Below are positions 1-64,000 of a DNA stretch of 64,000 nt, piece after piece. The DNA comes from Myxococcota bacterium (GTDB taxonomy: Bacteria; Myxococcota_A; Bradymonadia; UBA7976; UBA1532), in contig CAUJDF010000044.1 of NCBI GenBank assembly GCA_963169045.1, positions 1 to 64,000 of the forward strand. Reading direction: 5' to 3'. The number at the start of each line of letters is the position of its first letter. Position 1 is the stretch's first letter. The notes beneath the pieces are model-generated. The model was not told the origin of the DNA and searched no databases. It worked only from the letters and a program-made list of their open reading frames with translations. Made by a program: the position numbers and the translations under genes.

Positions 1-2
1 CG

Positions 3-3000
3 GTCAACTCGAGCACCGGCAGCTTGTCGGTCATCCGCGACGACCGCCGCGTGAGGCCTTCCTTCGTGGCCGACGTCGCCGACGAGCCGCTGCTGGACGC
101 GGTGGTCTTCCCCTCGGCCGAGGCGACTCTGCTCGAAGGGCCGCGCCGGGCGGCGCGCGCGTGGATCTCGGCTCCGACCGGCGGGCGCATCTACGAGATC
201 GACCTCGATGCGCTCGCCACGGCCGACGAGGACGCGGGCGACGTCGTCGCGCGGGTCATCGACCTTGTGCCCGCGGCGCCGGGGACCTCGATGCGTCCCG
301 GACGGCTGGCGATCGACGAGGACGGCCGCACCCTCTACGTCGCCCACGCCGACGCGCCCCGATTCACGGCGGTCGACCTCGAGGCGCCGGCGCGGCAGAC
401 CACCGTGTCGTTCACTGGCGAGCGTGCCTGCGAAGATCCCTACCTGGTCGGCCTGGTCGACGTCGTCGCGTCCGACGTGTGCGCCGACGGCATCGACAAC
501 GACGGCGACGGCACCGTCGACGCTTCCGACCCGGACTGCGCCGCCGGCTGGGAGAACTGGGAGGGCGACGCGCGCGTCCCGGCCTGCAGCCGGGTCGCGG
601 AGTGTGGCGACGGGATCGACAACGACGGCGACGGCCTCGTCGACGCCGCCGACGACGACTGCCCGGCCACGGCCGACGCGACCGGCTGCACGCCGATCGA
701 TCGCGACGGCGACGGCGTGGCCGACCTCGCCGACGCCGACTGCAACGCCGCGTTCCGCTGGGAGCGTCCCACCCCGGCCTGCGCCAACGGCGCCGACGAC
801 GACGGCGACGGAAGGATCGACCGCGACGATCCCGACTGCCGCGACGAGGCCGACGACAACGAGGGCGGTCGCGAGACGGGCGACGCCGCCTGCACCGACG
901 AGGCCGACAACGACGGCGACGGCCTCGTCGACGCCGAGGACCCGGGCTGCAGCGACCCCGAGGCGGCGGCACGCTACGACTTCGAGCGCACCCCGGAGTG
1001 CGGCGACCGCCGGGACGCCGATGGCGATGGCCGGACCGATTTCCCTGAAGATCTGGACTGTTACGCGGCGAGTGACGGCAACGAGGGTGGCGACGCCGTG
1101 CAGGTCGGGCCGGCGGCGATCGTCGCGGCGCGCGTGCCGGTCGGTGGCGGCGCCCGCAGCTTCGTCTACACGTTGGACCGCTCCAGCGGCGACCTGTTCG
1201 TCGTCGAGACCGACGCCACAGGGTGGCCCATCGCCGGCGTCCGGCCGACGCGCGTGCGCGCCGGCGGGGTCGGACAGAACCTGGCGCTGCGGCAGTTCGG
1301 CTACGAGGCGAGCCTGATCCTCGTCGACGACCAGGCGACGTTGCGCTCGGTCGAGATCACCGCGCCGCAGCACCTCGTCGACCAGGACGGGCGGGAAGTC
1401 TATGCACGGCTCGTGACGCGGCAGGGCGGCCGCTGTCCGATCGGCGAGCGCGAGATCGCCGGCTTCTATGTCGTCGAGGACGGCCTCGCCTGGGCCGTGG
1501 AGTCCGAGGCGCTACGACCGTTCGAGGGCCAATGCACACGCAACGATCGCGTGGCGCTGCCGCTGCCGGCGAACGTGCCGGGTGTCCAGTCGCGGGTGCC
1601 GGGGGGCGCCGCCACGCCGGTCCCGTTCGCCGTGATCGATCCGGATGCGTCGGTGGTCACGGGGCGCGGCGCGACCGATCCGCCCGTCCTGCTCGGCGGG
1701 GACCGGCCGGCCCGTCGTGTGTTGCACGACCAGATCAACGTGCTGCGCAGCGCGCTGACGCGGACGACCGCCGCCCTCGATCCGGCGCTGCGCATCGACG
1801 GCTCGTCGGCGGCCTTCGATCCGGCGCGCCTCCCTGGCTTTTGCCGTGTCGAGTCGCCGCTCGAGCAGTCGACCTGCCTCAACGGGCGCGATGACGACGG
1901 CGACGACCTCATCGACGCCGCCGACGAGGACTGCGCGGACGGCGGCAGTGAAGGCGAGCCCGCCGCGGCCTGTGAAAACGAAGCGGATGACGACGGCGAC
2001 GGCCTGGTCGACGCCGAGGACCCCGGCTGCGGGCCCACCTCCGCCGACGATCCGACCGCGTGCCTCGTGTCCGGCTACAACGCCGACGGCCGGCCCGAGG
2101 CGACGTCACAGTTCCTCGAACGCACGACGAACTTCGTCGATGCGCTCGACGGCATCCAGGTCGTCGAGGACGACCCGCTCCGCGTGCCCGCCGGCCGCTG
2201 GGCCGTCCGCAGCGAGGGCGTCCTGCCCCGGACCGACAGCCGTTCGGGGCAGTTCGGCGGCCGCAGCGACGACGGCGGCAACTGGACGCTGCTCGACTAC
2301 AACCAGGACTTCTGTCGCGTGGGTGTACAGCCGGGCGACGTGATCCTGGTGGATCGGTTCATCCCCGCGACTCCCGATGACATCGTCGTGCCGCTGGAGT
2401 GCAACGATCTGCAGGCGCTCCCGGCGGATCGGCAGGCGCTGTGTCAACGGCGTTCGACCTGCCGCCAGCTCCAGCTCGCGGCCGAGGTGGCCGCCGCCCA
2501 GCGCCAGCTCGAGCCGCTGCGCTACGAGATCGTCGAGCTGACGGCGCACAAGCTCCTGCTGCGGGCCGAAGAGCGCAGCAGCTATGCGCCGCAGGTCTCC
2601 GCCGATCCGCGACAGCCGCTGCCGCAACCGGCCGTGGCGCCGCCGATCCCGTACGCGAGCTGCGCGGCGGAGTTCATCAGCTACCGCGTCCGCGCCGGCA
2701 ATGGCCAGTGGGTGCTGACGATCAACGACTCGACGCACCCGCACCCGTACGTCAACCGGGACGGGCAGTGCGTGGCCGATCCACGCCTGGTGGATCAACG
2801 CCGCCTCGGCCGCTTCCGACTCGGCGAGCCGTTCGAGAATACGTGGCTGCGCTTCCGCATGGGCCACGTGCCGTTCCGCGACGCGCCGGCGGGCGCCCGG
2901 CCGTTCCAGGTGGGCGTCGGCTACGAATTCACGGTGGTGCCGGGCGTCGCGTTCGCCACGCTGCCCGACGTGGCCATCCTGCCGCAGGAGATGCGCTGGC

Positions 3001-3140
3001 TGCCCTTCGACGACCGCCTGTACGTCGTCGACTCCGCCTTCGAGACGGTGGTGGAGATCGGCGGGACGGACGTCCAGCGGATCGTCGACGACTCCTACCT
3101 GAACGTGCCCTCGATGCGCGTCATCCGACGCTTCGAGTGA
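3..3140 (+). CDS. Cys-rich surface protein with DGDGD calcium-type repeats (5' partial)
   Basis: The reading frame is open to the left edge, so the true start lies outside the window; the first in-window start codon is TTG at 24. The visible part is about 1040 residues. The N-terminal region reads like a beta-propeller or YVTN-type segment (GGRIYEIDLD, GRTLYVAHAD). Eight copies of a short acidic repeat of the type D-N-D-G-D-G-x-x-D-x-x-D-P-x-C follow: six between about residues 150 and 350, and two more near 615-670. Each resembles a thrombospondin type-3 or EF-hand-like calcium loop closed by cysteine. The rest is unrecognised. It is probably a secreted or outer-membrane structural protein, typical of myxobacterial genomes. 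The function is unknown and the fold is inferred from the repeats only. Confidence 0.8.
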   Translation, partial: VNSSTGSLSVIRDDRRVRPSFVADVADEPLLDAVVFPSAEATLLEGPRRAARAWISAPTGGRIYEIDLDALATADEDAGDVVARVIDLVPAAPGTSMRPGRLAIDEDGRTLYVAHADAPRFTAVDLEAPARQTTVSFTGERACEDPYLVGLVDVVASDVCADGIDNDGDGTVDASDPDCAAGWENWEGDARVPACSRVAECGDGIDNDGDGLVDAADDDCPATADATGCTPIDRDGDGVADLADADCNAAFRWERPTPACANGADDDGDGRIDRDDPDCRDEADDNEGGRETGDAACTDEADNDGDGLVDAEDPGCSDPEAAARYDFERTPECGDRRDADGDGRTDFPEDLDCYAASDGNEGGDAVQVGPAAIVAARVPVGGGARSFVYTLDRSSGDLFVVETDATGWPIAGVRPTRVRAGGVGQNLALRQFGYEASLILVDDQATLRSVEITAPQHLVDQDGREVYARLVTRQGGRCPIGEREIAGFYVVEDGLAWAVESEALRPFEGQCTRNDRVALPLPANVPGVQSRVPGGAATPVPFAVIDPDASVVTGRGATDPPVLLGGDRPARRVLHDQINVLRSALTRTTAALDPALRIDGSSAAFDPARLPGFCRVESPLEQSTCLNGRDDDGDDLIDAADEDCADGGSEGEPAAACENEADDDGDGLVDAEDPGCGPTSADDPTACLVSGYNADGRPEATSQFLERTTNFVDALDGIQVVEDDPLRVPAGRWAVRSEGVLPRTDSRSGQFGGRSDDGGNWTLLDYNQDFCRVGVQPGDVILVDRFIPATPDDIVVPLECNDLQALPADRQALCQRRSTCRQLQLAAEVAAAQRQLEPLRYEIVELTAHKLLLRAEERSSYAPQVSADPRQPLPQPAVAPPIPYASCAAEFISYRVRAGNGQWVLTINDSTHPHPYVNRDGQCVADPRLVDQRRLGRFRLGEPFENTWLRFRMGHVPFRDAPAGARPFQVGVGYEFTVVPGVAFATLPDVAILPQEMRWLPFDDRLYVVDSAFETVVEIGGTDVQRIVDDSYLNVPSMRVIRRFE

Positions 3141-3146
3141 CGGGTC

Positions 3147-3169
3147 GCCCCGTCAGCGGATGACGGGGC
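3147..3169. terminator. Possible hairpin between convergent genes
   Basis: GCCCCGTC at 3147-3154 pairs with GACGGGGC at 3162-3169 over a 7-base loop. An alternative hairpin uses GACGGG (3139-3144) and CCCGTC (3149-3154). It lies where the plus-strand gene ending at 3140 meets the minus-strand gene ending at 3153, and it overlaps the stop codon of the latter. There is no T tract on either strand, so intrinsic termination is uncertain. Confidence 0.3.
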
Positions 3170-5642
3170 CGGTGAGCAGCGCGCGACGCAGGCGGGGCAG
3201 GGGGATGTCCGGCCGGCGGATGCCGCCGCTGGCCTTCCATGCGTCGACAAGGGGGGCAAGGCGACGACCGCCGTCGGGGCCGCGGGCGATGGCCTCGGCG
3301 ACGGCGGCCGTCCGGCTCGACGCCTCCGTCGGCGCGGTGGCGTCGAGGTACTCCGCCAGGGAGAGACAGACGGCGGTGGCGCGTTCGATGGAACCGCCGC
3401 TGCCGGCGACGAGCTGCCGGGCACAGCCGAAGATGGCCTCCTCCTCACCGTCGAGGTAGGCGACCAGGAGCGGGATGGCGTCCGGGGCGCCGGACGCCAG
3501 GCGGGGGAAGAGGTAGACGCACAGCGCCTCGTCGACGGCCGCCTCGAGGCTGCCCTCGCTGCGCAGCGCGTAGGTGAGCGCCGCGGCGCCAACGTCGCCC
3601 GACAGCGGGCGGGCGATGCGCGCGAAGCGGACGACCTCGGCGATCGCCTGGGCAGCGCGCGTGCGGGCCAGCGTGCGCGCGGCGTCGGGCGCCGGCCCCG
3701 CCTGTGCCTCGGCGACGGCGATCCAGCGCTCGCGCTCGGCGGCGAGGTCGGTCGACGGACGGATCGCGACGACCGGCACATGCTCCGGCAGCGCCTCCGG
3801 CACCGTGGAGGCGGTGAGAATCACTCGAAAATCCGCCGGCACGGGCGCGCGGTACGGCCGGCCGCCGGCGAACCCCTGCAGCACCCCGTCGTCGACGCTG
3901 CCGATGAGATCGACCAGCTCCGCGCCCTTCGCGCGATGGGCGTCGCGCACCACGAGCCACGCGCCTTCGTAGATCCGCCAGGCGCCGCCGGCGCGGCCCA
4001 CGAGCGGCAGGCGATGCGCCGGCGGCGGCTGGTCCGGATGCAGCGGGTCGAGCTCGTCGCGGCGCCAGTTGGCGGTCACCGCCTCGAACAGCCAGCCGCC
4101 GCCCACCGACGCGCCGCGCTCGTCGCGGCCCTCGGGGCCCGTCATCAGCGACGCGCCGTCGATCCGCGCCACGCGGGCGTGGTAGTCGAACACCTCCTCG
4201 GCGAGGTAGCGGGCCGCCCGCGCGCGCTCCGCGCCGGGGCCCACCAGCAGGACCACGCGGCTCGCCAGCAGCGCCGTCGCGGCCCGCCGGAGCGGCTCCG
4301 CGGCCAACGCCGCCGCATGCGCCGCGGAGGCAAGCCGGGCCGTCAGCTCCGCCGGCGCCGCGAGCGGGCCGTCGTGACGGCTGATGGCCTCGACGAGCCG
4401 GTCCGCCAGGCGCGCCGTCCGCACGCCAGGATCGTCGCCCCCGTCGTTCGCCTCGATGCCGCCGGCCCGGGCGCCGAGCGCCCGCAGCGTCTGGACGCGC
4501 GCCTCGGTCTCCGGATCCGCGTGCGCCGCGCGCTCGCGTACCAGCCGCAGCGTCTCGTGCAGAAAGACGGGCGACGGGATCGGCCGCTGCGACGGCCCCG
4601 CCAGGTCGGGGTACGGCGACGCGGCGATGGGCTCCGCAGACGGCACCGTCCCGCGCGCCGACGGTGCGTCGGTCATCGCCGCCGGTGGAACGGGCAGGCT
4701 GGCCGGCGTCGCGTCCTCTCCGGCGCCCGGCGCCGCCCAGACGACCGGCGCCGCCCAGACGAACGCGTCCGGCCCCGCCTTGCGCGCGAGGGCCGCGCGC
4801 ACGCGCTCCACGGCCTCGAGGACGCCCGCGCCGCGCGCCAGCGCCCGGTACAGCTCCCGGTTGACCGTCGCCGCCAGCTCGGGCCGCAGGGCGGTCTGCA
4901 AGGCCACGACGACCGGGACGCCCGCCCCGCGCAGCCGCGCGGCGGCCTCGGCGCCGGCGTCCGTCCCGCCGAGCACCACCAGCCAGGTGTCGGGATCCAG
5001 ACCGATGCGGTCGACCGGCAGGCGGCCGTCGTCGACCCGCACCTCCTCGCCGGCGATCGGCGCTTCGAGGTGGACGAACGCCGCGCCCCGGCCGAGCGTC
5101 CGCCGGAGCGAGGGGCCGGTCGCCGGCTCGGCCGGATACACGTCGAGGCCTGCCTTGTGCGCGAGGTGGCGCGTGGCCGCCTGCAGCGCCTGCAGGTGCG
5201 ACGCCCCGACCTCCGCGGGGACGACGAGCACGGCCCGCGCCGGCAGACGCGGGCGGCGGGCCGGCTCGCCGGCGACACGCACGAGCGCGGCGCCGTCGAG
5301 CACGAAGTACCGCCCGGTGAGGGGCTCGCGCGCCAGCTCCCACGGCCACCGCGAGAGCGGCGGCGGCGCCGCGAGCGCCACGGTCCGCTGCGGATCGTCG
5401 AGCAGGGCGTCGCGCAGCGCGCGGCCGGCCTCGCCGGCGAACAGGACGGCACCGAGCATGTCGGCCAGGTCGCGCTGAGCGACCGCCGGCGCATCCCCGG
5501 CGCGCACCTGCGCCCAGAGCTCCTCGGCCCGTTCGGCGGCCGGCAGGGCCGTCTCGGCCTCGGCGACCCGCCCTTCGTGCTCGCAGCGCACACGGAGCCG
5601 GCCTTCGCCGGCGGCGAGCAGCGTGATCGCGAGATCGGCCAT
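3153..5642 (-). CDS. CHAT-like pseudo-peptidase fused to degenerate AAA-like domain
   Basis: 829 residues from ATG at 5642, which has GAGG 7-10 bases upstream; a longer frame to 5810 has no supporting ribosome site. Residues ~80-305 look like a CHAT (caspase-like) domain: the RWPWE motif at ~98-102, alternating beta/alpha segments, and a typical C-terminal helix (NRELYRALARGAGVLEAV). The expected His-Gly motif is replaced at ~190 (FVHLEAP), and the expected catalytic Cys loop reads LGGTDAG at ~224, so proteolysis looks lost. Residues ~460-640 resemble an AAA/MoxR-type module, with GPGAERA in place of Walker A, LVVRDA for Walker B and a sensor-1-like FRVILTAS. The C-terminal ~180 residues are helical. 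It is last in a run with polA, a histidine kinase and a TPR lipoprotein. It is probably a scaffold or sensor; the role is unknown. Confidence 0.6.
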   Translation of the reverse strand: MADLAITLLAAGEGRLRVRCEHEGRVAEAETALPAAERAEELWAQVRAGDAPAVAQRDLADMLGAVLFAGEAGRALRDALLDDPQRTVALAAPPPLSRWPWELAREPLTGRYFVLDGAALVRVAGEPARRPRLPARAVLVVPAEVGASHLQALQAATRHLAHKAGLDVYPAEPATGPSLRRTLGRGAAFVHLEAPIAGEEVRVDDGRLPVDRIGLDPDTWLVVLGGTDAGAEAAARLRGAGVPVVVALQTALRPELAATVNRELYRALARGAGVLEAVERVRAALARKAGPDAFVWAAPVVWAAPGAGEDATPASLPVPPAAMTDAPSARGTVPSAEPIAASPYPDLAGPSQRPIPSPVFLHETLRLVRERAAHADPETEARVQTLRALGARAGGIEANDGGDDPGVRTARLADRLVEAISRHDGPLAAPAELTARLASAAHAAALAAEPLRRAATALLASRVVLLVGPGAERARAARYLAEEVFDYHARVARIDGASLMTGPEGRDERGASVGGGWLFEAVTANWRRDELDPLHPDQPPPAHRLPLVGRAGGAWRIYEGAWLVVRDAHRAKGAELVDLIGSVDDGVLQGFAGGRPYRAPVPADFRVILTASTVPEALPEHVPVVAIRPSTDLAAERERWIAVAEAQAGPAPDAARTLARTRAAQAIAEVVRFARIARPLSGDVGAAALTYALRSEGSLEAAVDEALCVYLFPRLASGAPDAIPLLVAYLDGEEEAIFGCARQLVAGSGGSIERATAVCLSLAEYLDATAPTEASSRTAAVAEAIARGPDGGRRLAPLVDAWKASGGIRRPDIPLPRLRRALLTGPVIR

Positions 5643-5685
5643 GTGTTCCCCTCGGTCCCGGAAGTGCCCGAAGCCGTTCGACCCC

Positions 5686-6609
5686 TCAGCGTTGCGGCTT
5701 CGGCATCGCCGGCGGCGGAGCGTTCGATCCTCTCGCCCGGTCGCGCGCCCGCCCGAGCGCCTCGAACATGACACGCTTCGCCAGCGGGTGCTGCTCAGCC
5801 TGTGCCGCACGGGCGAGCGCCTCGAGCGCCTCGGGCGAGTCGTCGTCGACGAGCGCTTCGGCGGCGAACATGCGCAGGTCGGGCTCCGGCGCGGCGAGCG
5901 CCTCGATCAGGGCCTTCGTCACGCGCTCGTCGTCGACCATCGCCAGCACCTCGACGACGGCCATTCGTCGGTCGAGGTCGGTCTTCGTCGCGCGGAGGAC
6001 GCGCAGCATGTCGTTGAGGCGCGACTCGTACTGCAGCAGCGCCGTCGCGGCCTCGTCGTTGCGCCCGGCCCGTGCCAGGAGGACCCCGAGGCTGGCGTAC
6101 GCCGGCAGCAGATCGGGCTGGCCCTGGACGGCCGCCTGTAAGGCCTCGATCGCCTTGGGGATTTCGTTGCGGCGCTCGTAGAAGCGGCCGGCGGCGAGGT
6201 GTACCTCGGGCAGCCCACCCGGACCGCCGCGCAGCCGCGCGTAGACCGCCTCCGCCCCCGCCGCGTCGCCCGCCGCCTCGAGGAGCTCCGCAGCGGCGAG
6301 CCCCGCGGAGACGGCCGCGCCGCTCACGGGCCCGTCCGAGGCCTTCAGGAACAGCCGGCGCGCCTCGCCGTCGCGACCGGCCAGGAGGGCGGCCTTGGCG
6401 CCTTCGAGCGCCTGCATCTGCTCGAGGGTGTCGGGAGCCAGAGGCGGTGGACCCGCGTCCGGCGGCGAGGACGGCGGCGCCTCGACGACGCTCGGCGGGG
6501 CCGGTGCGGTCGCGGGGGCCTTGGCCTGTGAAGCCGGCGCCGGCGCGGCGGGCGGCTCGGACGTGCAGCCGGCGGCCACGAGCGCGATCGCCATCAGCGA
6601 GCGCCGCAT
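5686..6609 (-). CDS. TPR/HEAT-repeat lipoprotein
   Basis: 307 residues from ATG at 6609; a GTG one codon earlier (6612) is equally possible. The ATG sits in TGATG, overlapping the histidine-kinase stop by one base, so the two are translationally coupled. The N-terminus has a lipobox (IALVAAGC), followed by a Pro/Ala-rich spacer of about 35 residues. Residues ~60-200 form TPR-like helical pairs (AGDAAGAEAVYARL, IPKAIEALQAAV). Residues ~210-290 resemble HEAT repeats (LIEALAAPEPDLRMFAAEAL). It is likely anchored in the outer membrane and acts in protein-protein interaction. No enzymatic motif is visible, and the partner is unknown; the adjacent kinase and CHAT-like genes are candidates. Confidence 0.75.
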   Translation of the reverse strand: MRRSLMAIALVAAGCTSEPPAAPAPASQAKAPATAPAPPSVVEAPPSSPPDAGPPPLAPDTLEQMQALEGAKAALLAGRDGEARRLFLKASDGPVSGAAVSAGLAAAELLEAAGDAAGAEAVYARLRGGPGGLPEVHLAAGRFYERRNEIPKAIEALQAAVQGQPDLLPAYASLGVLLARAGRNDEAATALLQYESRLNDMLRVLRATKTDLDRRMAVVEVLAMVDDERVTKALIEALAAPEPDLRMFAAEALVDDDSPEALEALARAAQAEQHPLAKRVMFEALGRARDRARGSNAPPPAMPKPQR

Positions 6610-8486
6610 CACGCCGCCCGCGCCGGCGGCGCCGGGAGCTCGACGGTGAACGTGGTGCCTTTGCCGGTCTCGGTGGTGAAGGTCACGGTGCCGCCGTGGT
6701 CCTCGACGATCCGCCGCACGATGGCGAGGCCGAGGCCCGTGCCCTCCTCCTTGCCGGCGGTCGTGAACATCTCGAAGAGGCGGTGGCGCATGCCCTCGGG
6801 GATGCCCGGGCCGTCGTCGGCGAGGTGGAAGACCACCCCGCCGCCGGGCGCGTCCTGGATGCGCCAGGTGAACGTGCCGCGGTTCCCGAGCGCCTGCCGC
6901 GCGTTGCGGGCGATGTTGGCGACGACGCGCAGCATCTTGGCCTCATCGAACCAGGCCACGCCGTCGCTCTCGTCCACCACCTCGAAGGCGACGCCGCGAT
7001 CCACGAACTCGGTCTCGAGCATCTCCCGCGCGTGCTGCACGAACTTGCGCAGGTACACCTTGCGCGCGAGCACGGACCGCTCCCCGCGGGCGAAGCTCAG
7101 CACCTCGCGGGTCATGTCGTTGAAGAGCGAGACCTGGCGGCGAATCGCGTCGGCCATCTTCGCGCGCTCTTCGGGGTCGTTCTGCGTCGCCATGAGCTGG
7201 CTGTAACCGCTCATGATCGACATGGGACCGCGCAGGTCGTGCAGGACGCCGCTCAACATGCCGCCGATCGCCATCAGGCGGTCGCGGTTCTGGGCGGACT
7301 GCCGCTCTTCGAGGCGCGCGACCGCCCGGGCGACCGCCCGGGCGATGAGCACCACGAGGCGCTCGTCCTCGTCGTCGTCGCGCTTGTCGGCGGCGCGGCG
7401 GTTGACCAGCGCGAAGGCGCCCAGCGTGCGATCGCCCTCGACGAGCGGCGCGCTCACGGCGTCGCGGACCTCGATGTCGCAGCCGCCGCCCAGCGTTCGC
7501 GGCATGCCCTCGTCGTCCTCGTCGTCGTCGCGCAGGCGGATGGTCGCGCCGCGGCTCGCCGTCTTGCCGAGGACGCCCTCGCCGACCTCGACGCGCGCAA
7601 ACGTGCGGAGGGACGACGCCCGCTCGGCGCCGTTGACGAACAGCGGACCGAAGCCGGTCTCGCCGGGGAGGAAGAGCGCCGTCGCCTCGGCGCGGGCCAC
7701 CTGCGCGGCGCGGCTCAGCACGAGCGCCGCCAGCGCGTCCACGTCGTGCGCGTCGGAGATCGCCTGCTCGATCGCCGACAGCAGCTCGAGCTCGCGCACC
7801 TTCTGCCGGAGGTCCTCGGAGAGGCTCTGCAGCTCGGCGTTGCTCATGTCGAGCTCGACGTGCAGGCGCAACGCCTCGAGCGTGATCGCCGCCTGCGAGG
7901 CCAGCGCGGCCAGCAGGTTCTCGTCGTCGACGGTGAAGTAACCGTCGCGCTTGTTGAGCACCTGGACGACGCCGATCACGTCGCGGTTCGGATTGCGCAT
8001 CGGCACCACGAGCATGGAGCGCGTGCGGTAGCCGGTGAGCTTGTCGAACTTGGGGTCGAACGCCGGGTGCAGGTAGGCGTCCTTGAGGTTGATCGCCTTG
8101 CCCTTCGCGGCGACGAGACCGGCGATGCCCTCGCCGACGGGCACGCCGACCTCGATGCTCGTCTCGCCCTGGACGGCCAGGCCGCGCAGCATGCCGGTGC
8201 CGCGGTCGAGCTCGTAGATCGTGGTGCGGTCCGCGCCGAGCAGTTCGGAGATCTCCGCCACGATGGTGCGCATGGCCCGGCGCGGGTCGCGGCTGCGGGC
8301 CAGGTTGCCGGCGATGCGCAGCATGCCGTCGAGGCGGCGCTCCTGGGCGCAGGCGGCCACCTCGAGCTCGGCGACGCGCTCGCGCAGGGCCTCGATCGGA
8401 GGCGAGGTCGCGGCCTCCTCGGCTGCGAGCCCCGATGCCGGCGTGCCGCCGTCGGGCTGCATCTCTCCGGTCCGCGCGCCGCTCAT
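6609..8486 (-). CDS. GAF-domain sensor histidine kinase
   Basis: 625 residues, cytoplasmic with no membrane segment. A first GAF domain spans about residues 53-205, with a short helix-rich linker to ~240. A second GAF spans about 245-395 and carries an acidic stretch (DDDEDDE at ~320). The HisKA phosphoacceptor is His416 in GVLHDLRGP. The HATPase_c domain shows N-box ANIARNAR (~523-530), G1 DDGPGIP (~558) and G2 GTGLGLA (~582-588). All catalytic boxes are intact. No cognate response regulator is adjacent. The upstream neighbour is polA (16-base gap), and downstream genes overlap or follow closely. The bound GAF ligand cannot be told. Confidence 0.92.
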   Translation of the reverse strand: MSGARTGEMQPDGGTPASGLAAEEAATSPPIEALRERVAELEVAACAQERRLDGMLRIAGNLARSRDPRRAMRTIVAEISELLGADRTTIYELDRGTGMLRGLAVQGETSIEVGVPVGEGIAGLVAAKGKAINLKDAYLHPAFDPKFDKLTGYRTRSMLVVPMRNPNRDVIGVVQVLNKRDGYFTVDDENLLAALASQAAITLEALRLHVELDMSNAELQSLSEDLRQKVRELELLSAIEQAISDAHDVDALAALVLSRAAQVARAEATALFLPGETGFGPLFVNGAERASSLRTFARVEVGEGVLGKTASRGATIRLRDDDEDDEGMPRTLGGGCDIEVRDAVSAPLVEGDRTLGAFALVNRRAADKRDDDEDERLVVLIARAVARAVARLEERQSAQNRDRLMAIGGMLSGVLHDLRGPMSIMSGYSQLMATQNDPEERAKMADAIRRQVSLFNDMTREVLSFARGERSVLARKVYLRKFVQHAREMLETEFVDRGVAFEVVDESDGVAWFDEAKMLRVVANIARNARQALGNRGTFTWRIQDAPGGGVVFHLADDGPGIPEGMRHRLFEMFTTAGKEEGTGLGLAIVRRIVEDHGGTVTFTTETGKGTTFTVELPAPPARAA

Positions 8487-8502
8487 CGCACCTCGCTCGG
8501 GA

Positions 8503-11196
8503 TCAGTGGATGTCCGCCCAGCAGTCGCCCAGGCCCACGTCCACCTTCAAGGGTACGCGGAGAGCGGCTGCGCCCTCCATTTCTTCACGCACGATGTTCG
8601 GGGCGATCCCGAGCTCGTCCTCGGGGACCTCCAGCACGAGCTCGTCGTGCACCGTCAGCAGCAAGCGCGTGCGCCGCTTCTCGGCCTCGAGGCGGCGGTC
8701 GAGGTTGACCATCGCCTTCTTGAGCAGATCCGCGGCCGTGCCCTGGATCGGCGTGTTCACCGCGGTGCGCTCGGCGTGCTGGCGCAGCGCGTGGTTGCGC
8801 GAGTGGATGTCGGGGAAGTGCCGCACGCGGCCGAACAGCGTGCGCACGTACCCGTCGGTCTTCGCCTGCTTCACCATCTCGTCGAAGTAGCGGCGCACGC
8901 CGGCGTATCGCTCGAAGTAGCGGTCGATGATGTCCTGGGCTTCGGCGCGCCCGATGTTCAGCGTGTTCGCGAGTCGGTACGACCCCATCCCGTAGATCAG
9001 GCCGAAGTTGATGGCCTTCGCCTGGCGACGCATGTCCGGCGTGACGTCGGCCGGCGCGACGCCGAACACGTCGGCGGCCGTCCGCGTGTGGATGTCCGCG
9101 TCGCCGTGAAACGCCTCGATCAGCGCCTCGTCGCCCGCGATGTGCGCGAGCAGCCGCAGCTCGATCTGGGAGTAGTCGGCGCTGAGCAGCTTCCAGCCGG
9201 GCTCGGGCACGAACGCGCGCCGGATCTCGCGGCCCTCCTGCGTGCGGACCGGGATGTTCTGCAGGTTCGGCTCGGCGCTCGAAATGCGGCCGGTCGCGGC
9301 CACGAACTGCTGAAACGACGTGTGCAGCCGGCCGGTCCGGGGATGGATCAGGCGCGGGAGCGCGTCGAGGTAGGTGCTCTTGAGCTTCGTCAAGTGGCGA
9401 TAGGCCAGGACCTTCTCGGGGATCGGGTGCAGCTCGGCGATCTGCTCAAGGACGGACTGGTCCGTGCTGTATCCGGTCTTCGTCTTCTTGCCTGCGGGCA
9501 GCCCGAGCCGCTCGAAGAGCAGCTCGCCGAGCTGCTTGGTGCTCCCGATGTTGAACGGCTCGCCGGCGAGCGCGTAGATCTCCTGCTCGAGCGCGGCGAT
9601 GCGCACGGCGAACGCCTCGGACTGCCGCCGCAACATGAAGGCGTCGAGGCGGATGCCCGTGGTCTCCATGCGGGCGAGCACGCGGGCGAGCGGGATCTCG
9701 ATCTCGGCGTTCAGCGCGTCGAGGCCGGCCTCCTTCAGCTTCGGCATCAACCGGTCGCCGAGGCGCAGCGCGACGTCCGCGTCCTCGGCGGCATAGCGCG
9801 TCGCGGTGTCGACGTCGACGGCGCCGAAGCGCGGGCCGCCCGAGCCGTCGGCGGTGCCCTCCGTCACCTCGTGGAACGCGATCATCTTGTGGCCGAGGTA
9901 GTCCACCGCGAGCTCGTCGAGCTTGAAGCTGCGGCGGCTCGGCTCGAGCAGGTACGCCGCCAGCATCGAGTCGCAGGCGAGGCCCTCGTACGAGATTTTC
10001 GCGTCATTCCATAGGACTTGCAGCTCATACTTGAAGTTCTGCCCGAACTTCGGAAGGCCGGGATCGGCGAGCAGCGGCCCGAGCGCTGCCAGCACCTCCG
10101 CCTTCGCGAGCTGCGGCGGCGCGCCCGCGTAGGCGTGCGCGACGGGGATGTACGCCGCTTCGCCCGGCGCCCACGCGACGGCGATGCCGACGATCTCGGC
10201 GACGAGCGTGTCGAGCGAAGTGGTCTCGAGGTCGAACGACAGACGACCCGCCGCACGGATGGCGGCCACCACCTCGCCGAGCTGCTCGCGCGTGAGGACG
10301 GTGCGGTACGTGGAGCGGTCGATCTGCGCCGGCCCCGCGTCGTCGAGGCCGTACTCCTTGAGGAACGACTTGAAGCCCATCCGCTTCAGGAAGGTGGTCA
10401 GCACGTCGGGGTTGGGCGGCGTGCGCAGCAGCGTGGCCTCGTCGAGCGGCACCGGCACGTCGCAGTGGATCGTCGCCAGCTGCTGCGAGAGGCGAGCATC
10501 CTCGGCGTGCTCGACGAGGGCGAGGCCGCGTTTGCCCTTCACCTCGCCGGCCCGGCCGAGCAGCGTCGCGAGGTCGCCGAACTGGTTCAGCAGCTGGGCC
10601 GCCGTCTTGAAGCCGATGCCGGGGACGCCGGGGATGTTGTCGCTCGTGTCGCCGGCCAGGGCGAGCACGTCGATGACCTGGTCGGGACGCACCCCGAGGC
10701 GCTCGACCACGCCGGCGACGTCGATCGTGCGCTCTTTGCCGTCCCAGAGCGTGGTGCGCTCGTCGACGAGCTGCATGAAGTCCTTGTCGGCGGTCACGAT
10801 CACGCAGGGCCGCCCCGAGCTCGTCCAACGTCGCGCCAGCGTGCCGATGATGTCGTCGGCCTCGAAGCTGGCCAGCTCGATCGACGGGATGCCGAGCGAG
10901 CGCACCGCCTCGCGGCACAGCTCGAACTGGGGCTTGAGATCGTCGGGGGGCTCTCGCCGATTCGCCTTGTATTCCGCATAGATGTCCTTGCGGAACGTCT
11001 GCTCGGACTTGTCGAAGACGACGCCGACGTGGACCGGCTCGCGCTCCTCGAGCAGCGCGTTGAGCAGGCGGAGGAAGCCGTAGACGGCGTTGGACGGCGT
11101 CCCGTCCGGTGCCGTCATGCGCGTCTGGATCGCGAAGAACGCCCGGAAGATGAAGCCGGAGCCGTCGACGAGGTAGAGGGTCTCGGCGTGGGCCAT
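8503..11196 (-). CDS. polA: DNA polymerase I
   Basis: 897 residues, the usual length for a three-domain Pol I used in Okazaki fragment processing and excision repair. The 5' nuclease domain is residues ~1-290 (VDGSGFIFRAFF, FEADDIIGTLA, TADKDFMQLV, GDTSDNIPGVPGIG). The 3'-5' exonuclease is ~305-490 with Exo I FDLET and Exo III YAAEDAD. Exo II reads QNFKYELQVL, with Glu where Asp is usual. The polymerase domain has motif A (SADYSQIELRLLAHI), motif B (RRQAKAINFGLIYGM) and motif C (VHDELVLEV). ATG at 11196 is preceded by GAGGTT. Downstream genes for a kinase, lipoprotein and CHAT-like protein follow closely. Confidence 0.97.
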   Translation of the reverse strand: MAHAETLYLVDGSGFIFRAFFAIQTRMTAPDGTPSNAVYGFLRLLNALLEEREPVHVGVVFDKSEQTFRKDIYAEYKANRREPPDDLKPQFELCREAVRSLGIPSIELASFEADDIIGTLARRWTSSGRPCVIVTADKDFMQLVDERTTLWDGKERTIDVAGVVERLGVRPDQVIDVLALAGDTSDNIPGVPGIGFKTAAQLLNQFGDLATLLGRAGEVKGKRGLALVEHAEDARLSQQLATIHCDVPVPLDEATLLRTPPNPDVLTTFLKRMGFKSFLKEYGLDDAGPAQIDRSTYRTVLTREQLGEVVAAIRAAGRLSFDLETTSLDTLVAEIVGIAVAWAPGEAAYIPVAHAYAGAPPQLAKAEVLAALGPLLADPGLPKFGQNFKYELQVLWNDAKISYEGLACDSMLAAYLLEPSRRSFKLDELAVDYLGHKMIAFHEVTEGTADGSGGPRFGAVDVDTATRYAAEDADVALRLGDRLMPKLKEAGLDALNAEIEIPLARVLARMETTGIRLDAFMLRRQSEAFAVRIAALEQEIYALAGEPFNIGSTKQLGELLFERLGLPAGKKTKTGYSTDQSVLEQIAELHPIPEKVLAYRHLTKLKSTYLDALPRLIHPRTGRLHTSFQQFVAATGRISSAEPNLQNIPVRTQEGREIRRAFVPEPGWKLLSADYSQIELRLLAHIAGDEALIEAFHGDADIHTRTAADVFGVAPADVTPDMRRQAKAINFGLIYGMGSYRLANTLNIGRAEAQDIIDRYFERYAGVRRYFDEMVKQAKTDGYVRTLFGRVRHFPDIHSRNHALRQHAERTAVNTPIQGTAADLLKKAMVNLDRRLEAEKRRTRLLLTVHDELVLEVPEDELGIAPNIVREEMEGAAALRVPLKVDVGLGDCWADIH

Positions 11197-11257
11197 GGGA
11201 ACCTCGGAGATGTCTCGGCGCGCACCGTATCAGCGGCGGCGGTCGTCGGGAAGCGGG

Positions 11258-12031
11258 TCAGGGCGGGGGATGGTCGCCGAAACCCAGGGCCTCGGGCGGC
11301 CGGCCCGGGCCGCGGTCGCGCAGGAGCGCGAACTCGCCGTCCCAGCGCAGGAAGGTGCGGTGTCTCACCCAGTCGCCCAGGACGTACAGGTCGCGCGGCC
11401 GGCCGTCGACCTCTTCGCGGTGGGCGAACGCCTTGTGGAAGTGCCCGACGACGAGGACGTCGGCCCCGGCGCGCACGCGATCGGGCCACAGCTTCTGGAG
11501 GACCGACGGGGGCAGGGGGCGGCTGTGGTCGTCGGTGTAGTCGCCGAAGCGCGACGCGTACCCGCGGGCGAGGCGCCAGGCGGCGTCGGGATGGACGAGA
11601 CGCGCCAGCGAGCGCAGCGGCGGCGCATGGGCCAGGCGGTTGAGCACGCGGTTGCGCACGCTGCGGGGATCGTCGAGATCGCCGTGCTCGATCCACACCG
11701 TGCGCTCGCCGAAGCGCTCGACGACGCGGCCCTCGCGGAGCTCGACGCCGAGCTGGCGCTCGAGGAAGCGGCCGGGATCGGGGTCGTGATTGCCCGGGAA
11801 CACCACGACGCGCGTGCCGGCGTCGACGAGGTCGGCGATCGCCCGCAGGAACGGGAAGAACGCGCTGAACACCACCGCCTCGTAGCCGAGCCACAGGTCG
11901 AAGAGGTCGCCGACGAGGAACACCGCGTCCGCCTCGCCGCGCCGCGCCCGCAGGAACTCGACGACGCGGCGCGTGCGCTCGTCGTCCGGCGCCCGCAGGT
12001 GAAGATCGCTGAGGAAATAGCGCGGTTTCAT
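11258..12031 (-). CDS. lpxH: UDP-2,3-diacylglucosamine diphosphatase (lipid A synthesis)
   Basis: 257 residues from ATG at 12031, giving the N-terminus MKPRYFLSDLHL; the frame is open further upstream but without family similarity. Metallophosphoesterase motifs are in order: SDLHL (D-x-H) near residue 8, GDLFDLW (GDxxD) near 42, GNHDPD near 78, then EHGD and GHFHKAF. This set and the length fit LpxH/LpxI-type UDP-2,3-diacylglucosamine hydrolase, a peripheral inner-membrane enzyme that makes lipid X. A general calcineurin-like phosphoesterase is the alternative. It follows the HTTM gene by 7 bases and is probably co-transcribed. Confidence 0.85.
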   Translation of the reverse strand: MKPRYFLSDLHLRAPDDERTRRVVEFLRARRGEADAVFLVGDLFDLWLGYEAVVFSAFFPFLRAIADLVDAGTRVVVFPGNHDPDPGRFLERQLGVELREGRVVERFGERTVWIEHGDLDDPRSVRNRVLNRLAHAPPLRSLARLVHPDAAWRLARGYASRFGDYTDDHSRPLPPSVLQKLWPDRVRAGADVLVVGHFHKAFAHREEVDGRPRDLYVLGDWVRHRTFLRWDGEFALLRDRGPGRPPEALGFGDHPPP

Positions 12032-12038
12032 TGAGGAT

Positions 12039-13637
12039 TCAGTCGCCGACCCGCGCGAGGCCCTTGCGGCCGCGCGGGCTGCGCGGGTCGCGCTCGGCGC
12101 CTTCACGGAGGGCCGCCCGCGCGTCCTGGCGGTGCGTGAGCGCCTGGCGCGTCAGTCGGTCGGCCTCGTCGACGCCGCCGCCCGCCCGGCGCAGGAGGCG
12201 GGCCAGGCGCTCGCACCGCTCCACCAGCGCGTCATGGCGGTCGGCGAGATCGAACCACGCGTCGGCGGCGGCGCCCGCCCGCGTGCGGACCTTGTCGGCG
12301 GCGAGCGCCTTCTCGTAGCGACGCACGTCCTCGCGCAGCGCCGCCACCGCGTCTTCATGGCGGCCCGCCTCTTCATAAAGGCCCGCCAGCGCCAGGTGGC
12401 GCGCCGGCGCCTCGCCCGACAGCGCGTTCGCCTTCTCGTACAGGCGCATCGCGCCCTCGCGGTCGCCGCGCCGCTTCAGATCGCCCGCCCACAACCGGTA
12501 GTAGTCGTACGGTTCCTCGCTGTGGAACAAGGTGAGCAGCAGCGCGCCCGCGATCGCCAGGTGCGCGGCGCCCCGGCGGAGCGCGCCGGCGAGGGCCGCC
12601 GCGTTCCAGGGCCACTGCGCGGCGAGCACCGCCACGAAGACGAGCACGGCCAGCTCGGTGCCGCCCTCGACGGGGATGCGCGACGCGAGCCCGGCGCACG
12701 CCGCGGCGGCGACCACGGCCACGGCCATGGCCGCGCCTCCACCCGGGACGCCGGGCACCCGCCCCCGCAGGCCGTCGACCCGCCTGCGCAGCTTCACGAG
12801 GTGGCGTTCGAGCCATGTCATCCACCCGTCCGGCGCCAACAGGATCAGGTTCAGCCCGATCATGTAGTAGCTGAACCAATCGATGTCGAACTCGAACACT
12901 TCGATCCCGATGTGGAACATCGGCAGCATGAGCAGACCCAGGATCGTGTATCGGCGCGTCACGTACATGATCGCGGCGGCCAGCTCGAGCAGAACCGTGG
13001 CCCATGCGGCGAAGACGAAGCCCTGCTCTTCGCGAAAGCCGAACACTCGCATGGTGCCGAAGAGCATGTCGAGCGCGGCCGGCGCCGTCAGGAACTGCTT
13101 GAGCGTCGATCCGTCGAGCCAAACGGCGTGCAGTTTGGTGAAGGTGCCCCAGAAGTAGAGCAGCCCCATCTGCACGTAGATCAACCGCAGCGCCCAGGAG
13201 GTCGGCGGCGGCCCCTGCCGATCGGCGGGCGGCACCCAGACGTCTTCGGGCACGAAGCAGCTCAGGAACAGGAGCAGCCCCATCAGGTAGTGGTGCTGGT
13301 AGCTGTCGGCCTGACTCCACAGATAGACGCCGAAGTAGCACACGGTCAGCGCGATGAGCGACGCGCGCACCGCGATGCCGAGCGCGACTCTCAGGGCGAG
13401 GAAGCCGCCGAACAGCCACAGCGCGCCGACGATGGCCGGCGAAGGCACCGGCAGGACCCCGGACAACGCGTCGATCTGCGGCACGTTGAAGTCGCCGGCG
13501 CCATAACGCGGCGCGTGCTCGAGCATCTTGAGCCACAGATCGCCGGCGAGCATTCCGAAGAGCAGCACGCGCAGCAGCGTCATCCGCGCGGGCGGCGCGG
13601 GCATGTCGAACCAGTAGCGGCGCCAGCGCTCGCTCAC
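12039..13637 (-). CDS. HTTM (vitamin K carboxylase-like) membrane protein with TPR-like tail
   Basis: 532 residues from GTG at 13637, which forms a GTGA overlap with the stop of the upstream gene; a second GTG at 13643 is possible. Residues ~15-320 contain about eight to ten hydrophobic helices with HTTM-family features: FVPEDVWVPP, QMGLLYFWGTFTKLH, GSTLKQFL and the MFHIGIEVFEFDIDWFSYY block. HTTM is the membrane domain shared by gamma-glutamyl carboxylase and SdpB. Two further helices follow, and then a soluble tail (~400-532) of TPR-like repeats (RLYEKANALSGEAPARHLA). Enzymatic activity is not proven. The tail is an unusual addition to the family. Confidence 0.8.
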   Translation of the reverse strand: MSERWRRYWFDMPAPPARMTLLRVLLFGMLAGDLWLKMLEHAPRYGAGDFNVPQIDALSGVLPVPSPAIVGALWLFGGFLALRVALGIAVRASLIALTVCYFGVYLWSQADSYQHHYLMGLLLFLSCFVPEDVWVPPADRQGPPPTSWALRLIYVQMGLLYFWGTFTKLHAVWLDGSTLKQFLTAPAALDMLFGTMRVFGFREEQGFVFAAWATVLLELAAAIMYVTRRYTILGLLMLPMFHIGIEVFEFDIDWFSYYMIGLNLILLAPDGWMTWLERHLVKLRRRVDGLRGRVPGVPGGGAAMAVAVVAAAACAGLASRIPVEGGTELAVLVFVAVLAAQWPWNAAALAGALRRGAAHLAIAGALLLTLFHSEEPYDYYRLWAGDLKRRGDREGAMRLYEKANALSGEAPARHLALAGLYEEAGRHEDAVAALREDVRRYEKALAADKVRTRAGAAADAWFDLADRHDALVERCERLARLLRRAGGGVDEADRLTRQALTHRQDARAALREGAERDPRSPRGRKGLARVGD

Positions 13638-14197
13638 GTCCACTGCTCCGGGGGCAGACAGAGGTTGGCGCCGCGCGGCACCGGTCGCACCTTGCAGCGC
13701 GCCTCGCGGCAGTCCGACGGCGAGCGCTCGCCGCACTCGTCCCGGAAGCACGCCTCGGGCGTGCGCCCCTCGCAGACGGCGGCGCCGCGGAACGCGTCAG
13801 GAACACCGTCGGCGTCACCGTCGGCCAGCGAGCCGCCGCAGATCGCGAGGCGCAGGCTCTCGGGCGTCTGGCAGACCATGTCGGCGCGCAGGACGGGCGT
13901 GACGCCGTCGGCGGCGCGCCCATCGCACCAGTGCCGCGCGAACGACTGCACGACCGCCGGCCGGGCACGCTTGATCAGGTTGATCCAGACCGCGTGCAGC
14001 TGCTTGCGCAGCTCGATCGGCTTCGACTCGTGCGTCTCGTCGAAGAACGCGACGTCGCAATCGAGCGCGCGGACCGGCGAGAACATGCGCCACGCGAAGC
14101 GCTCGTCGAACGGATCGTGGTCGCCCAGATAGTAACGGAGCGGCAACGCCACCTGCAGGACGACGTAGGCGGCGATGAAGGCGCTCTTCCAACCCAT
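13634..14197 (-). CDS. Small membrane-anchored partner of HTTM protein (SdpA-like?)
   Basis: 187 residues from ATG at 14197. One hydrophobic segment lies at ~5-22 (FIAAYVVLQVALPLRYYL). Then comes a motif DERFAWRMFSP, which resembles the 'F-W-R-M-F' region found in HTTM-family proteins or their small partners (SdpA/DUF5819 type). The C-terminal half has a DGDADGVPD calcium-type loop and six regularly spaced cysteines. It is translationally coupled to the HTTM gene by a GTGA overlap. By analogy to SdpAB it may help HTTM act on a peptide or protein. Both the analogy and the family match are inference. Confidence 0.6.
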   Translation of the reverse strand: MGWKSAFIAAYVVLQVALPLRYYLGDHDPFDERFAWRMFSPVRALDCDVAFFDETHESKPIELRKQLHAVWINLIKRARPAVVQSFARHWCDGRAADGVTPVLRADMVCQTPESLRLAICGGSLADGDADGVPDAFRGAAVCEGRTPEACFRDECGERSPSDCREARCKVRPVPRGANLCLPPEQWT

Positions 14198-14369
14198 GGA
14201 CCCTCGTAGGTCGAATGACGAGTCGAGGTAGCACCGCGCTCGGGCGCCACGCAAGCGCGAGAGGTCCGCTCCCTGGCGGCCGCCGCGTCGACGCCGGCCG
14301 ACGCCGGGGGCCCTCGCGCGGTGATTCGACACACCGGCGGCGCACCGCCGGGCCCGCCGCCGGCGCTCG
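14198..14369. other. Intergenic region with hairpin
   Basis: 172 bases between two minus-strand genes. A GC-rich hairpin (CCGGCGG 14334-14340, loop CGCA, CCGCCGG 14345-14351) lies just after the sigma-54 activator stop and could slow or end transcription, but no T tract follows on the minus strand. No small coding frame with a convincing ribosome site was seen. Confidence 0.35.
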
Positions 14370-15386
14370 TCACGGGCGCCGCCGCGCCGCCAGCAGCCGA
14401 TAGACGGTCGTGGGGCTCACGCCGAGCGCCCGGGCGGTGGCCCGCACGTTGTCGCCGTGGCGAGCGAGCGTCGCGGCGACGACCTCCGCCATCTGACGCC
14501 GGAGCGGCGAGTCGGACCCTGCTGCATCGGGCCCCGCGGCATCGGGGACGACGTCGTCTTCGATCGCCAGATGCAGCGCGGCGATCGGACCGCCGCCCGC
14601 CTCGAGGCTCGCGCGGATCAGCACGTTGCGCAGCTCGCGGACGTTGCCGGGCCACGTGTGCTGCCGCAGCCGCCGAAGCGCGGCCGACGAGAGCGGCGGC
14701 GCGGTCGGCACCAGCGCCCGGGCCAGCTCGGGCAGGTCCTCGAGGCGCGCGCGCAACGGCGGGACGGTGACCGTGAGCGTGGCCACGCGATGGTACAGAT
14801 CCTGTCGGAAGCGGCCCTCGCGCACGAGCGCCCTCAGGTCGCGATGCGTCGCGCTCACGAGGCGGAAGTCGACCGTGCGCGTCCGCGCCTCGCCGACGGG
14901 GCGCAGCTCGCCAGTCTCGAGCACGCGCAGCAGCTTGACCTGCGCCTCGGGCGGCAGGTCGCCGATCTCGTCGAGGAACAGCGCGCCGCCCTGGGCCCGC
15001 GTGACCAGGCCCTCGCGGCGACGGGCGCCGGTGAAGGCGCCCGGGGCGCATCCGAAGAGCTCGGCCTCGAGGAGCTCGGCGGGGATCGCGCCGCAGTTGA
15101 CCGCGACGAACGGGCCGGCGGCGCGGCCGGAGGCGGCGTGCAGGGCGTGGGCGACGAGCTCCTTGCCCACGCCGGTCTCGCCGCGTACGAGCACCGGCGC
15201 GTCGTACGCGGCGAGGCGCCGGACCTCGGCGCGCAGGGCCTGCATCGCCGGCCCGGATCCGACGAGCTCCGAGCGACGCAAACGCGCGGGCTCGCCCGGG
15301 CCGGCGCGATGCATGGGCTGCGGTCGCGGCGGCTCGGAGGGCGGACCCTCGACCAGACGCAGGGCGGAACGGAACGGCTCGCGCAT
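14370..15386 (-). CDS. Sigma-54-dependent transcription activator (no receiver domain)
   Basis: 338 residues from ATG at 15386, with a strong GGAGGG ribosome site on the minus strand. A short ~40-residue N-terminal region is followed by the AAA+ domain: Walker A GETGVGKE, the sigma-54 contact loop GAFTGA (in CAPGAFTGARR), Walker B ALFLDEIGDL, and arginine-finger region FRQDLYHRVA with WPGNVREL. The C-terminus is a Fis-type helix-turn-helix (NVRATARALGVSPTTVYRLL). There is no receiver, FHA, GAF or PAS domain, so it is PspF-like in layout and must be controlled by another protein or be constitutive. No -24/-12 promoter was seen within the window near it. Confidence 0.93.
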   Translation of the reverse strand: MREPFRSALRLVEGPPSEPPRPQPMHRAGPGEPARLRRSELVGSGPAMQALRAEVRRLAAYDAPVLVRGETGVGKELVAHALHAASGRAAGPFVAVNCGAIPAELLEAELFGCAPGAFTGARRREGLVTRAQGGALFLDEIGDLPPEAQVKLLRVLETGELRPVGEARTRTVDFRLVSATHRDLRALVREGRFRQDLYHRVATLTVTVPPLRARLEDLPELARALVPTAPPLSSAALRRLRQHTWPGNVRELRNVLIRASLEAGGGPIAALHLAIEDDVVPDAAGPDAAGSDSPLRRQMAEVVAATLARHGDNVRATARALGVSPTTVYRLLAARRRP

Positions 15387-15494
15387 GGGGTATCCCTCCG
15401 GAGAGCTCGAAGACCTGCGGGTGGGGACGCCGTCGCCCCGCCCACTCCTCTCTCGGACGGCCGGCGGCCGTGTCGCAGAAAAGTGAGGGCGCGG

Positions 15495-15500
15495 TACGAT
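15495..15500 (+). promoter_or_regulatory. Possible -10 element directly before radical-SAM gene
   Basis: TACGAT at 15495-15500 lies only seven bases before the ATG at 15508, and no Shine-Dalgarno-like purine run precedes that ATG. If this is the -10, the transcript would be leaderless. The matching -35 at 15472-15477 (GTCGCA) is poor. Confidence 0.3.
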
Positions 15501-15507
15501 TTTTCGA

Positions 15508-16119
15508 ATGACCGCGCTCAACGAACGCATCCACCTCGCCGGCTTCGCGCCCGCCTCGCGCGTCAACGGCCCCGGCCTGCGCGTCGTCCTGTGGGTGCAG
15601 GGCTGCGATCTGGCCTGCCCCGGCTGCTTCAACGCCGCCACGCACCCGCCCGGCGGCGACGCGGGCACGCCGCCGGAAGACCTCGTGGGACGCGTCCTCG
15701 CTGCGCGGGGGCCCGACACCGTCGGTCTGACGTTCTCCGGGGGCGAGCCCTTCCAGCAGGCGCGCGCCCTGGCCGGCCTCGCCCGCCGCCTGCGCGACGA
15801 GTGGCCCGACGCGTCGTTGATGGCGTTCAGCGGCTACCGCCTCGACGAGCTCCGCGGCGCCGCCGCGCCGCCCGGGGCCGCCGATCTGCTCAGCGCGCTC
15901 GACCTGCTCGTCGACGGTCGCTTCGAGGCGCGCCGCCCGGGGAACCGTCCGTGGCGCGGCTCGCGGAACCAGCGCCTCTGGGTGCTCGGTCGGCCGCCGC
16001 AACTCGAGCTCGACGACGCCCGGGGCGCCGCCGAGATCCACGTCACGCCGGAGGGCGGCGTGCTCCTCAGCGGCTTCCCTGACGCGCGCCTGCGGCGCCT
16101 CGTGACCTCGCTCTCCTGA
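15508..16119 (+). CDS. Radical SAM activating enzyme-like protein (NrdG/activase type)
   Basis: 203 residues, the size of a glycyl-radical-enzyme activase. The 4Fe-4S motif is C-x3-C-x2-C (GCDLACPGC, residues ~31-38), followed by the glycine-rich SAM motif FSGGEPFQQA (~75-84). The N-terminal INGPG-like segment (VNGPGLRVV) matches NrdG-type activases. There is no C-terminal accessory cluster. No glycyl radical partner (such as nrdD) lies in the window, so the substrate is unknown; it could also be a radical SAM enzyme of another branch. It is divergent from the sigma-54 activator, and no ribosome site is visible before the ATG. Confidence 0.75.
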   Translation: MTALNERIHLAGFAPASRVNGPGLRVVLWVQGCDLACPGCFNAATHPPGGDAGTPPEDLVGRVLAARGPDTVGLTFSGGEPFQQARALAGLARRLRDEWPDASLMAFSGYRLDELRGAAAPPGAADLLSALDLLVDGRFEARRPGNRPWRGSRNQRLWVLGRPPQLELDDARGAAEIHVTPEGGVLLSGFPDARLRRLVTSLS

Positions 16120-16130
16120 AGCTCACGCGC

Positions 16131-18020
16131 TCAAGGGCAGGTGTTGCGCTCGCCGCCCGCGTTGGCGGCGAACCGCGTCGCGCCCACGGCCTCGACGCGC
16201 GATCCGTCGCACAGCGCGAACGCGCCGACGCCGGCGTTGCCGGTGACGCCGACGCCGTCGAGGCGGACGGACGAGCGCCCGAATGCGTAGACCCCATGGC
16301 CGCCGTTGTCCCGCGACTCGCCGCCGCTCATCGACAGGGACGCGCCGCTGCCCGCCGCCACGCCCTCGGCGGCGTTCGTCGTCGCGTCGCGCACCGTGGC
16401 CGCCACGATCGTGTCGACGAGGCGCACCGTCCCGCCGACGGCGAGCACGCCGGCGCCCAGGTTCGCCTCGATCCTCGCGCCCTCGATCGTCGCGACCCCC
16501 GGCGGATCGACGATCACCAGCCCCGGCGCGCCGTTGTCGGCGTAGCGGCCGTCGCGCACGACGGGCGTGGCCTCCTCGGCGAGCAGTCCTGCGCCGCCGT
16601 TCCCGCTGGAGTCGACGCGCTCGAGCAGCGCGTCCGTGCGAAAAAGGTGAATCCCTTCGGACAGTTCGCCCTCGCCGGTCCGCGTGCCGCCGACCGAGAC
16701 GGCGCGGAGCGTCACGAGGCCCGCCGCCGCGCCGGTGACCGCGACGCCGCTCGTCCGGTTGTCGGTCAGCTCGGCGCCGTCGATGAGCACCGGCGTGACC
16801 GGGTCGCTGATCTGGAGGCCCACGTCGGCGCTCTCGTGCAGGCGGAGGTCCCGCAGCGTCCCGCCGGCCGCCGTGAGCGCCACGCCGCGCGCACCGCTGG
16901 CCCGGACGGTCAGGCCGGTCACGTCGACGGTCGCGCGCGATGCGAGCAGGCCGTGTCGTCGCGGTCCGTCGACTTCGGCGTCGGCGAGCGTCAGCGCGGC
17001 ATCGACGACCGAGATCCCGCCACCGCCCGTGATGCGCAGGCCCGTCACGTCGGCGCGCGCCTGCTGGCCGACGCCGACGCCCTCGCCCGCCGCGGTGACG
17101 GTGACGTCGCGCGCGGTGATCTGAGCGCCGAGGGCGACGCGCAGTCCGCGATCGCCGACCCGCGCCACCGCGAGGCCCCGCACCGTGGCGGCGCCGCCGA
17201 TGACCTCGAGGCCGCCGGCGGTGTTCTGCGCGGGGTCGAGGCGCACATCACCCACCGCGAGGTCAGCGACATCGGCGCGGGCCTCGATCAGGCGCACGCC
17301 GGCGGCGGAGGCCCCCGCGATGCGGACCGCCTCGATGCGGACGGCCCCACCGTCGGCGAGGACGCCGATGCCCCCGACGTCGCGGAGCTCGAGGTCGACG
17401 AGCCGCAGATCGGCGCCGGTGGACGTGACGCCCTGCGTCGCGGCGGCCTCGACGCCACCGCCGCGCCAGTCGAGCGTCACGCCCGCCTCGATCTCGACAC
17501 CCGGCCCCGCGCTGCGCCGGACGAGCACGTCCTCGAGCGTCGCGCCTGCCGCGATGCGCAGCCCCGCGCCGGGCGCGTCCTCCACCACGACCCGGGCGAG
17601 GGCGGCGTTCGCGCGCACCTGCACGCCGCCGTCCACGGTCAGGTCGGCGACGCGCGCCGCCGGCGTCTCGAGGGTGAGCGGGCCGGCGAGCCGCGTCACG
17701 CCGGCGCCGGACCCGAGCAGCTCGACGTCCGGCGGCGGGCTCGGTGCGGCGGCGTGGTCGCCGGGCAACAGGAAGACGACATCGCCGGGCAGCGCCGCGG
17801 CGAAAGCCGCGGAAACATTAGGGAATGGTCGATCGCGACTCCCGTCGGCGGCTCCGGGGTTCGCGCCGACGTGGATCACCCGTGGCGCGGCGGCGTCGAG
17901 CAGGCCGCCGTCGCGCTCGACAGCGGCGTCGGGCAGGGCGCCGTCGGGCGTCGACCCCGAAGGCTGCGCGGGCGTCCCGCCACAGGCGGTCAGCAGCAGC
18001 GCGAGCGCCGCCCGCCTCAC
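16131..18020 (-). CDS. Right-handed parallel beta-helix lipoprotein
   Basis: 629 residues from GTG at 18020, overlapping the upstream gene's stop in GTGA. The lipobox is ALLLTACGG. A spacer rich in Pro, Asp and Ala follows. The region AADGSRDRPFPNVSAAFAAALPGDVVFL (in pieces) is the typical DUF1565-like start of a beta-helix. From about residue 100 to 620 come repeating ~22-residue rungs with small and hydrophobic residues (GVGVGQQARADVTGL, GVYAFGRSSVRLDGVGV). It is probably surface-exposed and structural or carbohydrate-related. No catalytic residues are recognised. It is a common type in Myxococcota genomes. Confidence 0.8.
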   Translation of the reverse strand: MRRAALALLLTACGGTPAQPSGSTPDGALPDAAVERDGGLLDAAAPRVIHVGANPGAADGSRDRPFPNVSAAFAAALPGDVVFLLPGDHAAAPSPPPDVELLGSGAGVTRLAGPLTLETPAARVADLTVDGGVQVRANAALARVVVEDAPGAGLRIAAGATLEDVLVRRSAGPGVEIEAGVTLDWRGGGVEAAATQGVTSTGADLRLVDLELRDVGGIGVLADGGAVRIEAVRIAGASAAGVRLIEARADVADLAVGDVRLDPAQNTAGGLEVIGGAATVRGLAVARVGDRGLRVALGAQITARDVTVTAAGEGVGVGQQARADVTGLRITGGGGISVVDAALTLADAEVDGPRRHGLLASRATVDVTGLTVRASGARGVALTAAGGTLRDLRLHESADVGLQISDPVTPVLIDGAELTDNRTSGVAVTGAAAGLVTLRAVSVGGTRTGEGELSEGIHLFRTDALLERVDSSGNGGAGLLAEEATPVVRDGRYADNGAPGLVIVDPPGVATIEGARIEANLGAGVLAVGGTVRLVDTIVAATVRDATTNAAEGVAAGSGASLSMSGGESRDNGGHGVYAFGRSSVRLDGVGVTGNAGVGAFALCDGSRVEAVGATRFAANAGGERNTCP

Positions 18021-19468
18021 CGTCCCGCCCGGCGACGCCGCACGCCGAAGGCCGCGAGCAGCAGCAGCGCCGCCGGCGTCGACCCGGTCGCGTCGGTGCC
18101 GCGACAGCCGTCGGAGGCCGCGCCGCCGCCGCCGCCCGTCGCCTCGACGACCGTCAGCGCGCCCTCGAGCCGCGCCTCGGACGCGCCGGAGGCCGCCACG
18201 ACGTCGTAGCGTCCGGGCGGGAGGGTCGTGCCCAGGCGGCCGAGGGCACGCTGCGGCGACTCGACGACGACCGCCTCGAGGACGACCGCCCCCGCGCGGA
18301 ACGTCGTCGCCGCGTCGAAGCCGTCGCCGTCCACGACGAGCACGGCTCGGTCGTCGGCGGCGATCACCTCCGGCTGGACGCGCGCCACCTTCAGCGTCGC
18401 GCCGGTGACCGTGAACGCGTCGGGCAGGATCGCCACCTGACCATCGGCCCGCGCGATCGAGAGCGCGTACGTCCCCGGCGGCAGGCCGGCGGGCACGATG
18501 GCGGTGATCGTCGAGCTCGACAGCACCGTCGTCTCGAGGAGCCGCGCGTCGCCGAGGGTCGCGCGCACCGCCGCGCCGAACGGAAAGCCGGCGCCGTTGA
18601 TCACCACCTCGGTGTTCCGGTCGGGCGGTCCGCGGTCGGGCACGATGCGCTCGATGGCGAGCTCGCCGGGCCGCGGCGCCCCGGCGTCGGGCGGGACGAC
18701 CCCGGCGTCCTCGTCGGAGGGCGGCTCGACCACCCGCGCGTCCGGCCGCGGTGGCGCGGCGGCGTCCGGGTCGGCGGGCCCGCCGTCCCGCGGCGGAGGC
18801 GGCGGCGGGCTGCCGTCCGGCGGCGGAGGTGGCGGCGGACCACCGTCGGGCAGCACGGCGCCGTCGTCCGGGCAGATCTCGTCGACGGCGACGACCTCCG
18901 CGCGGAGGATCCAGTCTCCGGGCGGCCGCGCGAGTGCGGCGTCATCGGGCATGTTCTCGGTGCGATCGAAGTAGTACTGGCCGTTCCGCTGCAAGAAGCT
19001 GACGTAGTTGTGGCCGGGTGTGATGCCGTCGGCGTCGCTCGCGATGGTCGGTGGCGCGCCGGCGCCGGGCACATGCTCCATCCAGACGCGAAAGCGGCGC
19101 GCATCGCTGACGACGTCGGAGCCGGCGAGGTCGATCGCGTTGAGCTGGTTGCGACTGCCGAACAACTGATAGGCGTCGAGGTCGCTATCCCAGATCAGGC
19201 CCTCGACCTGGTCGCCATCGCCCATCGCACTGAGTCGGATCGTGAAGATGTTGAAGTCGTTCGGGCCGATCCAGGCGAAGAGCGTGCAGATGCGGTAGAC
19301 GGGCAGGTCGTCGGGGACGTCGAGCACTGCGCCGAAGCCGTCCTCTCCGCTGAGGCCGCCGAAGAACGCGATCTGCGCGCCGGGCGCCGCCGTGTCGTTG
19401 CGGAGCAGGCGTCCGTGGGCCGGGACCGCCGCCGCGAGCGCGAGGACCACCGGTGCGATGCGACTCAT
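18017..19468 (-). CDS. IPT/TIG-domain surface protein with MYXO-CTERM-like tail
   Basis: 483 residues from ATG at 19468. A signal peptide (VVLALAAAVPAHG) precedes an N-terminal domain of ~190 residues, unrecognised, with an aromatic-rich beta pattern. Next comes a proline/glycine/aspartate linker (~215-300) that includes two near-identical PPPPPP-DG units. Residues ~300-450 hold one or two IPT/TIG-like immunoglobulin folds (IVPDRGPPDRNTEVVINGAGFPFG). The C-terminus has a single Cys (DGCRGT), a hydrophobic stretch (PAALLLLAAFGV) and RRRRAGR, the layout of a MYXO-CTERM-like sorting signal. It is probably exported and surface anchored. It is coupled to the beta-helix gene by GTGA. Confidence 0.75.
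   Translation of the reverse strand: MSRIAPVVLALAAAVPAHGRLLRNDTAAPGAQIAFFGGLSGEDGFGAVLDVPDDLPVYRICTLFAWIGPNDFNIFTIRLSAMGDGDQVEGLIWDSDLDAYQLFGSRNQLNAIDLAGSDVVSDARRFRVWMEHVPGAGAPPTIASDADGITPGHNYVSFLQRNGQYYFDRTENMPDDAALARPPGDWILRAEVVAVDEICPDDGAVLPDGGPPPPPPPDGSPPPPPPRDGGPADPDAAAPPRPDARVVEPPSDEDAGVVPPDAGAPRPGELAIERIVPDRGPPDRNTEVVINGAGFPFGAAVRATLGDARLLETTVLSSSTITAIVPAGLPPGTYALSIARADGQVAILPDAFTVTGATLKVARVQPEVIAADDRAVLVVDGDGFDAATTFRAGAVVLEAVVVESPQRALGRLGTTLPPGRYDVVAASGASEARLEGALTVVEATGGGGGAASDGCRGTDATGSTPAALLLLAAFGVRRRRAGR
18785..18842. repeat. Proline-codon direct repeat
   Basis: Two imperfect copies of a roughly 28-base GC-rich unit (GGCGGAGG-GGCGGCGG plus CCGTCC) lie in tandem inside the IPT/TIG gene. 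They encode the two polyproline-aspartate-glycine linkers. Repeat slippage could vary the linker length. Confidence 0.5.
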
Positions 19469-19508
19469 GTCGCCGAGCGTGTCACGGAAGGCCGCGAGGC
19501 GGCAATGG

Positions 19509-19807
19509 TCAGCGGTGGCAGCGCGCGCACAGGGGCGGGGTGTGGCACGTCGCGCAGCGGCGGCCGTCGAGGCGCGCGGCGGCGGCATGTGGCGAACCCG
19601 CGAAGCCCGGCCGGTGGTCGCGCGGCGGCGCGCTCCGGTGGCAGCGCGCGCAGGGCTCCGGTCCGTGGCAATCGACGCACCTCTCGGCGGCCCCCCCGTC
19701 GTGCCGCCGCGAGAAGGCGGGCCCGTGGTCGGGCGGAGGCGCGGGACGCTCCGGAGCCGGCGCGGGCGGCGCGCAGGCGGGCACGAGGACGCAGAGGAGG
19801 AGCCACC

Positions 19808-19811
<4 letters not shown>
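19509..19811 (-). CDS. Tetraheme c-type cytochrome lipoprotein
   Basis: 100 residues from ATG at 19811, which overlaps the barrel gene's stop in ATGA. The lipobox is VLVPAC. It has four CXXCH heme sites: CVDCH, CARCH, CATCH and CARCH. They form two copies of one module, each with DH-x-P-x-F and an outer His followed by CXXCH-x4-CXXCH, so the gene is an internal duplication of a diheme unit ('paired CXXCH' type). The product should be exported, heme-loaded and lipid-anchored. The tight coupling to an outer-membrane barrel suggests a porin-cytochrome style conduit, but four hemes in 100 residues would span only part of the membrane. Confidence 0.85.
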
Positions 19812-22848
<3,037 letters not shown>

Positions 22849-22850
22849 CC

Positions 22851-24389
22851 ATGCACCAGACCGTCCTCATCCTCGACTACGGCAGCCAGTACACGCAGTT
22901 GATCGCCCGGCGCGTGCGCGAGCAGCGCGTCTACTGCGAGATCCTGCCGTTCGACGCGCCGCTCGAGCAGATCCGCGCTCGGCGGCCGGCGGCGCTCATC
23001 CTGAGCGGCGGTCCGGCCAGCGTCACGGCCCAGGACGCGCCGGCGCTCTCGGCGGGGTTGCTCGACCTGGGCGTCCCGGTGCTCGGTATCTGCTACGGCC
23101 TGCAGGTGATGACGCGCACGCTCGGGGGCACCGTCGGCCGCTCGCAGCGCCGCGAGTACGGCCGGGCCTACCTGCGCATCGACGACGACGGCGACCTCTT
23201 CGCCGGCCTCGGCAGCGATCGCCTGCAGGCCTGGATGTCCCACGGCGACCACGTCGAGGTGCCGGCGCCCGGCTTCGACATCCTCGCGCGCAGCGAGGAC
23301 GGCATCGTCGCCGCCGTCGCGCACCGCCAGCGCCGCTTCTGGGGCGTCCAGTTCCACCCCGAGGTGGTGCACACGCCGCGGGGTGGGCGTCTCATCGAGA
23401 ACTTCCTCTTTCAGATCGCAGGCTTGACGGGCGACTGGACGCCGGCGCGGTTCGTCGACGAGGCCGTCGCCCGCATCCGCGTCCAGGTGGGCGACGCCCG
23501 CGTGGTCTGCGGCCTCTCCGGCGGCGTCGACTCCGCGGTCGCCGCCATGCTCCTGCACCGCGCGATCGGCGATCGTCTCACCTGCGTGTTCGTCGACAAC
23601 GGCCTGCTGCGGGCCGGAGAGGCGGAACAGGTGGTCGCGACGTTCGGCGAGCGCTTCCACTTCGACCTGCGGCACGTCGACGCGTCCGAAGCGTTCCTCG
23701 GGGCGCTCGCCGGCGTCACCGACCCGGAGGCGAAGCGCAAGGCCATCGGCCGCATCTTCGTCGAGGTCTTCGAGCGCGTCGCCTCCACGATCGAGGGCGC
23801 GACGTTCCTCGCGCAGGGCACGCTCTACCCGGACGTGATCGAGAGCGTCAGCGTCCGTGGACCCGCCGCCGTCATCAAGAGCCACCACAACGTCGGCGGG
23901 CTGCCGGAGCGGATGAACCTGAAGATCTGCGAGCCGCTGCGGGAGCTCTTCAAGGACGAGGTGCGGGAAGCGGGGCTCGAGTTGGGGTTGCCCGAAGAGG
24001 TCGTGTGGCGCCAGCCGTTCCCGGGGCCGGGCCTCGCCATCCGCGTGATCGGCGCCGTCGACCGCCAGCGCCTCGACGTGCTGCGTCAGGCCGATCTCAT
24101 CGTGCAGGAGGAGATCGTGCGCGCGGGCCTTCAGCGCGCCATCTGGCAGGGCTTCGCCGTGCTGCTCCCGGTGCGCTCCGTCGGTGTCATGGGCGACGAC
24201 CGCACGTACGAGGACGTCCTCGCGGTGCGCGCCGTCTCGAGCCTGGACGGCATGACGGCCGACTGGTATCCCATTCCCCACGACGTGCTCGGCCGCATGT
24301 CCACGCGCATCATCAACGAGGTCGCCGGTGTCAACCGCGTGGTCTACGACATCTCGAGCAAGCCGCCCGCCACGATCGAGTGGGAGTAG
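22851..24389 (+). CDS. guaA: GMP synthase (glutamine-hydrolysing)
   Basis: 512 residues from ATG at 22851, two bases after guaB. It amidates XMP to GMP. The class I glutaminase domain has SGGPASV, nucleophile Cys in GICYGLQVM (~82) and the His/Glu of FHPEV (~170). The ATP pyrophosphatase P-loop is SGGVDSAV (~223-230). The C-terminal dimerisation domain ends in KPPATIEWE, the conserved terminus. All catalytic residues look intact. Confidence 0.98.
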
Positions 24390-25125
24390 CCGCGCGCTGC
24401 TCGTCCTCCTCGCGTTCGGCCTCGCGGCGGCGGCGCCGGTGGAGCGCGAGACGACCGAAGGCGTGGTCGACTGGACGTCCCGGCGTCTCCGCGTGAACGG
24501 CGTCGGCACACCGGAGATCACGTCGCCGACCGCGGCGATCACCCCCCGCGATTTGTACGAGGCGGCGCGCGACGACGCGCGGGCGCGGCTCGAGCGGGCC
24601 CTGGCGGCGCTGCCGGTCGACGACGCGCGCCGGGTGGGGGACGTCGCCGCCCTCGAGCCGCGTCGTCGCCTCGCGGTGCAGGGCTTCACGAGCGGCGACG
24701 CCCGGCACTTCAGCGACGGGACGGTGCACATGCCCGCCGTCCTGTCGTTCGACTGGGTGGTCGACGCGCTGGGCGCCCCCGTCGCGGCCCCGGCGCCGGT
24801 CGGCGCCGCCACCGGCCTCGTCGTGCTCGCCCGCACGCCGGCCCGCCCGGCGCTGCGCCTGCGCCTCGAGGCAGACGACGGAAAGCGCTTCGTATACGCG
24901 GGGTTGCGCACGGACCCCGTCGGCGCCTCCGGCGTTTCCTGGGTGGCGGCCCGCTCCGAGGCCGACACGACCCTCGTCGGCAAGGCGCCCCTGGTGCTCG
25001 AGGCGACGGTGCCTGCCGAGGGACGTCCCGGTGTCCTGCGCCTGGGCGCGGCGGAGACGAAGCTGCTCTTCGGCGATGCGCCCTCCGCGGCGCTGCCCGG
25101 CGGCGTCGTCGTGGTGACGAAGTGA
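24328..25125 (+). CDS. LPP20-like envelope protein, start uncertain
   Basis: The only canonical start in frame is GTG at 24328, which would overlap guaA by 62 bases and add 24 unlikely residues. The signal peptide ([15 protein letters not shown]) begins at about 24391, so a non-standard start such as CTG at 24397 is possible. The mature N-terminus [17 protein letters not shown] resembles the 'GxVDWTxxxVxxxG' opening of LPP20/FlgT-like envelope proteins that carry an initial short repeat domain. The rest (~190 residues) is beta-rich and unrecognised. It is coupled by GTGA to the next lipoprotein gene. Exported; function unknown. Confidence 0.6.
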
Positions 25126-25451
25126 GGCGCGCGGTCGTCCTCGGGTTCTGGCTTGCGGCCTGCGGCGGCGACGGCGTCGTCCAGCGCCGCGGCGAGCTGC
25201 CGCCGGCCCCTCCCGATCAGGGCTTCGTCCAGATCACGTGCGATCCGGCGGACGTCGACATCTACGTCGACGGCGCGTTCGCGGGCCGCCTCGACGGCTA
25301 CCCGGAGGGCGTGCTGCGCCTGCCGCGCGGCACGCGCCGTCTCGAGCTGCGCCAGCGCGACCGCTACCCGTACTACCAGGTCATCGAAGTGGGCGCCGAG
25401 GGCGTCCGCGTCGACACGCGCCTCGTGCCCATCCCGGCCGATCCGTCGTGA
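25122..25451 (+). CDS. PEGA-domain lipoprotein
   Basis: 109 residues from GTG at 25122, in a GTGA overlap with the preceding stop. The lipobox is GFWLAACGG. Residues ~38-105 form one PEGA domain (ITCDPADVDIYVDGAFAGRLDGYPEG). PEGA folds are small beta-sandwiches common on myxobacterial surfaces. It is probably an outer-membrane lipoprotein acting with the preceding envelope protein. No enzymatic role is apparent. Confidence 0.75.
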   Translation: MRRAVVLGFWLAACGGDGVVQRRGELPPAPPDQGFVQITCDPADVDIYVDGAFAGRLDGYPEGVLRLPRGTRRLELRQRDRYPYYQVIEVGAEGVRVDTRLVPIPADPS

Positions 25452-25766
25452 CGCCCGCCGCAAGGCCGCGACGAGACGCTCACGCTCTGTACGATTCGCG
25501 CCGTATTGTATCGAGAAGGGCGGATCGCCGCCGCAGCGCGGCGCTGGAGGGCAACGAGTGCACGGCGTTTCCGGGCATCGGGGGCGTGTCCGGGGTGGGG
25601 CAGGCACCCTGCAGACGCGCGGCCCCGCCGCGGCCCGCCGGCGCGCAGGCGTCGGCGGCACCTGGCGAGGCATTGGGCCGGGGCTGAATCCGCAGTCTTC
25701 TCCCGGTAGACACCTTCTGTTATCAATTCGAGACGCCGTCTTGACGCATGGGGGGGAGGGCTCGCA
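25452..25766. other. Longest intergenic gap; nothing firm
   Basis: 315 bases. No frame with a ribosome site, no tRNA-like fold and no clear terminator after the PEGA gene was recognised. AT-richer spots at about 25481-25515 and 25715-25735 could be promoter elements for the FHA gene, but neither gives a good -35/-10 pair. A small RNA cannot be excluded. Confidence 0.4.
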
Positions 25767-26687
25767 GTGAGCCGCGACCGGTCCGATTCGCGCCTCACCG
25801 TCGACGAGGCGGCCGAAGTCACCGCAAACCTCGACCGGCTGCGCACGCCGGTCGAGGCCGTCGACTCGCGGCTCGACACGCTCGCCGATGCCATCGGCGT
25901 CCGCCGACCCGAGCTGCCGTGCTGTCTCGTCGAGGTGTACGGGGACGATCCCGGCCGACGCATCGACCTGTCCTCGCCGCCGTACACGCTCGGCCGGGTG
26001 GACGGCAATGCCATCATCGTCCGCAGCGCCTCGGTGAGCCGCCAGCACGCCATCGTCGCCCGCAACGAGTACGGCTTCATCGTCACCGACAGCGGCAGCA
26101 CGAACGGCACGTTCGTCAACGACAACCGGGTCAAGCACGCGCCGTTGAACCACGGCGACTACCTCAAGGTCGGCTCGACGGTCTTCCGCGTGCTGTGCTG
26201 CGCCGATCTCGACGAGGCTTATGCCCACGAGCTCGAACGCCTGAACCGCATCGACGGCCTGACCCAGCTGCTGCGCGGGGACGCCTTCGTGGGGGTCCTC
26301 GACGAGCGCATCCGGCGCGCCGGCGGCGAGCTCGCGCTCATCGTCATCGAAGCCGAAGCGCTCGACGAGATGCGCCGGCGCTACGGCTCGGCAGCCACCG
26401 ATCGCGTGCTCTCGCTCCTCGCAGGTCTGCTGCAGCAGCGCGTCCGGCAGGCCGACCTGCTCGCTCGCTACGACGAGGCCCGATTCGCGCTGCTGCTCGA
26501 TGGCACGGGCAACCACGGCGCCACTCGGGTCGCCGAGAAACTGCGCCGCTTCGTCGCCCTCAGCACGTTCCGCTACAACGACACGCCCATCCCCGTCCGC
26601 GTCCGCACCGGCGTCTCCGTCGTCGGACGGGAGGTGCTCGTCCCCGCGCGACGGCTCATCGAACAGGCGCTGGCCGCGCTCGACTGA
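25767..26687 (+). CDS. FHA domain fused to degenerate GGDEF domain
   Basis: 306 residues from GTG at 25767, with a strong GGGGGGAGGG ribosome site. Residues ~65-140 form an FHA phosphothreonine-binding domain with the diagnostic GR (76-77), SRQH (91-94) and STNGTFVN (111-118). Residues ~155-305 align with a diguanylate cyclase fold: RIDGLTQLLRGDAFVGVL resembles the D-x-LT-x-LxNR start. The signature GGDEF position reads YDEARF (~235-240), so c-di-GMP synthesis is not expected. It could be a pseudo-cyclase that binds partners or nucleotides. An FHA input suggests control by a Ser/Thr kinase encoded elsewhere. Confidence 0.82.
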   Translation: MSRDRSDSRLTVDEAAEVTANLDRLRTPVEAVDSRLDTLADAIGVRRPELPCCLVEVYGDDPGRRIDLSSPPYTLGRVDGNAIIVRSASVSRQHAIVARNEYGFIVTDSGSTNGTFVNDNRVKHAPLNHGDYLKVGSTVFRVLCCADLDEAYAHELERLNRIDGLTQLLRGDAFVGVLDERIRRAGGELALIVIEAEALDEMRRRYGSAATDRVLSLLAGLLQQRVRQADLLARYDEARFALLLDGTGNHGATRVAEKLRRFVALSTFRYNDTPIPVRVRTGVSVVGREVLVPARRLIEQALAALD

Positions 26688-26703
26688 CGACGCCGGCCGT
26701 CCA

Positions 26704-26744
26704 AGTGGGTAACGCCTCGCTTGTCCGTCGAGGCGTCACCCACT
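26704..26744. terminator. Strong hairpin between FHA gene and mutL
   Basis: A 15-base arm at 26704-26718 pairs with 26730-26744 with one mismatch, and a further G-C pair closes the loop (26719/26729). No T tract follows, so it may be a factor-assisted terminator, an mRNA-stabilising stem or a protein-binding palindrome. It starts 17 bases after the FHA stop. Confidence 0.5.
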
Positions 26745-26806
26745 CGAACGCCCGCCGCTGTGAGCGGCGCTTGCCCTGCGCCGGCGCGTTGTCCATCATC
26801 CGCGCC

Positions 26807-28671
<1,865 letters not shown>

Positions 28672-28675
<4 letters not shown>

Positions 28676-29589
28676 CGGCCCCGCTGCTCGTCATCGTCGG
28701 GCCGACCGCCACCGGCAAGACGGCGCTGGCCCTCGACATCGCCCGTCGCCACGACGCGGAGATCGTGGGCGCCGACGCCAGCCAGGTATACCGGGGCCTC
28801 GACATCGGCACCGGGAAGGCGTCGATGGCGGAGCTCCAGGGCGTGCGCCATCACCTGCTCGACGTGGTCGATCCCGACGTCACGTTCGACGCCGCGCGCT
28901 ACACGCGGCTGGCCGACGCCGCCATCGCCGACATCCGGGCCCGCGGGCGGCGCGTCGTGGTCTGCGGCGGGACGGGCCTGTACCTTCGCGCGCTGCTGCA
29001 CGGCCTGTGCGACGCGCCGCCGCTCGATCCTGACGTCCGCGACGCGCTCCGGGCCCGCATCGAGGCCGGCGACCTCGCCGCGCTATACGCGGAGCTCCGG
29101 GAGGTCGATCCGGTGGCCGCGGCGCGCGTCGCGCCTCGGGACCGACAGCGCATCGAGCGCGCGCTCGGGGTCTATCGGACGACCGGCCGGCCGCTCACCG
29201 CATGGCAGTCGGCCCGGGTCACGACCGCCCCGCGCCACCCCCACGTCATCGCCGGCCTCGACGTCCCGCGCGATGTGCTCGGCGAGCGCATCGCCGCCCG
29301 TGTCCGCCACATGTTCGCCGCCGGGTTCGTCGACGAGGTGCGCCAGCTCCTCGCACGGGGCTGCGATCCGTCGTGGCCCAGCTTCGGCGCGCTCGGCTAC
29401 CGCCACGTGGTCGTGCACCTCCGCGACGGCCTGCCGCTCGACGAGGCGATCCGCCTGACCATCCGCGACTCGGAGCGTTACGCGAAGCGGCAACGGACGT
29501 GGTTCCGCGCGCTGAGCGACGTGACGTGGTGGACGCCGCCGCCCACGCCGGACGTGGTCGACGCGTGGGTCGCCGGCGCCGGCCACTGA
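28672..29589 (+). CDS. miaA: tRNA dimethylallyltransferase
   Basis: 305 residues from GTG at 28672, in a GTGA overlap with mutL (the mutL-miaA order is common). It adds the dimethylallyl group to A37 of tRNAs reading U-first codons. The P-loop is GPTATGKT (~9-16). DASQVYRGLDIGTGK is the substrate-loop signature (~37-51), and GGTGLYLRALLHG follows near ~99. The C-terminal RYAKRQRTWFR is the conserved tRNA-contacting segment. All expected motifs are present. Confidence 0.97.
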
Positions 29590-29668
29590 ACGCCTTGCGT
29601 CCGGCCGGCGCCCATGCTTCATTCCGCGCCTTCGCTGGCGTGACGCGCCACCGGGAGGAGACGAGCGG

Positions 29669-30319
29669 ATGATCGTCGCGATCGACGGACCGGCGGGCGC
29701 GGGCAAGAGCACGGTGAGCCGCCTGCTGGCCGAACGGCTCGGTTTCGTGCGCCTCGACACCGGCGCGCTCTACCGGGCGGTCGCGCTCGCCGCGCGTCGT
29801 GCCGGCCTGCCGCCCGAGGCCGGTGCGGCGCTCATCCCGTTCGTCGCCGGCCTCCGCCTCGAGTTCGGCGCCGACGGCCGCCTCGCCCTCGACGGCGAGG
29901 ACGTGACCGACGCCATCCGCACGCCGGCGGTCTCCGGCGATTCGAGCCGCTACGCCGCCGTCCCCGAGGTTCGTGCCGGCCTGCTGGAGCTCCAGCGCCG
30001 CCTGGGACGCGCCTGCGACTCCGTGGTCGACGGCCGCGACATCGGGACGGTGGTGTTCCCTGACGCCGACGTGAAGATCTTTCTCACCGCGAGCGCCGAG
30101 GAGCGCGCCCGCCGCCGCCGTGACGAGCTCGTCAGCCGCGGCGAGCCTTGCGACCTCGGCGCCGTCCTCGAAGAGATTCGCCAGCGCGACGCCCGCGACA
30201 CGGGTCGCGCCGTGGCGCCGCTGCGCCAGGCCGAGGACGCCGTCGTCGTCGACACGACCGAGCTCGACCTCGAGGGGGCCGTCGAGGCCTGCTTCCGTCT
30301 CGTCCGCGCCGCGGGATGA
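29669..30319 (+). CDS. cmk: Cytidylate kinase
   Basis: 216 residues with a GGGAGGAG ribosome site eight bases before ATG at 29669. It phosphorylates CMP and dCMP. Motifs are P-loop GPAGAGKSTVS (~6-16), RLDTGALYRA (~29-38), DGRDIGTVVFPDADVK and the LID/C-terminal segment RQRDARDTGRAVAPL. The length is usual. The stop overlaps the next gene's start in ATGA. Confidence 0.97.
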   Translation: MIVAIDGPAGAGKSTVSRLLAERLGFVRLDTGALYRAVALAARRAGLPPEAGAALIPFVAGLRLEFGADGRLALDGEDVTDAIRTPAVSGDSSRYAAVPEVRAGLLELQRRLGRACDSVVDGRDIGTVVFPDADVKIFLTASAEERARRRRDELVSRGEPCDLGAVLEEIRQRDARDTGRAVAPLRQAEDAVVVDTTELDLEGAVEACFRLVRAAG

Positions 30320-30921
30320 GCCCGCGTCGGCTTGCCCCCCTCCTCGCGCTGGTCGGCCTCGCCCTCCTCGGCGCCCTCTACCTCGCAGGCCGGCGCCACC
30401 TGCCCGAAGCGCCGCCGATCGGCCGCGTCCCCGCCTTCACGCTGACGAGTCAGGACGGCCGTCCCTACGGCAGCGCCGATCTCGCGGGCCGGCCCTATGT
30501 CGCGTCGTTCTTCTTCACGACCTGTACGACGGTCTGCCCGCGACTGATGGGGCAGATGGCGAAGGTCCAGCAGCGCCTCGCCGCGGGCGGGCTCGACGCC
30601 CGCCTCGTGAGCATCACCGTCGATCCGGAGACCGACAGCCCCGAGCGCCTGCGCGCCTACGGCGAGGCGCTGGGCGCCGACTTCGGACGATGGACGTTCC
30701 TCACCGGCACGCGCGACGAGGTACAGCAGGTCATCGAGCGCGGTTTCGTCACCGCGATGGGCGAGAAGCAACGGGACCAGGCGGGCGTGGTCGACATCGG
30801 CCACGGCACGCACCTCATGCTCGTCGACCGTCAGGGCGTGCTCGTCGATCGCTTCCCGTCCACCGACGACGGGCTCGACGCCCTACTGGACCGCGTTCGG
30901 AAGCTGTCGGGTGGCGGGTAG
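30316..30921 (+). CDS. SCO1/SenC copper chaperone-like protein
   Basis: 201 residues from ATG at 30316. An N-terminal membrane anchor (LAPLLALVGLALLGALYLAG) leads to a thioredoxin-fold domain with the copper-binding C-x3-C motif (FTTCTTVCPRL, ~72-82) and the distal His (DIGHGTHLML, ~160). Such proteins deliver copper to the CuA site of cytochrome c oxidase or act as thiol-disulfide reductases. No oxidase genes lie within the window. Its last 39 bases overlap the convergent hemH 3' end. hemH is also heme-related, which fits a respiratory context. Confidence 0.9.
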   Translation: MSPRRLAPLLALVGLALLGALYLAGRRHLPEAPPIGRVPAFTLTSQDGRPYGSADLAGRPYVASFFFTTCTTVCPRLMGQMAKVQQRLAAGGLDARLVSITVDPETDSPERLRAYGEALGADFGRWTFLTGTRDEVQQVIERGFVTAMGEKQRDQAGVVDIGHGTHLMLVDRQGVLVDRFPSTDDGLDALLDRVRKLSGGG

Positions 30922-31944
30922 GGGCGCCGCTGCCGCGAGGAGCCGCGCGAGCGCATCGACCCAGACCGGCTCTGCATTGAGGGACGGCACCAGCAGAAGG
31001 TCGTCGCCGCCGGCTGCCTTGAAGTCGGCCCGGGCGCGCAGTCCGATCTCCTCGAGCGTCTCCAGGCAGTCGGCCACGAACGCGGGACACATCACCGCCA
31101 CGCGGCGGACGCCCCGCGTCAGGAGCTCCGGGAGCACGACGTCGGTGTACGGGGCGATCCACGGCGTGCGTCCAAGGCGCGACTGGAACGCGACCGACCA
31201 CCCATCGGCCGACAGGCCGAGGCGCGTCGCCAGCCCGCGCGCGGTCGCATAGCACTGCGCTCGATAACAGTTGCGGTTGGCGTCGACGATCGCGTCACAA
31301 CATCCCTCCGAAGCGAGACAGTGCCGACCCGTCTCGTCGGAACGTCTCACCTGCCGCTCCGGCAGACCGTGGAAGCTGAACAGCACGTGATCCGCGACGA
31401 ACCCCTCGAGGTGCGGGCGCGCGACAGCCGCGAACGCGTCGAGGAACGGCGCTGCGTCGTAGAACGCGGGCAGGGTGACGACCGACGGCACGTTCCATCG
31501 CGCAGCGACCTCGGCGTAGACCCGCTCGAGGGTCGAGCCGGTCGAGCTCGAGGCGTACTGAGGATACAGCGGCGCCACCAGGACGCGATCACAGCCCTGC
31601 GCCCGCAATCGCTGAAGCGCCGAAGACAGCGAAGGCCGACCGTAGCGCATGCCGAGCTCGATCGGCACCCCCGGCAGACGCGCCCGCAGCCGCTCGGTCA
31701 GCCGCTCGCTGTGGACGAGCAGCGGCGAGCCTTCCGGCGTCCAGATCTTCGCGTACGCCTCCGCGGACCGGCGAGGGCGCGTCGGCAGGATGAACAGGTT
31801 CAGCAGGAGCCAGCGACCGACGGGATGGACGTCGATTACGCGGGGATCGCCGAGGAACTCCCGCAGGTAGCGCCGCACTTCGGGAGCACGGGGGGCCTCG
31901 GGCGTGCCGAGGTTGACGAGCAGAACGCCGGTGGCCGCGTCCAT
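30883..31944 (-). CDS. hemH: Ferrochelatase with internal Cys-rich segment
   Basis: 353 residues from ATG at 31944. It inserts Fe2+ into protoporphyrin (or coproporphyrin) at the end of heme synthesis. It shows LLVNLGTPEAP (~8-18), LGMRYGRPS (~97-105), catalytic His192 in FSFHGLPER, and the C-terminal CPAFVADCLETLEE. Cysteines at about 209, 215, 216, 226 and 231 form an internal cluster region. Ferrochelatases from some bacteria, including myxobacteria, bind a [2Fe-2S] cluster at such an internal site, so a cluster is likely here. The abundant c-type cytochromes in this window need heme supply. Confidence 0.96.
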   Translation of the reverse strand: MDAATGVLLVNLGTPEAPRAPEVRRYLREFLGDPRVIDVHPVGRWLLLNLFILPTRPRRSAEAYAKIWTPEGSPLLVHSERLTERLRARLPGVPIELGMRYGRPSLSSALQRLRAQGCDRVLVAPLYPQYASSSTGSTLERVYAEVAARWNVPSVVTLPAFYDAAPFLDAFAAVARPHLEGFVADHVLFSFHGLPERQVRRSDETGRHCLASEGCCDAIVDANRNCYRAQCYATARGLATRLGLSADGWSVAFQSRLGRTPWIAPYTDVVLPELLTRGVRRVAVMCPAFVADCLETLEEIGLRARADFKAAGGDDLLLVPSLNAEPVWVDALARLLAAAAPLPATRQLPNAVQ

Positions 31945-31957
31945 CTTCGAGGTCCAG

Positions 31958-31994
31958 AAACGAAAATCCCGCCGCGGCAGCGCCGGGCGGGATT
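31958..31994 (-). terminator. Rho-independent terminator of tRNA-Cys
   Basis: On the minus strand AATCCCGCC (31994-31986) pairs with GGCGGGATT (31973-31965), with an inner CGGC/GCCG stem in the loop. It is followed by TTTTCGTTT. It lies between tRNA-Cys and hemH, so it should end the tRNA transcript before hemH. Confidence 0.8.
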
Positions 31995-32006
31995 CTCACG
32001 TTGGGG

Positions 32007-32078
<72 letters not shown>

Positions 32079-32096
32079 ACAAGTGCGAGTGCGCGG

Positions 32097-32125
32097 AAAC
32101 TAACGGCGGTCGGCCACGCTGTCAA
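32097..32125 (-). promoter_or_regulatory. Promoter of tRNA-Cys
   Basis: On the minus strand a consensus -35 TTGACA (32125-32120) and -10 TAGTTT (32102-32097) are 17 bases apart. The expected start point falls about ten bases before the tRNA 5' end. Confidence 0.6.
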
Positions 32126-32127
32126 GG

Positions 32128-32499
32128 TCAGAAAAAACGGTCGATGAACTCGGGCAACTTCGTGATGTCCATGGACTTGCAGAAGTAGCCGTTGATGTCC
32201 TTGGCGTGACAGATCTTCTCGAGCTTCTCCGCTTCCATGTCGGAGTAGAGGACGATGATCAGGTCCTCGTGCTCGGGGGCGTTGCGCAGGGAATCGATGA
32301 GGTCGTCGGCGGCGAGGCGCGGCATCGCGATGTCGAGCAGGAGGACGTCGGGCGCCTCGTAGTCGATCTTCGCGATGCACCCGTGAGGTGCGGACATCTT
32401 GATGACGTCGTACCCATGGGCGACCAGCAGTTCCTCGGCGATCATGAGACTGATGATGTTGTCATCCAGTATCATGACCTTGCGCTTCTGGCCGGGCAT
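32128..32499 (-). CDS. Single-domain response regulator (CheY-like)
   Basis: 123 residues from ATG at 32499. It is one receiver domain: acidic pocket LDDN (11-14), phosphoacceptor Asp56 in LLLDIAMP, Ser in VLYSDM, and Lys in YFCKSMD. All key residues are intact, with two unusual cysteines. No output domain is present, so it works by protein contact. No kinase is adjacent; the GAF kinase at 6609-8486 is an orphan but linkage is only a guess. Confidence 0.92.
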   Translation of the reverse strand: MPGQKRKVMILDDNIISLMIAEELLVAHGYDVIKMSAPHGCIAKIDYEAPDVLLLDIAMPRLAADDLIDSLRNAPEHEDLIIVLYSDMEAEKLEKICHAKDINGYFCKSMDITKLPEFIDRFF

Positions 32500-32547
32500 G
32501 CGGGCGATGATCCCCGCCGCCCGATCGCAAGTCAATCTTTGCGGTGG

Positions 32548-32577
32548 TTGCTCCGAACGGGTCGGGAGTGCTACACG
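32548..32577 (+). promoter_or_regulatory. Weak candidate promoter for PHP phosphatase gene
   Basis: TTGCTC at 32548-32553 and TACACG at 32572-32577, 18 bases apart, lie 43 bases before the GTG at 32621. Both are partial matches. Confidence 0.3.
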
Positions 32578-32620
32578 CGGCCACCGCCGAAGGAACGACT
32601 GACCGGCTCTGGAGTCCCGG

Positions 32621-33349
32621 GTGTCCGCTGACGGATTCGTCGATCTCCACCTCCACGTCTTCCCGGCGATCGACGACGGCGCGCGCAGTCTCGAGGCGGC
32701 CGTCGAGATGGTGGAGGGGTTGGCCGACGTCGGCTTCCGGCGCCTCGTCGGTACGCCGCACGCCGACGACACGCGGCACCCGTACGGGCGGGAGCGCATC
32801 GAACCGCTCTGCGAGGCGGTCCGCGACGCGGTGCGGCGCGCGGGGCTCGCGGTCGAGATCGACTACGGCGCGGAGTACGCCTACGGGCCGCGCTTTCTGG
32901 CCGATCTGCGCGCGCGCCGCTTGATCACGCTGGGCGGAAGCCGCTACGTCCTCCTCGAGCTTCCCGAGGACGCGATGCCCACGACGATGAGCGGGACCCT
33001 GTTCGAGGTCGGCACCGCCGGTTACTACCCCGTGCTCGCGCACCCCGAGCGGTGTCGCCCGTTCCACGACGATCCCGATCGGCTCGTGGCGCTCGCCGGC
33101 GGCCGGGCCCTCGTGCAGGTCAGCTTCCGCTCGCTGGCGGGCACGTTCGGCCGCACGATCAAGAAGACAGCCTGGAAGCTCGTCACCGAGGGGCTCGCCG
33201 ACCTGGTCGCCACCGACTGCCACAGCCCGCGCGAGCTCAAGAAGATCGTGCGGCCGGTCGTGGCCGAGCTCGAGAAGCGACTGTCGCCCGACCACCTGCA
33301 GCGCCTGATGACGGGCACGCCGGTCCGCATGCTGCAAACGGCCGCGTGA
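32621..33349 (+). CDS. CpsB/YwqE-type PHP tyrosine phosphatase
   Basis: 242 residues from GTG at 32621. It is a PHP-domain metallo-phosphatase with the metal-ligand motifs DLHLHVFPAIDDGA (~8-21), TPHADD (~46-51), LLELPED (~110-116), LAHPER (~138-143) and ATDCHS (~196-201). CpsB/CapC/YwqE proteins dephosphorylate the BY-kinases that control capsule or exopolysaccharide export; no such kinase lies in the window. It is coupled by GTGA to the membrane protein downstream, which may share an envelope role. Confidence 0.88.
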   Translation: MSADGFVDLHLHVFPAIDDGARSLEAAVEMVEGLADVGFRRLVGTPHADDTRHPYGRERIEPLCEAVRDAVRRAGLAVEIDYGAEYAYGPRFLADLRARRLITLGGSRYVLLELPEDAMPTTMSGTLFEVGTAGYYPVLAHPERCRPFHDDPDRLVALAGGRALVQVSFRSLAGTFGRTIKKTAWKLVTEGLADLVATDCHSPRELKKIVRPVVAELEKRLSPDHLQRLMTGTPVRMLQTAA

Positions 33350-34464
33350 AAGGCCCGCACGGAAAAGCCTTGCGCAAGATCCTGCTCAAGTACGTCCTGT
33401 CGACCGCCCTCGGCGCGGTGCTGGTCTGGGTCGCGTTCCGCGGCGAGGACTGGTCCGACTTCGGCCGGCGGCTCGCCACCGTCGACGTGGGCCTCCTCAC
33501 GATCTACCTGCTGCTGTTCACGCTGGGCCACGTGGTGCGCATGGCGCGCTGGGGCGTGCTGGTGCGGGCGCTCGGTCCGGTACGCTGGGGCGACGTGATG
33601 GCCGCCGGGGCCATCGGCTACATGGCCATCATGGTGCTGCCGCTGCGGCTCGGAGAGTTCGTGCGGCCGGTCCTGATCCGCGGCAAGGGGGGCGTCAGCG
33701 CCTCCGGCGCGATGGCCACCGTGGTGGTCGAGCGCGTGATCGACGGCCTGTTGTTCGTCGCGCTCTTCTTCGTCTTCATGTCGCTGTTGCCACAGACGGG
33801 AAACCCCGCCGTCGAGGCGGTCAAGCTGGCCGGTTACATCGCCGGCGCGATCTTCCTGACGGCGCTGGTGGTGCTCGTGATGGGCTACGCGCGGCGACGC
33901 GCCACCGTGGCGTTCATCGCCCGCGTCGGCGACCGCATCCACGGCGGCCTGACGCGCAAGGCGGTGCGCCTCCTCGGCGCCTTCCTCGACGGCCTCCGCG
34001 TGCTGCCCGACCGCCGGCGCATCTTCTGGTTCATCGTCTTCACCGCCATCTATTGGGCCGTCCAGGGCATCGGCATGACCGTGATGGCGTGGGCGACGCA
34101 CATTCCGGATCTCACGTTCACGGGCGGCTTCGCGCTGCTGGCGGTGCTGGTCGTCGGCATCATGGCGCCCGGCGGACCGGGCATGACCGGGACGTTCGAG
34201 CTCTCGCTCGCTGCGGGCTTCTCGCTGCTGGTGCTCGCGCCAGAAAGCCGCGAAAATCTGGTGCTTTACACCGTCATGCTGCACGCGACGCAGCTGATCA
34301 TCCAGGTGGTCGTCGGGGCCGGGTTCATCATCCTCGGACGCACCGGCTGGCGCGGCGTCGTCCGGGCGACGGAAGGCCCGTCGCCGCTCGACGCCGCCGA
34401 CGACGAGCCGGAGCCGCTCGCGGCGGCCGCGGGCGCCGAAAATCGGCCCCGCGCGGCGGATTGA
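33346..34464 (+). CDS. UPF0104/LPG-synthase-like (AglD/YbhN) integral membrane protein
   Basis: 372 residues from GTG at 33346, overlapping the previous stop. It has seven or eight transmembrane helices with the family's characteristic loops: ARWGVLVRALGPVRWGD, LPLRLGEFVRPVLI (the LGE motif), ERVIDGLLFVALFF and APGGPGMTGTFE. This family includes the membrane domain of lysyl-phosphatidylglycerol synthase and putative lipid or lipid-linked-sugar flippases. There is no catalytic aminoacyl transferase domain here. An envelope lipid role is likely but the substrate is unknown. Confidence 0.85.
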   Translation: MKGPHGKALRKILLKYVLSTALGAVLVWVAFRGEDWSDFGRRLATVDVGLLTIYLLLFTLGHVVRMARWGVLVRALGPVRWGDVMAAGAIGYMAIMVLPLRLGEFVRPVLIRGKGGVSASGAMATVVVERVIDGLLFVALFFVFMSLLPQTGNPAVEAVKLAGYIAGAIFLTALVVLVMGYARRRATVAFIARVGDRIHGGLTRKAVRLLGAFLDGLRVLPDRRRIFWFIVFTAIYWAVQGIGMTVMAWATHIPDLTFTGGFALLAVLVVGIMAPGGPGMTGTFELSLAAGFSLLVLAPESRENLVLYTVMLHATQLIIQVVVGAGFIILGRTGWRGVVRATEGPSPLDAADDEPEPLAAAAGAENRPRAAD

Positions 34465-34490
34465 CTCGCGTCCGCGCCCCGAGATAGGGT
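34461..34490 (+). promoter_or_regulatory. Candidate promoter for VWA lipoprotein gene
   Basis: TTGACT at 34461-34466 overlaps the preceding stop codon. TAGGGT at 34485-34490 is a weak -10 at 18 bases. It lies 36 bases before the ATG. Confidence 0.35.
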
Positions 34491-34525
34491 TCCGGGGCCG
34501 GAGTCACGAAGAAGGATCGCGCGCG

Positions 34526-36448
34526 ATGGGCACAAAGTCGACCAAAGGCACGGCGGGCCGCTACCGGTGGGCCATCGTCGCGCCACTGCTCCTCCTCGGC
34601 TGCAACGACCATCCGCTCGAGCAGCTCGACAAGGTCGTCACCTCAGCGAACCGCCAAGGCTTTTCGCTGCCTCAAAAGACGAAGATCGACTTTCTTTTCA
34701 TGATCGACGACTCCGGCTCCATGTGCGAGGAGCAGGAGAACCTCACCCGCAACTTCTCGTTGTTCTCCGACTTCCTCGCGAAGGACCTCGGCCAGGCGGC
34801 CGACTACCGCATCGCGGTGGTCGACACCGACCTGCGCACGCCGGGCCGCAGCGGCACGTTCCTGAACACGCCGGCGGCGCCGACGCCCTCGCTGAACTGC
34901 GTCGACCCCGTCACGAACATGCCGAAGGCGCCCGACACGGCCGACTGCGCCGATCTGCTCGACGCCCAGGGCAATCTGAAGTTCGGGAAGATCCTGAAGT
35001 CGGACGAGCTCACCGGCAACACGCCGGCGGAGCGTCAGGCCGATCTCGAGCGCAAGTTCCGCTGCATGGCGACGCTCGGCACCAATGGCGACGGCTTCGA
35101 GAAGGGGCTCGAGGCGGTCCGCCTCTCGCTGTCGTGCGACGGTCCCAACAAGGACCTCTTCGGCAAGTGCTGTAATCCCGACGGCACGTACAATCAGCTC
35201 TGCTTCTACGATCCGGGCGCGCCCGACGCGCCGCAGTTCTTGCGGCCCGACGCCGTGCTCGTCGTCGTCCTCATCTCCGACGAGGTCGACTGCTCCGATC
35301 CGGCCTCCAACCCGGCTGCCAGCAAGCGCGCCATCTGCAAGTACGGTCCGGCCGACGGTGACGGCGACGGCGTACCCAACGGCTACGCCGACGGCAAGCT
35401 GTGCCAGGGCGGCAACAAGGCCGAGTGCTTCCGCCGCGAGTGCGGCGGCCTCGCCGCCGAGGATTGCTACGAGCAGCGCTGCGTGATCAGCCGCAGCGAC
35501 AACAGCAACTGCGAGTGGTTCCGCGACAACCTGACGCCCATCGCCGACTACGAAGAGTTCCTGATCAAGCTGAAGCGCAGCCCGGCCGACTCGCTCGTCG
35601 TCGCTTCGATCGTCGGCCTGCGCGACTTCACGCCGCAGGGCTTCGAGATCAGCTACAACCCGCCGGCGGTGCCCTCCGATCCGACGTGCGACCCCGACAA
35701 GCCGGAGTTCGACCCCGAGAAGGACCGCGACCTCTGCTGCCCCGCGGGCAAGTGCGAGGGCGCGATCCAGCCGTCCTGCGAATCGGCCAACGGCGTGGCC
35801 TTCAGCGGTCGTCGCTATCTCGAGCTGGCCGAGCGCTTCGGCTTCAACGGCATCGGGTGCACCGAAGATGACCAGCTGAGCGGCGGCGACTGCGTCCACA
35901 TCTGCACCGACGACTTCTCGCAGTCGCTCCTCCGGATTCGCGACCAGGTGGCGCGCATCGTGTCGACGTACTGCCTCGACAAGCGTCCCGCGTGCTTCGT
36001 GCGCCGCGGCGCCGACGGGCAGCCGCTCGAGGCGCCTCGGGGGTGCGAGACCGATGCCGAGCGCGCGAACGTCGACAACTACTCGATCGCCGTGCAGCGC
36101 GGCTGCCGCGACGACGAGGTCGGCGCCGAGTGCCGCGACCTGCTCGCCCAGCAGTGCGGCGGCGCCGATGCGGCGCGCTGCGAGCAGGGCGCCGGCGGCT
36201 CCGACCTGCGCATCCGCTACGGCAGCGAGGAGTACGAGATCAACCCGTCCGAGCCGGCCTGCCCGAGCGGCTTCCAGCTCTCGCTGCGCAACCCGCCGCC
36301 CGCGGGCTCCGAGGTCTTCCTCGAGTTCCAGGTCGACATCAACGCGGCCAACCGCGCCGCCCCCGACGCGGGCGCGCCCGCCGCGGGCGGCGACGCCGCC
36401 GTGCCGGCCCCCGACGCCGCCGCTCCGGCTCCCGACGCCGGCGGCTGA
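34526..36448 (+). CDS. VWA-domain Cys-rich lipoprotein
   Basis: 640 residues from ATG at 34526 (AAGGA upstream). The lipobox is LLLLGCND. A von Willebrand A fold begins at ~54 with the MIDAS motif DDSGS (61-65). A dozen or more cysteines, a DGDGDGVPNGYADG calcium-type loop (~273-286), and a later long Cys-rich region follow. The C-terminus is a Pro-Asp-Ala-rich tail (APDAGAPAAGG, APAPDAAAPAPDAGG). It is probably surface-exposed and adhesive or structural, a myxobacterial style also seen in the partial gene at the left edge. Function unknown. Confidence 0.85.
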   Translation: MGTKSTKGTAGRYRWAIVAPLLLLGCNDHPLEQLDKVVTSANRQGFSLPQKTKIDFLFMIDDSGSMCEEQENLTRNFSLFSDFLAKDLGQAADYRIAVVDTDLRTPGRSGTFLNTPAAPTPSLNCVDPVTNMPKAPDTADCADLLDAQGNLKFGKILKSDELTGNTPAERQADLERKFRCMATLGTNGDGFEKGLEAVRLSLSCDGPNKDLFGKCCNPDGTYNQLCFYDPGAPDAPQFLRPDAVLVVVLISDEVDCSDPASNPAASKRAICKYGPADGDGDGVPNGYADGKLCQGGNKAECFRRECGGLAAEDCYEQRCVISRSDNSNCEWFRDNLTPIADYEEFLIKLKRSPADSLVVASIVGLRDFTPQGFEISYNPPAVPSDPTCDPDKPEFDPEKDRDLCCPAGKCEGAIQPSCESANGVAFSGRRYLELAERFGFNGIGCTEDDQLSGGDCVHICTDDFSQSLLRIRDQVARIVSTYCLDKRPACFVRRGADGQPLEAPRGCETDAERANVDNYSIAVQRGCRDDEVGAECRDLLAQQCGGADAARCEQGAGGSDLRIRYGSEEYEINPSEPACPSGFQLSLRNPPPAGSEVFLEFQVDINAANRAAPDAGAPAAGGDAAVPAPDAAAPAPDAGG

Positions 36449-36449
36449 T

Positions 36450-36463
36450 CGTCTCGCGAGACG
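36450..36463. repeat. Perfect 14-base palindrome
   Basis: CGTCTCGCGAGACG directly follows the VWA gene stop and precedes the next gene by 58 bases. With no loop it is more like a dimeric protein-binding site than a terminator. In GC-rich DNA this could be chance. Confidence 0.3.
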
Positions 36464-36520
36464 TCACGGCGCGATGGTCGCCTTGACGCGCCTCTTCGCT
36501 TCCCCAATCATCCCCGCGCC

Positions 36521-37396
36521 ATGCAGCCCGACCGCGACGAAACGCTCCTCGAGGAGCTGGCGCGCCTCCGCGAGGAGGTCGTCAACACTCGCAACGTCAC
36601 CATCAAGACCGACAACCACGTCACGAACCTGTCGGCCGAGGTGAAGAGCGTCTCGCGGGCGCTCGGCCAGGGCGAGCGTCGCAACCTCCTGAACTCTTTC
36701 GTCGCCTACATCCTCTTCACCGTGCTGATCGCCGGCGGCCTCTGGCTGACGTTCCAGGCGCGCCTCGACAAGACGCAGGCGGACCGTGCGCTCTTCGACC
36801 AGAAGGAGTCGGAGTACAAGCAGCGCATCGCCGAGCTCAACGCCGAGCTCGGCCGCTGGAAGCAGATCGAGCGTGAGCTCCTCGAGTTCGAGCGCATGGT
36901 GAGGGAGGGGCAGAAGGAGCAGGCGGTGGCCTCGTTCAACGCCCTGCGCCGCGTCCGTTTCGCCGGCCTGCTCGAGGACCTGGTCTCGCGCTTCAAGGCT
37001 GACGTCGCCAAGGAGACCTTCGATCGCGGCAAGCAGCTGTTCGACCAGGGCAACTTCGCCCAGGCCGACGAGGCCTTCTCCAAGGCGCTCGAGTACCACG
37101 GCGAGCCGACCTACCGGGGTGAGCTGCTGTACTTCCAGGGCATGGCCGCGCTGCGTCTCAAGGACTTTCCTCGCGCGGCGGACCTGCTGCGCAAGGCGCT
37201 CGAGACCGATCTCGAGCGCAAGTTGCTGGCCGAGGCCGGGTTCAACCTCGCCTACGCCTACGACCGAATGGGGGAGCGCCGCACGGCGCGCGACCTGTAC
37301 GAGCGGTTCGTGAACCGCCACCCCCGGCACGCGCACAAGCCGCAGGCGGAGCAGCGATTCAAGCAGCTCTCGCGGCGGAGCGCAGAGGCCGACTGA
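36521..37396 (+). CDS. Coiled-coil, membrane-anchored TPR protein
   Basis: 291 residues from ATG at 36521. Residues ~5-55 are hydrophilic and helical, with one transmembrane segment at ~67-85 (FVAYILFTVLIAGGLWL). A coiled coil follows at ~90-140 (KESEYKQRIAELNAELGRWKQIE). From ~165 to 285 come TPR-like repeats (AKETFDRGKQLFDQGNFAQADEAF, RAADLLRKALETD), similar in style to CpoB/YbgF. It is an inner-membrane scaffold with its TPR region probably in the periplasm. The partner is unknown. Confidence 0.75.
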   Translation: MQPDRDETLLEELARLREEVVNTRNVTIKTDNHVTNLSAEVKSVSRALGQGERRNLLNSFVAYILFTVLIAGGLWLTFQARLDKTQADRALFDQKESEYKQRIAELNAELGRWKQIERELLEFERMVREGQKEQAVASFNALRRVRFAGLLEDLVSRFKADVAKETFDRGKQLFDQGNFAQADEAFSKALEYHGEPTYRGELLYFQGMAALRLKDFPRAADLLRKALETDLERKLLAEAGFNLAYAYDRMGERRTARDLYERFVNRHPRHAHKPQAEQRFKQLSRRSAEAD

Positions 37397-37414
37397 AGGC
37401 GCCGCCCGGCGGCC

Positions 37415-37924
37415 TCAGAGCGGCGTCTTCTCCGCCAGGCCCAGCTCACTGTACAACCGCCGTACGTTGATGAGCTCGCGACGGCCGACGTCGCTGAAGC
37501 CGAGCAGCGCGGTGGTGTAGGCGAGGTGGAGGCGCTCGAGGCTGTCGGCGAGCTCCGCCACGGGCCGCATCGCGACGCTGTCCCGCAGGCGGCACGCGCC
37601 GCGTGTGCGCTCGAGGCCAAGGCGCCAGCTCCCCGACCAGTCGGCCCAGTCGGCCGCGAAGTCAGGCGAGGGGCCGCCGTCGCCGACGAAGGTCCGGCCG
37701 GCGCGGTCGACGAGCTCGCGGTAGAGCACACGGAGGCGATCGGCACAGCGACGACCGTCGGGGTCGTCCGGGCGCACCATCGCAGGCACCAGGTCCGCGT
37801 CATCGACCGCGGGGCGGCGATAGGCACCGAACGTCGCCGACAGCGCGACCGTCGCGCCGAGGCCGATGGTGCCGATCCAGTACAGGGCGCGAAAGATCTC
37901 GCGCAGCAGGCGGGGGAGCGTCAC
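37415..37924 (-). CDS. Small membrane-anchored protein of unknown function
   Basis: 169 residues from GTG at 37924. A single N-terminal hydrophobic segment (ALYWIGTIGLGATVALSATFG, residues ~13-33) could be an uncleaved anchor. The remainder is helical and charged with two cysteines; no family is recognised. It is convergent with the TPR gene (18-base gap) and follows sspB by 34 bases. Codon-position GC pattern and length support a real gene. Confidence 0.6.
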   Translation of the reverse strand: MTLPRLLREIFRALYWIGTIGLGATVALSATFGAYRRPAVDDADLVPAMVRPDDPDGRRCADRLRVLYRELVDRAGRTFVGDGGPSPDFAADWADWSGSWRLGLERTRGACRLRDSVAMRPVAELADSLERLHLAYTTALLGFSDVGRRELINVRRLYSELGLAEKTPL

Positions 37925-37958
37925 GACGGCGCAGTGTATGCCGAGCGCTCGACGACGC

Positions 37959-38420
37959 TCAATCGTTCTTGATCAGGCGGAGCTTCGGGGGACCCTTCGG
38001 CGGGGCTGGCGGCTGCTCGGGCTCGGCCGCCGGCGCGTCCGGCACGTCCTCCGGGACGGCCTCCCCGACGTCGCTGAGCAGCGCCGGATACTCGGGCGGA
38101 ACGGAGGCCGGGAACACATACGCACGCTCCGTCGCCTGGCTGGTCATCAGGAAGACGGCCGACCAGGGCAGTCGACAGGTGTAGCGACGGCCTTGGAAGG
38201 AGAGGCTCGCCAGCACCGCCGCCGGGCCGACGTCGAAGACATCGAGGCCGTAGCGCCGGCTCAGGTTCAGCGCCACCGACGGAACCCCGCGGAGGTGAGG
38301 GGGGAGATCGACGCCCTCACGGCGCGTGTCGAGCTGCACCGTCACGACGCCTTCGTCGAGCAGCTTCTCGAGCATGCGTCGCTTCTCGCGATCCGCTGCG
38401 GTGGGCATGGCGTCGCTCAT
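37959..38420 (-). CDS. sspB: ClpXP adaptor SspB-like protein
   Basis: 153 residues from ATG at 38420; an upstream ATG at 38438 is possible. The core (residues ~10-110) fits the SspB fold: LLDEGVVTVQLDTR, VALNLSRRYGLDVFDV and SFQGRRYTCRLPWSAV. A flexible acidic/proline tail (PAAEPEQPPAPPKGPPKLRL) ends in a basic-hydrophobic motif, as SspB uses to dock on ClpX. SspB tethers ssrA-tagged proteins to ClpXP. The family call is good, though N-terminal similarity is modest. Confidence 0.8.
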   Translation of the reverse strand: MSDAMPTAADREKRRMLEKLLDEGVVTVQLDTRREGVDLPPHLRGVPSVALNLSRRYGLDVFDVGPAAVLASLSFQGRRYTCRLPWSAVFLMTSQATERAYVFPASVPPEYPALLSDVGEAVPEDVPDAPAAEPEQPPAPPKGPPKLRLIKND

Positions 38421-38577
38421 GGTGTGCGAGCGCTGCATACCACGCCGTCCATCGGCGCGCCAGGGCGGGACCGACCCACGCGGGCGAAGGCGGCAGGAGT
38501 TGGCCCCCGCCCGCCTTTCGTGGTACTCGCGTCCTGTTCTCTATACGAACACACCCGTGTGGCGAGGGATTCGCTGG
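38421..38577. other. Divergent intergenic region
   Basis: 157 bases between sspB (-) and the TPR membrane gene (+). TATACG at 38542-38547 is a likely -10 for the plus-strand gene, with no good -35. A GCGGGCG/CGCCCGC hairpin (38480-38486, 38508-38514) followed by CTTTCG could act as a leader structure. Confidence 0.35.
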
Positions 38578-40506
38578 ATGTTCGTCGCGGCCCGCTGGCT
38601 CCTGGCCTGGCTGCTCGGCGTCGCATTGCTGCCGGTCGTCGCCGGCGCCCAGACTGCCGCCGCGCCCGCCGAGGCGCAGGACCCTTCCCGGGCGCTCGTT
38701 CGCCCCATCTACGGCCCCGACCACATCAAGGCGGCCTGGAAGCTGCGTCGCCAGGCCGTCGAGGCCGGCGACGAAGCGCGGGCCGACGAGCTCTTCCGGC
38801 AGGTGGTCGGGCTGTGCCGAGACAACGGCATCCGGCACCTCGACGCGCTCTCGTTCGCGCTGCTGCGTGAGGCGCGTGGCGCGGCCGCCGCCGCGAGCGG
38901 CGACCGCGCGAGGGCGCTCCTCGAGCAGGCGCGCACGCTGTCGCCTGATCTGCCGGAGACGCACCTCACCGAGGCGTCGCTCGCGTTGAAGGCGCAGCCC
39001 TTCGCCATCCACAAGTGGTTCGTCCAACGCGTGAATGCGTTCTTCGCGCAGATCAACGACTTCCAGCGCCGTGTGTTGCTGGTCGGCGACGCCACGATCA
39101 CCGCGATGCTCGTCCTGAGCGTCCTGGCGTGCGTCTTTCTGTTGGCACAGCTGTTCCGGCACGGGTTGAGCCTCTACTACGGCCTCGGCGACTTGTTTCC
39201 GGTCGTCACCAAGCTCCTGGTGCTCGCATCGGTGGTCATTCTGGCGCTGATTCCGTTGTTCTACGGGTTCGGACCATACGTACTGTTTTTTCCGGCGATG
39301 ATCCTGCTCTGGTCGTATCAGTCACCGACCGAGCGCGCGCTCTCAGTGGCGTTCACCGTCCTGTTGGGTGCCGCCCCGTGGATGCTGCGCATGACCGATC
39401 GCCTGAGCGAGGCGGGCACCGGCGTGCCGCAGGCGCTCCATCGGCTGACGCGCGACCCGGCCGATCCCCGCGCGGTCGTGCAGGTGGAGGCCGCCGTGGC
39501 CGCTTCGCCCCAGGACTGGGAGGCGCGGGTGGTGCTCGCTCTCGCGCACAAGCGCCAGAGTCGCCTCGAACCGGCCGAGAAGCTGCTCCACGAGGCGCAG
39601 GCGATCGTCGCGGGCCAGGGGGAGGCGGAGGGCATCGTCGCCAACAACCTCGGCAACGTGCGCTTCGCCATGGGCCGCCTGCAGAGCGCGGAGCGGGCGT
39701 ACCAGCAGGCGGTCGCCGCGCTGCCGAACGCCGTCGAGCCCGTGTTCAACCTCCATCGGCTGTACCAGCGGCAGACGCGGCTCGGCGAGTCGAACGAGCA
39801 GATGTCGAAGGCATCGGCGCTCGCGCCGGAGCGCGTCGCCACCTGGAACGAGGACGCCGAGCCCAACCTGAACCGCTACGTGGTCGATCTCGAGCTGCCG
39901 GCGGACCAGCTCACGCGGCGCGCGTTCAGCGACCTCTTCTCGCCGACGCCGCTCGCAGCGCGGCTGTGGCAGGTCGCCGCGGGGCCGGTGCCCGAGATGG
40001 CCGCGCCGCTCTTCGCGGCGATCACGATCCTGCTGTTCGGCGTCCTGCGCGCCGCGCAGTCACGCCTTCGCGTGACGCGGCCGTGCTCTCGCTGCGCGCA
40101 TCCAGCGCCCGTTCGCCTCGCCGACGAGGGCGAGGGTGGCCGCCTCTGCGAGCCGTGCACGAACCTGTTCGTGCGCAATCTGCCCGTCGACCGCCGCATC
40201 CGGTATCAGAAGGAGGTGGCGATCGGGCGCCTGCAGCTCGCCCTGCGATGGGGCACGCGGATCGCGGGCCTCCTCCTGCCGGGGCTGGCCGGTCTCATGC
40301 GCGGCCGGCCGCTGCGCGGTGCGCTCCTGCTTGCGCTGGCCATCCTCCTCGCGCTGCGCCTGCTCCTGCCGCACGGGCTGCTCCTCGAGCCGGCGCCGGC
40401 GACCCTGCCTACGCACGCACAGAACTGGACGCTGCTCGGCGGCCTCGGCGTCCTCTGGCTGGTGAGCGCGGTGCGCGCGTTCCAGATCACCCGCGGCGAG
40501 GTGTGA
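38578..40506 (+). CDS. TPR multi-pass membrane protein with zinc-ribbon-like cluster
   Basis: 642 residues from ATG at 38578; the frame is open further upstream without support. A signal or anchor (WLLAWLLGVALLPVVAGA) precedes a periplasmic helical region. Transmembrane helices occur at ~180-200, ~215-270 and near the C-terminus (~555-630). TPR-like repeats lie at ~320-430 (AEGIVANNLGNVRFAMGRLQSAERAYQQAV). Two CXXC pairs (CSRCAHP and CEPC, ~505-530) look like a zinc ribbon. Unknown role. It leads an apparent operon with DUF4388, phoH and ybeY. Confidence 0.75.
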   Translation: MFVAARWLLAWLLGVALLPVVAGAQTAAAPAEAQDPSRALVRPIYGPDHIKAAWKLRRQAVEAGDEARADELFRQVVGLCRDNGIRHLDALSFALLREARGAAAAASGDRARALLEQARTLSPDLPETHLTEASLALKAQPFAIHKWFVQRVNAFFAQINDFQRRVLLVGDATITAMLVLSVLACVFLLAQLFRHGLSLYYGLGDLFPVVTKLLVLASVVILALIPLFYGFGPYVLFFPAMILLWSYQSPTERALSVAFTVLLGAAPWMLRMTDRLSEAGTGVPQALHRLTRDPADPRAVVQVEAAVAASPQDWEARVVLALAHKRQSRLEPAEKLLHEAQAIVAGQGEAEGIVANNLGNVRFAMGRLQSAERAYQQAVAALPNAVEPVFNLHRLYQRQTRLGESNEQMSKASALAPERVATWNEDAEPNLNRYVVDLELPADQLTRRAFSDLFSPTPLAARLWQVAAGPVPEMAAPLFAAITILLFGVLRAAQSRLRVTRPCSRCAHPAPVRLADEGEGGRLCEPCTNLFVRNLPVDRRIRYQKEVAIGRLQLALRWGTRIAGLLLPGLAGLMRGRPLRGALLLALAILLALRLLLPHGLLLEPAPATLPTHAQNWTLLGGLGVLWLVSAVRAFQITRGEV

Positions 40507-40507
40507 C

Positions 40508-41701
40508 GTGCAGGGCGACCTCGGCGAGTTCGGCATCCCCGACATCCTGCAGCTCCTCGGCAATCAGCAGAAGACGGGCATTCTGCACGTCACCGGCGGC
40601 GCCGGAGACCTGAGCGATGTCCAGGTCTACTTCAGGGGCGGCAAGGTCATCCGCTGCGACGCGGCTCGCCGCGACAAACGCGACCTGCTCGGTCACATGA
40701 TGCTCGCGGCGGGTCTGATCGCGCGCGACGAGCTCGACGCCGCGCTCAAGGCCCAGAAGCAGACGCTCAAGCCGGTGGGCGAGGTGCTGCTCGAGAACGA
40801 GTGGATCACGCCCGAAGTCCTCAAGGAATTCACGACCTTGCAGACCCTCGAGACCCTCTATGCGGTCTTCGAGTGGAAGGCGGGCAGCTACCGTTTCGAA
40901 GCGCGACCCGCGGGCTTCGCCAAGCCGGTGATCGAGCCGCTCGCCGCCGAAAGCCTCCTCATGGAGGGCTTCCGCCGCCTGGACGAGTGGCCGCTCGTCC
41001 GCGCGCGCATCAACAACTACGACATCGTCTATCGCCCGCTGCGCGAGGTCGACGACCTGGAGACCGAAGCCGACGCGCTGGAGCGCATCCTCGACGACGC
41101 GTTCAGCGAGAGCGTCGACATGTCGCAGGCAGGTCGCGGCGCGGGGCGCCGTGCTGCCGCCGTCGGCGGGGCGACGTCCCGGCTGGGACGCAAGGAACGC
41201 CGCGTCCTCCGCCTCATCGACGGCAAGACCGACGTCCACGCGCTCATCGAGCGCAGTCGCATCGGCGAGTTCGAGACCTGCAAGGCGCTCCTCTCGCTGC
41301 TCGACGAGGGCTTCATCGCGCCGGTGAAGGCCGTGCCCGCGAAGGAGTCTGGCGCCGGCGGCAACCGCGGGCGTCACTTCGGGCGGCTCGCGGGACGCGT
41401 CGCGGTGAACCTCCTGTTCCTCGCGGGACTCGTGGCCGTCGTCTGGTTCGTGTTGCGATCCCGTGAGCAGATCGACGAGAACGCAGCCGAGGTGGGGCGC
41501 CAGACGGTCGCGCGCCTGCGCGCGAATCGCATCCTGGCCGCCTCCGCGGCGCTCGAGGTGTATCGTATCGAGCAGGGCAGCTATCCCGAGGACCTCGAGG
41601 CGCTCCCCGCCAAGGACCTCCTCGACGCAGAGCTGCTGCGTCTGCCGGGCCAGGAGCCATTCGACTACCTGAGCATCGGCGTGGACTTCGACCTGAGGTG
41701 A
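40508..41701 (+). CDS. DUF4388 (PATAN-like) protein with C-terminal anchor
   Basis: 397 residues from GTG at 40508. The N-terminus (residues ~1-100) is a DUF4388 domain ([24 protein letters not shown], with [11 protein letters not shown]), which is common in Myxococcota and often linked to gliding or signalling. Helical and winged-helix-like segments follow (~110-280). A transmembrane helix at ~297-315 precedes a periplasmic tail ([25 protein letters not shown]), which resembles a pseudopilin-type domain. It overlaps phoH in GTGA. Function unknown. Confidence 0.78.
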
Positions 41702-42678
41702 ACTTGGCCTCCGACGGCACCCATCACGTGGTGATCTCGGTCTCGGAGTCGCCCGAGGTGGCGGCGGCGCTCTGGGGCCCTCAGGACATGAACCGCCGTT
41801 TGCTCGAGCGCCGCCTGGGCGTCCGGCTCGGCGCTCGCGGCGGGCAGGTCACAGTGTCCGGCCCACCCGACCGGGTGCGCCTCGCCGAGCGTGTCCTCGA
41901 CCAGCTCGTACGCGTCGCGGAGTCCGGGAAGCCGCTCTTCGTCGAGGACGTCGACCGCGCCGTGCGTCTCCTGCAGGCTGGCGACACCCGCGTCGACCTG
42001 GACGACCTCTCGGCGCACCCGGTGGGCGCGACCCACGACCGGCGTCCGATCGCGCCGAAGACGCCCAATCAGCAGGCCTACCTCGAGGCCATCGAGAAGC
42101 ACGACCTCGTCTTCGCGGTGGGCCCCGCCGGCACGGGCAAGACGTACCTGGCGATGGCCGCCGCCATGGCCGCCTTCAAGCGCCGCGAGGTCAAGCGCAT
42201 CATCCTCGCGCGTCCCGCGGTCGAGGCCGGCGAACGCCTCGGCTTCCTGCCGGGCACGCTGATCGAGAAGGTGAACCCGTACCTGCGCCCGCTGTACGAC
42301 GCCCTGTACGACATGGTCGACATCGATCGGGCCACACGCCTGGTCGAGAGCGGCACGATCGAGGTGGCGCCACTCGCCTTCATGCGCGGTCGCACGCTGA
42401 ACCACTCGTTCGTAATCCTGGATGAGGCCCAGAACACCACGCGCGACCAGATGAAGATGTTCCTGACGCGCCTGGGCCAGCACTCACGCGCCATCGTGAC
42501 CGGCGACGTGACGCAGACCGACCTGCCCGAGGGGGTCGAGAGCGGTCTGTCGCATGCGGTGCGTATCCTCGAAGGCGTCAAGGGCATCGCGCGCATCCAG
42601 TTCACCAAGACCGACATCGTGCGGCATCCGCTGGTTCAGGCGATCGTCGAGGCCTACGAGGAGGACGAAGGCGCGTGA
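41698..42678 (+). CDS. phoH: PhoH family ATPase
   Basis: 326 residues from GTG at 41698. The P-loop is [13 protein letters not shown] (~140-152). Other motifs are [36 protein letters not shown] (Walker B and sensor, ~230-250) and [15 protein letters not shown]. PhoH proteins are RNA-associated ATPases of unclear exact role. A KH-like N-terminal domain may be present (residues ~1-100). The order phoH-ybeY is widespread and both are tied to RNA processing; the two overlap here by GTGA. Confidence 0.95.
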
Positions 42679-43157
42679 TCACCATCCAGCAACGGCCCAC
42701 CGTCCGGGGCCGCGTCACTCCGGGCACGCTTCGCCGGCGCGCCGCGAAGCTGCTCGACGCGCTGGGGGTCCCCGACGCCGACCTCGTCGTCGTCCTCACC
42801 GACGACGAGGAGATCCGGGCGCTGAACGGCCAGTGGCGCCAGCAGGACAAGCCCACGGACGTCTTGAGCTTCCCGCAGAACGAGCCCTTCGCGGTGCTCG
42901 GTCCCGAGGCCATCCTGGGCGATATCGTCATCAGCCTCGACACCGCCGCCCGGCAGGTCGAGGAGGACGGGATGCTGCCGCGCCTGGAGCCGGTCGTCGG
43001 GCCGGGGCCCTGGTCGCTGCTCGACGAGGTCACCTTCCTGCTCGTCCACGGCACGCTGCATCTGATCGGGCACGATCATCACGAGCCGCAGGAGACGGAG
43101 CGCATGGAGTCCGCCGAGGCCGAGGTCCTGCCGAAGCTGCTCAGGCGTCGTCCGTAG
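42675..43157 (+). CDS. ybeY: Endoribonuclease YbeY
   Basis: 160 residues from GTG at 42675. It has the metal-binding HGTLHLIGHDH motif (~121-131) and the KPTDVLSFPQ substrate segment (~55-64). It matures 16S rRNA and helps 70S quality control. The last 17 bases overlap the convergent gene at 43141-43641. Length and motifs are normal. Confidence 0.96.
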   Translation: MITIQQRPTVRGRVTPGTLRRRAAKLLDALGVPDADLVVVLTDDEEIRALNGQWRQQDKPTDVLSFPQNEPFAVLGPEAILGDIVISLDTAARQVEEDGMLPRLEPVVGPGPWSLLDEVTFLLVHGTLHLIGHDHHEPQETERMESAEAEVLPKLLRRRP

Positions 43158-43641
43158 TCTCCCGCGCGCGCCGCAGCAGCTCCTCGCGCAGCCGGTCGGC
43201 GAACCACGGATCGAGGCACGGCGGGCCGTTCGCCGTCGCCACCCGGTAGGTTGGCGACGCCTGGTACCGCACGAGGGCGCCCTGACGAACCTCGAACGCG
43301 CCGAGGATGTCCTCCGGAGGCACCGATCCCTGCGGCGACGGCGTGCGTGCGTCGATGATGTAGACCCAGCCATCGCCCTGGCGACGCGCCGAATCGAGCA
43401 GATGTCGGTTTCCGGGCGCGTGCTTCGCGATGGCCCAATGCAGAAACGCGAGGAACGCCGGGTTCGGCCGCAGGTTCTCCGCGTCGATCGGACCCTCCGG
43501 ACGCGAGAGCAAGCCGAGCACCGCCTCGCCCCGCAGGCCGGTGTCCGCGACGTCGGCCGGCGAGAGCGCCGCCAGCAGGTACTGCGCCGGTCCGGACGCC
43601 TCCATCTGGACTTGAAAGACCCAGTACCGTTGCTCGTCCAC
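43141..43641 (-). CDS. Unknown conserved-looking cytoplasmic protein
   Basis: 166 residues from GTG at 43641, 27 bases after the acyl-ACP reductase-like gene and probably in the same transcript. It is soluble, with aromatic-rich strands at both ends (YWVFQVQMEA, WVYIIDART) and a helical C-terminus (WFADRLREELLRRARE). No family is recognised and there is no catalytic pattern. It overlaps ybeY by 17 bases at its end. Co-occurrence with an acyl-ACP reductase and ACP would be the first thing to check. Confidence 0.55.
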   Translation of the reverse strand: MDEQRYWVFQVQMEASGPAQYLLAALSPADVADTGLRGEAVLGLLSRPEGPIDAENLRPNPAFLAFLHWAIAKHAPGNRHLLDSARRQGDGWVYIIDARTPSPQGSVPPEDILGAFEVRQGALVRYQASPTYRVATANGPPCLDPWFADRLREELLRRARETTDDA

Positions 43642-43668
43642 CGGCGCCTCCGTCGTCCCGTCGCGGCG

Positions 43669-44715
43669 TCAGCCGAACAGCGCCAGGCGCGCGGCGCCGA
43701 GCGGCCGCCCGCGCTCGAAGAGCTCGTCGATCCAGAAGCCGTGCTCGGCGGCCAGCGCTCCCAGCGCGCGGACGCGCTCGAGCGGCAGGTCTCGGCCGAC
43801 GGTCGCCGCATCGGGTCGCCGGGCCAGGGCGAGCACCATCGGCTCGGCATAACACGCGAAGACGTGTCGGCGCTGGCCGGTGACGAGGCCATAGAGGGTG
43901 CGCCACGGGTCGCCGCCGAGAGGCCTCGGCAGGCGTACGTACTCGCCGTCGAGCAAGAGCACGTCCTGTCGCGGCGGAACGTCGTCCCGCACGTCGACGG
44001 GCGCGGCCACGTCGATGACGACGCTCCCGCCCGGAAGCGCAGACAGCGGCAGGCGGCCGCCGGTGCTGGAGGCGGCGACGAGGACGTGGCGGTCGTGCAG
44101 CACCGCGAGCGGATCGGCCACGAACTCGGCGCGGCCGGGTCCCTCGGCGGTGAGGCGCTCGACCAGCTTGCGCAGCGGCGCCGGCGGCGCGCTCAGGGCA
44201 ATGCGGACGCGCTCGCCGCGCGCCATCAGCAGCCTCAGGATGGCCGTGGCCACCGAGCCCGGTGGTCCCGCAAGGCCGACGGGACCGCGGCGCCCGCCGC
44301 GCCGCCGAAAGCGATCCAGCGTCTCGACCGCCGCGAGCGCCGTGAACGCGTTGCCGGTCGTGACCGCGCAGGGGGCCGCCTCGGCGATGGCCTTGCCCTG
44401 GCCCCCGATGACCGCGGCCACCGCGCCCAGACCCACCACGGAAGCCCCCTCCGCGTGGCACAGGCGCACCGCGTCGAGGATCGCCGTCACACCGCGTTCC
44501 TGGTCCTCGAGCAGCTCCTCGGGCAGGTGAGGGACTGCGACGAGCACTCCCCGGCACTCCGCGCCCAGGGGATCGCGCACCCGCAGCCGCGACACCAGCC
44601 GCGGCGCAGGTCGAAGAGACCGTCCGGTGAACGCCAGCGCGGCGTCGCGCGAACGCAGACCGAGCAGCGTGCGCTGCCCGGCCAGCAGCGGATGGACGAC
44701 GAAGCCGAAGTCCAC
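43669..44715 (-). CDS. Long-chain acyl-ACP reductase (AAR)-like protein
   Basis: 348 residues from GTG at 44715. The architecture matches cyanobacterial fatty acyl-ACP reductase: an N-terminal block (FGFVVHPL), GLGAVAAVIGG (~95-105), TTGNAFTAL (119-127), a Rossmann glycine run GLAGPPGSVATAI (147-159), and the C-terminal HVFACYAEPMVL with Cys288 at the position of the family's acyl-thioester cysteine, followed by AAEHGFWIDEL. AAR converts acyl-ACP to fatty aldehyde with NADPH. The adjacent ACP gene (16-base gap) supports an acyl-ACP substrate. The assignment rests on remembered motifs and could be a divergent relative. Confidence 0.7.
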   Translation of the reverse strand: MDFGFVVHPLLAGQRTLLGLRSRDAALAFTGRSLRPAPRLVSRLRVRDPLGAECRGVLVAVPHLPEELLEDQERGVTAILDAVRLCHAEGASVVGLGAVAAVIGGQGKAIAEAAPCAVTTGNAFTALAAVETLDRFRRRGGRRGPVGLAGPPGSVATAILRLLMARGERVRIALSAPPAPLRKLVERLTAEGPGRAEFVADPLAVLHDRHVLVAASSTGGRLPLSALPGGSVVIDVAAPVDVRDDVPPRQDVLLLDGEYVRLPRPLGGDPWRTLYGLVTGQRRHVFACYAEPMVLALARRPDAATVGRDLPLERVRALGALAAEHGFWIDELFERGRPLGAARLALFG

Positions 44716-44731
44716 GCCGCTCAGATCGCCA

Positions 44732-45166
44732 TCAATTGGCGGCGGAGGGTGGCGTGAAGCCTTCGACTTGCACGCCCTTCTGGTGGAGCAGCGCCATCAC
44801 GATGTTGTGGAACGTGGCCACGCGGAAGAGGCGCGGGATGTCGTTGGGCGTGAGCCCCGGGACGAGCTCGCTCGGATCGATCTCCGGCATCAGCTCACCG
44901 AGCTTCGACAGCGCCGTCTCGGTGAGGACGCCATCCTTCTCGTATTCGCTGGGATCGATGCCGCGCTGGCTCGCCTCCTGGATGCCGCCGCGCGGGATCT
45001 TCACGTCGAACGTGCGCTCCAGCAGGAACACGATCTCCAGCAGGTCCAGCGACTCGGCTCCCAGCTCGTCGAAGATCTTCGCGTCGGGCGTCACGTCGTC
45101 CTCGTCGACGCCCAGCGCCTCGACGAACGCATCGCGGACCTTCTCGAACACCTCGTCCTTCGTCAT
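44732..45166 (-). CDS. Acyl carrier protein, long form
   Basis: 144 residues from ATG at 45166; earlier in-frame starts lack support. Residues ~1-85 form an ACP fold with the phosphopantetheine attachment serine Ser39 in GAESLDLLE. A C-terminal extension of about 55 residues (PEIDPSELVPGLTPNDIPRLF) is longer than in housekeeping AcpP. The gene lies between rny and the acyl-ACP reductase-like gene with 16 bases to the latter. It is likely a dedicated carrier feeding that reductase. Confidence 0.85.
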   Translation of the reverse strand: MTKDEVFEKVRDAFVEALGVDEDDVTPDAKIFDELGAESLDLLEIVFLLERTFDVKIPRGGIQEASQRGIDPSEYEKDGVLTETALSKLGELMPEIDPSELVPGLTPNDIPRLFRVATFHNIVMALLHQKGVQVEGFTPPSAAN

Positions 45167-45236
45167 CGGGCTCCCACCATTCCCGGAGTGAAACTGAATC
45201 ATCTTCAGTGGGGCGTCCGGATACAAGGCCGACCCG

Positions 45237-46778
45237 TCAGCGCGCGTACTGGACGGCCCTGGTCTCGCGCAGCACCGTCACGCGGATCTTGCCTTGCGGC
45301 CCGAGCTCGTCGTGCACGCGCTTCGCGATGTCGCGGCACAGCAGCTCGGAGTCCTTGTCGCTGAGGCGGGCATTGTCGACGAGGACGCGCACCTCCTGCC
45401 CGGCCTGCACGGCGTAGACCTTCTCGACGCCCTCGAAGCCCGCAGCGATCGCCTCGAGATCCTCGAGGCGCCTGACGTAGCCGGCGAGGGTGTCGCGCCG
45501 CGCGCCCGGCCGGCTGGCCGACAGCGCGTTCGCCGCCGCGACGAGGTGCCCGAGCACCGAGCCCGGGTCGTCTTCGTGATGGGTGGCGATGGCCTGGACC
45601 ACCTGCTTTTTCTCGCCGTGCTTTCGCGCGAGGTTGGCGCCGACGAGCGCGTGCGGTCCCTCGACCTCGTGGTCGACCGCCTTGCCGATGTCGTGCAGAA
45701 GGCCCGCGCGACGCGCGTGCTGTTCGTTGAGGCCGAGCTCCGCCGCCATCACGCCGGCCAGGAAGCCGACCTCGATGCTGTGACGCAGCACGTTCTGGGC
45801 GAAGCTCTGGCGGAAGTGCAGCTTGCCGAGCGCCTTGACCAGCTCCGGGTGGAGGCCGCCCACCTCGAGCTCGAGCACCGCCGCCTCCCCGTGCTTCTTG
45901 AGGATGCCGTCGACCTCGCCCTCGCACTTGGCGACGACCTCCTCGATGCGAGCGGGGTGGATGCGGCCATCCGTCAGCAGCTTCTCGAGGGCGAGCCGGG
46001 CGACCTCGCGCCGCACCGGATTGAAGCAGCTGATGACGACGGCGTCGGGCGTCTCGTCGACGATGAGGTCGCAGCCGGTGGCCGACTCGAAGGCGCGGAT
46101 GTTGCGCCCCTCGCGGCCGATGATGCGGCCCTTGAGGTCCTCGCTCGGCAGCTGCACCACGGTGACCGTGCGCTCGGCGACGTGCTCGCTCGCGTAGCGC
46201 TGGATGGCGGCGCTGACGATCATGCGCGCGCGCTCGTCGGCCATACGCCGCGCCTCCGCCTCAACGGCGCGGATCTCCTCGATGCTCGCCGCGCGAGCGT
46301 CGTCCCGGACCGCGTCGATCAGCTGGCCGCGGGCCTGATCCTGGGAGAGGCCGGCGATGCGCTCGAGCTTGCGCCGCGACTCGGCCATCGTCTTCTCGAG
46401 ATCCTCCTCCTGCTTCGTCACGCGTTTCTCGCGGCGGACGAGCTCCTTCTCGCGCCGATTGATGCGCGACTCCTTGCGCGAGAGCTCCTCGGCCTGGGCG
46501 TCGACCTGCTCTTCCTTCTTGTGGAGCCGCTCCTCGCGGCGCACAAGCTCGTGGCGGACGCGGGCGGCGTCCTTCTCGGCCTCGGCAGTGAGGGCCACTG
46601 CGCTCTCGCGAGCGCCGATCTCGGCTTCCTTCCGGATGCGCGCCGCCTCGGCCTCGGCCTCGGCGCGGAGGCGCTCGACGTCTTGCGACGCGGCGCCACG
46701 GCGGCGGGCGAGGACGAGCCCCACGGCGGCGCCGATCAGCAGTCCGACGACTGCGCTGACCAGGTACTCCGTCGTCAA
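45237..46778 (-). CDS. rny: Ribonuclease Y
   Basis: 513 residues from TTG at 46778, chosen because GGAG lies eight bases upstream and the N-terminus then starts directly in the anchor helix (LVSAVVGLLIGAAVGLVL). A long coiled coil (~30-190) is followed by the KH domain (LKGRIIGREGRNIRAFE, ~205-225) and the HD domain with His-Asp in LLHDIGKAVDHE (~350-361). It initiates mRNA decay at the membrane. The TTGA overlap with fthC shows translational coupling. Confidence 0.96.
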   Translation of the reverse strand: MTTEYLVSAVVGLLIGAAVGLVLARRRGAASQDVERLRAEAEAEAARIRKEAEIGARESAVALTAEAEKDAARVRHELVRREERLHKKEEQVDAQAEELSRKESRINRREKELVRREKRVTKQEEDLEKTMAESRRKLERIAGLSQDQARGQLIDAVRDDARAASIEEIRAVEAEARRMADERARMIVSAAIQRYASEHVAERTVTVVQLPSEDLKGRIIGREGRNIRAFESATGCDLIVDETPDAVVISCFNPVRREVARLALEKLLTDGRIHPARIEEVVAKCEGEVDGILKKHGEAAVLELEVGGLHPELVKALGKLHFRQSFAQNVLRHSIEVGFLAGVMAAELGLNEQHARRAGLLHDIGKAVDHEVEGPHALVGANLARKHGEKKQVVQAIATHHEDDPGSVLGHLVAAANALSASRPGARRDTLAGYVRRLEDLEAIAAGFEGVEKVYAVQAGQEVRVLVDNARLSDKDSELLCRDIAKRVHDELGPQGKIRVTVLRETRAVQYAR

Positions 46779-47344
46779 GTGGGGAACTCCGTTCTCTCGA
46801 AAGTGTAGAGGGTTCGCTCCGTGGCCAGGGCGACGACGGGGCGGTCCCAGGGATCGCGCGGGAGGCGGCGGAGCCGCTGGCACTCGAACGCCAGGCCGAG
46901 GGTGGCGCAGGCGTGCCGCGCGAGCGTGCGGTCGTAGTGTCCGCCTCCGAGGCCGAGGCGGAAGCCCTCGGCGTCGAACGCGAGCCCCGGCACCACGACG
47001 AGGTCGTCGTCGGCGAGGGTCACCTCGGGGCCGAGGGGTTGGGGGACGCCGCGAACGAGCGTCCAGGTGCGGGCCTCGACGAAGGCGAGGGGTTCACGCG
47101 GAGCGAACCGGGCGTAGACCACCTGCTTGCCGGCGGCACGGGCGGCGGCGGCGATGTGGGCGGTGCCCGGCTCGCCGTCGAACGGGCGGTAGAGGGCCAG
47201 CCGCCCCGCGTGGGAAAAGAGGCGCGAGCGAACGACGACCGCCTGCGCCAACGGGTCGAGGCGCGACCGCAGCAGCGGGTGCAAGCCCTGGCGCAAGGCG
47301 CGATAGCGTCGCCGGAGCGCCGCCTTCGGTCGTTCAGCGTCCAC
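46775..47344 (-). CDS. fthC: 5-formyltetrahydrofolate cyclo-ligase
   Basis: 189 residues from GTG at 47344. It converts 5-formyl-THF to methenyl-THF with ATP. It has KAALRRRYRALR (~7-18), LYRPFDGEP, the signature VPGLAFDAEGFRLGLGGGHYDR (in pieces, ~119-140) and the C-terminal ATERTLYTF. It lies two bases after zapA, an order also seen in many proteobacteria. No 6S RNA gene separates them, unlike the enterobacterial zapA-ssrS-ygfA layout. Confidence 0.93.
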   Translation of the reverse strand: MDAERPKAALRRRYRALRQGLHPLLRSRLDPLAQAVVVRSRLFSHAGRLALYRPFDGEPGTAHIAAAARAAGKQVVYARFAPREPLAFVEARTWTLVRGVPQPLGPEVTLADDDLVVVPGLAFDAEGFRLGLGGGHYDRTLARHACATLGLAFECQRLRRLPRDPWDRPVVALATERTLYTFERTEFPT

Positions 47345-47346
47345 GC

Positions 47347-47628
47347 CTATCGTCGGCCGGCATCGGAGAGAGTGACCAGGATCTCGTCGGCACGACGGAC
47401 GACGTCGGTGCGGAGGCGGGCCAACTCGCCGCGAGCCTTCTCCAGCTCGTCGGCCAGGCCGAGCGCCGCGAGGAGCGCCGCGCCCACCGGGGGCGCGCCC
47501 TGGCCGCCGGCGCGCGCGACGCGTCGGTCGACCTCGGCCGCCAGCCGCTCCAGATGGGCGGGGTCCGCCGACGACCGGATCGTCAGCCGCTGCCCTGCGA
47601 TGGAGAGCTGGTGCGTCGTGACGTGCAC
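47347..47628 (-). CDS. zapA: Cell division protein ZapA
   Basis: 93 residues from GTG at 47628. It has the short ZapA N-terminus (HQLSIAGQRLTIRSSADPAHLERLAAEVD, in parts) and a C-terminal coiled coil (GLADELEKARGELARLRTDV), the size and plan of FtsZ-ring stabiliser ZapA. It leads a minus-strand operon of zapA, fthC and rny. A promoter candidate lies at 47661-47690. Confidence 0.88.
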   Translation of the reverse strand: MHVTTHQLSIAGQRLTIRSSADPAHLERLAAEVDRRVARAGGQGAPPVGAALLAALGLADELEKARGELARLRTDVVRRADEILVTLSDAGRR

Positions 47629-47660
47629 GCGTCCGCCTCTGCCCGGTCGACACGTTGCGC

Positions 47661-47690
47661 ACTCTAAATGGCGCCTCCGACGCCTGTCAA
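47661..47690 (-). promoter_or_regulatory. Promoter of zapA operon
   Basis: On the minus strand consensus -35 TTGACA (47690-47685) and -10 TAGAGT (47666-47661), with an 18-base spacer, lie 33 bases before the zapA GTG. Confidence 0.55.
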
Positions 47691-47708
47691 CGGGCCGCCC
47701 GGCGACAC

Positions 47709-47737
47709 TTGACACGGCGGGGGAAGCCGGTTAGAAA
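47709..47737 (+). promoter_or_regulatory. Promoter of tRNA-Lys/tRNA-Glu
   Basis: Consensus -35 TTGACA at 47709-47714 and -10 TAGAAA at 47732-47737, with exactly 17 bases between, lie 16 bases before the tRNA-Lys 5' end. It is back-to-back with the zapA promoter. Confidence 0.7.
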
Positions 47738-47753
47738 GCCCGGGCCATTGGCT

Positions 47754-47825
47754 GGGCTGTTAGCTCAATGGTAGAGCAGCGGACTTTTAATCCGTTGGTT
47801 CTGGGTTCGAGTCCCAGACGGCCCA
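47754..47825 (+). tRNA. tRNA-Lys (TTT)
   Basis: 72 bases. The acceptor GGGCTGT pairs with ACGGCCC (one G-T), discriminator A. The anticodon loop CTTTTAA carries TTT. The T arm is CTGGGTTCGAGTCCCAG. CCA is not encoded. It is transcribed with tRNA-Glu 17 bases downstream. Confidence 0.97.
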
Positions 47826-47842
47826 CGGTTTCGCAGCCACGG

Positions 47843-47917
47843 GTCCCCATCGTCTAGTCAGGCCCAGGACGCCGGCCTTTCAAGCCGGTAACGCGGGTTC
47901 GAATCCCGCTGGGGACG
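47843..47917 (+). tRNA. tRNA-Glu (TTC)
   Basis: 75 bases. The acceptor GTCCCCA pairs with TGGGGAC, discriminator G. The anticodon loop CTTTCAA, closed by CCGGC/GCCGG, carries TTC. The T arm is GCGGGTTCGAATCCCGC. It is followed within six bases by a strong terminator. Confidence 0.97.
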
Positions 47918-47922
47918 CTCAA

Positions 47923-47961
47923 AACGGGCTCCGGAGTTCACTCCGGAGCCCGTTCTGCTTT

Positions 47962-47962
<1 letters not shown>
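47923..47962. terminator. Bidirectional Rho-independent terminator
   Basis: A perfect 14-base stem (AACGGGCTCCGGAG at 47923-47936 and its complement at 47941-47954) with loop TTCA. Plus strand: followed by CTGCTTTTC, ending the tRNA transcript. Minus strand: followed by TTTTGAGC, ending the diiron-protein gene. Confidence 0.9.
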
Positions 47963-49143
<1,181 letters not shown>

Positions 49144-49182
49144 GCTCCGGCCTCCGAGGTGTCGCCCCAGAGGGTAGCGCGA

Positions 49183-50568
49183 TCAGGCGTGGATGGGGTG
49201 GCCCTCGACCGCAAGCGCGGCCTCTTTCATTGCCTCGGCGAGCGTGGGATGCGTGTGCGACGTACGGGCCACGTCTTCGGCGGAGGCGCCCATCTCGATG
49301 GCGGCGACCGCTTCGGCGATCAGATCACCGGCCCGCGGCCCGATGATGTGCACGCCGAGGATGCGGTCGGTCTTCGCGTCGGCCAGGATCTTGACGAACC
49401 CGTCGGTCTGCCCCAGGGCACGGGCGCGGCCGATGGCGGAGAAGGGGAAGCGCCCCTTCTTGAACGCCACGCCCGCCGCGAGCAGCTGCTCCTCGGTACG
49501 GCCGACCGCGGCGATCTCCGGATTCGTGAAGACGACGCCCGGGATGGCATCGTAGTTCACGTGCCCGTAGCCGGTGACGATCTTCTCGACGCAGGCCACA
49601 CCCTCTTCGGAGGCCTTGTGCGCCAGCATCGGTCCGGCGATGACGTCGCCGATCGCGTAGACGCCTTTGGCGCTGGTCTCGAACGACGCGTCGACCGGGA
49701 TGCGACCGCGCTCGTCCGTCTTCACGCCCACCGTCTCGAGGCCCAGCCCCTCGGTGAAAGGACGGCGGCCGACCGCCAGCAGCACGCGGTCGCAGCGGAC
49801 CGGCTCTCCGCCCTCGACCTCGACGACGCAGCCGCCGTCGTCGCGGCGGGCGCCGGTGACCTTGACGCCCAGGCGGATGTCGAGCCCCTGCTTCGTGAGC
49901 AGGCGTTGCGCCAGCTTCGCCAGCTCGGCGTCCATGCCGGCGAGGATGCGGTCGAGGTACTCGAGCACCGTGACCTTCGCGCCGAGCCGCGCCCAGACCG
50001 ACGCCATCTCGAGCCCGATGTAGCCGCCGCCGATGACGACGAGGTGCTTGGGGACCTCGGGGAAGGCGAGCGCCTGCGTGCTGCCGCCGACGTATTCCCA
50101 GTCGAGCTCCACGCCGCGGAGCGGGGCGACCTCGCTGCCCGTCGCGATGATCACGTGCTTCGCTTCGAGCGCCGTGGCGCCGTCGGCGTTCTGAACGACG
50201 ACGCGCCCCGGCCCATCGAGGCGCCCGGTGCCCTCGTATCGAGTGACCTTGTTCTTCTTGAACAGGCCGGCCACGCCGCGGGTGAGGCCGCTCACGGTCT
50301 CGTCCTTGTGGCGCATCATCGCCGCGAGGTCGAGCTCGACGCCGCTGGCCTTGATGCCGAACTGCGCGAAATGGTGCTTCGCTTCAGCGTACTTCTCGCT
50401 GGCCTCGAGCAGCGCCTTGCTGGGGATGCAACCCACGCGCAGGCAGGTGCCGCCGAGGGCCGGCTCCCGCTCGATACAGGCGGTGTCGAGGCCGAGCTGG
50501 GCGGCGCGGATGGCAGCCACGTAGCCGCCGGGACCGGCGCCGATGACGACGAGATCGTGGCGAGGCAC
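49183..50568 (-). CDS. lpdA: Dihydrolipoyl dehydrogenase (E3)
   Basis: 461 residues from GTG at 50568. It reoxidises the lipoyl group of E2 with NAD. It shows the FAD motif GAGPGGYVAAIRAA, redox disulfide GGTCLRVGCIPSKALL (~39-54), the NAD-binding GGGYIGLEMA, GDVIAGPMLAHKA, and catalytic His-Glu HTHPTLAEA near the C-terminus. It follows sucB by five bases, so this E3 is dedicated to, or shared from, the 2-oxoglutarate complex. Confidence 0.97.
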   Translation of the reverse strand: MPRHDLVVIGAGPGGYVAAIRAAQLGLDTACIEREPALGGTCLRVGCIPSKALLEASEKYAEAKHHFAQFGIKASGVELDLAAMMRHKDETVSGLTRGVAGLFKKNKVTRYEGTGRLDGPGRVVVQNADGATALEAKHVIIATGSEVAPLRGVELDWEYVGGSTQALAFPEVPKHLVVIGGGYIGLEMASVWARLGAKVTVLEYLDRILAGMDAELAKLAQRLLTKQGLDIRLGVKVTGARRDDGGCVVEVEGGEPVRCDRVLLAVGRRPFTEGLGLETVGVKTDERGRIPVDASFETSAKGVYAIGDVIAGPMLAHKASEEGVACVEKIVTGYGHVNYDAIPGVVFTNPEIAAVGRTEEQLLAAGVAFKKGRFPFSAIGRARALGQTDGFVKILADAKTDRILGVHIIGPRAGDLIAEAVAAIEMGASAEDVARTSHTHPTLAEAMKEAALAVEGHPIHA

Positions 50569-50573
50569 GGCGG

Positions 50574-51767
50574 TCAGACCTCCAGCAGGACGCGGACCGG
50601 CTGCTCGACGCAAGCCTTGACCCGACGCAGGAACGTCACCGCCTCGCGGCCATCGACGAGCCGATGGTCGTACGTCAGGGCGATGTACATCATCGGCCGG
50701 ATCACCACCTGGCCGTCGATCGCCACCGGGCGCTCCTGGATGGCGTGCATGCCGAGGACGCCGCTCTGGGGCGGGTTGACGATCGGCGTCGACAACAGCG
50801 AGCCGTAGACGCCGCCGTTGCTGATCGTGAACGTACCGCCCTTCAGCTCGTCGAGACCGATCTTGTTCTGCTTCGCGCGGGCGCCGAAGTCGGCGATCGT
50901 CTTCTCGATCTCGGCGAAGCTCATCCGCTCGGCGTTGCGGAGGACGGGCACGACGAGCCCCTTGCCGCCGCCGACGGCCACGCCGACGTCGTAGTACTGG
51001 CGATAGACGATCGCCTCGCCGCGGACCTCGGCGTTGATCGCCGGGAACTCCTTCAGGCCCTCGATCACCGCCTTCACGAAGAACGACATGAAGCCGAGCT
51101 TGATGCCGTAGCGCTCGGTGAAGGCGTCCTGGTGCACCTTGCGGAGCGCCAGCACCTCGGTCATGTCGATCTCGTTGAAGGTCGTCAGCAGCGCCGCGGT
51201 CTGCTGCGCCTCGACGAGCCGGCGCGCGATCGTGCGGCGCAGGGGCGTCATCGCGACGACCTCCTCGGCGCGGGGCCCCGAGGGAGCGGGCGCCTCGGGG
51301 ACGCGCGCCTGCGCCTGCTGCGGCGGGGCGGGGGGCTGCTGACGGCCCTCGGCGGCCCGCAGCGCGTCCTCTTTGAGGATGCGGCCGCCGGGACCGCTCG
51401 CCTGGACGTCGGCTGGCTGAAGACCCTGCTCGGCCATCACACGGCGCGCGGCAGGCGTGATGCGGGGCTCGGACGCAGCTTCGGCGGGGGCCGCGGGTGC
51501 CGCCTTCGGGGCGGGCGCGTCGGCTGCGGCGCCCGCCTCGATGTAGCCGATCACCTCGCCGATCGTGGCCGTGGCGCCCGTCTGCTTCAGGATGCGCGTG
51601 ACGCGCCCCTTGCTCGGCGAGGGCACCTCGAGGTTCGCCTTCTCGCTCTCGACGACGACGACCGGTTCGTCGGCGTCGATGTAGTCACCCTCCGCTTTCA
51701 ACCAGTCGCCGATCGTCACCTCGGAGATCGACTCCCCCACGGAAGGCACCTTCAACTCGACGGCCAT
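50574..51767 (-). CDS. sucB: Dihydrolipoamide succinyltransferase (E2)
   Basis: 397 residues from ATG at 51767 (GGAGC upstream). One lipoyl domain carries the lipoyl lysine in ESEKANLEV (~43), an Ala/Pro linker follows, the subunit-binding domain is [14 protein letters not shown] (~105-118), and the catalytic domain ends with HRLVDGREA (active His). [13 protein letters not shown] is typical of SucB. Together with sucA upstream it forms the TCA-cycle 2-oxoglutarate dehydrogenase. Confidence 0.97.
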
Positions 51768-51785
51768 TGCGGGCAGCTCCTTCCC

Positions 51786-54593
<2,808 letters not shown>

Positions 54594-54730
54594 CGGATCA
54601 CGCACTCCCTGGATCACGGCGCTGCGGCATGCTGAATCCCGTTCAGCGCGCGGCATTGTGCTCTAGCGTCGTCGCGATGTCGAGGGGGTCGGAGGCGGGG
54701 CGAGCGGACCCCGGACGGGGTCCGCTGGAC

Positions 54731-55558
54731 TCACTGGTTGGCGGCGTCCTGCGCGGCCTTCTCGGCACCCTCGGCCGCGCCCTCGGCGGCGGCCTCGGCG
54801 GCACCCGTCGCGGCGTTGGCCGTGTTGGCGGCAGCGCCCGTCGCAGCGTTCGAGGCGTCGGCGCCCGTCTGCTGACCGGCCTGCATGAAGGCGTCGACGT
54901 TGTCGATGCCGAGCTTGCCGAGGGCGCCGGTGAACTTGCCGATCGCGTCCTTGGCCCGGCCCGGGATCTCCATGACCTTGGTCTGGGAATCCTTGATCTT
55001 CGTGGTCAGCTGGTCCTGGAGGGTCTTGACCTCGGCCTCTTCCTTCTCGGCCTTGGCCTTGTCTTCCTTCGAGGCGAGCGGGTTGCCCTTGACGAGTGCC
55101 ACGTCGGCGGAGACGCCGGCGACGAGCGTCGGGATCTCGACGAGCGACTTGGCGAGCGTCTCGCCGAAGGCGAGCGCGTTGTCGGGCGTCGCGACGAGCG
55201 AGTTCTTGAAGTTCGCCAGGTCCCCCAGGAACTTCGTCAGCTCGGCCTTGCCGGCGTCGTCGAGCGAGGCGGGCAGGGCGGGCGCCGCGCCGGTGAGGGT
55301 GCTGCGCACGAGCTCGCGGGCCTCGTCGGGCGTGATCTTGTACTTGGTGGGGAGCTCCTCGAGCGAGGTCGCGATCGCGTCGACGCCGTCGACCGGCGCG
55401 AGGAGGTTGTTGATCGAGGTGTCGATGTCAGCCGACATCGAGGCGAGCTGCTGGTAGTTGCTCTTCTCCTCGCCGCCGCCCTTCGACTTGGCACCACCGC
55501 AAGCGATGAGCGCGAGACTAGCGAGCACCAGCACCGAACGCTGCACGAGACGACGCAT
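54731..55558 (-). CDS. Lipoprotein with helical domain and Ala-rich tail
   Basis: 275 residues from ATG at 55558, with a GGAGGAG ribosome site. The lipobox is LASLALIACGG. The mature part is helical and charged (KEDKAKAEKEEAEVKTLQDQL) and ends in an alanine-rich, low-complexity tail (~225-275) with NAATGAA and EGAAEGAE repeats. It is probably a periplasmic or outer-membrane coiled-coil lipoprotein. No known family recognised. Its neighbours give no clear functional hint. Confidence 0.7.
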   Translation of the reverse strand: MRRLVQRSVLVLASLALIACGGAKSKGGGEEKSNYQQLASMSADIDTSINNLLAPVDGVDAIATSLEELPTKYKITPDEARELVRSTLTGAAPALPASLDDAGKAELTKFLGDLANFKNSLVATPDNALAFGETLAKSLVEIPTLVAGVSADVALVKGNPLASKEDKAKAEKEEAEVKTLQDQLTTKIKDSQTKVMEIPGRAKDAIGKFTGALGKLGIDNVDAFMQAGQQTGADASNAATGAAANTANAATGAAEAAAEGAAEGAEKAAQDAANQ

Positions 55559-55704
55559 CTGGGTCTCCTCCCCCAACAAAGGAATCCGAATCATTACAGG
55601 CCGATCCGACGCGGGCCCACCCCTCGGGCGGACCCATCATCGCGGCGTAACCTAAGAAGGGGTTCGCCAGAGGTCAACGAAAAAGGGAGGAATTCGGGAG
55701 AGTC

Positions 55705-56652
55705 TCAGGTGCGCTCGACGCGGGGGAACGGCGCGGCGACCCCGTCGCCGTGGGCGGGAGGGGCCGGCCAGCCGTGGTCCGACTCGGCCGCGGCGATCGA
55801 AATGCGGGGACCGCGGTCGAGGCCGGGCGAGAGCTCGATGCCGGCCACCTCGGCGCGCGCGTGCCGGCTGCGCCAGGGGAAGACGGCCGCGCCGACGCCG
55901 CGGTTGACGTACACCGCGGTCTCACCGGCGGCATACCAGCCCATGATGTAGCGGTGGCCCATCCGGCGCATCACGAGATCGACCACCCCCCCAGTGCGCA
56001 CCTGGCCGCCGTGGGTGTGGCCGCTCAGGACGAGCGACGCGCCGCGGCCGGCGCAGTCGGGCGCCAGCTCCGCCAGGTGGCTCAGCACGACCGTGGGCTC
56101 GCCATTACACTGCGCGAACGCGCGCCTGACGTCGTGGTGGTTGGTCACCGCGTCGTCGATGCCCACGAGGCGCCACTTGCGCCCCGCGGCCATGAGCTCG
56201 ACGGACTCGTTCATGAGCACGTGGATGCCGATCGCCTCGAGCGCCCGGCGAACGGCGCCGCCATCCTGCCAGTAGTCGTGGTTGCCCAGCGTCGCGAACG
56301 CCGGTCGCTTGAGCGCCTTCAGGCAGTGCGTCAGGCGCGGCAGGTACCGCAGACTGTGGGCGACGTAGTCGCCCGTCAGGCACACCACGTCCGGATCGAG
56401 CTCGTTGGCGGCCTCGACGGCGGCGATCAGGCGCGCCTCGGGCGTCACGCGGCCGACGTGGAGGTCGGTGAGGTGCGCGATGCGCAGGGGCGGAAGACCC
56501 GACGGCAGCCGCGCGACCCGGACGCCGTAATAGCGCCGCGTCACGAGGGAGGAGCGGCCGACCGCCGAAGCGAGGATCTCCCGCGAGGGCCGAGGCTGGC
56601 CGGAGAGCTGACGGCGCCGGATCCAGCGGGATGAGGAAGTGTCTTCGTTCAC
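55705..56652 (-). CDS. YkuE/YaeI-type metallophosphoesterase
   Basis: 315 residues from GTG at 56652. The calcineurin-like set is in order: HLTDLHVG (D-x-H, ~60), LTGDYVAHS (~93), TLGNHDYW (~121), LSHLAE (~171) and SGHTHGGQV (~190). GHTHGGQ is characteristic of the membrane-associated YkuE/YaeI group. An N-terminal basic segment may associate with the membrane, but no helix is clear. The substrate is unknown; UDP-diacylglucosamine pyrophosphatase-like activity has been proposed for some relatives. Starts 4 bases after the binding-protein gene. Confidence 0.85.
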   Translation of the reverse strand: MNEDTSSSRWIRRRQLSGQPRPSREILASAVGRSSLVTRRYYGVRVARLPSGLPPLRIAHLTDLHVGRVTPEARLIAAVEAANELDPDVVCLTGDYVAHSLRYLPRLTHCLKALKRPAFATLGNHDYWQDGGAVRRALEAIGIHVLMNESVELMAAGRKWRLVGIDDAVTNHHDVRRAFAQCNGEPTVVLSHLAELAPDCAGRGASLVLSGHTHGGQVRTGGVVDLVMRRMGHRYIMGWYAAGETAVYVNRGVGAAVFPWRSRHARAEVAGIELSPGLDRGPRISIAAAESDHGWPAPPAHGDGVAAPFPRVERT

Positions 56653-56656
56653 CGGG

Positions 56657-58252
56657 TCACTCCGAGGGGGTGGCGGGGGCGCACGAGACGTGGCGCATGA
56701 GGTGGTTGCCGAGGCTGTTCGGGCCGAGGCCGCGGATGTTCGGCCGGAGGAGGAAGCTCTTGGCCCCGAAGACGAGGGGGACGATCGGCGCGTCCTCGAG
56801 GACGCGCCGCTCGGCGTCCAACAGCGCCGCGGTGCGGGCGGCGGGATCGACCTCGGCGTGGGCGCGCGAGACGAGCGCGTCATACGCGGGGTCGGCCCAG
56901 CCCGTCTTGTTCTGCGCCGAGCCCGACGTCCACATGTCGACGAAGGTCGTCGGGTCGAGGTAGTCGCCGGCCCAGCGGCTGAGGCTCGCCTCGTACTCGC
57001 CGGCGTCCTGGGTCCGCAGATAGACGCGGAACTCCTCGACCCAGGGATCGACCTGCGCGCCGAGGTGCATGGTGAGCTGCTGCGCCACGACCTGCACCAG
57101 GACGCGGCGGAGCTCGTCGTGCGGATAGTGCAGGCGGAAACGTAATGGTTTCGATGTGTTGTAGCCGGCCTCCGCCAGCAGGCGGCGGGCGGCCTCCGGA
57201 TCGTGGGCGGAGCCGTCGACGCCCGGCCAGCCCGGCATCGGCGGCGTGAAGCCTCGGGCGGGCCGGTGGCCGCCGCGCGCCACCCGCGCGAGCGCGTCCC
57301 GGTCCACGGCCAGCGCCACTGCCCGGCGCACGCGGTCATCGTCGAACGGCGGGCGCTTCGTGTTCAGGCGGAGATAGTGGGTGGCCAGCCAGGGATCGGT
57401 TCGGAACTCGCGCCACGCGGCGAGCTGCTGCAGGCGGACCGGCGGCAGGTCGACCAGACCTGTCCAGTCGAGCTGGCCCGTCTCGATCAGGTTCACTGCG
57501 GTGTTGCCATCATTGACGATCAACAGCTCGAGCCGATCCACACCGACGTTGCCGACGTCCCAATACGTCGGATTCTTGTTCAGGACCAACCGCTTTCCCT
57601 GTTCGTGCGCCTGAAGCCGGAAGGCGCCGTTCCCGACGATGTGCGCGGGCCTCGTCCACCGATCCCCGTGGGCCTCCACCGTCCGCCGCGGGACCGGGAG
57701 GTACGTGAAGAACGCCGTGAGCTCGGGGAAGTACGGCGTCGGATCCCGCAACCGGACCTCGAGCGTGCGATCGTCCCTGGCCTTGACACCCACCGTGGTG
57801 AAGTCGGTGCTGCGACCGGTGTGGAACGCCTCCGCTCCGTCGAGGACGAATAAGATGTCGGCATAGGGGGCGGCGGTCGCAGGCTCGAGGACGCGTCGCC
57901 ACGAATACACGAAGTCGTCGGCCACGACGGGCTGACCGTCCGTCCACCGGGCGTTGGGGCGCAGGTGGAAGGTGTAGGTGCGGCCGTCGGGCGACACGTC
58001 GAAGCGCTCGGCGACCCCCGGCACCGGGACGCCGTCCGTCCGCGGGTAGGCCATCAGCCCCTCGAAGAGCTGGGGCGCCACGAGGTTCTCGAGGCTCGAG
58101 CGCGAGAACGCCGGGTCGAGGGTGCCTGGCGCCTCGGGCAGGGCGTAGCGGAAGACGCACTCGGCCGGGGAGGCGACGGGCGGCGCGGCCTCCCGCGACT
58201 TGCAGCCGGCGGCCAGGGCGAGGGCGAGCAGGATGAAGGCGCGAATTCGCAC
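56657..58252 (-). CDS. Family 5 oligopeptide-binding-like lipoprotein
   Basis: 531 residues from GTG at 58252, chosen because it places the lipobox (ILLALALAAGC) right after a short basic start; ATG at 58294 or 58312 is possible. It is an ABC solute-binding protein family 5 (OppA/DppA-like) protein: GTLDPAFS, LFEGLMAYP, WTDGQPVVADDFVYSWRRVL and GAFRLQAH. No permease or ATPase genes follow, so it may be an orphan receptor for peptides or other solutes or use a distant transporter. It ends 5 bases before the phosphoesterase gene. Confidence 0.9.
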   Translation of the reverse strand: MRIRAFILLALALAAGCKSREAAPPVASPAECVFRYALPEAPGTLDPAFSRSSLENLVAPQLFEGLMAYPRTDGVPVPGVAERFDVSPDGRTYTFHLRPNARWTDGQPVVADDFVYSWRRVLEPATAAPYADILFVLDGAEAFHTGRSTDFTTVGVKARDDRTLEVRLRDPTPYFPELTAFFTYLPVPRRTVEAHGDRWTRPAHIVGNGAFRLQAHEQGKRLVLNKNPTYWDVGNVGVDRLELLIVNDGNTAVNLIETGQLDWTGLVDLPPVRLQQLAAWREFRTDPWLATHYLRLNTKRPPFDDDRVRRAVALAVDRDALARVARGGHRPARGFTPPMPGWPGVDGSAHDPEAARRLLAEAGYNTSKPLRFRLHYPHDELRRVLVQVVAQQLTMHLGAQVDPWVEEFRVYLRTQDAGEYEASLSRWAGDYLDPTTFVDMWTSGSAQNKTGWADPAYDALVSRAHAEVDPAARTAALLDAERRVLEDAPIVPLVFGAKSFLLRPNIRGLGPNSLGNHLMRHVSCAPATPSE

Positions 58253-58354
58253 GGACGGGGCGCCTCGGCCGATGATGGCCGTTCGACCGATCATGCCCGT
58301 TCGGATTGACATTGCCAACCGGGCCGGGATTGCCCGACATTGGGGTTCCAGCCC

Positions 58355-59272
58355 GTGACCGCACCGGACGCCCACACCCTGACGGGCCGGCACGTCGAGG
58401 CGTTCATCGACGCCCGCGGCGCCCGCCTCCTCGACCTGCTGAACGAGCCGCCGGCGGCCGACGCGGCGTGGGCGAGCTACAGCCACGGTGCGTTCGTCCG
58501 CGTGCGCAGTCCGCACCCGGCGCTGTTCGACCGGCTCGTGGTGGTGCTCGTCCGCCCCGGCGAGCAGACGACCGAGGACTTCCGGCGCTGGGCCGAACAG
58601 CGGCTCGCGCAGCTCGACCGCTACATGCAGGCCGCGAACACGGGCAAGGTCGTCCGCACGGTGCCCCGCGATCGCTGCGTCGTGGGCGTGGTGATGCGGC
58701 GCGTCGGCCGCGATCCCGGCGATCCGCGGGCGGAGCTGCCGCCGCTCGACGACATCGCCGGCGTGCTGGGGCGCTTCGCCCGCGAGGTGGAGCGCTACGT
58801 GCGCGTGATGGGCGACGATGGCCTGCGGTACGTGCGGGCCCTGCGTCTCCACGCGATCCCGCGGCGCGGACGCTCGCCGGAGTACGTCCTCGGCCTCGAC
58901 GCGCTCCAGACGGTGCTCGGTCTCCGCGAGGCGCCGCTCGCGCTGGCGCCGGCGACGCTCGTCCGCGGCATCGTCGGCGAAATGGCCCAGCTGGTGCGCG
59001 GTCGCGGTGACGAGCTGCGCATGGAGAGGACGCCGTTCCGGCCCCTCCGCGCGCTCCGACGCGCCCACCGCCGCCACCGCCACGAAGCGCTCGCCGCGGC
59101 GCTCGAGGCGGTCGGCGCGCGCATCGAAGGCAACGGCGCCGATCCGTCGACCGCCGCGCGCTGGCTCGAGGCGGTGCGTGTGCCGCGGATGACGTTCCCG
59201 ATCCGCGTGGTGCTGAGCGCGCTCGCCCTCGGCGCGGTGGGGGCGGCGACCTGGTTCGCCTTCAGGGCGTGA
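58355..59272 (+). CDS. Unknown protein with C-terminal membrane anchor
   Basis: 305 residues from GTG at 58355; TTG at 58340 is an alternative. It is hydrophilic and helix-rich, with a GRHVEAFIDARGARLLD start, then one transmembrane segment at ~283-302 (VVLSALALGAVGAATWFAF) near the C-terminus, giving a tail-anchored look. No family recognised. It is divergent from the binding-protein gene; its last 11 bases overlap the convergent cytochrome-like gene. Confidence 0.6.
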   Translation: MTAPDAHTLTGRHVEAFIDARGARLLDLLNEPPAADAAWASYSHGAFVRVRSPHPALFDRLVVVLVRPGEQTTEDFRRWAEQRLAQLDRYMQAANTGKVVRTVPRDRCVVGVVMRRVGRDPGDPRAELPPLDDIAGVLGRFAREVERYVRVMGDDGLRYVRALRLHAIPRRGRSPEYVLGLDALQTVLGLREAPLALAPATLVRGIVGEMAQLVRGRGDELRMERTPFRPLRALRRAHRRHRHEALAAALEAVGARIEGNGADPSTAARWLEAVRVPRMTFPIRVVLSALALGAVGAATWFAFRA

Positions 59273-60176
59273 CGCCCGACACGATCCAGTCCTTCAACAT
59301 GACGAAGTTCGGGTCGCTGGTGCCGTGAAAGACCTCGCGACCGCCGTGGGTGGGCTCCAGGGGCTTCTGAAGGATGCGCGAGTCGATGGGCGCGACCGGA
59401 TCGACGTACCACTGCAACATCAGGAAGTTCCAGCGGCGGTCGCAGTCGGTGCCGCCGACCCGGAGCCAGTAGCCGCCGCCCATGCCGGGCACGCTGTGGC
59501 AATCGGCGCCCGTGCAGGTCTGCGTGAGCATGGGATCGATGCGCTCCCCGAAGCTGGCGTACCAGTCGGGCCCGCGGAGGCCGGACGGGTCGGGCAGGGC
59601 GCCGCAGGGCACCTCGAGATCGGGGCCGGAAGGCGCCGGGCCGACGCCAGCGTCGGGCGCCTCCTCCTTCGTGGCGTCGACGATCCACTGACGAATGGCG
59701 GCCGCCTCCTCGCTGCCCTCGAAGAACACGGGGGAAGGCGTCGAGTGGACCGGATCGCCGCCAGCGGAGCTGTACGGGTAGCGCAGGAGGTCGCTGGCGT
59801 CGGGGTTCGCGAAGTCGACGAACACCAACACCTCGTCGAGGTTCTGGCCGACCTCTTCGTCGGTCAGGCCGTCGACGGGGTGCGCCGGGCTGCCGAGCAG
59901 CTGGAGCTTGCGATCGGCACGCGGCGGCGGGCCGGCGTGGCAGGCAGCCGTCGAGCATCGGCGGTCGAGGATCGGCAGGACGACCGAGCGGAAGACCTCG
60001 ACGTCGGGCTCGACGTCGGACGGCAGCGGCGTGCCACCGCCGCCCGCTCCCCCCGCGCCGCCGCCGGCGTCGACGGTCCCCGCGTCGCTCTTCTCTTCGA
60101 GGTCGAGGGCTTCTCCCCCGCAGCCGAAGGCGCCGGCGACGAGCAGAGGGCCGAGGAGAGGTCGGACGCGTTGCAT
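59262..60176 (-). CDS. Lipoprotein with C-x4-CH heme-like motifs
   Basis: 304 residues from ATG at 60176, nine bases after the multiheme gene. The lipobox is LLVAGAFGC. A glycine-rich linker (GGGAGGAGGGG) precedes two domains, each with a C-x4-C-H motif (CSTAACH ~75 and CTGADCH ~221), the spacing seen in some multiheme and planctomycete-type cytochromes. Covalent heme attachment through C-x4-CH is possible but not certain. Extra cysteines (VPCGALPD, GGTDCDR) may form disulfides. It is probably an accessory subunit of the neighbouring 11-heme cytochrome. Confidence 0.65.
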   Translation of the reverse strand: MQRVRPLLGPLLVAGAFGCGGEALDLEEKSDAGTVDAGGGAGGAGGGGTPLPSDVEPDVEVFRSVVLPILDRRCSTAACHAGPPPRADRKLQLLGSPAHPVDGLTDEEVGQNLDEVLVFVDFANPDASDLLRYPYSSAGGDPVHSTPSPVFFEGSEEAAAIRQWIVDATKEEAPDAGVGPAPSGPDLEVPCGALPDPSGLRGPDWYASFGERIDPMLTQTCTGADCHSVPGMGGGYWLRVGGTDCDRRWNFLMLQWYVDPVAPIDSRILQKPLEPTHGGREVFHGTSDPNFVMLKDWIVSGVTP

Positions 60177-60185
60177 CGACCGAGC

Positions 60186-63100
60186 TTACTGATTCAGGAA
60201 GTTCGCCGCACCGCCCTGAGGCGCGCCGTTGGCGTCGATCCAGGAGTCGAGGATCCGGCCGTTGTTGGGGTCGGCCAGCTTCTGGATCGTCTGGGCGTCG
60301 AGCGTGCCGGCCATCTCGGGGTTGGACGATCCGATGCGCTGCTTGCCGTCGGCGGTCAGGCGCGGGTGGCTGCTCGACGAGTTCGGCACGCCGTTGGCCT
60401 CGACGATCCGGTCGGAGTCGTACTTCACGTTGTTGGCGTTGAAGTTGTTGGCCGGCGGGCCCTGGTTGCAGAAGCCACGCTGGTCGCGCTGGTCGAGCGG
60501 GTTCTCGGGGCAGCCCTCCTCGTCGAAGAGCATCAGGCCGGTACCGAGGCCCGCCGCCATGTGGACGAAGAACGGCGAGTTGAGCTGGTTGCCGGGGTTC
60601 TGGCCGATGTGCTGCTTGAGCAGGTTGAAGTTGAGCTGCGCGAAGTTGTTGTTCGCGTAGGCGGCACGGAACGCGGCGTACTGAGCGCCGAACTGGGCCA
60701 ACGACGCGTCGTTCAGGTGGCAGGAGACGCAGTAGCGCGGGCCTTCCTTGTCGTCGGCGATCTTGCCGCGGATGGAGTGCGCCGCCATCTGGTTGTGCGC
60801 CAGCGCCGGGAAGGCGTTGCGCCCGGCGTTCGCGGGGTTGTTGCCTTCGCCGAGACGGTCGGAGAAGGCGAACGTGGCCGACTCGACGTTGTTCAGGTCC
60901 TGGTAGCGGTAGAACGTCTTCTCGGCAGGCGAGACCTGGGTGATCTTGCCCTTGCTGTTGATGCCGAGGGTCATCCAGATGGGGTTCTGGTAGATGAAGT
61001 CTGCGTTGGCCTGCTTGAAGAGAATGCGCTCGCCGGTGACGTTGCTGAAGAAGTAATTGTTCGGATTGACGTCGTACTGGGTCTTCAGGTGGCAGCCGAT
61101 GCAGTTGTTCTGCCACGAACCGTGGCAGGCGACGCAGTCCATGTTGTCCATGTGGCTGAACCCGTTGCGGATTCGGGTGGGATCGGCCTGCTGCGGGCCG
61201 ATGCCGTTGTCCGGGTTGCCGTCGGCGCGACCCATCGCGTACGAGGCCTTCGGGCTGAAGAGCGGGCGGCTGTTGATGGGGTGCGTACGGCCGTTGTTGA
61301 CGGTGACGTCGCGCACCTGCGGGATGTAGTGGCGTTCGCCCGTCAGGCGGCTCACGAGCCAGAAGTTGGCCTGCGCGTCCTTCGTGACGTGCCGCAGGGG
61401 GTTGCCCTCGGCGTCGACGACGCACTGCGCCTGCTTCTGGTCGTAGGTGGTGCACGCCGCCGTCGCCGCGTACGCCTCGACCTCGCCGTGACAGGACTGG
61501 CAGCGGATGAGGACGTTCTGGTCCTGGTGGCTCATCAGGCGGCCGTTGGCGGCCGGATCGGCGGTGCCGCCGCCGTGCAGATCGCGGCTGCCGTGGCAGT
61601 CGATGCAGCCGAGACCGGCCTCGTAGTGGACGTCGGGCGGCGTATCGTCGCGGTTGTCGCCGTCATAGTCCTCGAGGAGGATGTACTGGTTCGCGTTGCG
61701 GCCGTTGAAGGTCGCATTGGCCACGGCCGGGTCATAGAGGCGCTCGTCGTTGGCCGTGGTGGCGAACGTCACCGGGTTCGCCGGGTACTGCAGGTTGTTG
61801 ACGAGGTCCTGGTTCTGGTCGAGGCGGATGCCCCAGTACTGCAGCACCGTGCGATTGGAGCCCTGGTGGCAGCCGACGCACGCACGGTCGCTGATGCCGC
61901 GCTGGAAGGCGCCGTTGGGCAAGATCTTGGCCACGTTGCGGATCTGGTGCGACAGCACGTGGGCGCGCTCACCGGGAGCGATGGCGTCGGGGTTTGCCGG
62001 CTCGTTCTTCGGCACGTTCGGGTCGTTGCTGCGGCTGCGACCGTCGTAGCTGTACTCCATGTGGCACGCCGTGCATCCCGAGGATCGGAAGTCGGCGTAA
62101 CGGTCGTTCTGGCCGGCGCTGTAGAGGTGGCAGTCGCCGCACGTGATCGCGAACTGCGTGCTCGTGAGCATGTCGAGGTTGCTGCCAGCGCGCACGCGGT
62201 TCGGGCGCTCGGGATCTTCGGCGGCGTTGACCACGTCGTTCGCGAGGGCGGCGGCGCTGAGGCTGGCGTTCTGGCGGAACGGCCCGTCCCACTGTCCTCG
62301 CTCGGGGAACTCCACAAGGTGGCCCATCTCGCCGATCTCACGCGTGTTCGGGTTGTAGGCCGGGTTGCTCACGTCGCGCGGCGCGTAGTCGCCGAGGCTG
62401 TCGCCGTCCATGTGGCGGCCGCGGTGCTCGGGGATGGCGTTCTCGACGCCGGTGTGGAAGCGCGAGCCGGAGAAGAGGCCGACAGAGGTGGCGATGGGCG
62501 TCCGCGGCACCCACTGGGCGTGCTGGTTGAAGTGGCAGCCCTCGGCGCCGCAGCCGCGGCCCTGCTCGACGACCCGCAGGTCGCCGGGGTTGACGAACTG
62601 CAGGTAGTCGAGGTTCGTCCACTGTTTGTCGGGCTGGTCGGGCGACGTGTACTGCTCGGGCTCCAGCTTGTCGATGCCCGCCAGCGTGCGACGGTTGAAG
62701 AAGGCCTTCGGGTTGAGGACCTGGTACTGCCGGTCGCCGATGCCCGGGGGCGGCGGCACGTGGCTGCCGAGCTTTCCCGCACCTTTCGGGTTGCCGCCGT
62801 GGCAGCCGGTGCAGGGGATGTTCTCGGCGCCTTGGAAGGGGTGCGGGTTCGAGAGGCCGGGGCCCGAGTAGTCGTTGCGCTGACCGCCGTTGTGGCAGTT
62901 CATGCACGTCTCGAGCTCCTGAACGGGCGGCGGCGGGCTGCCGCCATCGGCGTCGGGGCCCGGCACGCCGCCGTCGGGCGCGGCGTTGCACGTCGGATCC
63001 GGGTTGCAGTAGCCGGGGTCGCATTCACAACAGGCCAGCCGGTACTGGAAGTTCGTCTCGGTGCAGCGGTTCAGCGCCGTGCAGTCGTACGTCTCGCCGC

Positions 63101-63287
63101 GGTACTCCGCCGCGCGGCAGTCGACGGGGCCGCCACCGTCGGGGGTGGGGCCCGGCGTCCCCATGTCGCTGCCGGGCGCGGGGGTATCTCCGCCGAAGTC
63201 GACCTGGTCCTCCCCGCAGCCGATGGCCGTCGCCAGAACGGCGCACAGCGCGAGGACGTGGATGCGTCCGTGGTGCGACCCCGCCAT
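60186..63287 (-). CDS. Large surface multiheme c-type cytochrome (~11 hemes)
   Basis: 1033 residues from ATG at 63287 (GGGGGGAGACGAC upstream). The lipobox is LATAIGCGED. The N-terminus has a Cys-rich non-heme cluster (CCECDPGYC) and a Pro/Asp linker. Ten CXXCH sites follow: CMNCH, CTGCH, CGDCH, CTACH, CVGCH, CIDCH, CQSCH, CVACH, CIGCH and CVSCH, plus one C-x4-CH (CGAEGCH). Distal histidines are plentiful. The domain between hemes 8 and 9 contains a long heme-free stretch (~150 residues). It is probably on the outer membrane in electron transfer to or from an extracellular partner. The substrate is unknown. Confidence 0.88.
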   Translation of the reverse strand: MAGSHHGRIHVLALCAVLATAIGCGEDQVDFGGDTPAPGSDMGTPGPTPDGGGPVDCRAAEYRGETYDCTALNRCTETNFQYRLACCECDPGYCNPDPTCNAAPDGGVPGPDADGGSPPPPVQELETCMNCHNGGQRNDYSGPGLSNPHPFQGAENIPCTGCHGGNPKGAGKLGSHVPPPPGIGDRQYQVLNPKAFFNRRTLAGIDKLEPEQYTSPDQPDKQWTNLDYLQFVNPGDLRVVEQGRGCGAEGCHFNQHAQWVPRTPIATSVGLFSGSRFHTGVENAIPEHRGRHMDGDSLGDYAPRDVSNPAYNPNTREIGEMGHLVEFPERGQWDGPFRQNASLSAAALANDVVNAAEDPERPNRVRAGSNLDMLTSTQFAITCGDCHLYSAGQNDRYADFRSSGCTACHMEYSYDGRSRSNDPNVPKNEPANPDAIAPGERAHVLSHQIRNVAKILPNGAFQRGISDRACVGCHQGSNRTVLQYWGIRLDQNQDLVNNLQYPANPVTFATTANDERLYDPAVANATFNGRNANQYILLEDYDGDNRDDTPPDVHYEAGLGCIDCHGSRDLHGGGTADPAANGRLMSHQDQNVLIRCQSCHGEVEAYAATAACTTYDQKQAQCVVDAEGNPLRHVTKDAQANFWLVSRLTGERHYIPQVRDVTVNNGRTHPINSRPLFSPKASYAMGRADGNPDNGIGPQQADPTRIRNGFSHMDNMDCVACHGSWQNNCIGCHLKTQYDVNPNNYFFSNVTGERILFKQANADFIYQNPIWMTLGINSKGKITQVSPAEKTFYRYQDLNNVESATFAFSDRLGEGNNPANAGRNAFPALAHNQMAAHSIRGKIADDKEGPRYCVSCHLNDASLAQFGAQYAAFRAAYANNNFAQLNFNLLKQHIGQNPGNQLNSPFFVHMAAGLGTGLMLFDEEGCPENPLDQRDQRGFCNQGPPANNFNANNVKYDSDRIVEANGVPNSSSSHPRLTADGKQRIGSSNPEMAGTLDAQTIQKLADPNNGRILDSWIDANGAPQGGAANFLNQ

Positions 63288-63525
63288 GTCGTCTCCCCCC
63301 CAGGCTCCGTCGGACGGCCGAGCGCCGTCTTCCGGTCAGAGTGCAATCGTCCGCCCTGGGAAGCAAGCACCAGACGTGCCAATGCGACAGATTCCGAAGG
63401 GCCGCGCATCGGCCGTTCAGCTGGGGTCGAGAGACCTGGGACGGTGAGGTCACAGTCGCCTGGCCCATCGCGACCGTGACCGCGGCGCGTGACTGGATGA
63501 CACCGGCGAGCTATAAGGGCCGGCG
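63288..63525. other. Divergent intergenic region
   Basis: 238 bases between the multiheme cytochrome (-) and the receiver-domain gene (+). No consensus -35/-10 pair on either strand was convincing. An in-frame stop at 63514 limits the plus-strand gene. Confidence 0.35.
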
Positions 63526-64000
63526 GTGGGCAGGCAACTCTCCGCGCAGCTTCTGGTCGTCGACGACGACGGCCGCGTCCTCCGGGCGTGCGAAGAGCTG
63601 TTCTCGCCGGCCGGCTACGTCGTGCGGACGGCTCGCACGGCCGAGGACGCGCTCGACGAGCTGAAGCGGCGGCCGCCGTCCGCGCTGGTCACCGAGGTCG
63701 CGCTCCCGGGCATGGACGGCCTGACCCTCGTGCGCCGGGCGCGGCAGGGCGCGCCGTCGCTGGCCGTCATCGTGCTGACGGCCCATCCGTCCGCGCTCAC
63801 GGCCTCGCGGGCCCTGCGGCTCGGCGTCGACGACTACCTCATCAAGCACGCCGACTCGATGGGACATCTGCGTCGCGCGGTCCCGCGGGCTCTCCAGCGG
63901 CGCTCCCACCAGGCGGAGACCTCGCGTCTGCTCGCCGAGCTGGCCGATCTCAACGAAGAGTTCCTGCGCAGCATCGTCGCCCTCGAGAAGGCCAACCTCG
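63526..64000 (+). CDS. Receiver-domain protein with Glu in place of phospho-Asp (3' partial)
   Basis: Starts at GTG 63526, the first start after an in-frame TAA at 63514, and runs off the right edge (158 codons seen). Residues ~8-125 form a CheY-like receiver: VVDDDG acidic pocket (11-16), PGMDG (61-65), VLTAH (Thr) and YLIKHAD (Lys). The phosphoacceptor position reads ALVTEVALP with Glu57, which may mimic phosphorylation. A coiled coil (ETSRLLAELADLNEEFL) follows and leads into an unseen output domain. Divergent from the cytochrome gene. Confidence 0.8.
   Translation, partial: MGRQLSAQLLVVDDDGRVLRACEELFSPAGYVVRTARTAEDALDELKRRPPSALVTEVALPGMDGLTLVRRARQGAPSLAVIVLTAHPSALTASRALRLGVDDYLIKHADSMGHLRRAVPRALQRRSHQAETSRLLAELADLNEEFLRSIVALEKANL

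Follow-up and report, generated by a model that had tools for sequence, protein, structure and literature searches.

A conserved two-gene cytochrome module of Myxococcota with drifting heme-motif spacing

Two neighboring genes in a 9.0-Mb Myxococcota assembly form a real, conserved, and as yet uncharacterised cytochrome module, which belongs among the known multiheme cytochromes as a variant and not as a new kind of system. The genes, here called A and B, lie near the right end of the window, i.e., the whole stretch of DNA analysed (64,000 nucleotides; contig C44, positions 1-64000). Their most useful lead is the drift of heme-motif spacing at homologous sites.

The gene pair and its conservation

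The features of the locus, with their conservation among 21 full-length homologs of A and 14 homologs of B, are as follows:

60186..63287, minus strand: A, 1033-aa predicted 11-heme lipoprotein, ExtM-like long form (open reading frame, motifs, homologs, NF040943 match)
63216..63218, minus strand: A, lipobox cysteine Cys24 (21/21)
62892..62906, minus strand: A, heme site 1, CMNCH, residue 128 (21/21)
62799..62813, minus strand: A, heme site 2, CTGCH, residue 159 (21/21)
62532..62552, minus strand: A, heme site 3, C-x4-CH (CGAEGCH), residue 246 (21/21 in the long form)
62127..62141, minus strand: A, heme site 4, CGDCH, residue 383 (21/21)
62061..62075, minus strand: A, heme site 5, CTACH, residue 405 (21/21)
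61866..61880, minus strand: A, heme site 6, CVGCH, residue 470 (21/21)
61593..61607, minus strand: A, heme site 7, CIDCH, residue 561 (21/21)
61488..61502, minus strand: A, heme site 8, CQSCH, residue 596 (21/21)
61122..61136, minus strand: A, heme site 9, CVACH, residue 718 (21/21)
61089..61103, minus strand: A, heme site 10, CIGCH, residue 729 (21/21)
60717..60731, minus strand: A, heme site 11, CVSCH, residue 853 (20/21)
59262..60176, minus strand: B, 304-aa lipoprotein with two putative FoxE/HZS-alpha-like monoheme domains (open reading frame, motifs, conserved 3' of A, FoxE 5mab match)
60120..60122, minus strand: B, lipobox cysteine Cys19 (14/14)
59937..59957, minus strand: B, heme site 1, CSTAACH, residue 74 (CxnCH 14/14, n = 2, 4 or 5)
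59496..59516, minus strand: B, heme site 2, CTGADCH, residue 221, with the downstream invariant His277 (CxnCH 14/14)
58340-59272: convergent gene left of B, without known domain
63526..64000, plus strand: divergent neighbor, response-regulator-receiver protein running past the window end (PF00072, 1.8e-46, on L030:3527-4525)

B follows A on the same strand after a gap of 9 bases (60177-60185), and the operon consists of these two genes only. Codon usage backs both reading frames, third-position GC being 0.94 (A) and 0.90 (B). Each protein begins with a signal peptide and a lipobox (LATAIG-C24-G in A, LVAGAFG-C19-G in B), and the lack of an aspartate at position +2 conforms to what is expected of outer-membrane lipoproteins. 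A sigma-70-like promoter was searched for at the pair and none was found, which carries little weight in a G+C-rich genome. The adjacency of the receiver-protein gene to the pair is not conserved in relatives.

All 33 heme-motif residues of A, including those of the C-x4-CH site, are invariant or nearly so among the 21 homologs. CXXCH is absent from B; both of its heme sites are C-x4-CH, and in both domains the CxnCH triad and a downstream histidine are kept in 14/14 homologs. Both proteins thus have the conserved Cys-Cys-His attachment motifs of c-type cytochromes, and heme is probably bound at all 13 sites. The motif scan agrees with the first-pass annotation, which had described a 1033-residue lipoprotein with ten CXXCH and one C-x4-CH motif beside a lipoprotein with two C-x4-CH motifs; that this pair is real and not due to chance is borne out by the retention of the triads across 21 and 14 homologs, and that it is co-conserved by the recurrence of B directly 3' of A at 14 loci in 13 Myxococcota genomes.

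Full-length A homologs, most of them 50-70% identical, were found in the host family (f1), in order-mates (f2), in family f7, in the more distant families f42, f59, and f60, and in one f19 genome. B is missing beside extra copies of A in two genomes (G008 and G012) and in families f42 and f59; it therefore accompanies one branch of the A family and is not obligatory. In family f42, a DUF3570 protein (7e-34) takes the place of B directly after the A homolog (L088:169-5016 and L089:303-4656). DUF3570 has been studied as a family of flavinylated extracytosolic redox proteins (PMC8238504); an SGAT-type flavinylation motif was sought in these two f42 proteins and not seen. A wider conserved neighborhood was also considered, but sucAB/lpd or an Lgt-like gene recur at some loci only, which looks like shared synteny.

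Relationship of A and B to known cytochromes

The best named relative of A is ExtM (NF040943, E = 6.6e-21), at a score of 74.2 bits that indicates homology and stays below the curated equivalog cut-off of 800. The same profile matched 22 of the 23 A-family rows, with a best value of 8.7e-68. Shorter ExtM-like proteins (roughly 660-980 aa) are spread over Myxococcota, and the long form (21 rows, support 100/99) separates from them in the tree. These comparisons place A on the long branch of a family of Myxococcota proteins that has a distant relationship to ExtM of Geobacter. ExtM (GSU2935) is the 12-heme cytochrome of the extHIJKLMNOPQS cluster (PMC5877670). A is related to it over three sequence stretches, and the two have in common their multiheme nature and a link to extracytoplasmic electron transfer. 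They differ in that ExtM has 12 motifs in about 600 aa and A 11 motifs in about 1030 aa, and in that A is a lipoprotein with a Cys-rich N-terminus, accompanied by the diheme partner B instead of ext cluster genes: none of those sought (porin, selenocysteine cytochrome, Rieske protein, cytochrome b) lies near A in this genome or in relatives.

Outside motifs, ten histidines of A are near-invariant in the 21 homologs (149, 176, 256, 443, 447, 554, 571, 653, 712, and 837). With the near-invariant Met685, the candidate distal ligands number eleven, as many as the hemes, which is a count and not a structure; the AlphaFold model of A (23-row alignment) was unusable at a pLDDT of 51.6. This number bears on whether A catalyses a reaction. 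A might be a terminal oxidoreductase (e.g., for selenite, tellurite, nitrite, or a sulfur oxyanion) in which one heme is the active site and B the electron donor. The ext cluster, where the closest named family sits, is linked to selenite and tellurite reduction in Geobacter, both of which are affected by its porin ExtI (PMC5877670), and the region of hemes 7-8 in A gave weak profile matches with NrfA and MccA. However, the conserved candidate ligands equal the hemes in number, neither CXXCK nor another active-site motif was found in A, the ext partners do not adjoin it, and a catalytic role is not established for ExtM itself, all of which makes an oxidoreductase unlikely. A is more plausibly an 11-heme relay of the ExtM-like family, its sites probably all heme-loaded and six-coordinate, so that it would conduct rather than catalyse.

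The short ExtM-like cytochromes are often preceded by a lipoprotein of their own of 150-200 aa (L044, L046, L047, L048, L095, L096, L100, and L101). The two of these lipoproteins that were examined contain neither a heme motif nor a Pfam match, and the arrangement seems to be a different type of conserved pair.

A profile built from the 14 B proteins matched FoxE (5mab; E = 0.0019) and, weakly, hydrazine synthase alpha (HZS-alpha; E = 0.21). The alignments span the heme motif and, with the C-terminal domain of FoxE, also the segment after it. The likeness of B to Planctomycete cytochromes rests on these two matches, as a Pfam search of the 14 homologs at E up to 1 returned no such (PSCyt1-like) family. 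B also missed the cut-offs of GSu_C4xC__C2xCH (PF09698/TIGR01904; 11.6 bits vs 21.7, and 13.3 vs 27), and its AlphaFold model (pLDDT 74.7) gave nothing significant in a Foldseek search against the PDB. B is read as two monoheme cytochrome domains distantly resembling FoxE and HZS-alpha. Domains of that type have CXXCH, where B has C-x4-CH and some of its homologs C-x5-CH, and they usually carry a methionine where B has a conserved histidine. His277 is probably an axial ligand, and the conserved histidines make His/His ligation probable in both domains.

Paralogs of the B domains occur in the same genome, in a hydrazine-synthase-alpha-like protein (PF18582, 2.9e-11) and its neighbors, with motif spacings of 2, 3, and 4. 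In one cluster (G000:C91:44841-51386; L071), hydrazine-synthase-alpha-like proteins carrying C-x4-CH domains are encoded together with a DUF3570 protein and a small lipoprotein that has C-x4-CH; C-x4-CH proteins resembling those of this cluster flank a distant A paralog in L043.

Variable motif spacing and heme attachment

The third heme site of A follows a conserved F(I/V)NPGDLRV-like segment. It is C-x4-CH throughout the long form; in the short form it is CGVCH (CX2CH), of the CGGEGCH type (CX4CH), or of the CGAGSPRAGGSGCH type (CX11CH). On the tree, the labels at this site change five times, and one row is unlabelled (L045, itself CX4), which amounts to at least four spacing changes. The sites of B also vary by genome, the first being CX2CH, CX4CH, or CX5CH and the second CX4CH or CX5CH. 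Further C-x4-CH motifs are present elsewhere in the genome, four of them in a single 22-motif cytochrome encoded on contig C71 and others in proteins of C91 and C57. Non-canonical sites are known from proteins unrelated to A and B: C-x4-CH in cytochrome c3 of Desulfovibrio (PMC10454114), CXXXCH and CXXXXCH in MmcA of Methanosarcina, both shown by mass spectrometry to carry heme (PMC11024163), and a site with a 14-residue loop in OmcZ of Geobacter (PMC9473688).

A literature search found the terms CX5CH or CX11CH in no paper, within its incomplete coverage. To our knowledge, variation of a single homologous site between CX2, CX4, and CX11 has not been reported. The third site of A and the two sites of B thus provide a natural series for probing what a System I heme synthase actually recognises.

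The variable spacing might be taken to mean that the C-x4-CH sites are free of heme, in which case A would be a decaheme protein and B not a cytochrome; the spacing is non-canonical and differs between homologs. Yet the Cys-Cys-His triads stay invariant as the spacing drifts, the corresponding site is CXXCH in some relatives, the downstream histidine is always kept, and the CXXXXCH of MmcA carries heme (PMC11024163). Heme-free sites are therefore very improbable.

A check for cytochrome c maturation genes, proposed in the first-pass annotation, turned up a Ccm set: genes for CcmE, CcmF, CcmA, a CcmC-type, and a CcmD-like protein on contig C39, and one for a CcmH-like protein with an atypical CX6C on C38. 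The latter (G000:C38:14011-14442; L105) has CPGKTLQTC apparently in place of the usual LRCxxC. The motif of CcmE is CPSKY, i.e., of the CXXXY type found in Desulfovibrio and archaea (PMC9084895, PMC3884852), including Methanosarcina. It is through this System I that heme would be attached to A and B, the C-x4-CH sites included.

Two candidates for a factor dedicated to C-x4-CH were rejected. The search with PF01578 recovered CcmF, the CcmC-type protein, and one further member, and no obvious second CcmF that could be a special heme lyase. The CXXXY CcmE does not track the C-x4-CH of A, because it was also found in relatives without the pair; all relatives examined have it. A System I of the type that handles CX4CH elsewhere is thus present and not specific to A/B. 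The C-x4-CH spacing had been called rare and in need of a compatible lyase. Because it is variable in relatives, common in the genome, and known elsewhere, this was only partly right: a compatible System I is there, while the spacing is no rarity here and nothing points to a special lyase.

Location and electron exchange

With moderate confidence, we favor the reading that the two genes specify an electron-transfer module lipid-anchored in the outer membrane, with A as the relay, B as a docking diheme protein, and the hemes supplied via Ccm. B, with its two FoxE-like and probably His/His-ligated domains, would dock on A and hand electrons on to a further partner or take them up from it. The lipoboxes suggest that A/B most likely moves electrons at the outer membrane, and it possibly faces outward.

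A is no surface decaheme cytochrome of the OmcA/MtrC family (TIGR03507, cut-off 209 bits): the profile matched one of the 23 A-family rows, at 1.2e-5, and not A of the window itself. Like the members of OmcA/MtrC porin-cytochrome conduits (TIGR03507, Pcc), A is a multiheme lipoprotein, but it falls below the family cut-off, and the A-B operon contains neither the barrel nor the periplasmic multiheme cytochrome of such a conduit; an inner-membrane quinol dehydrogenase was not found in it either. Across 58 genomes, MtrC/OmcA and A co-occur (p = 0.0005), which was considered as proof of extracellular transfer and dismissed: within families carrying A, the association is lost (8/6/4/4, p = 1), so that it reflects descent.

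The order-mates of family f2 carry the pair without any MtrC/OmcA above the cut-off. This would fit a role confined to the periplasm, with A/B as an electron buffer or as a link between the quinol pool and an oxidase, and so would the several COX1-type oxidases of the genome, the sucAB/lpd genes adjoining some loci of the pair, and an operon without a porin. The lipid anchors, the large size, additional conserved cysteines that suggest disulfides, and the DUF3570 neighbor of A in family f42 point instead to the outer membrane, and a purely periplasmic role is, like catalysis, not likely. A bolder proposal, which we put forward tentatively and regard as doubtful, extends the outer-membrane module: the CXXXY-CcmE System I of Myxococcota would be largely blind to spacing, letting homologous sites drift between CX2CH, CX4CH, CX5CH, and CX11CH, and the A-type cytochrome would be a novel module for electron exchange at the outer membrane of aerobic-type bacteria, working with a diheme cap (B) or with a DUF3570 outer-membrane protein.

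At the level of the genome, extracellular electron exchange by the organism is plausible. A true OmcA/MtrC-family cytochrome is encoded on contig C71 (TIGR03507, 4.8e-99, above the cut-off), and COX1 searches gave seven matches above the cut-off, in keeping with the description of an apparently aerobic-type organism in the first-pass annotation. In this uncultured Myxococcota genome, several oxidases occur alongside large multiheme clusters, one including an OmcA/MtrC-family member; a literature search of incomplete coverage returned no paper devoted mainly to extracellular electron transfer in uncultured Myxococcota lineages.

The C71 cluster (C71:51914-60123; L204:6914-15123) has five genes, for a 22-motif lipoprotein (18 CXXCH and four CX4CH), a putative barrel, a 13-CXXCH lipoprotein, a 30-CXXCH protein with an NrfH-like N-terminus, and a collagen-repeat OmcA/MtrC-family decaheme cytochrome. 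From its predicted products, it looks like an electron route from the inner membrane to the surface. At G000:C94:34094-37614 (L205:6094-9614), the gene for a 739-aa cytochrome containing 30 CXXCH precedes that for a barrel-like protein of 467 aa. In the window, positions 19511-21340 (minus strand) encode a 510-aa barrel-like PEGA-domain protein and then a tetraheme lipoprotein of ∼100 aa; a 378-aa open reading frame over the tetraheme motifs (19465-20601) was discarded as being in the wrong frame, the ∼100-aa lipoprotein being the likely gene. Any connection of this locus to A/B, which the first-pass annotation drew in favor of extracellular electron exchange, is hypothetical. Finally, G000:C8:9660-11816 (L207:6660-8816) carries an NrfH-like tetraheme gene and, after it, a 557-aa frame containing five CXXCH; in this otherwise oxidase-rich genome, the two may be an NrfHA nitrite reductase pair.
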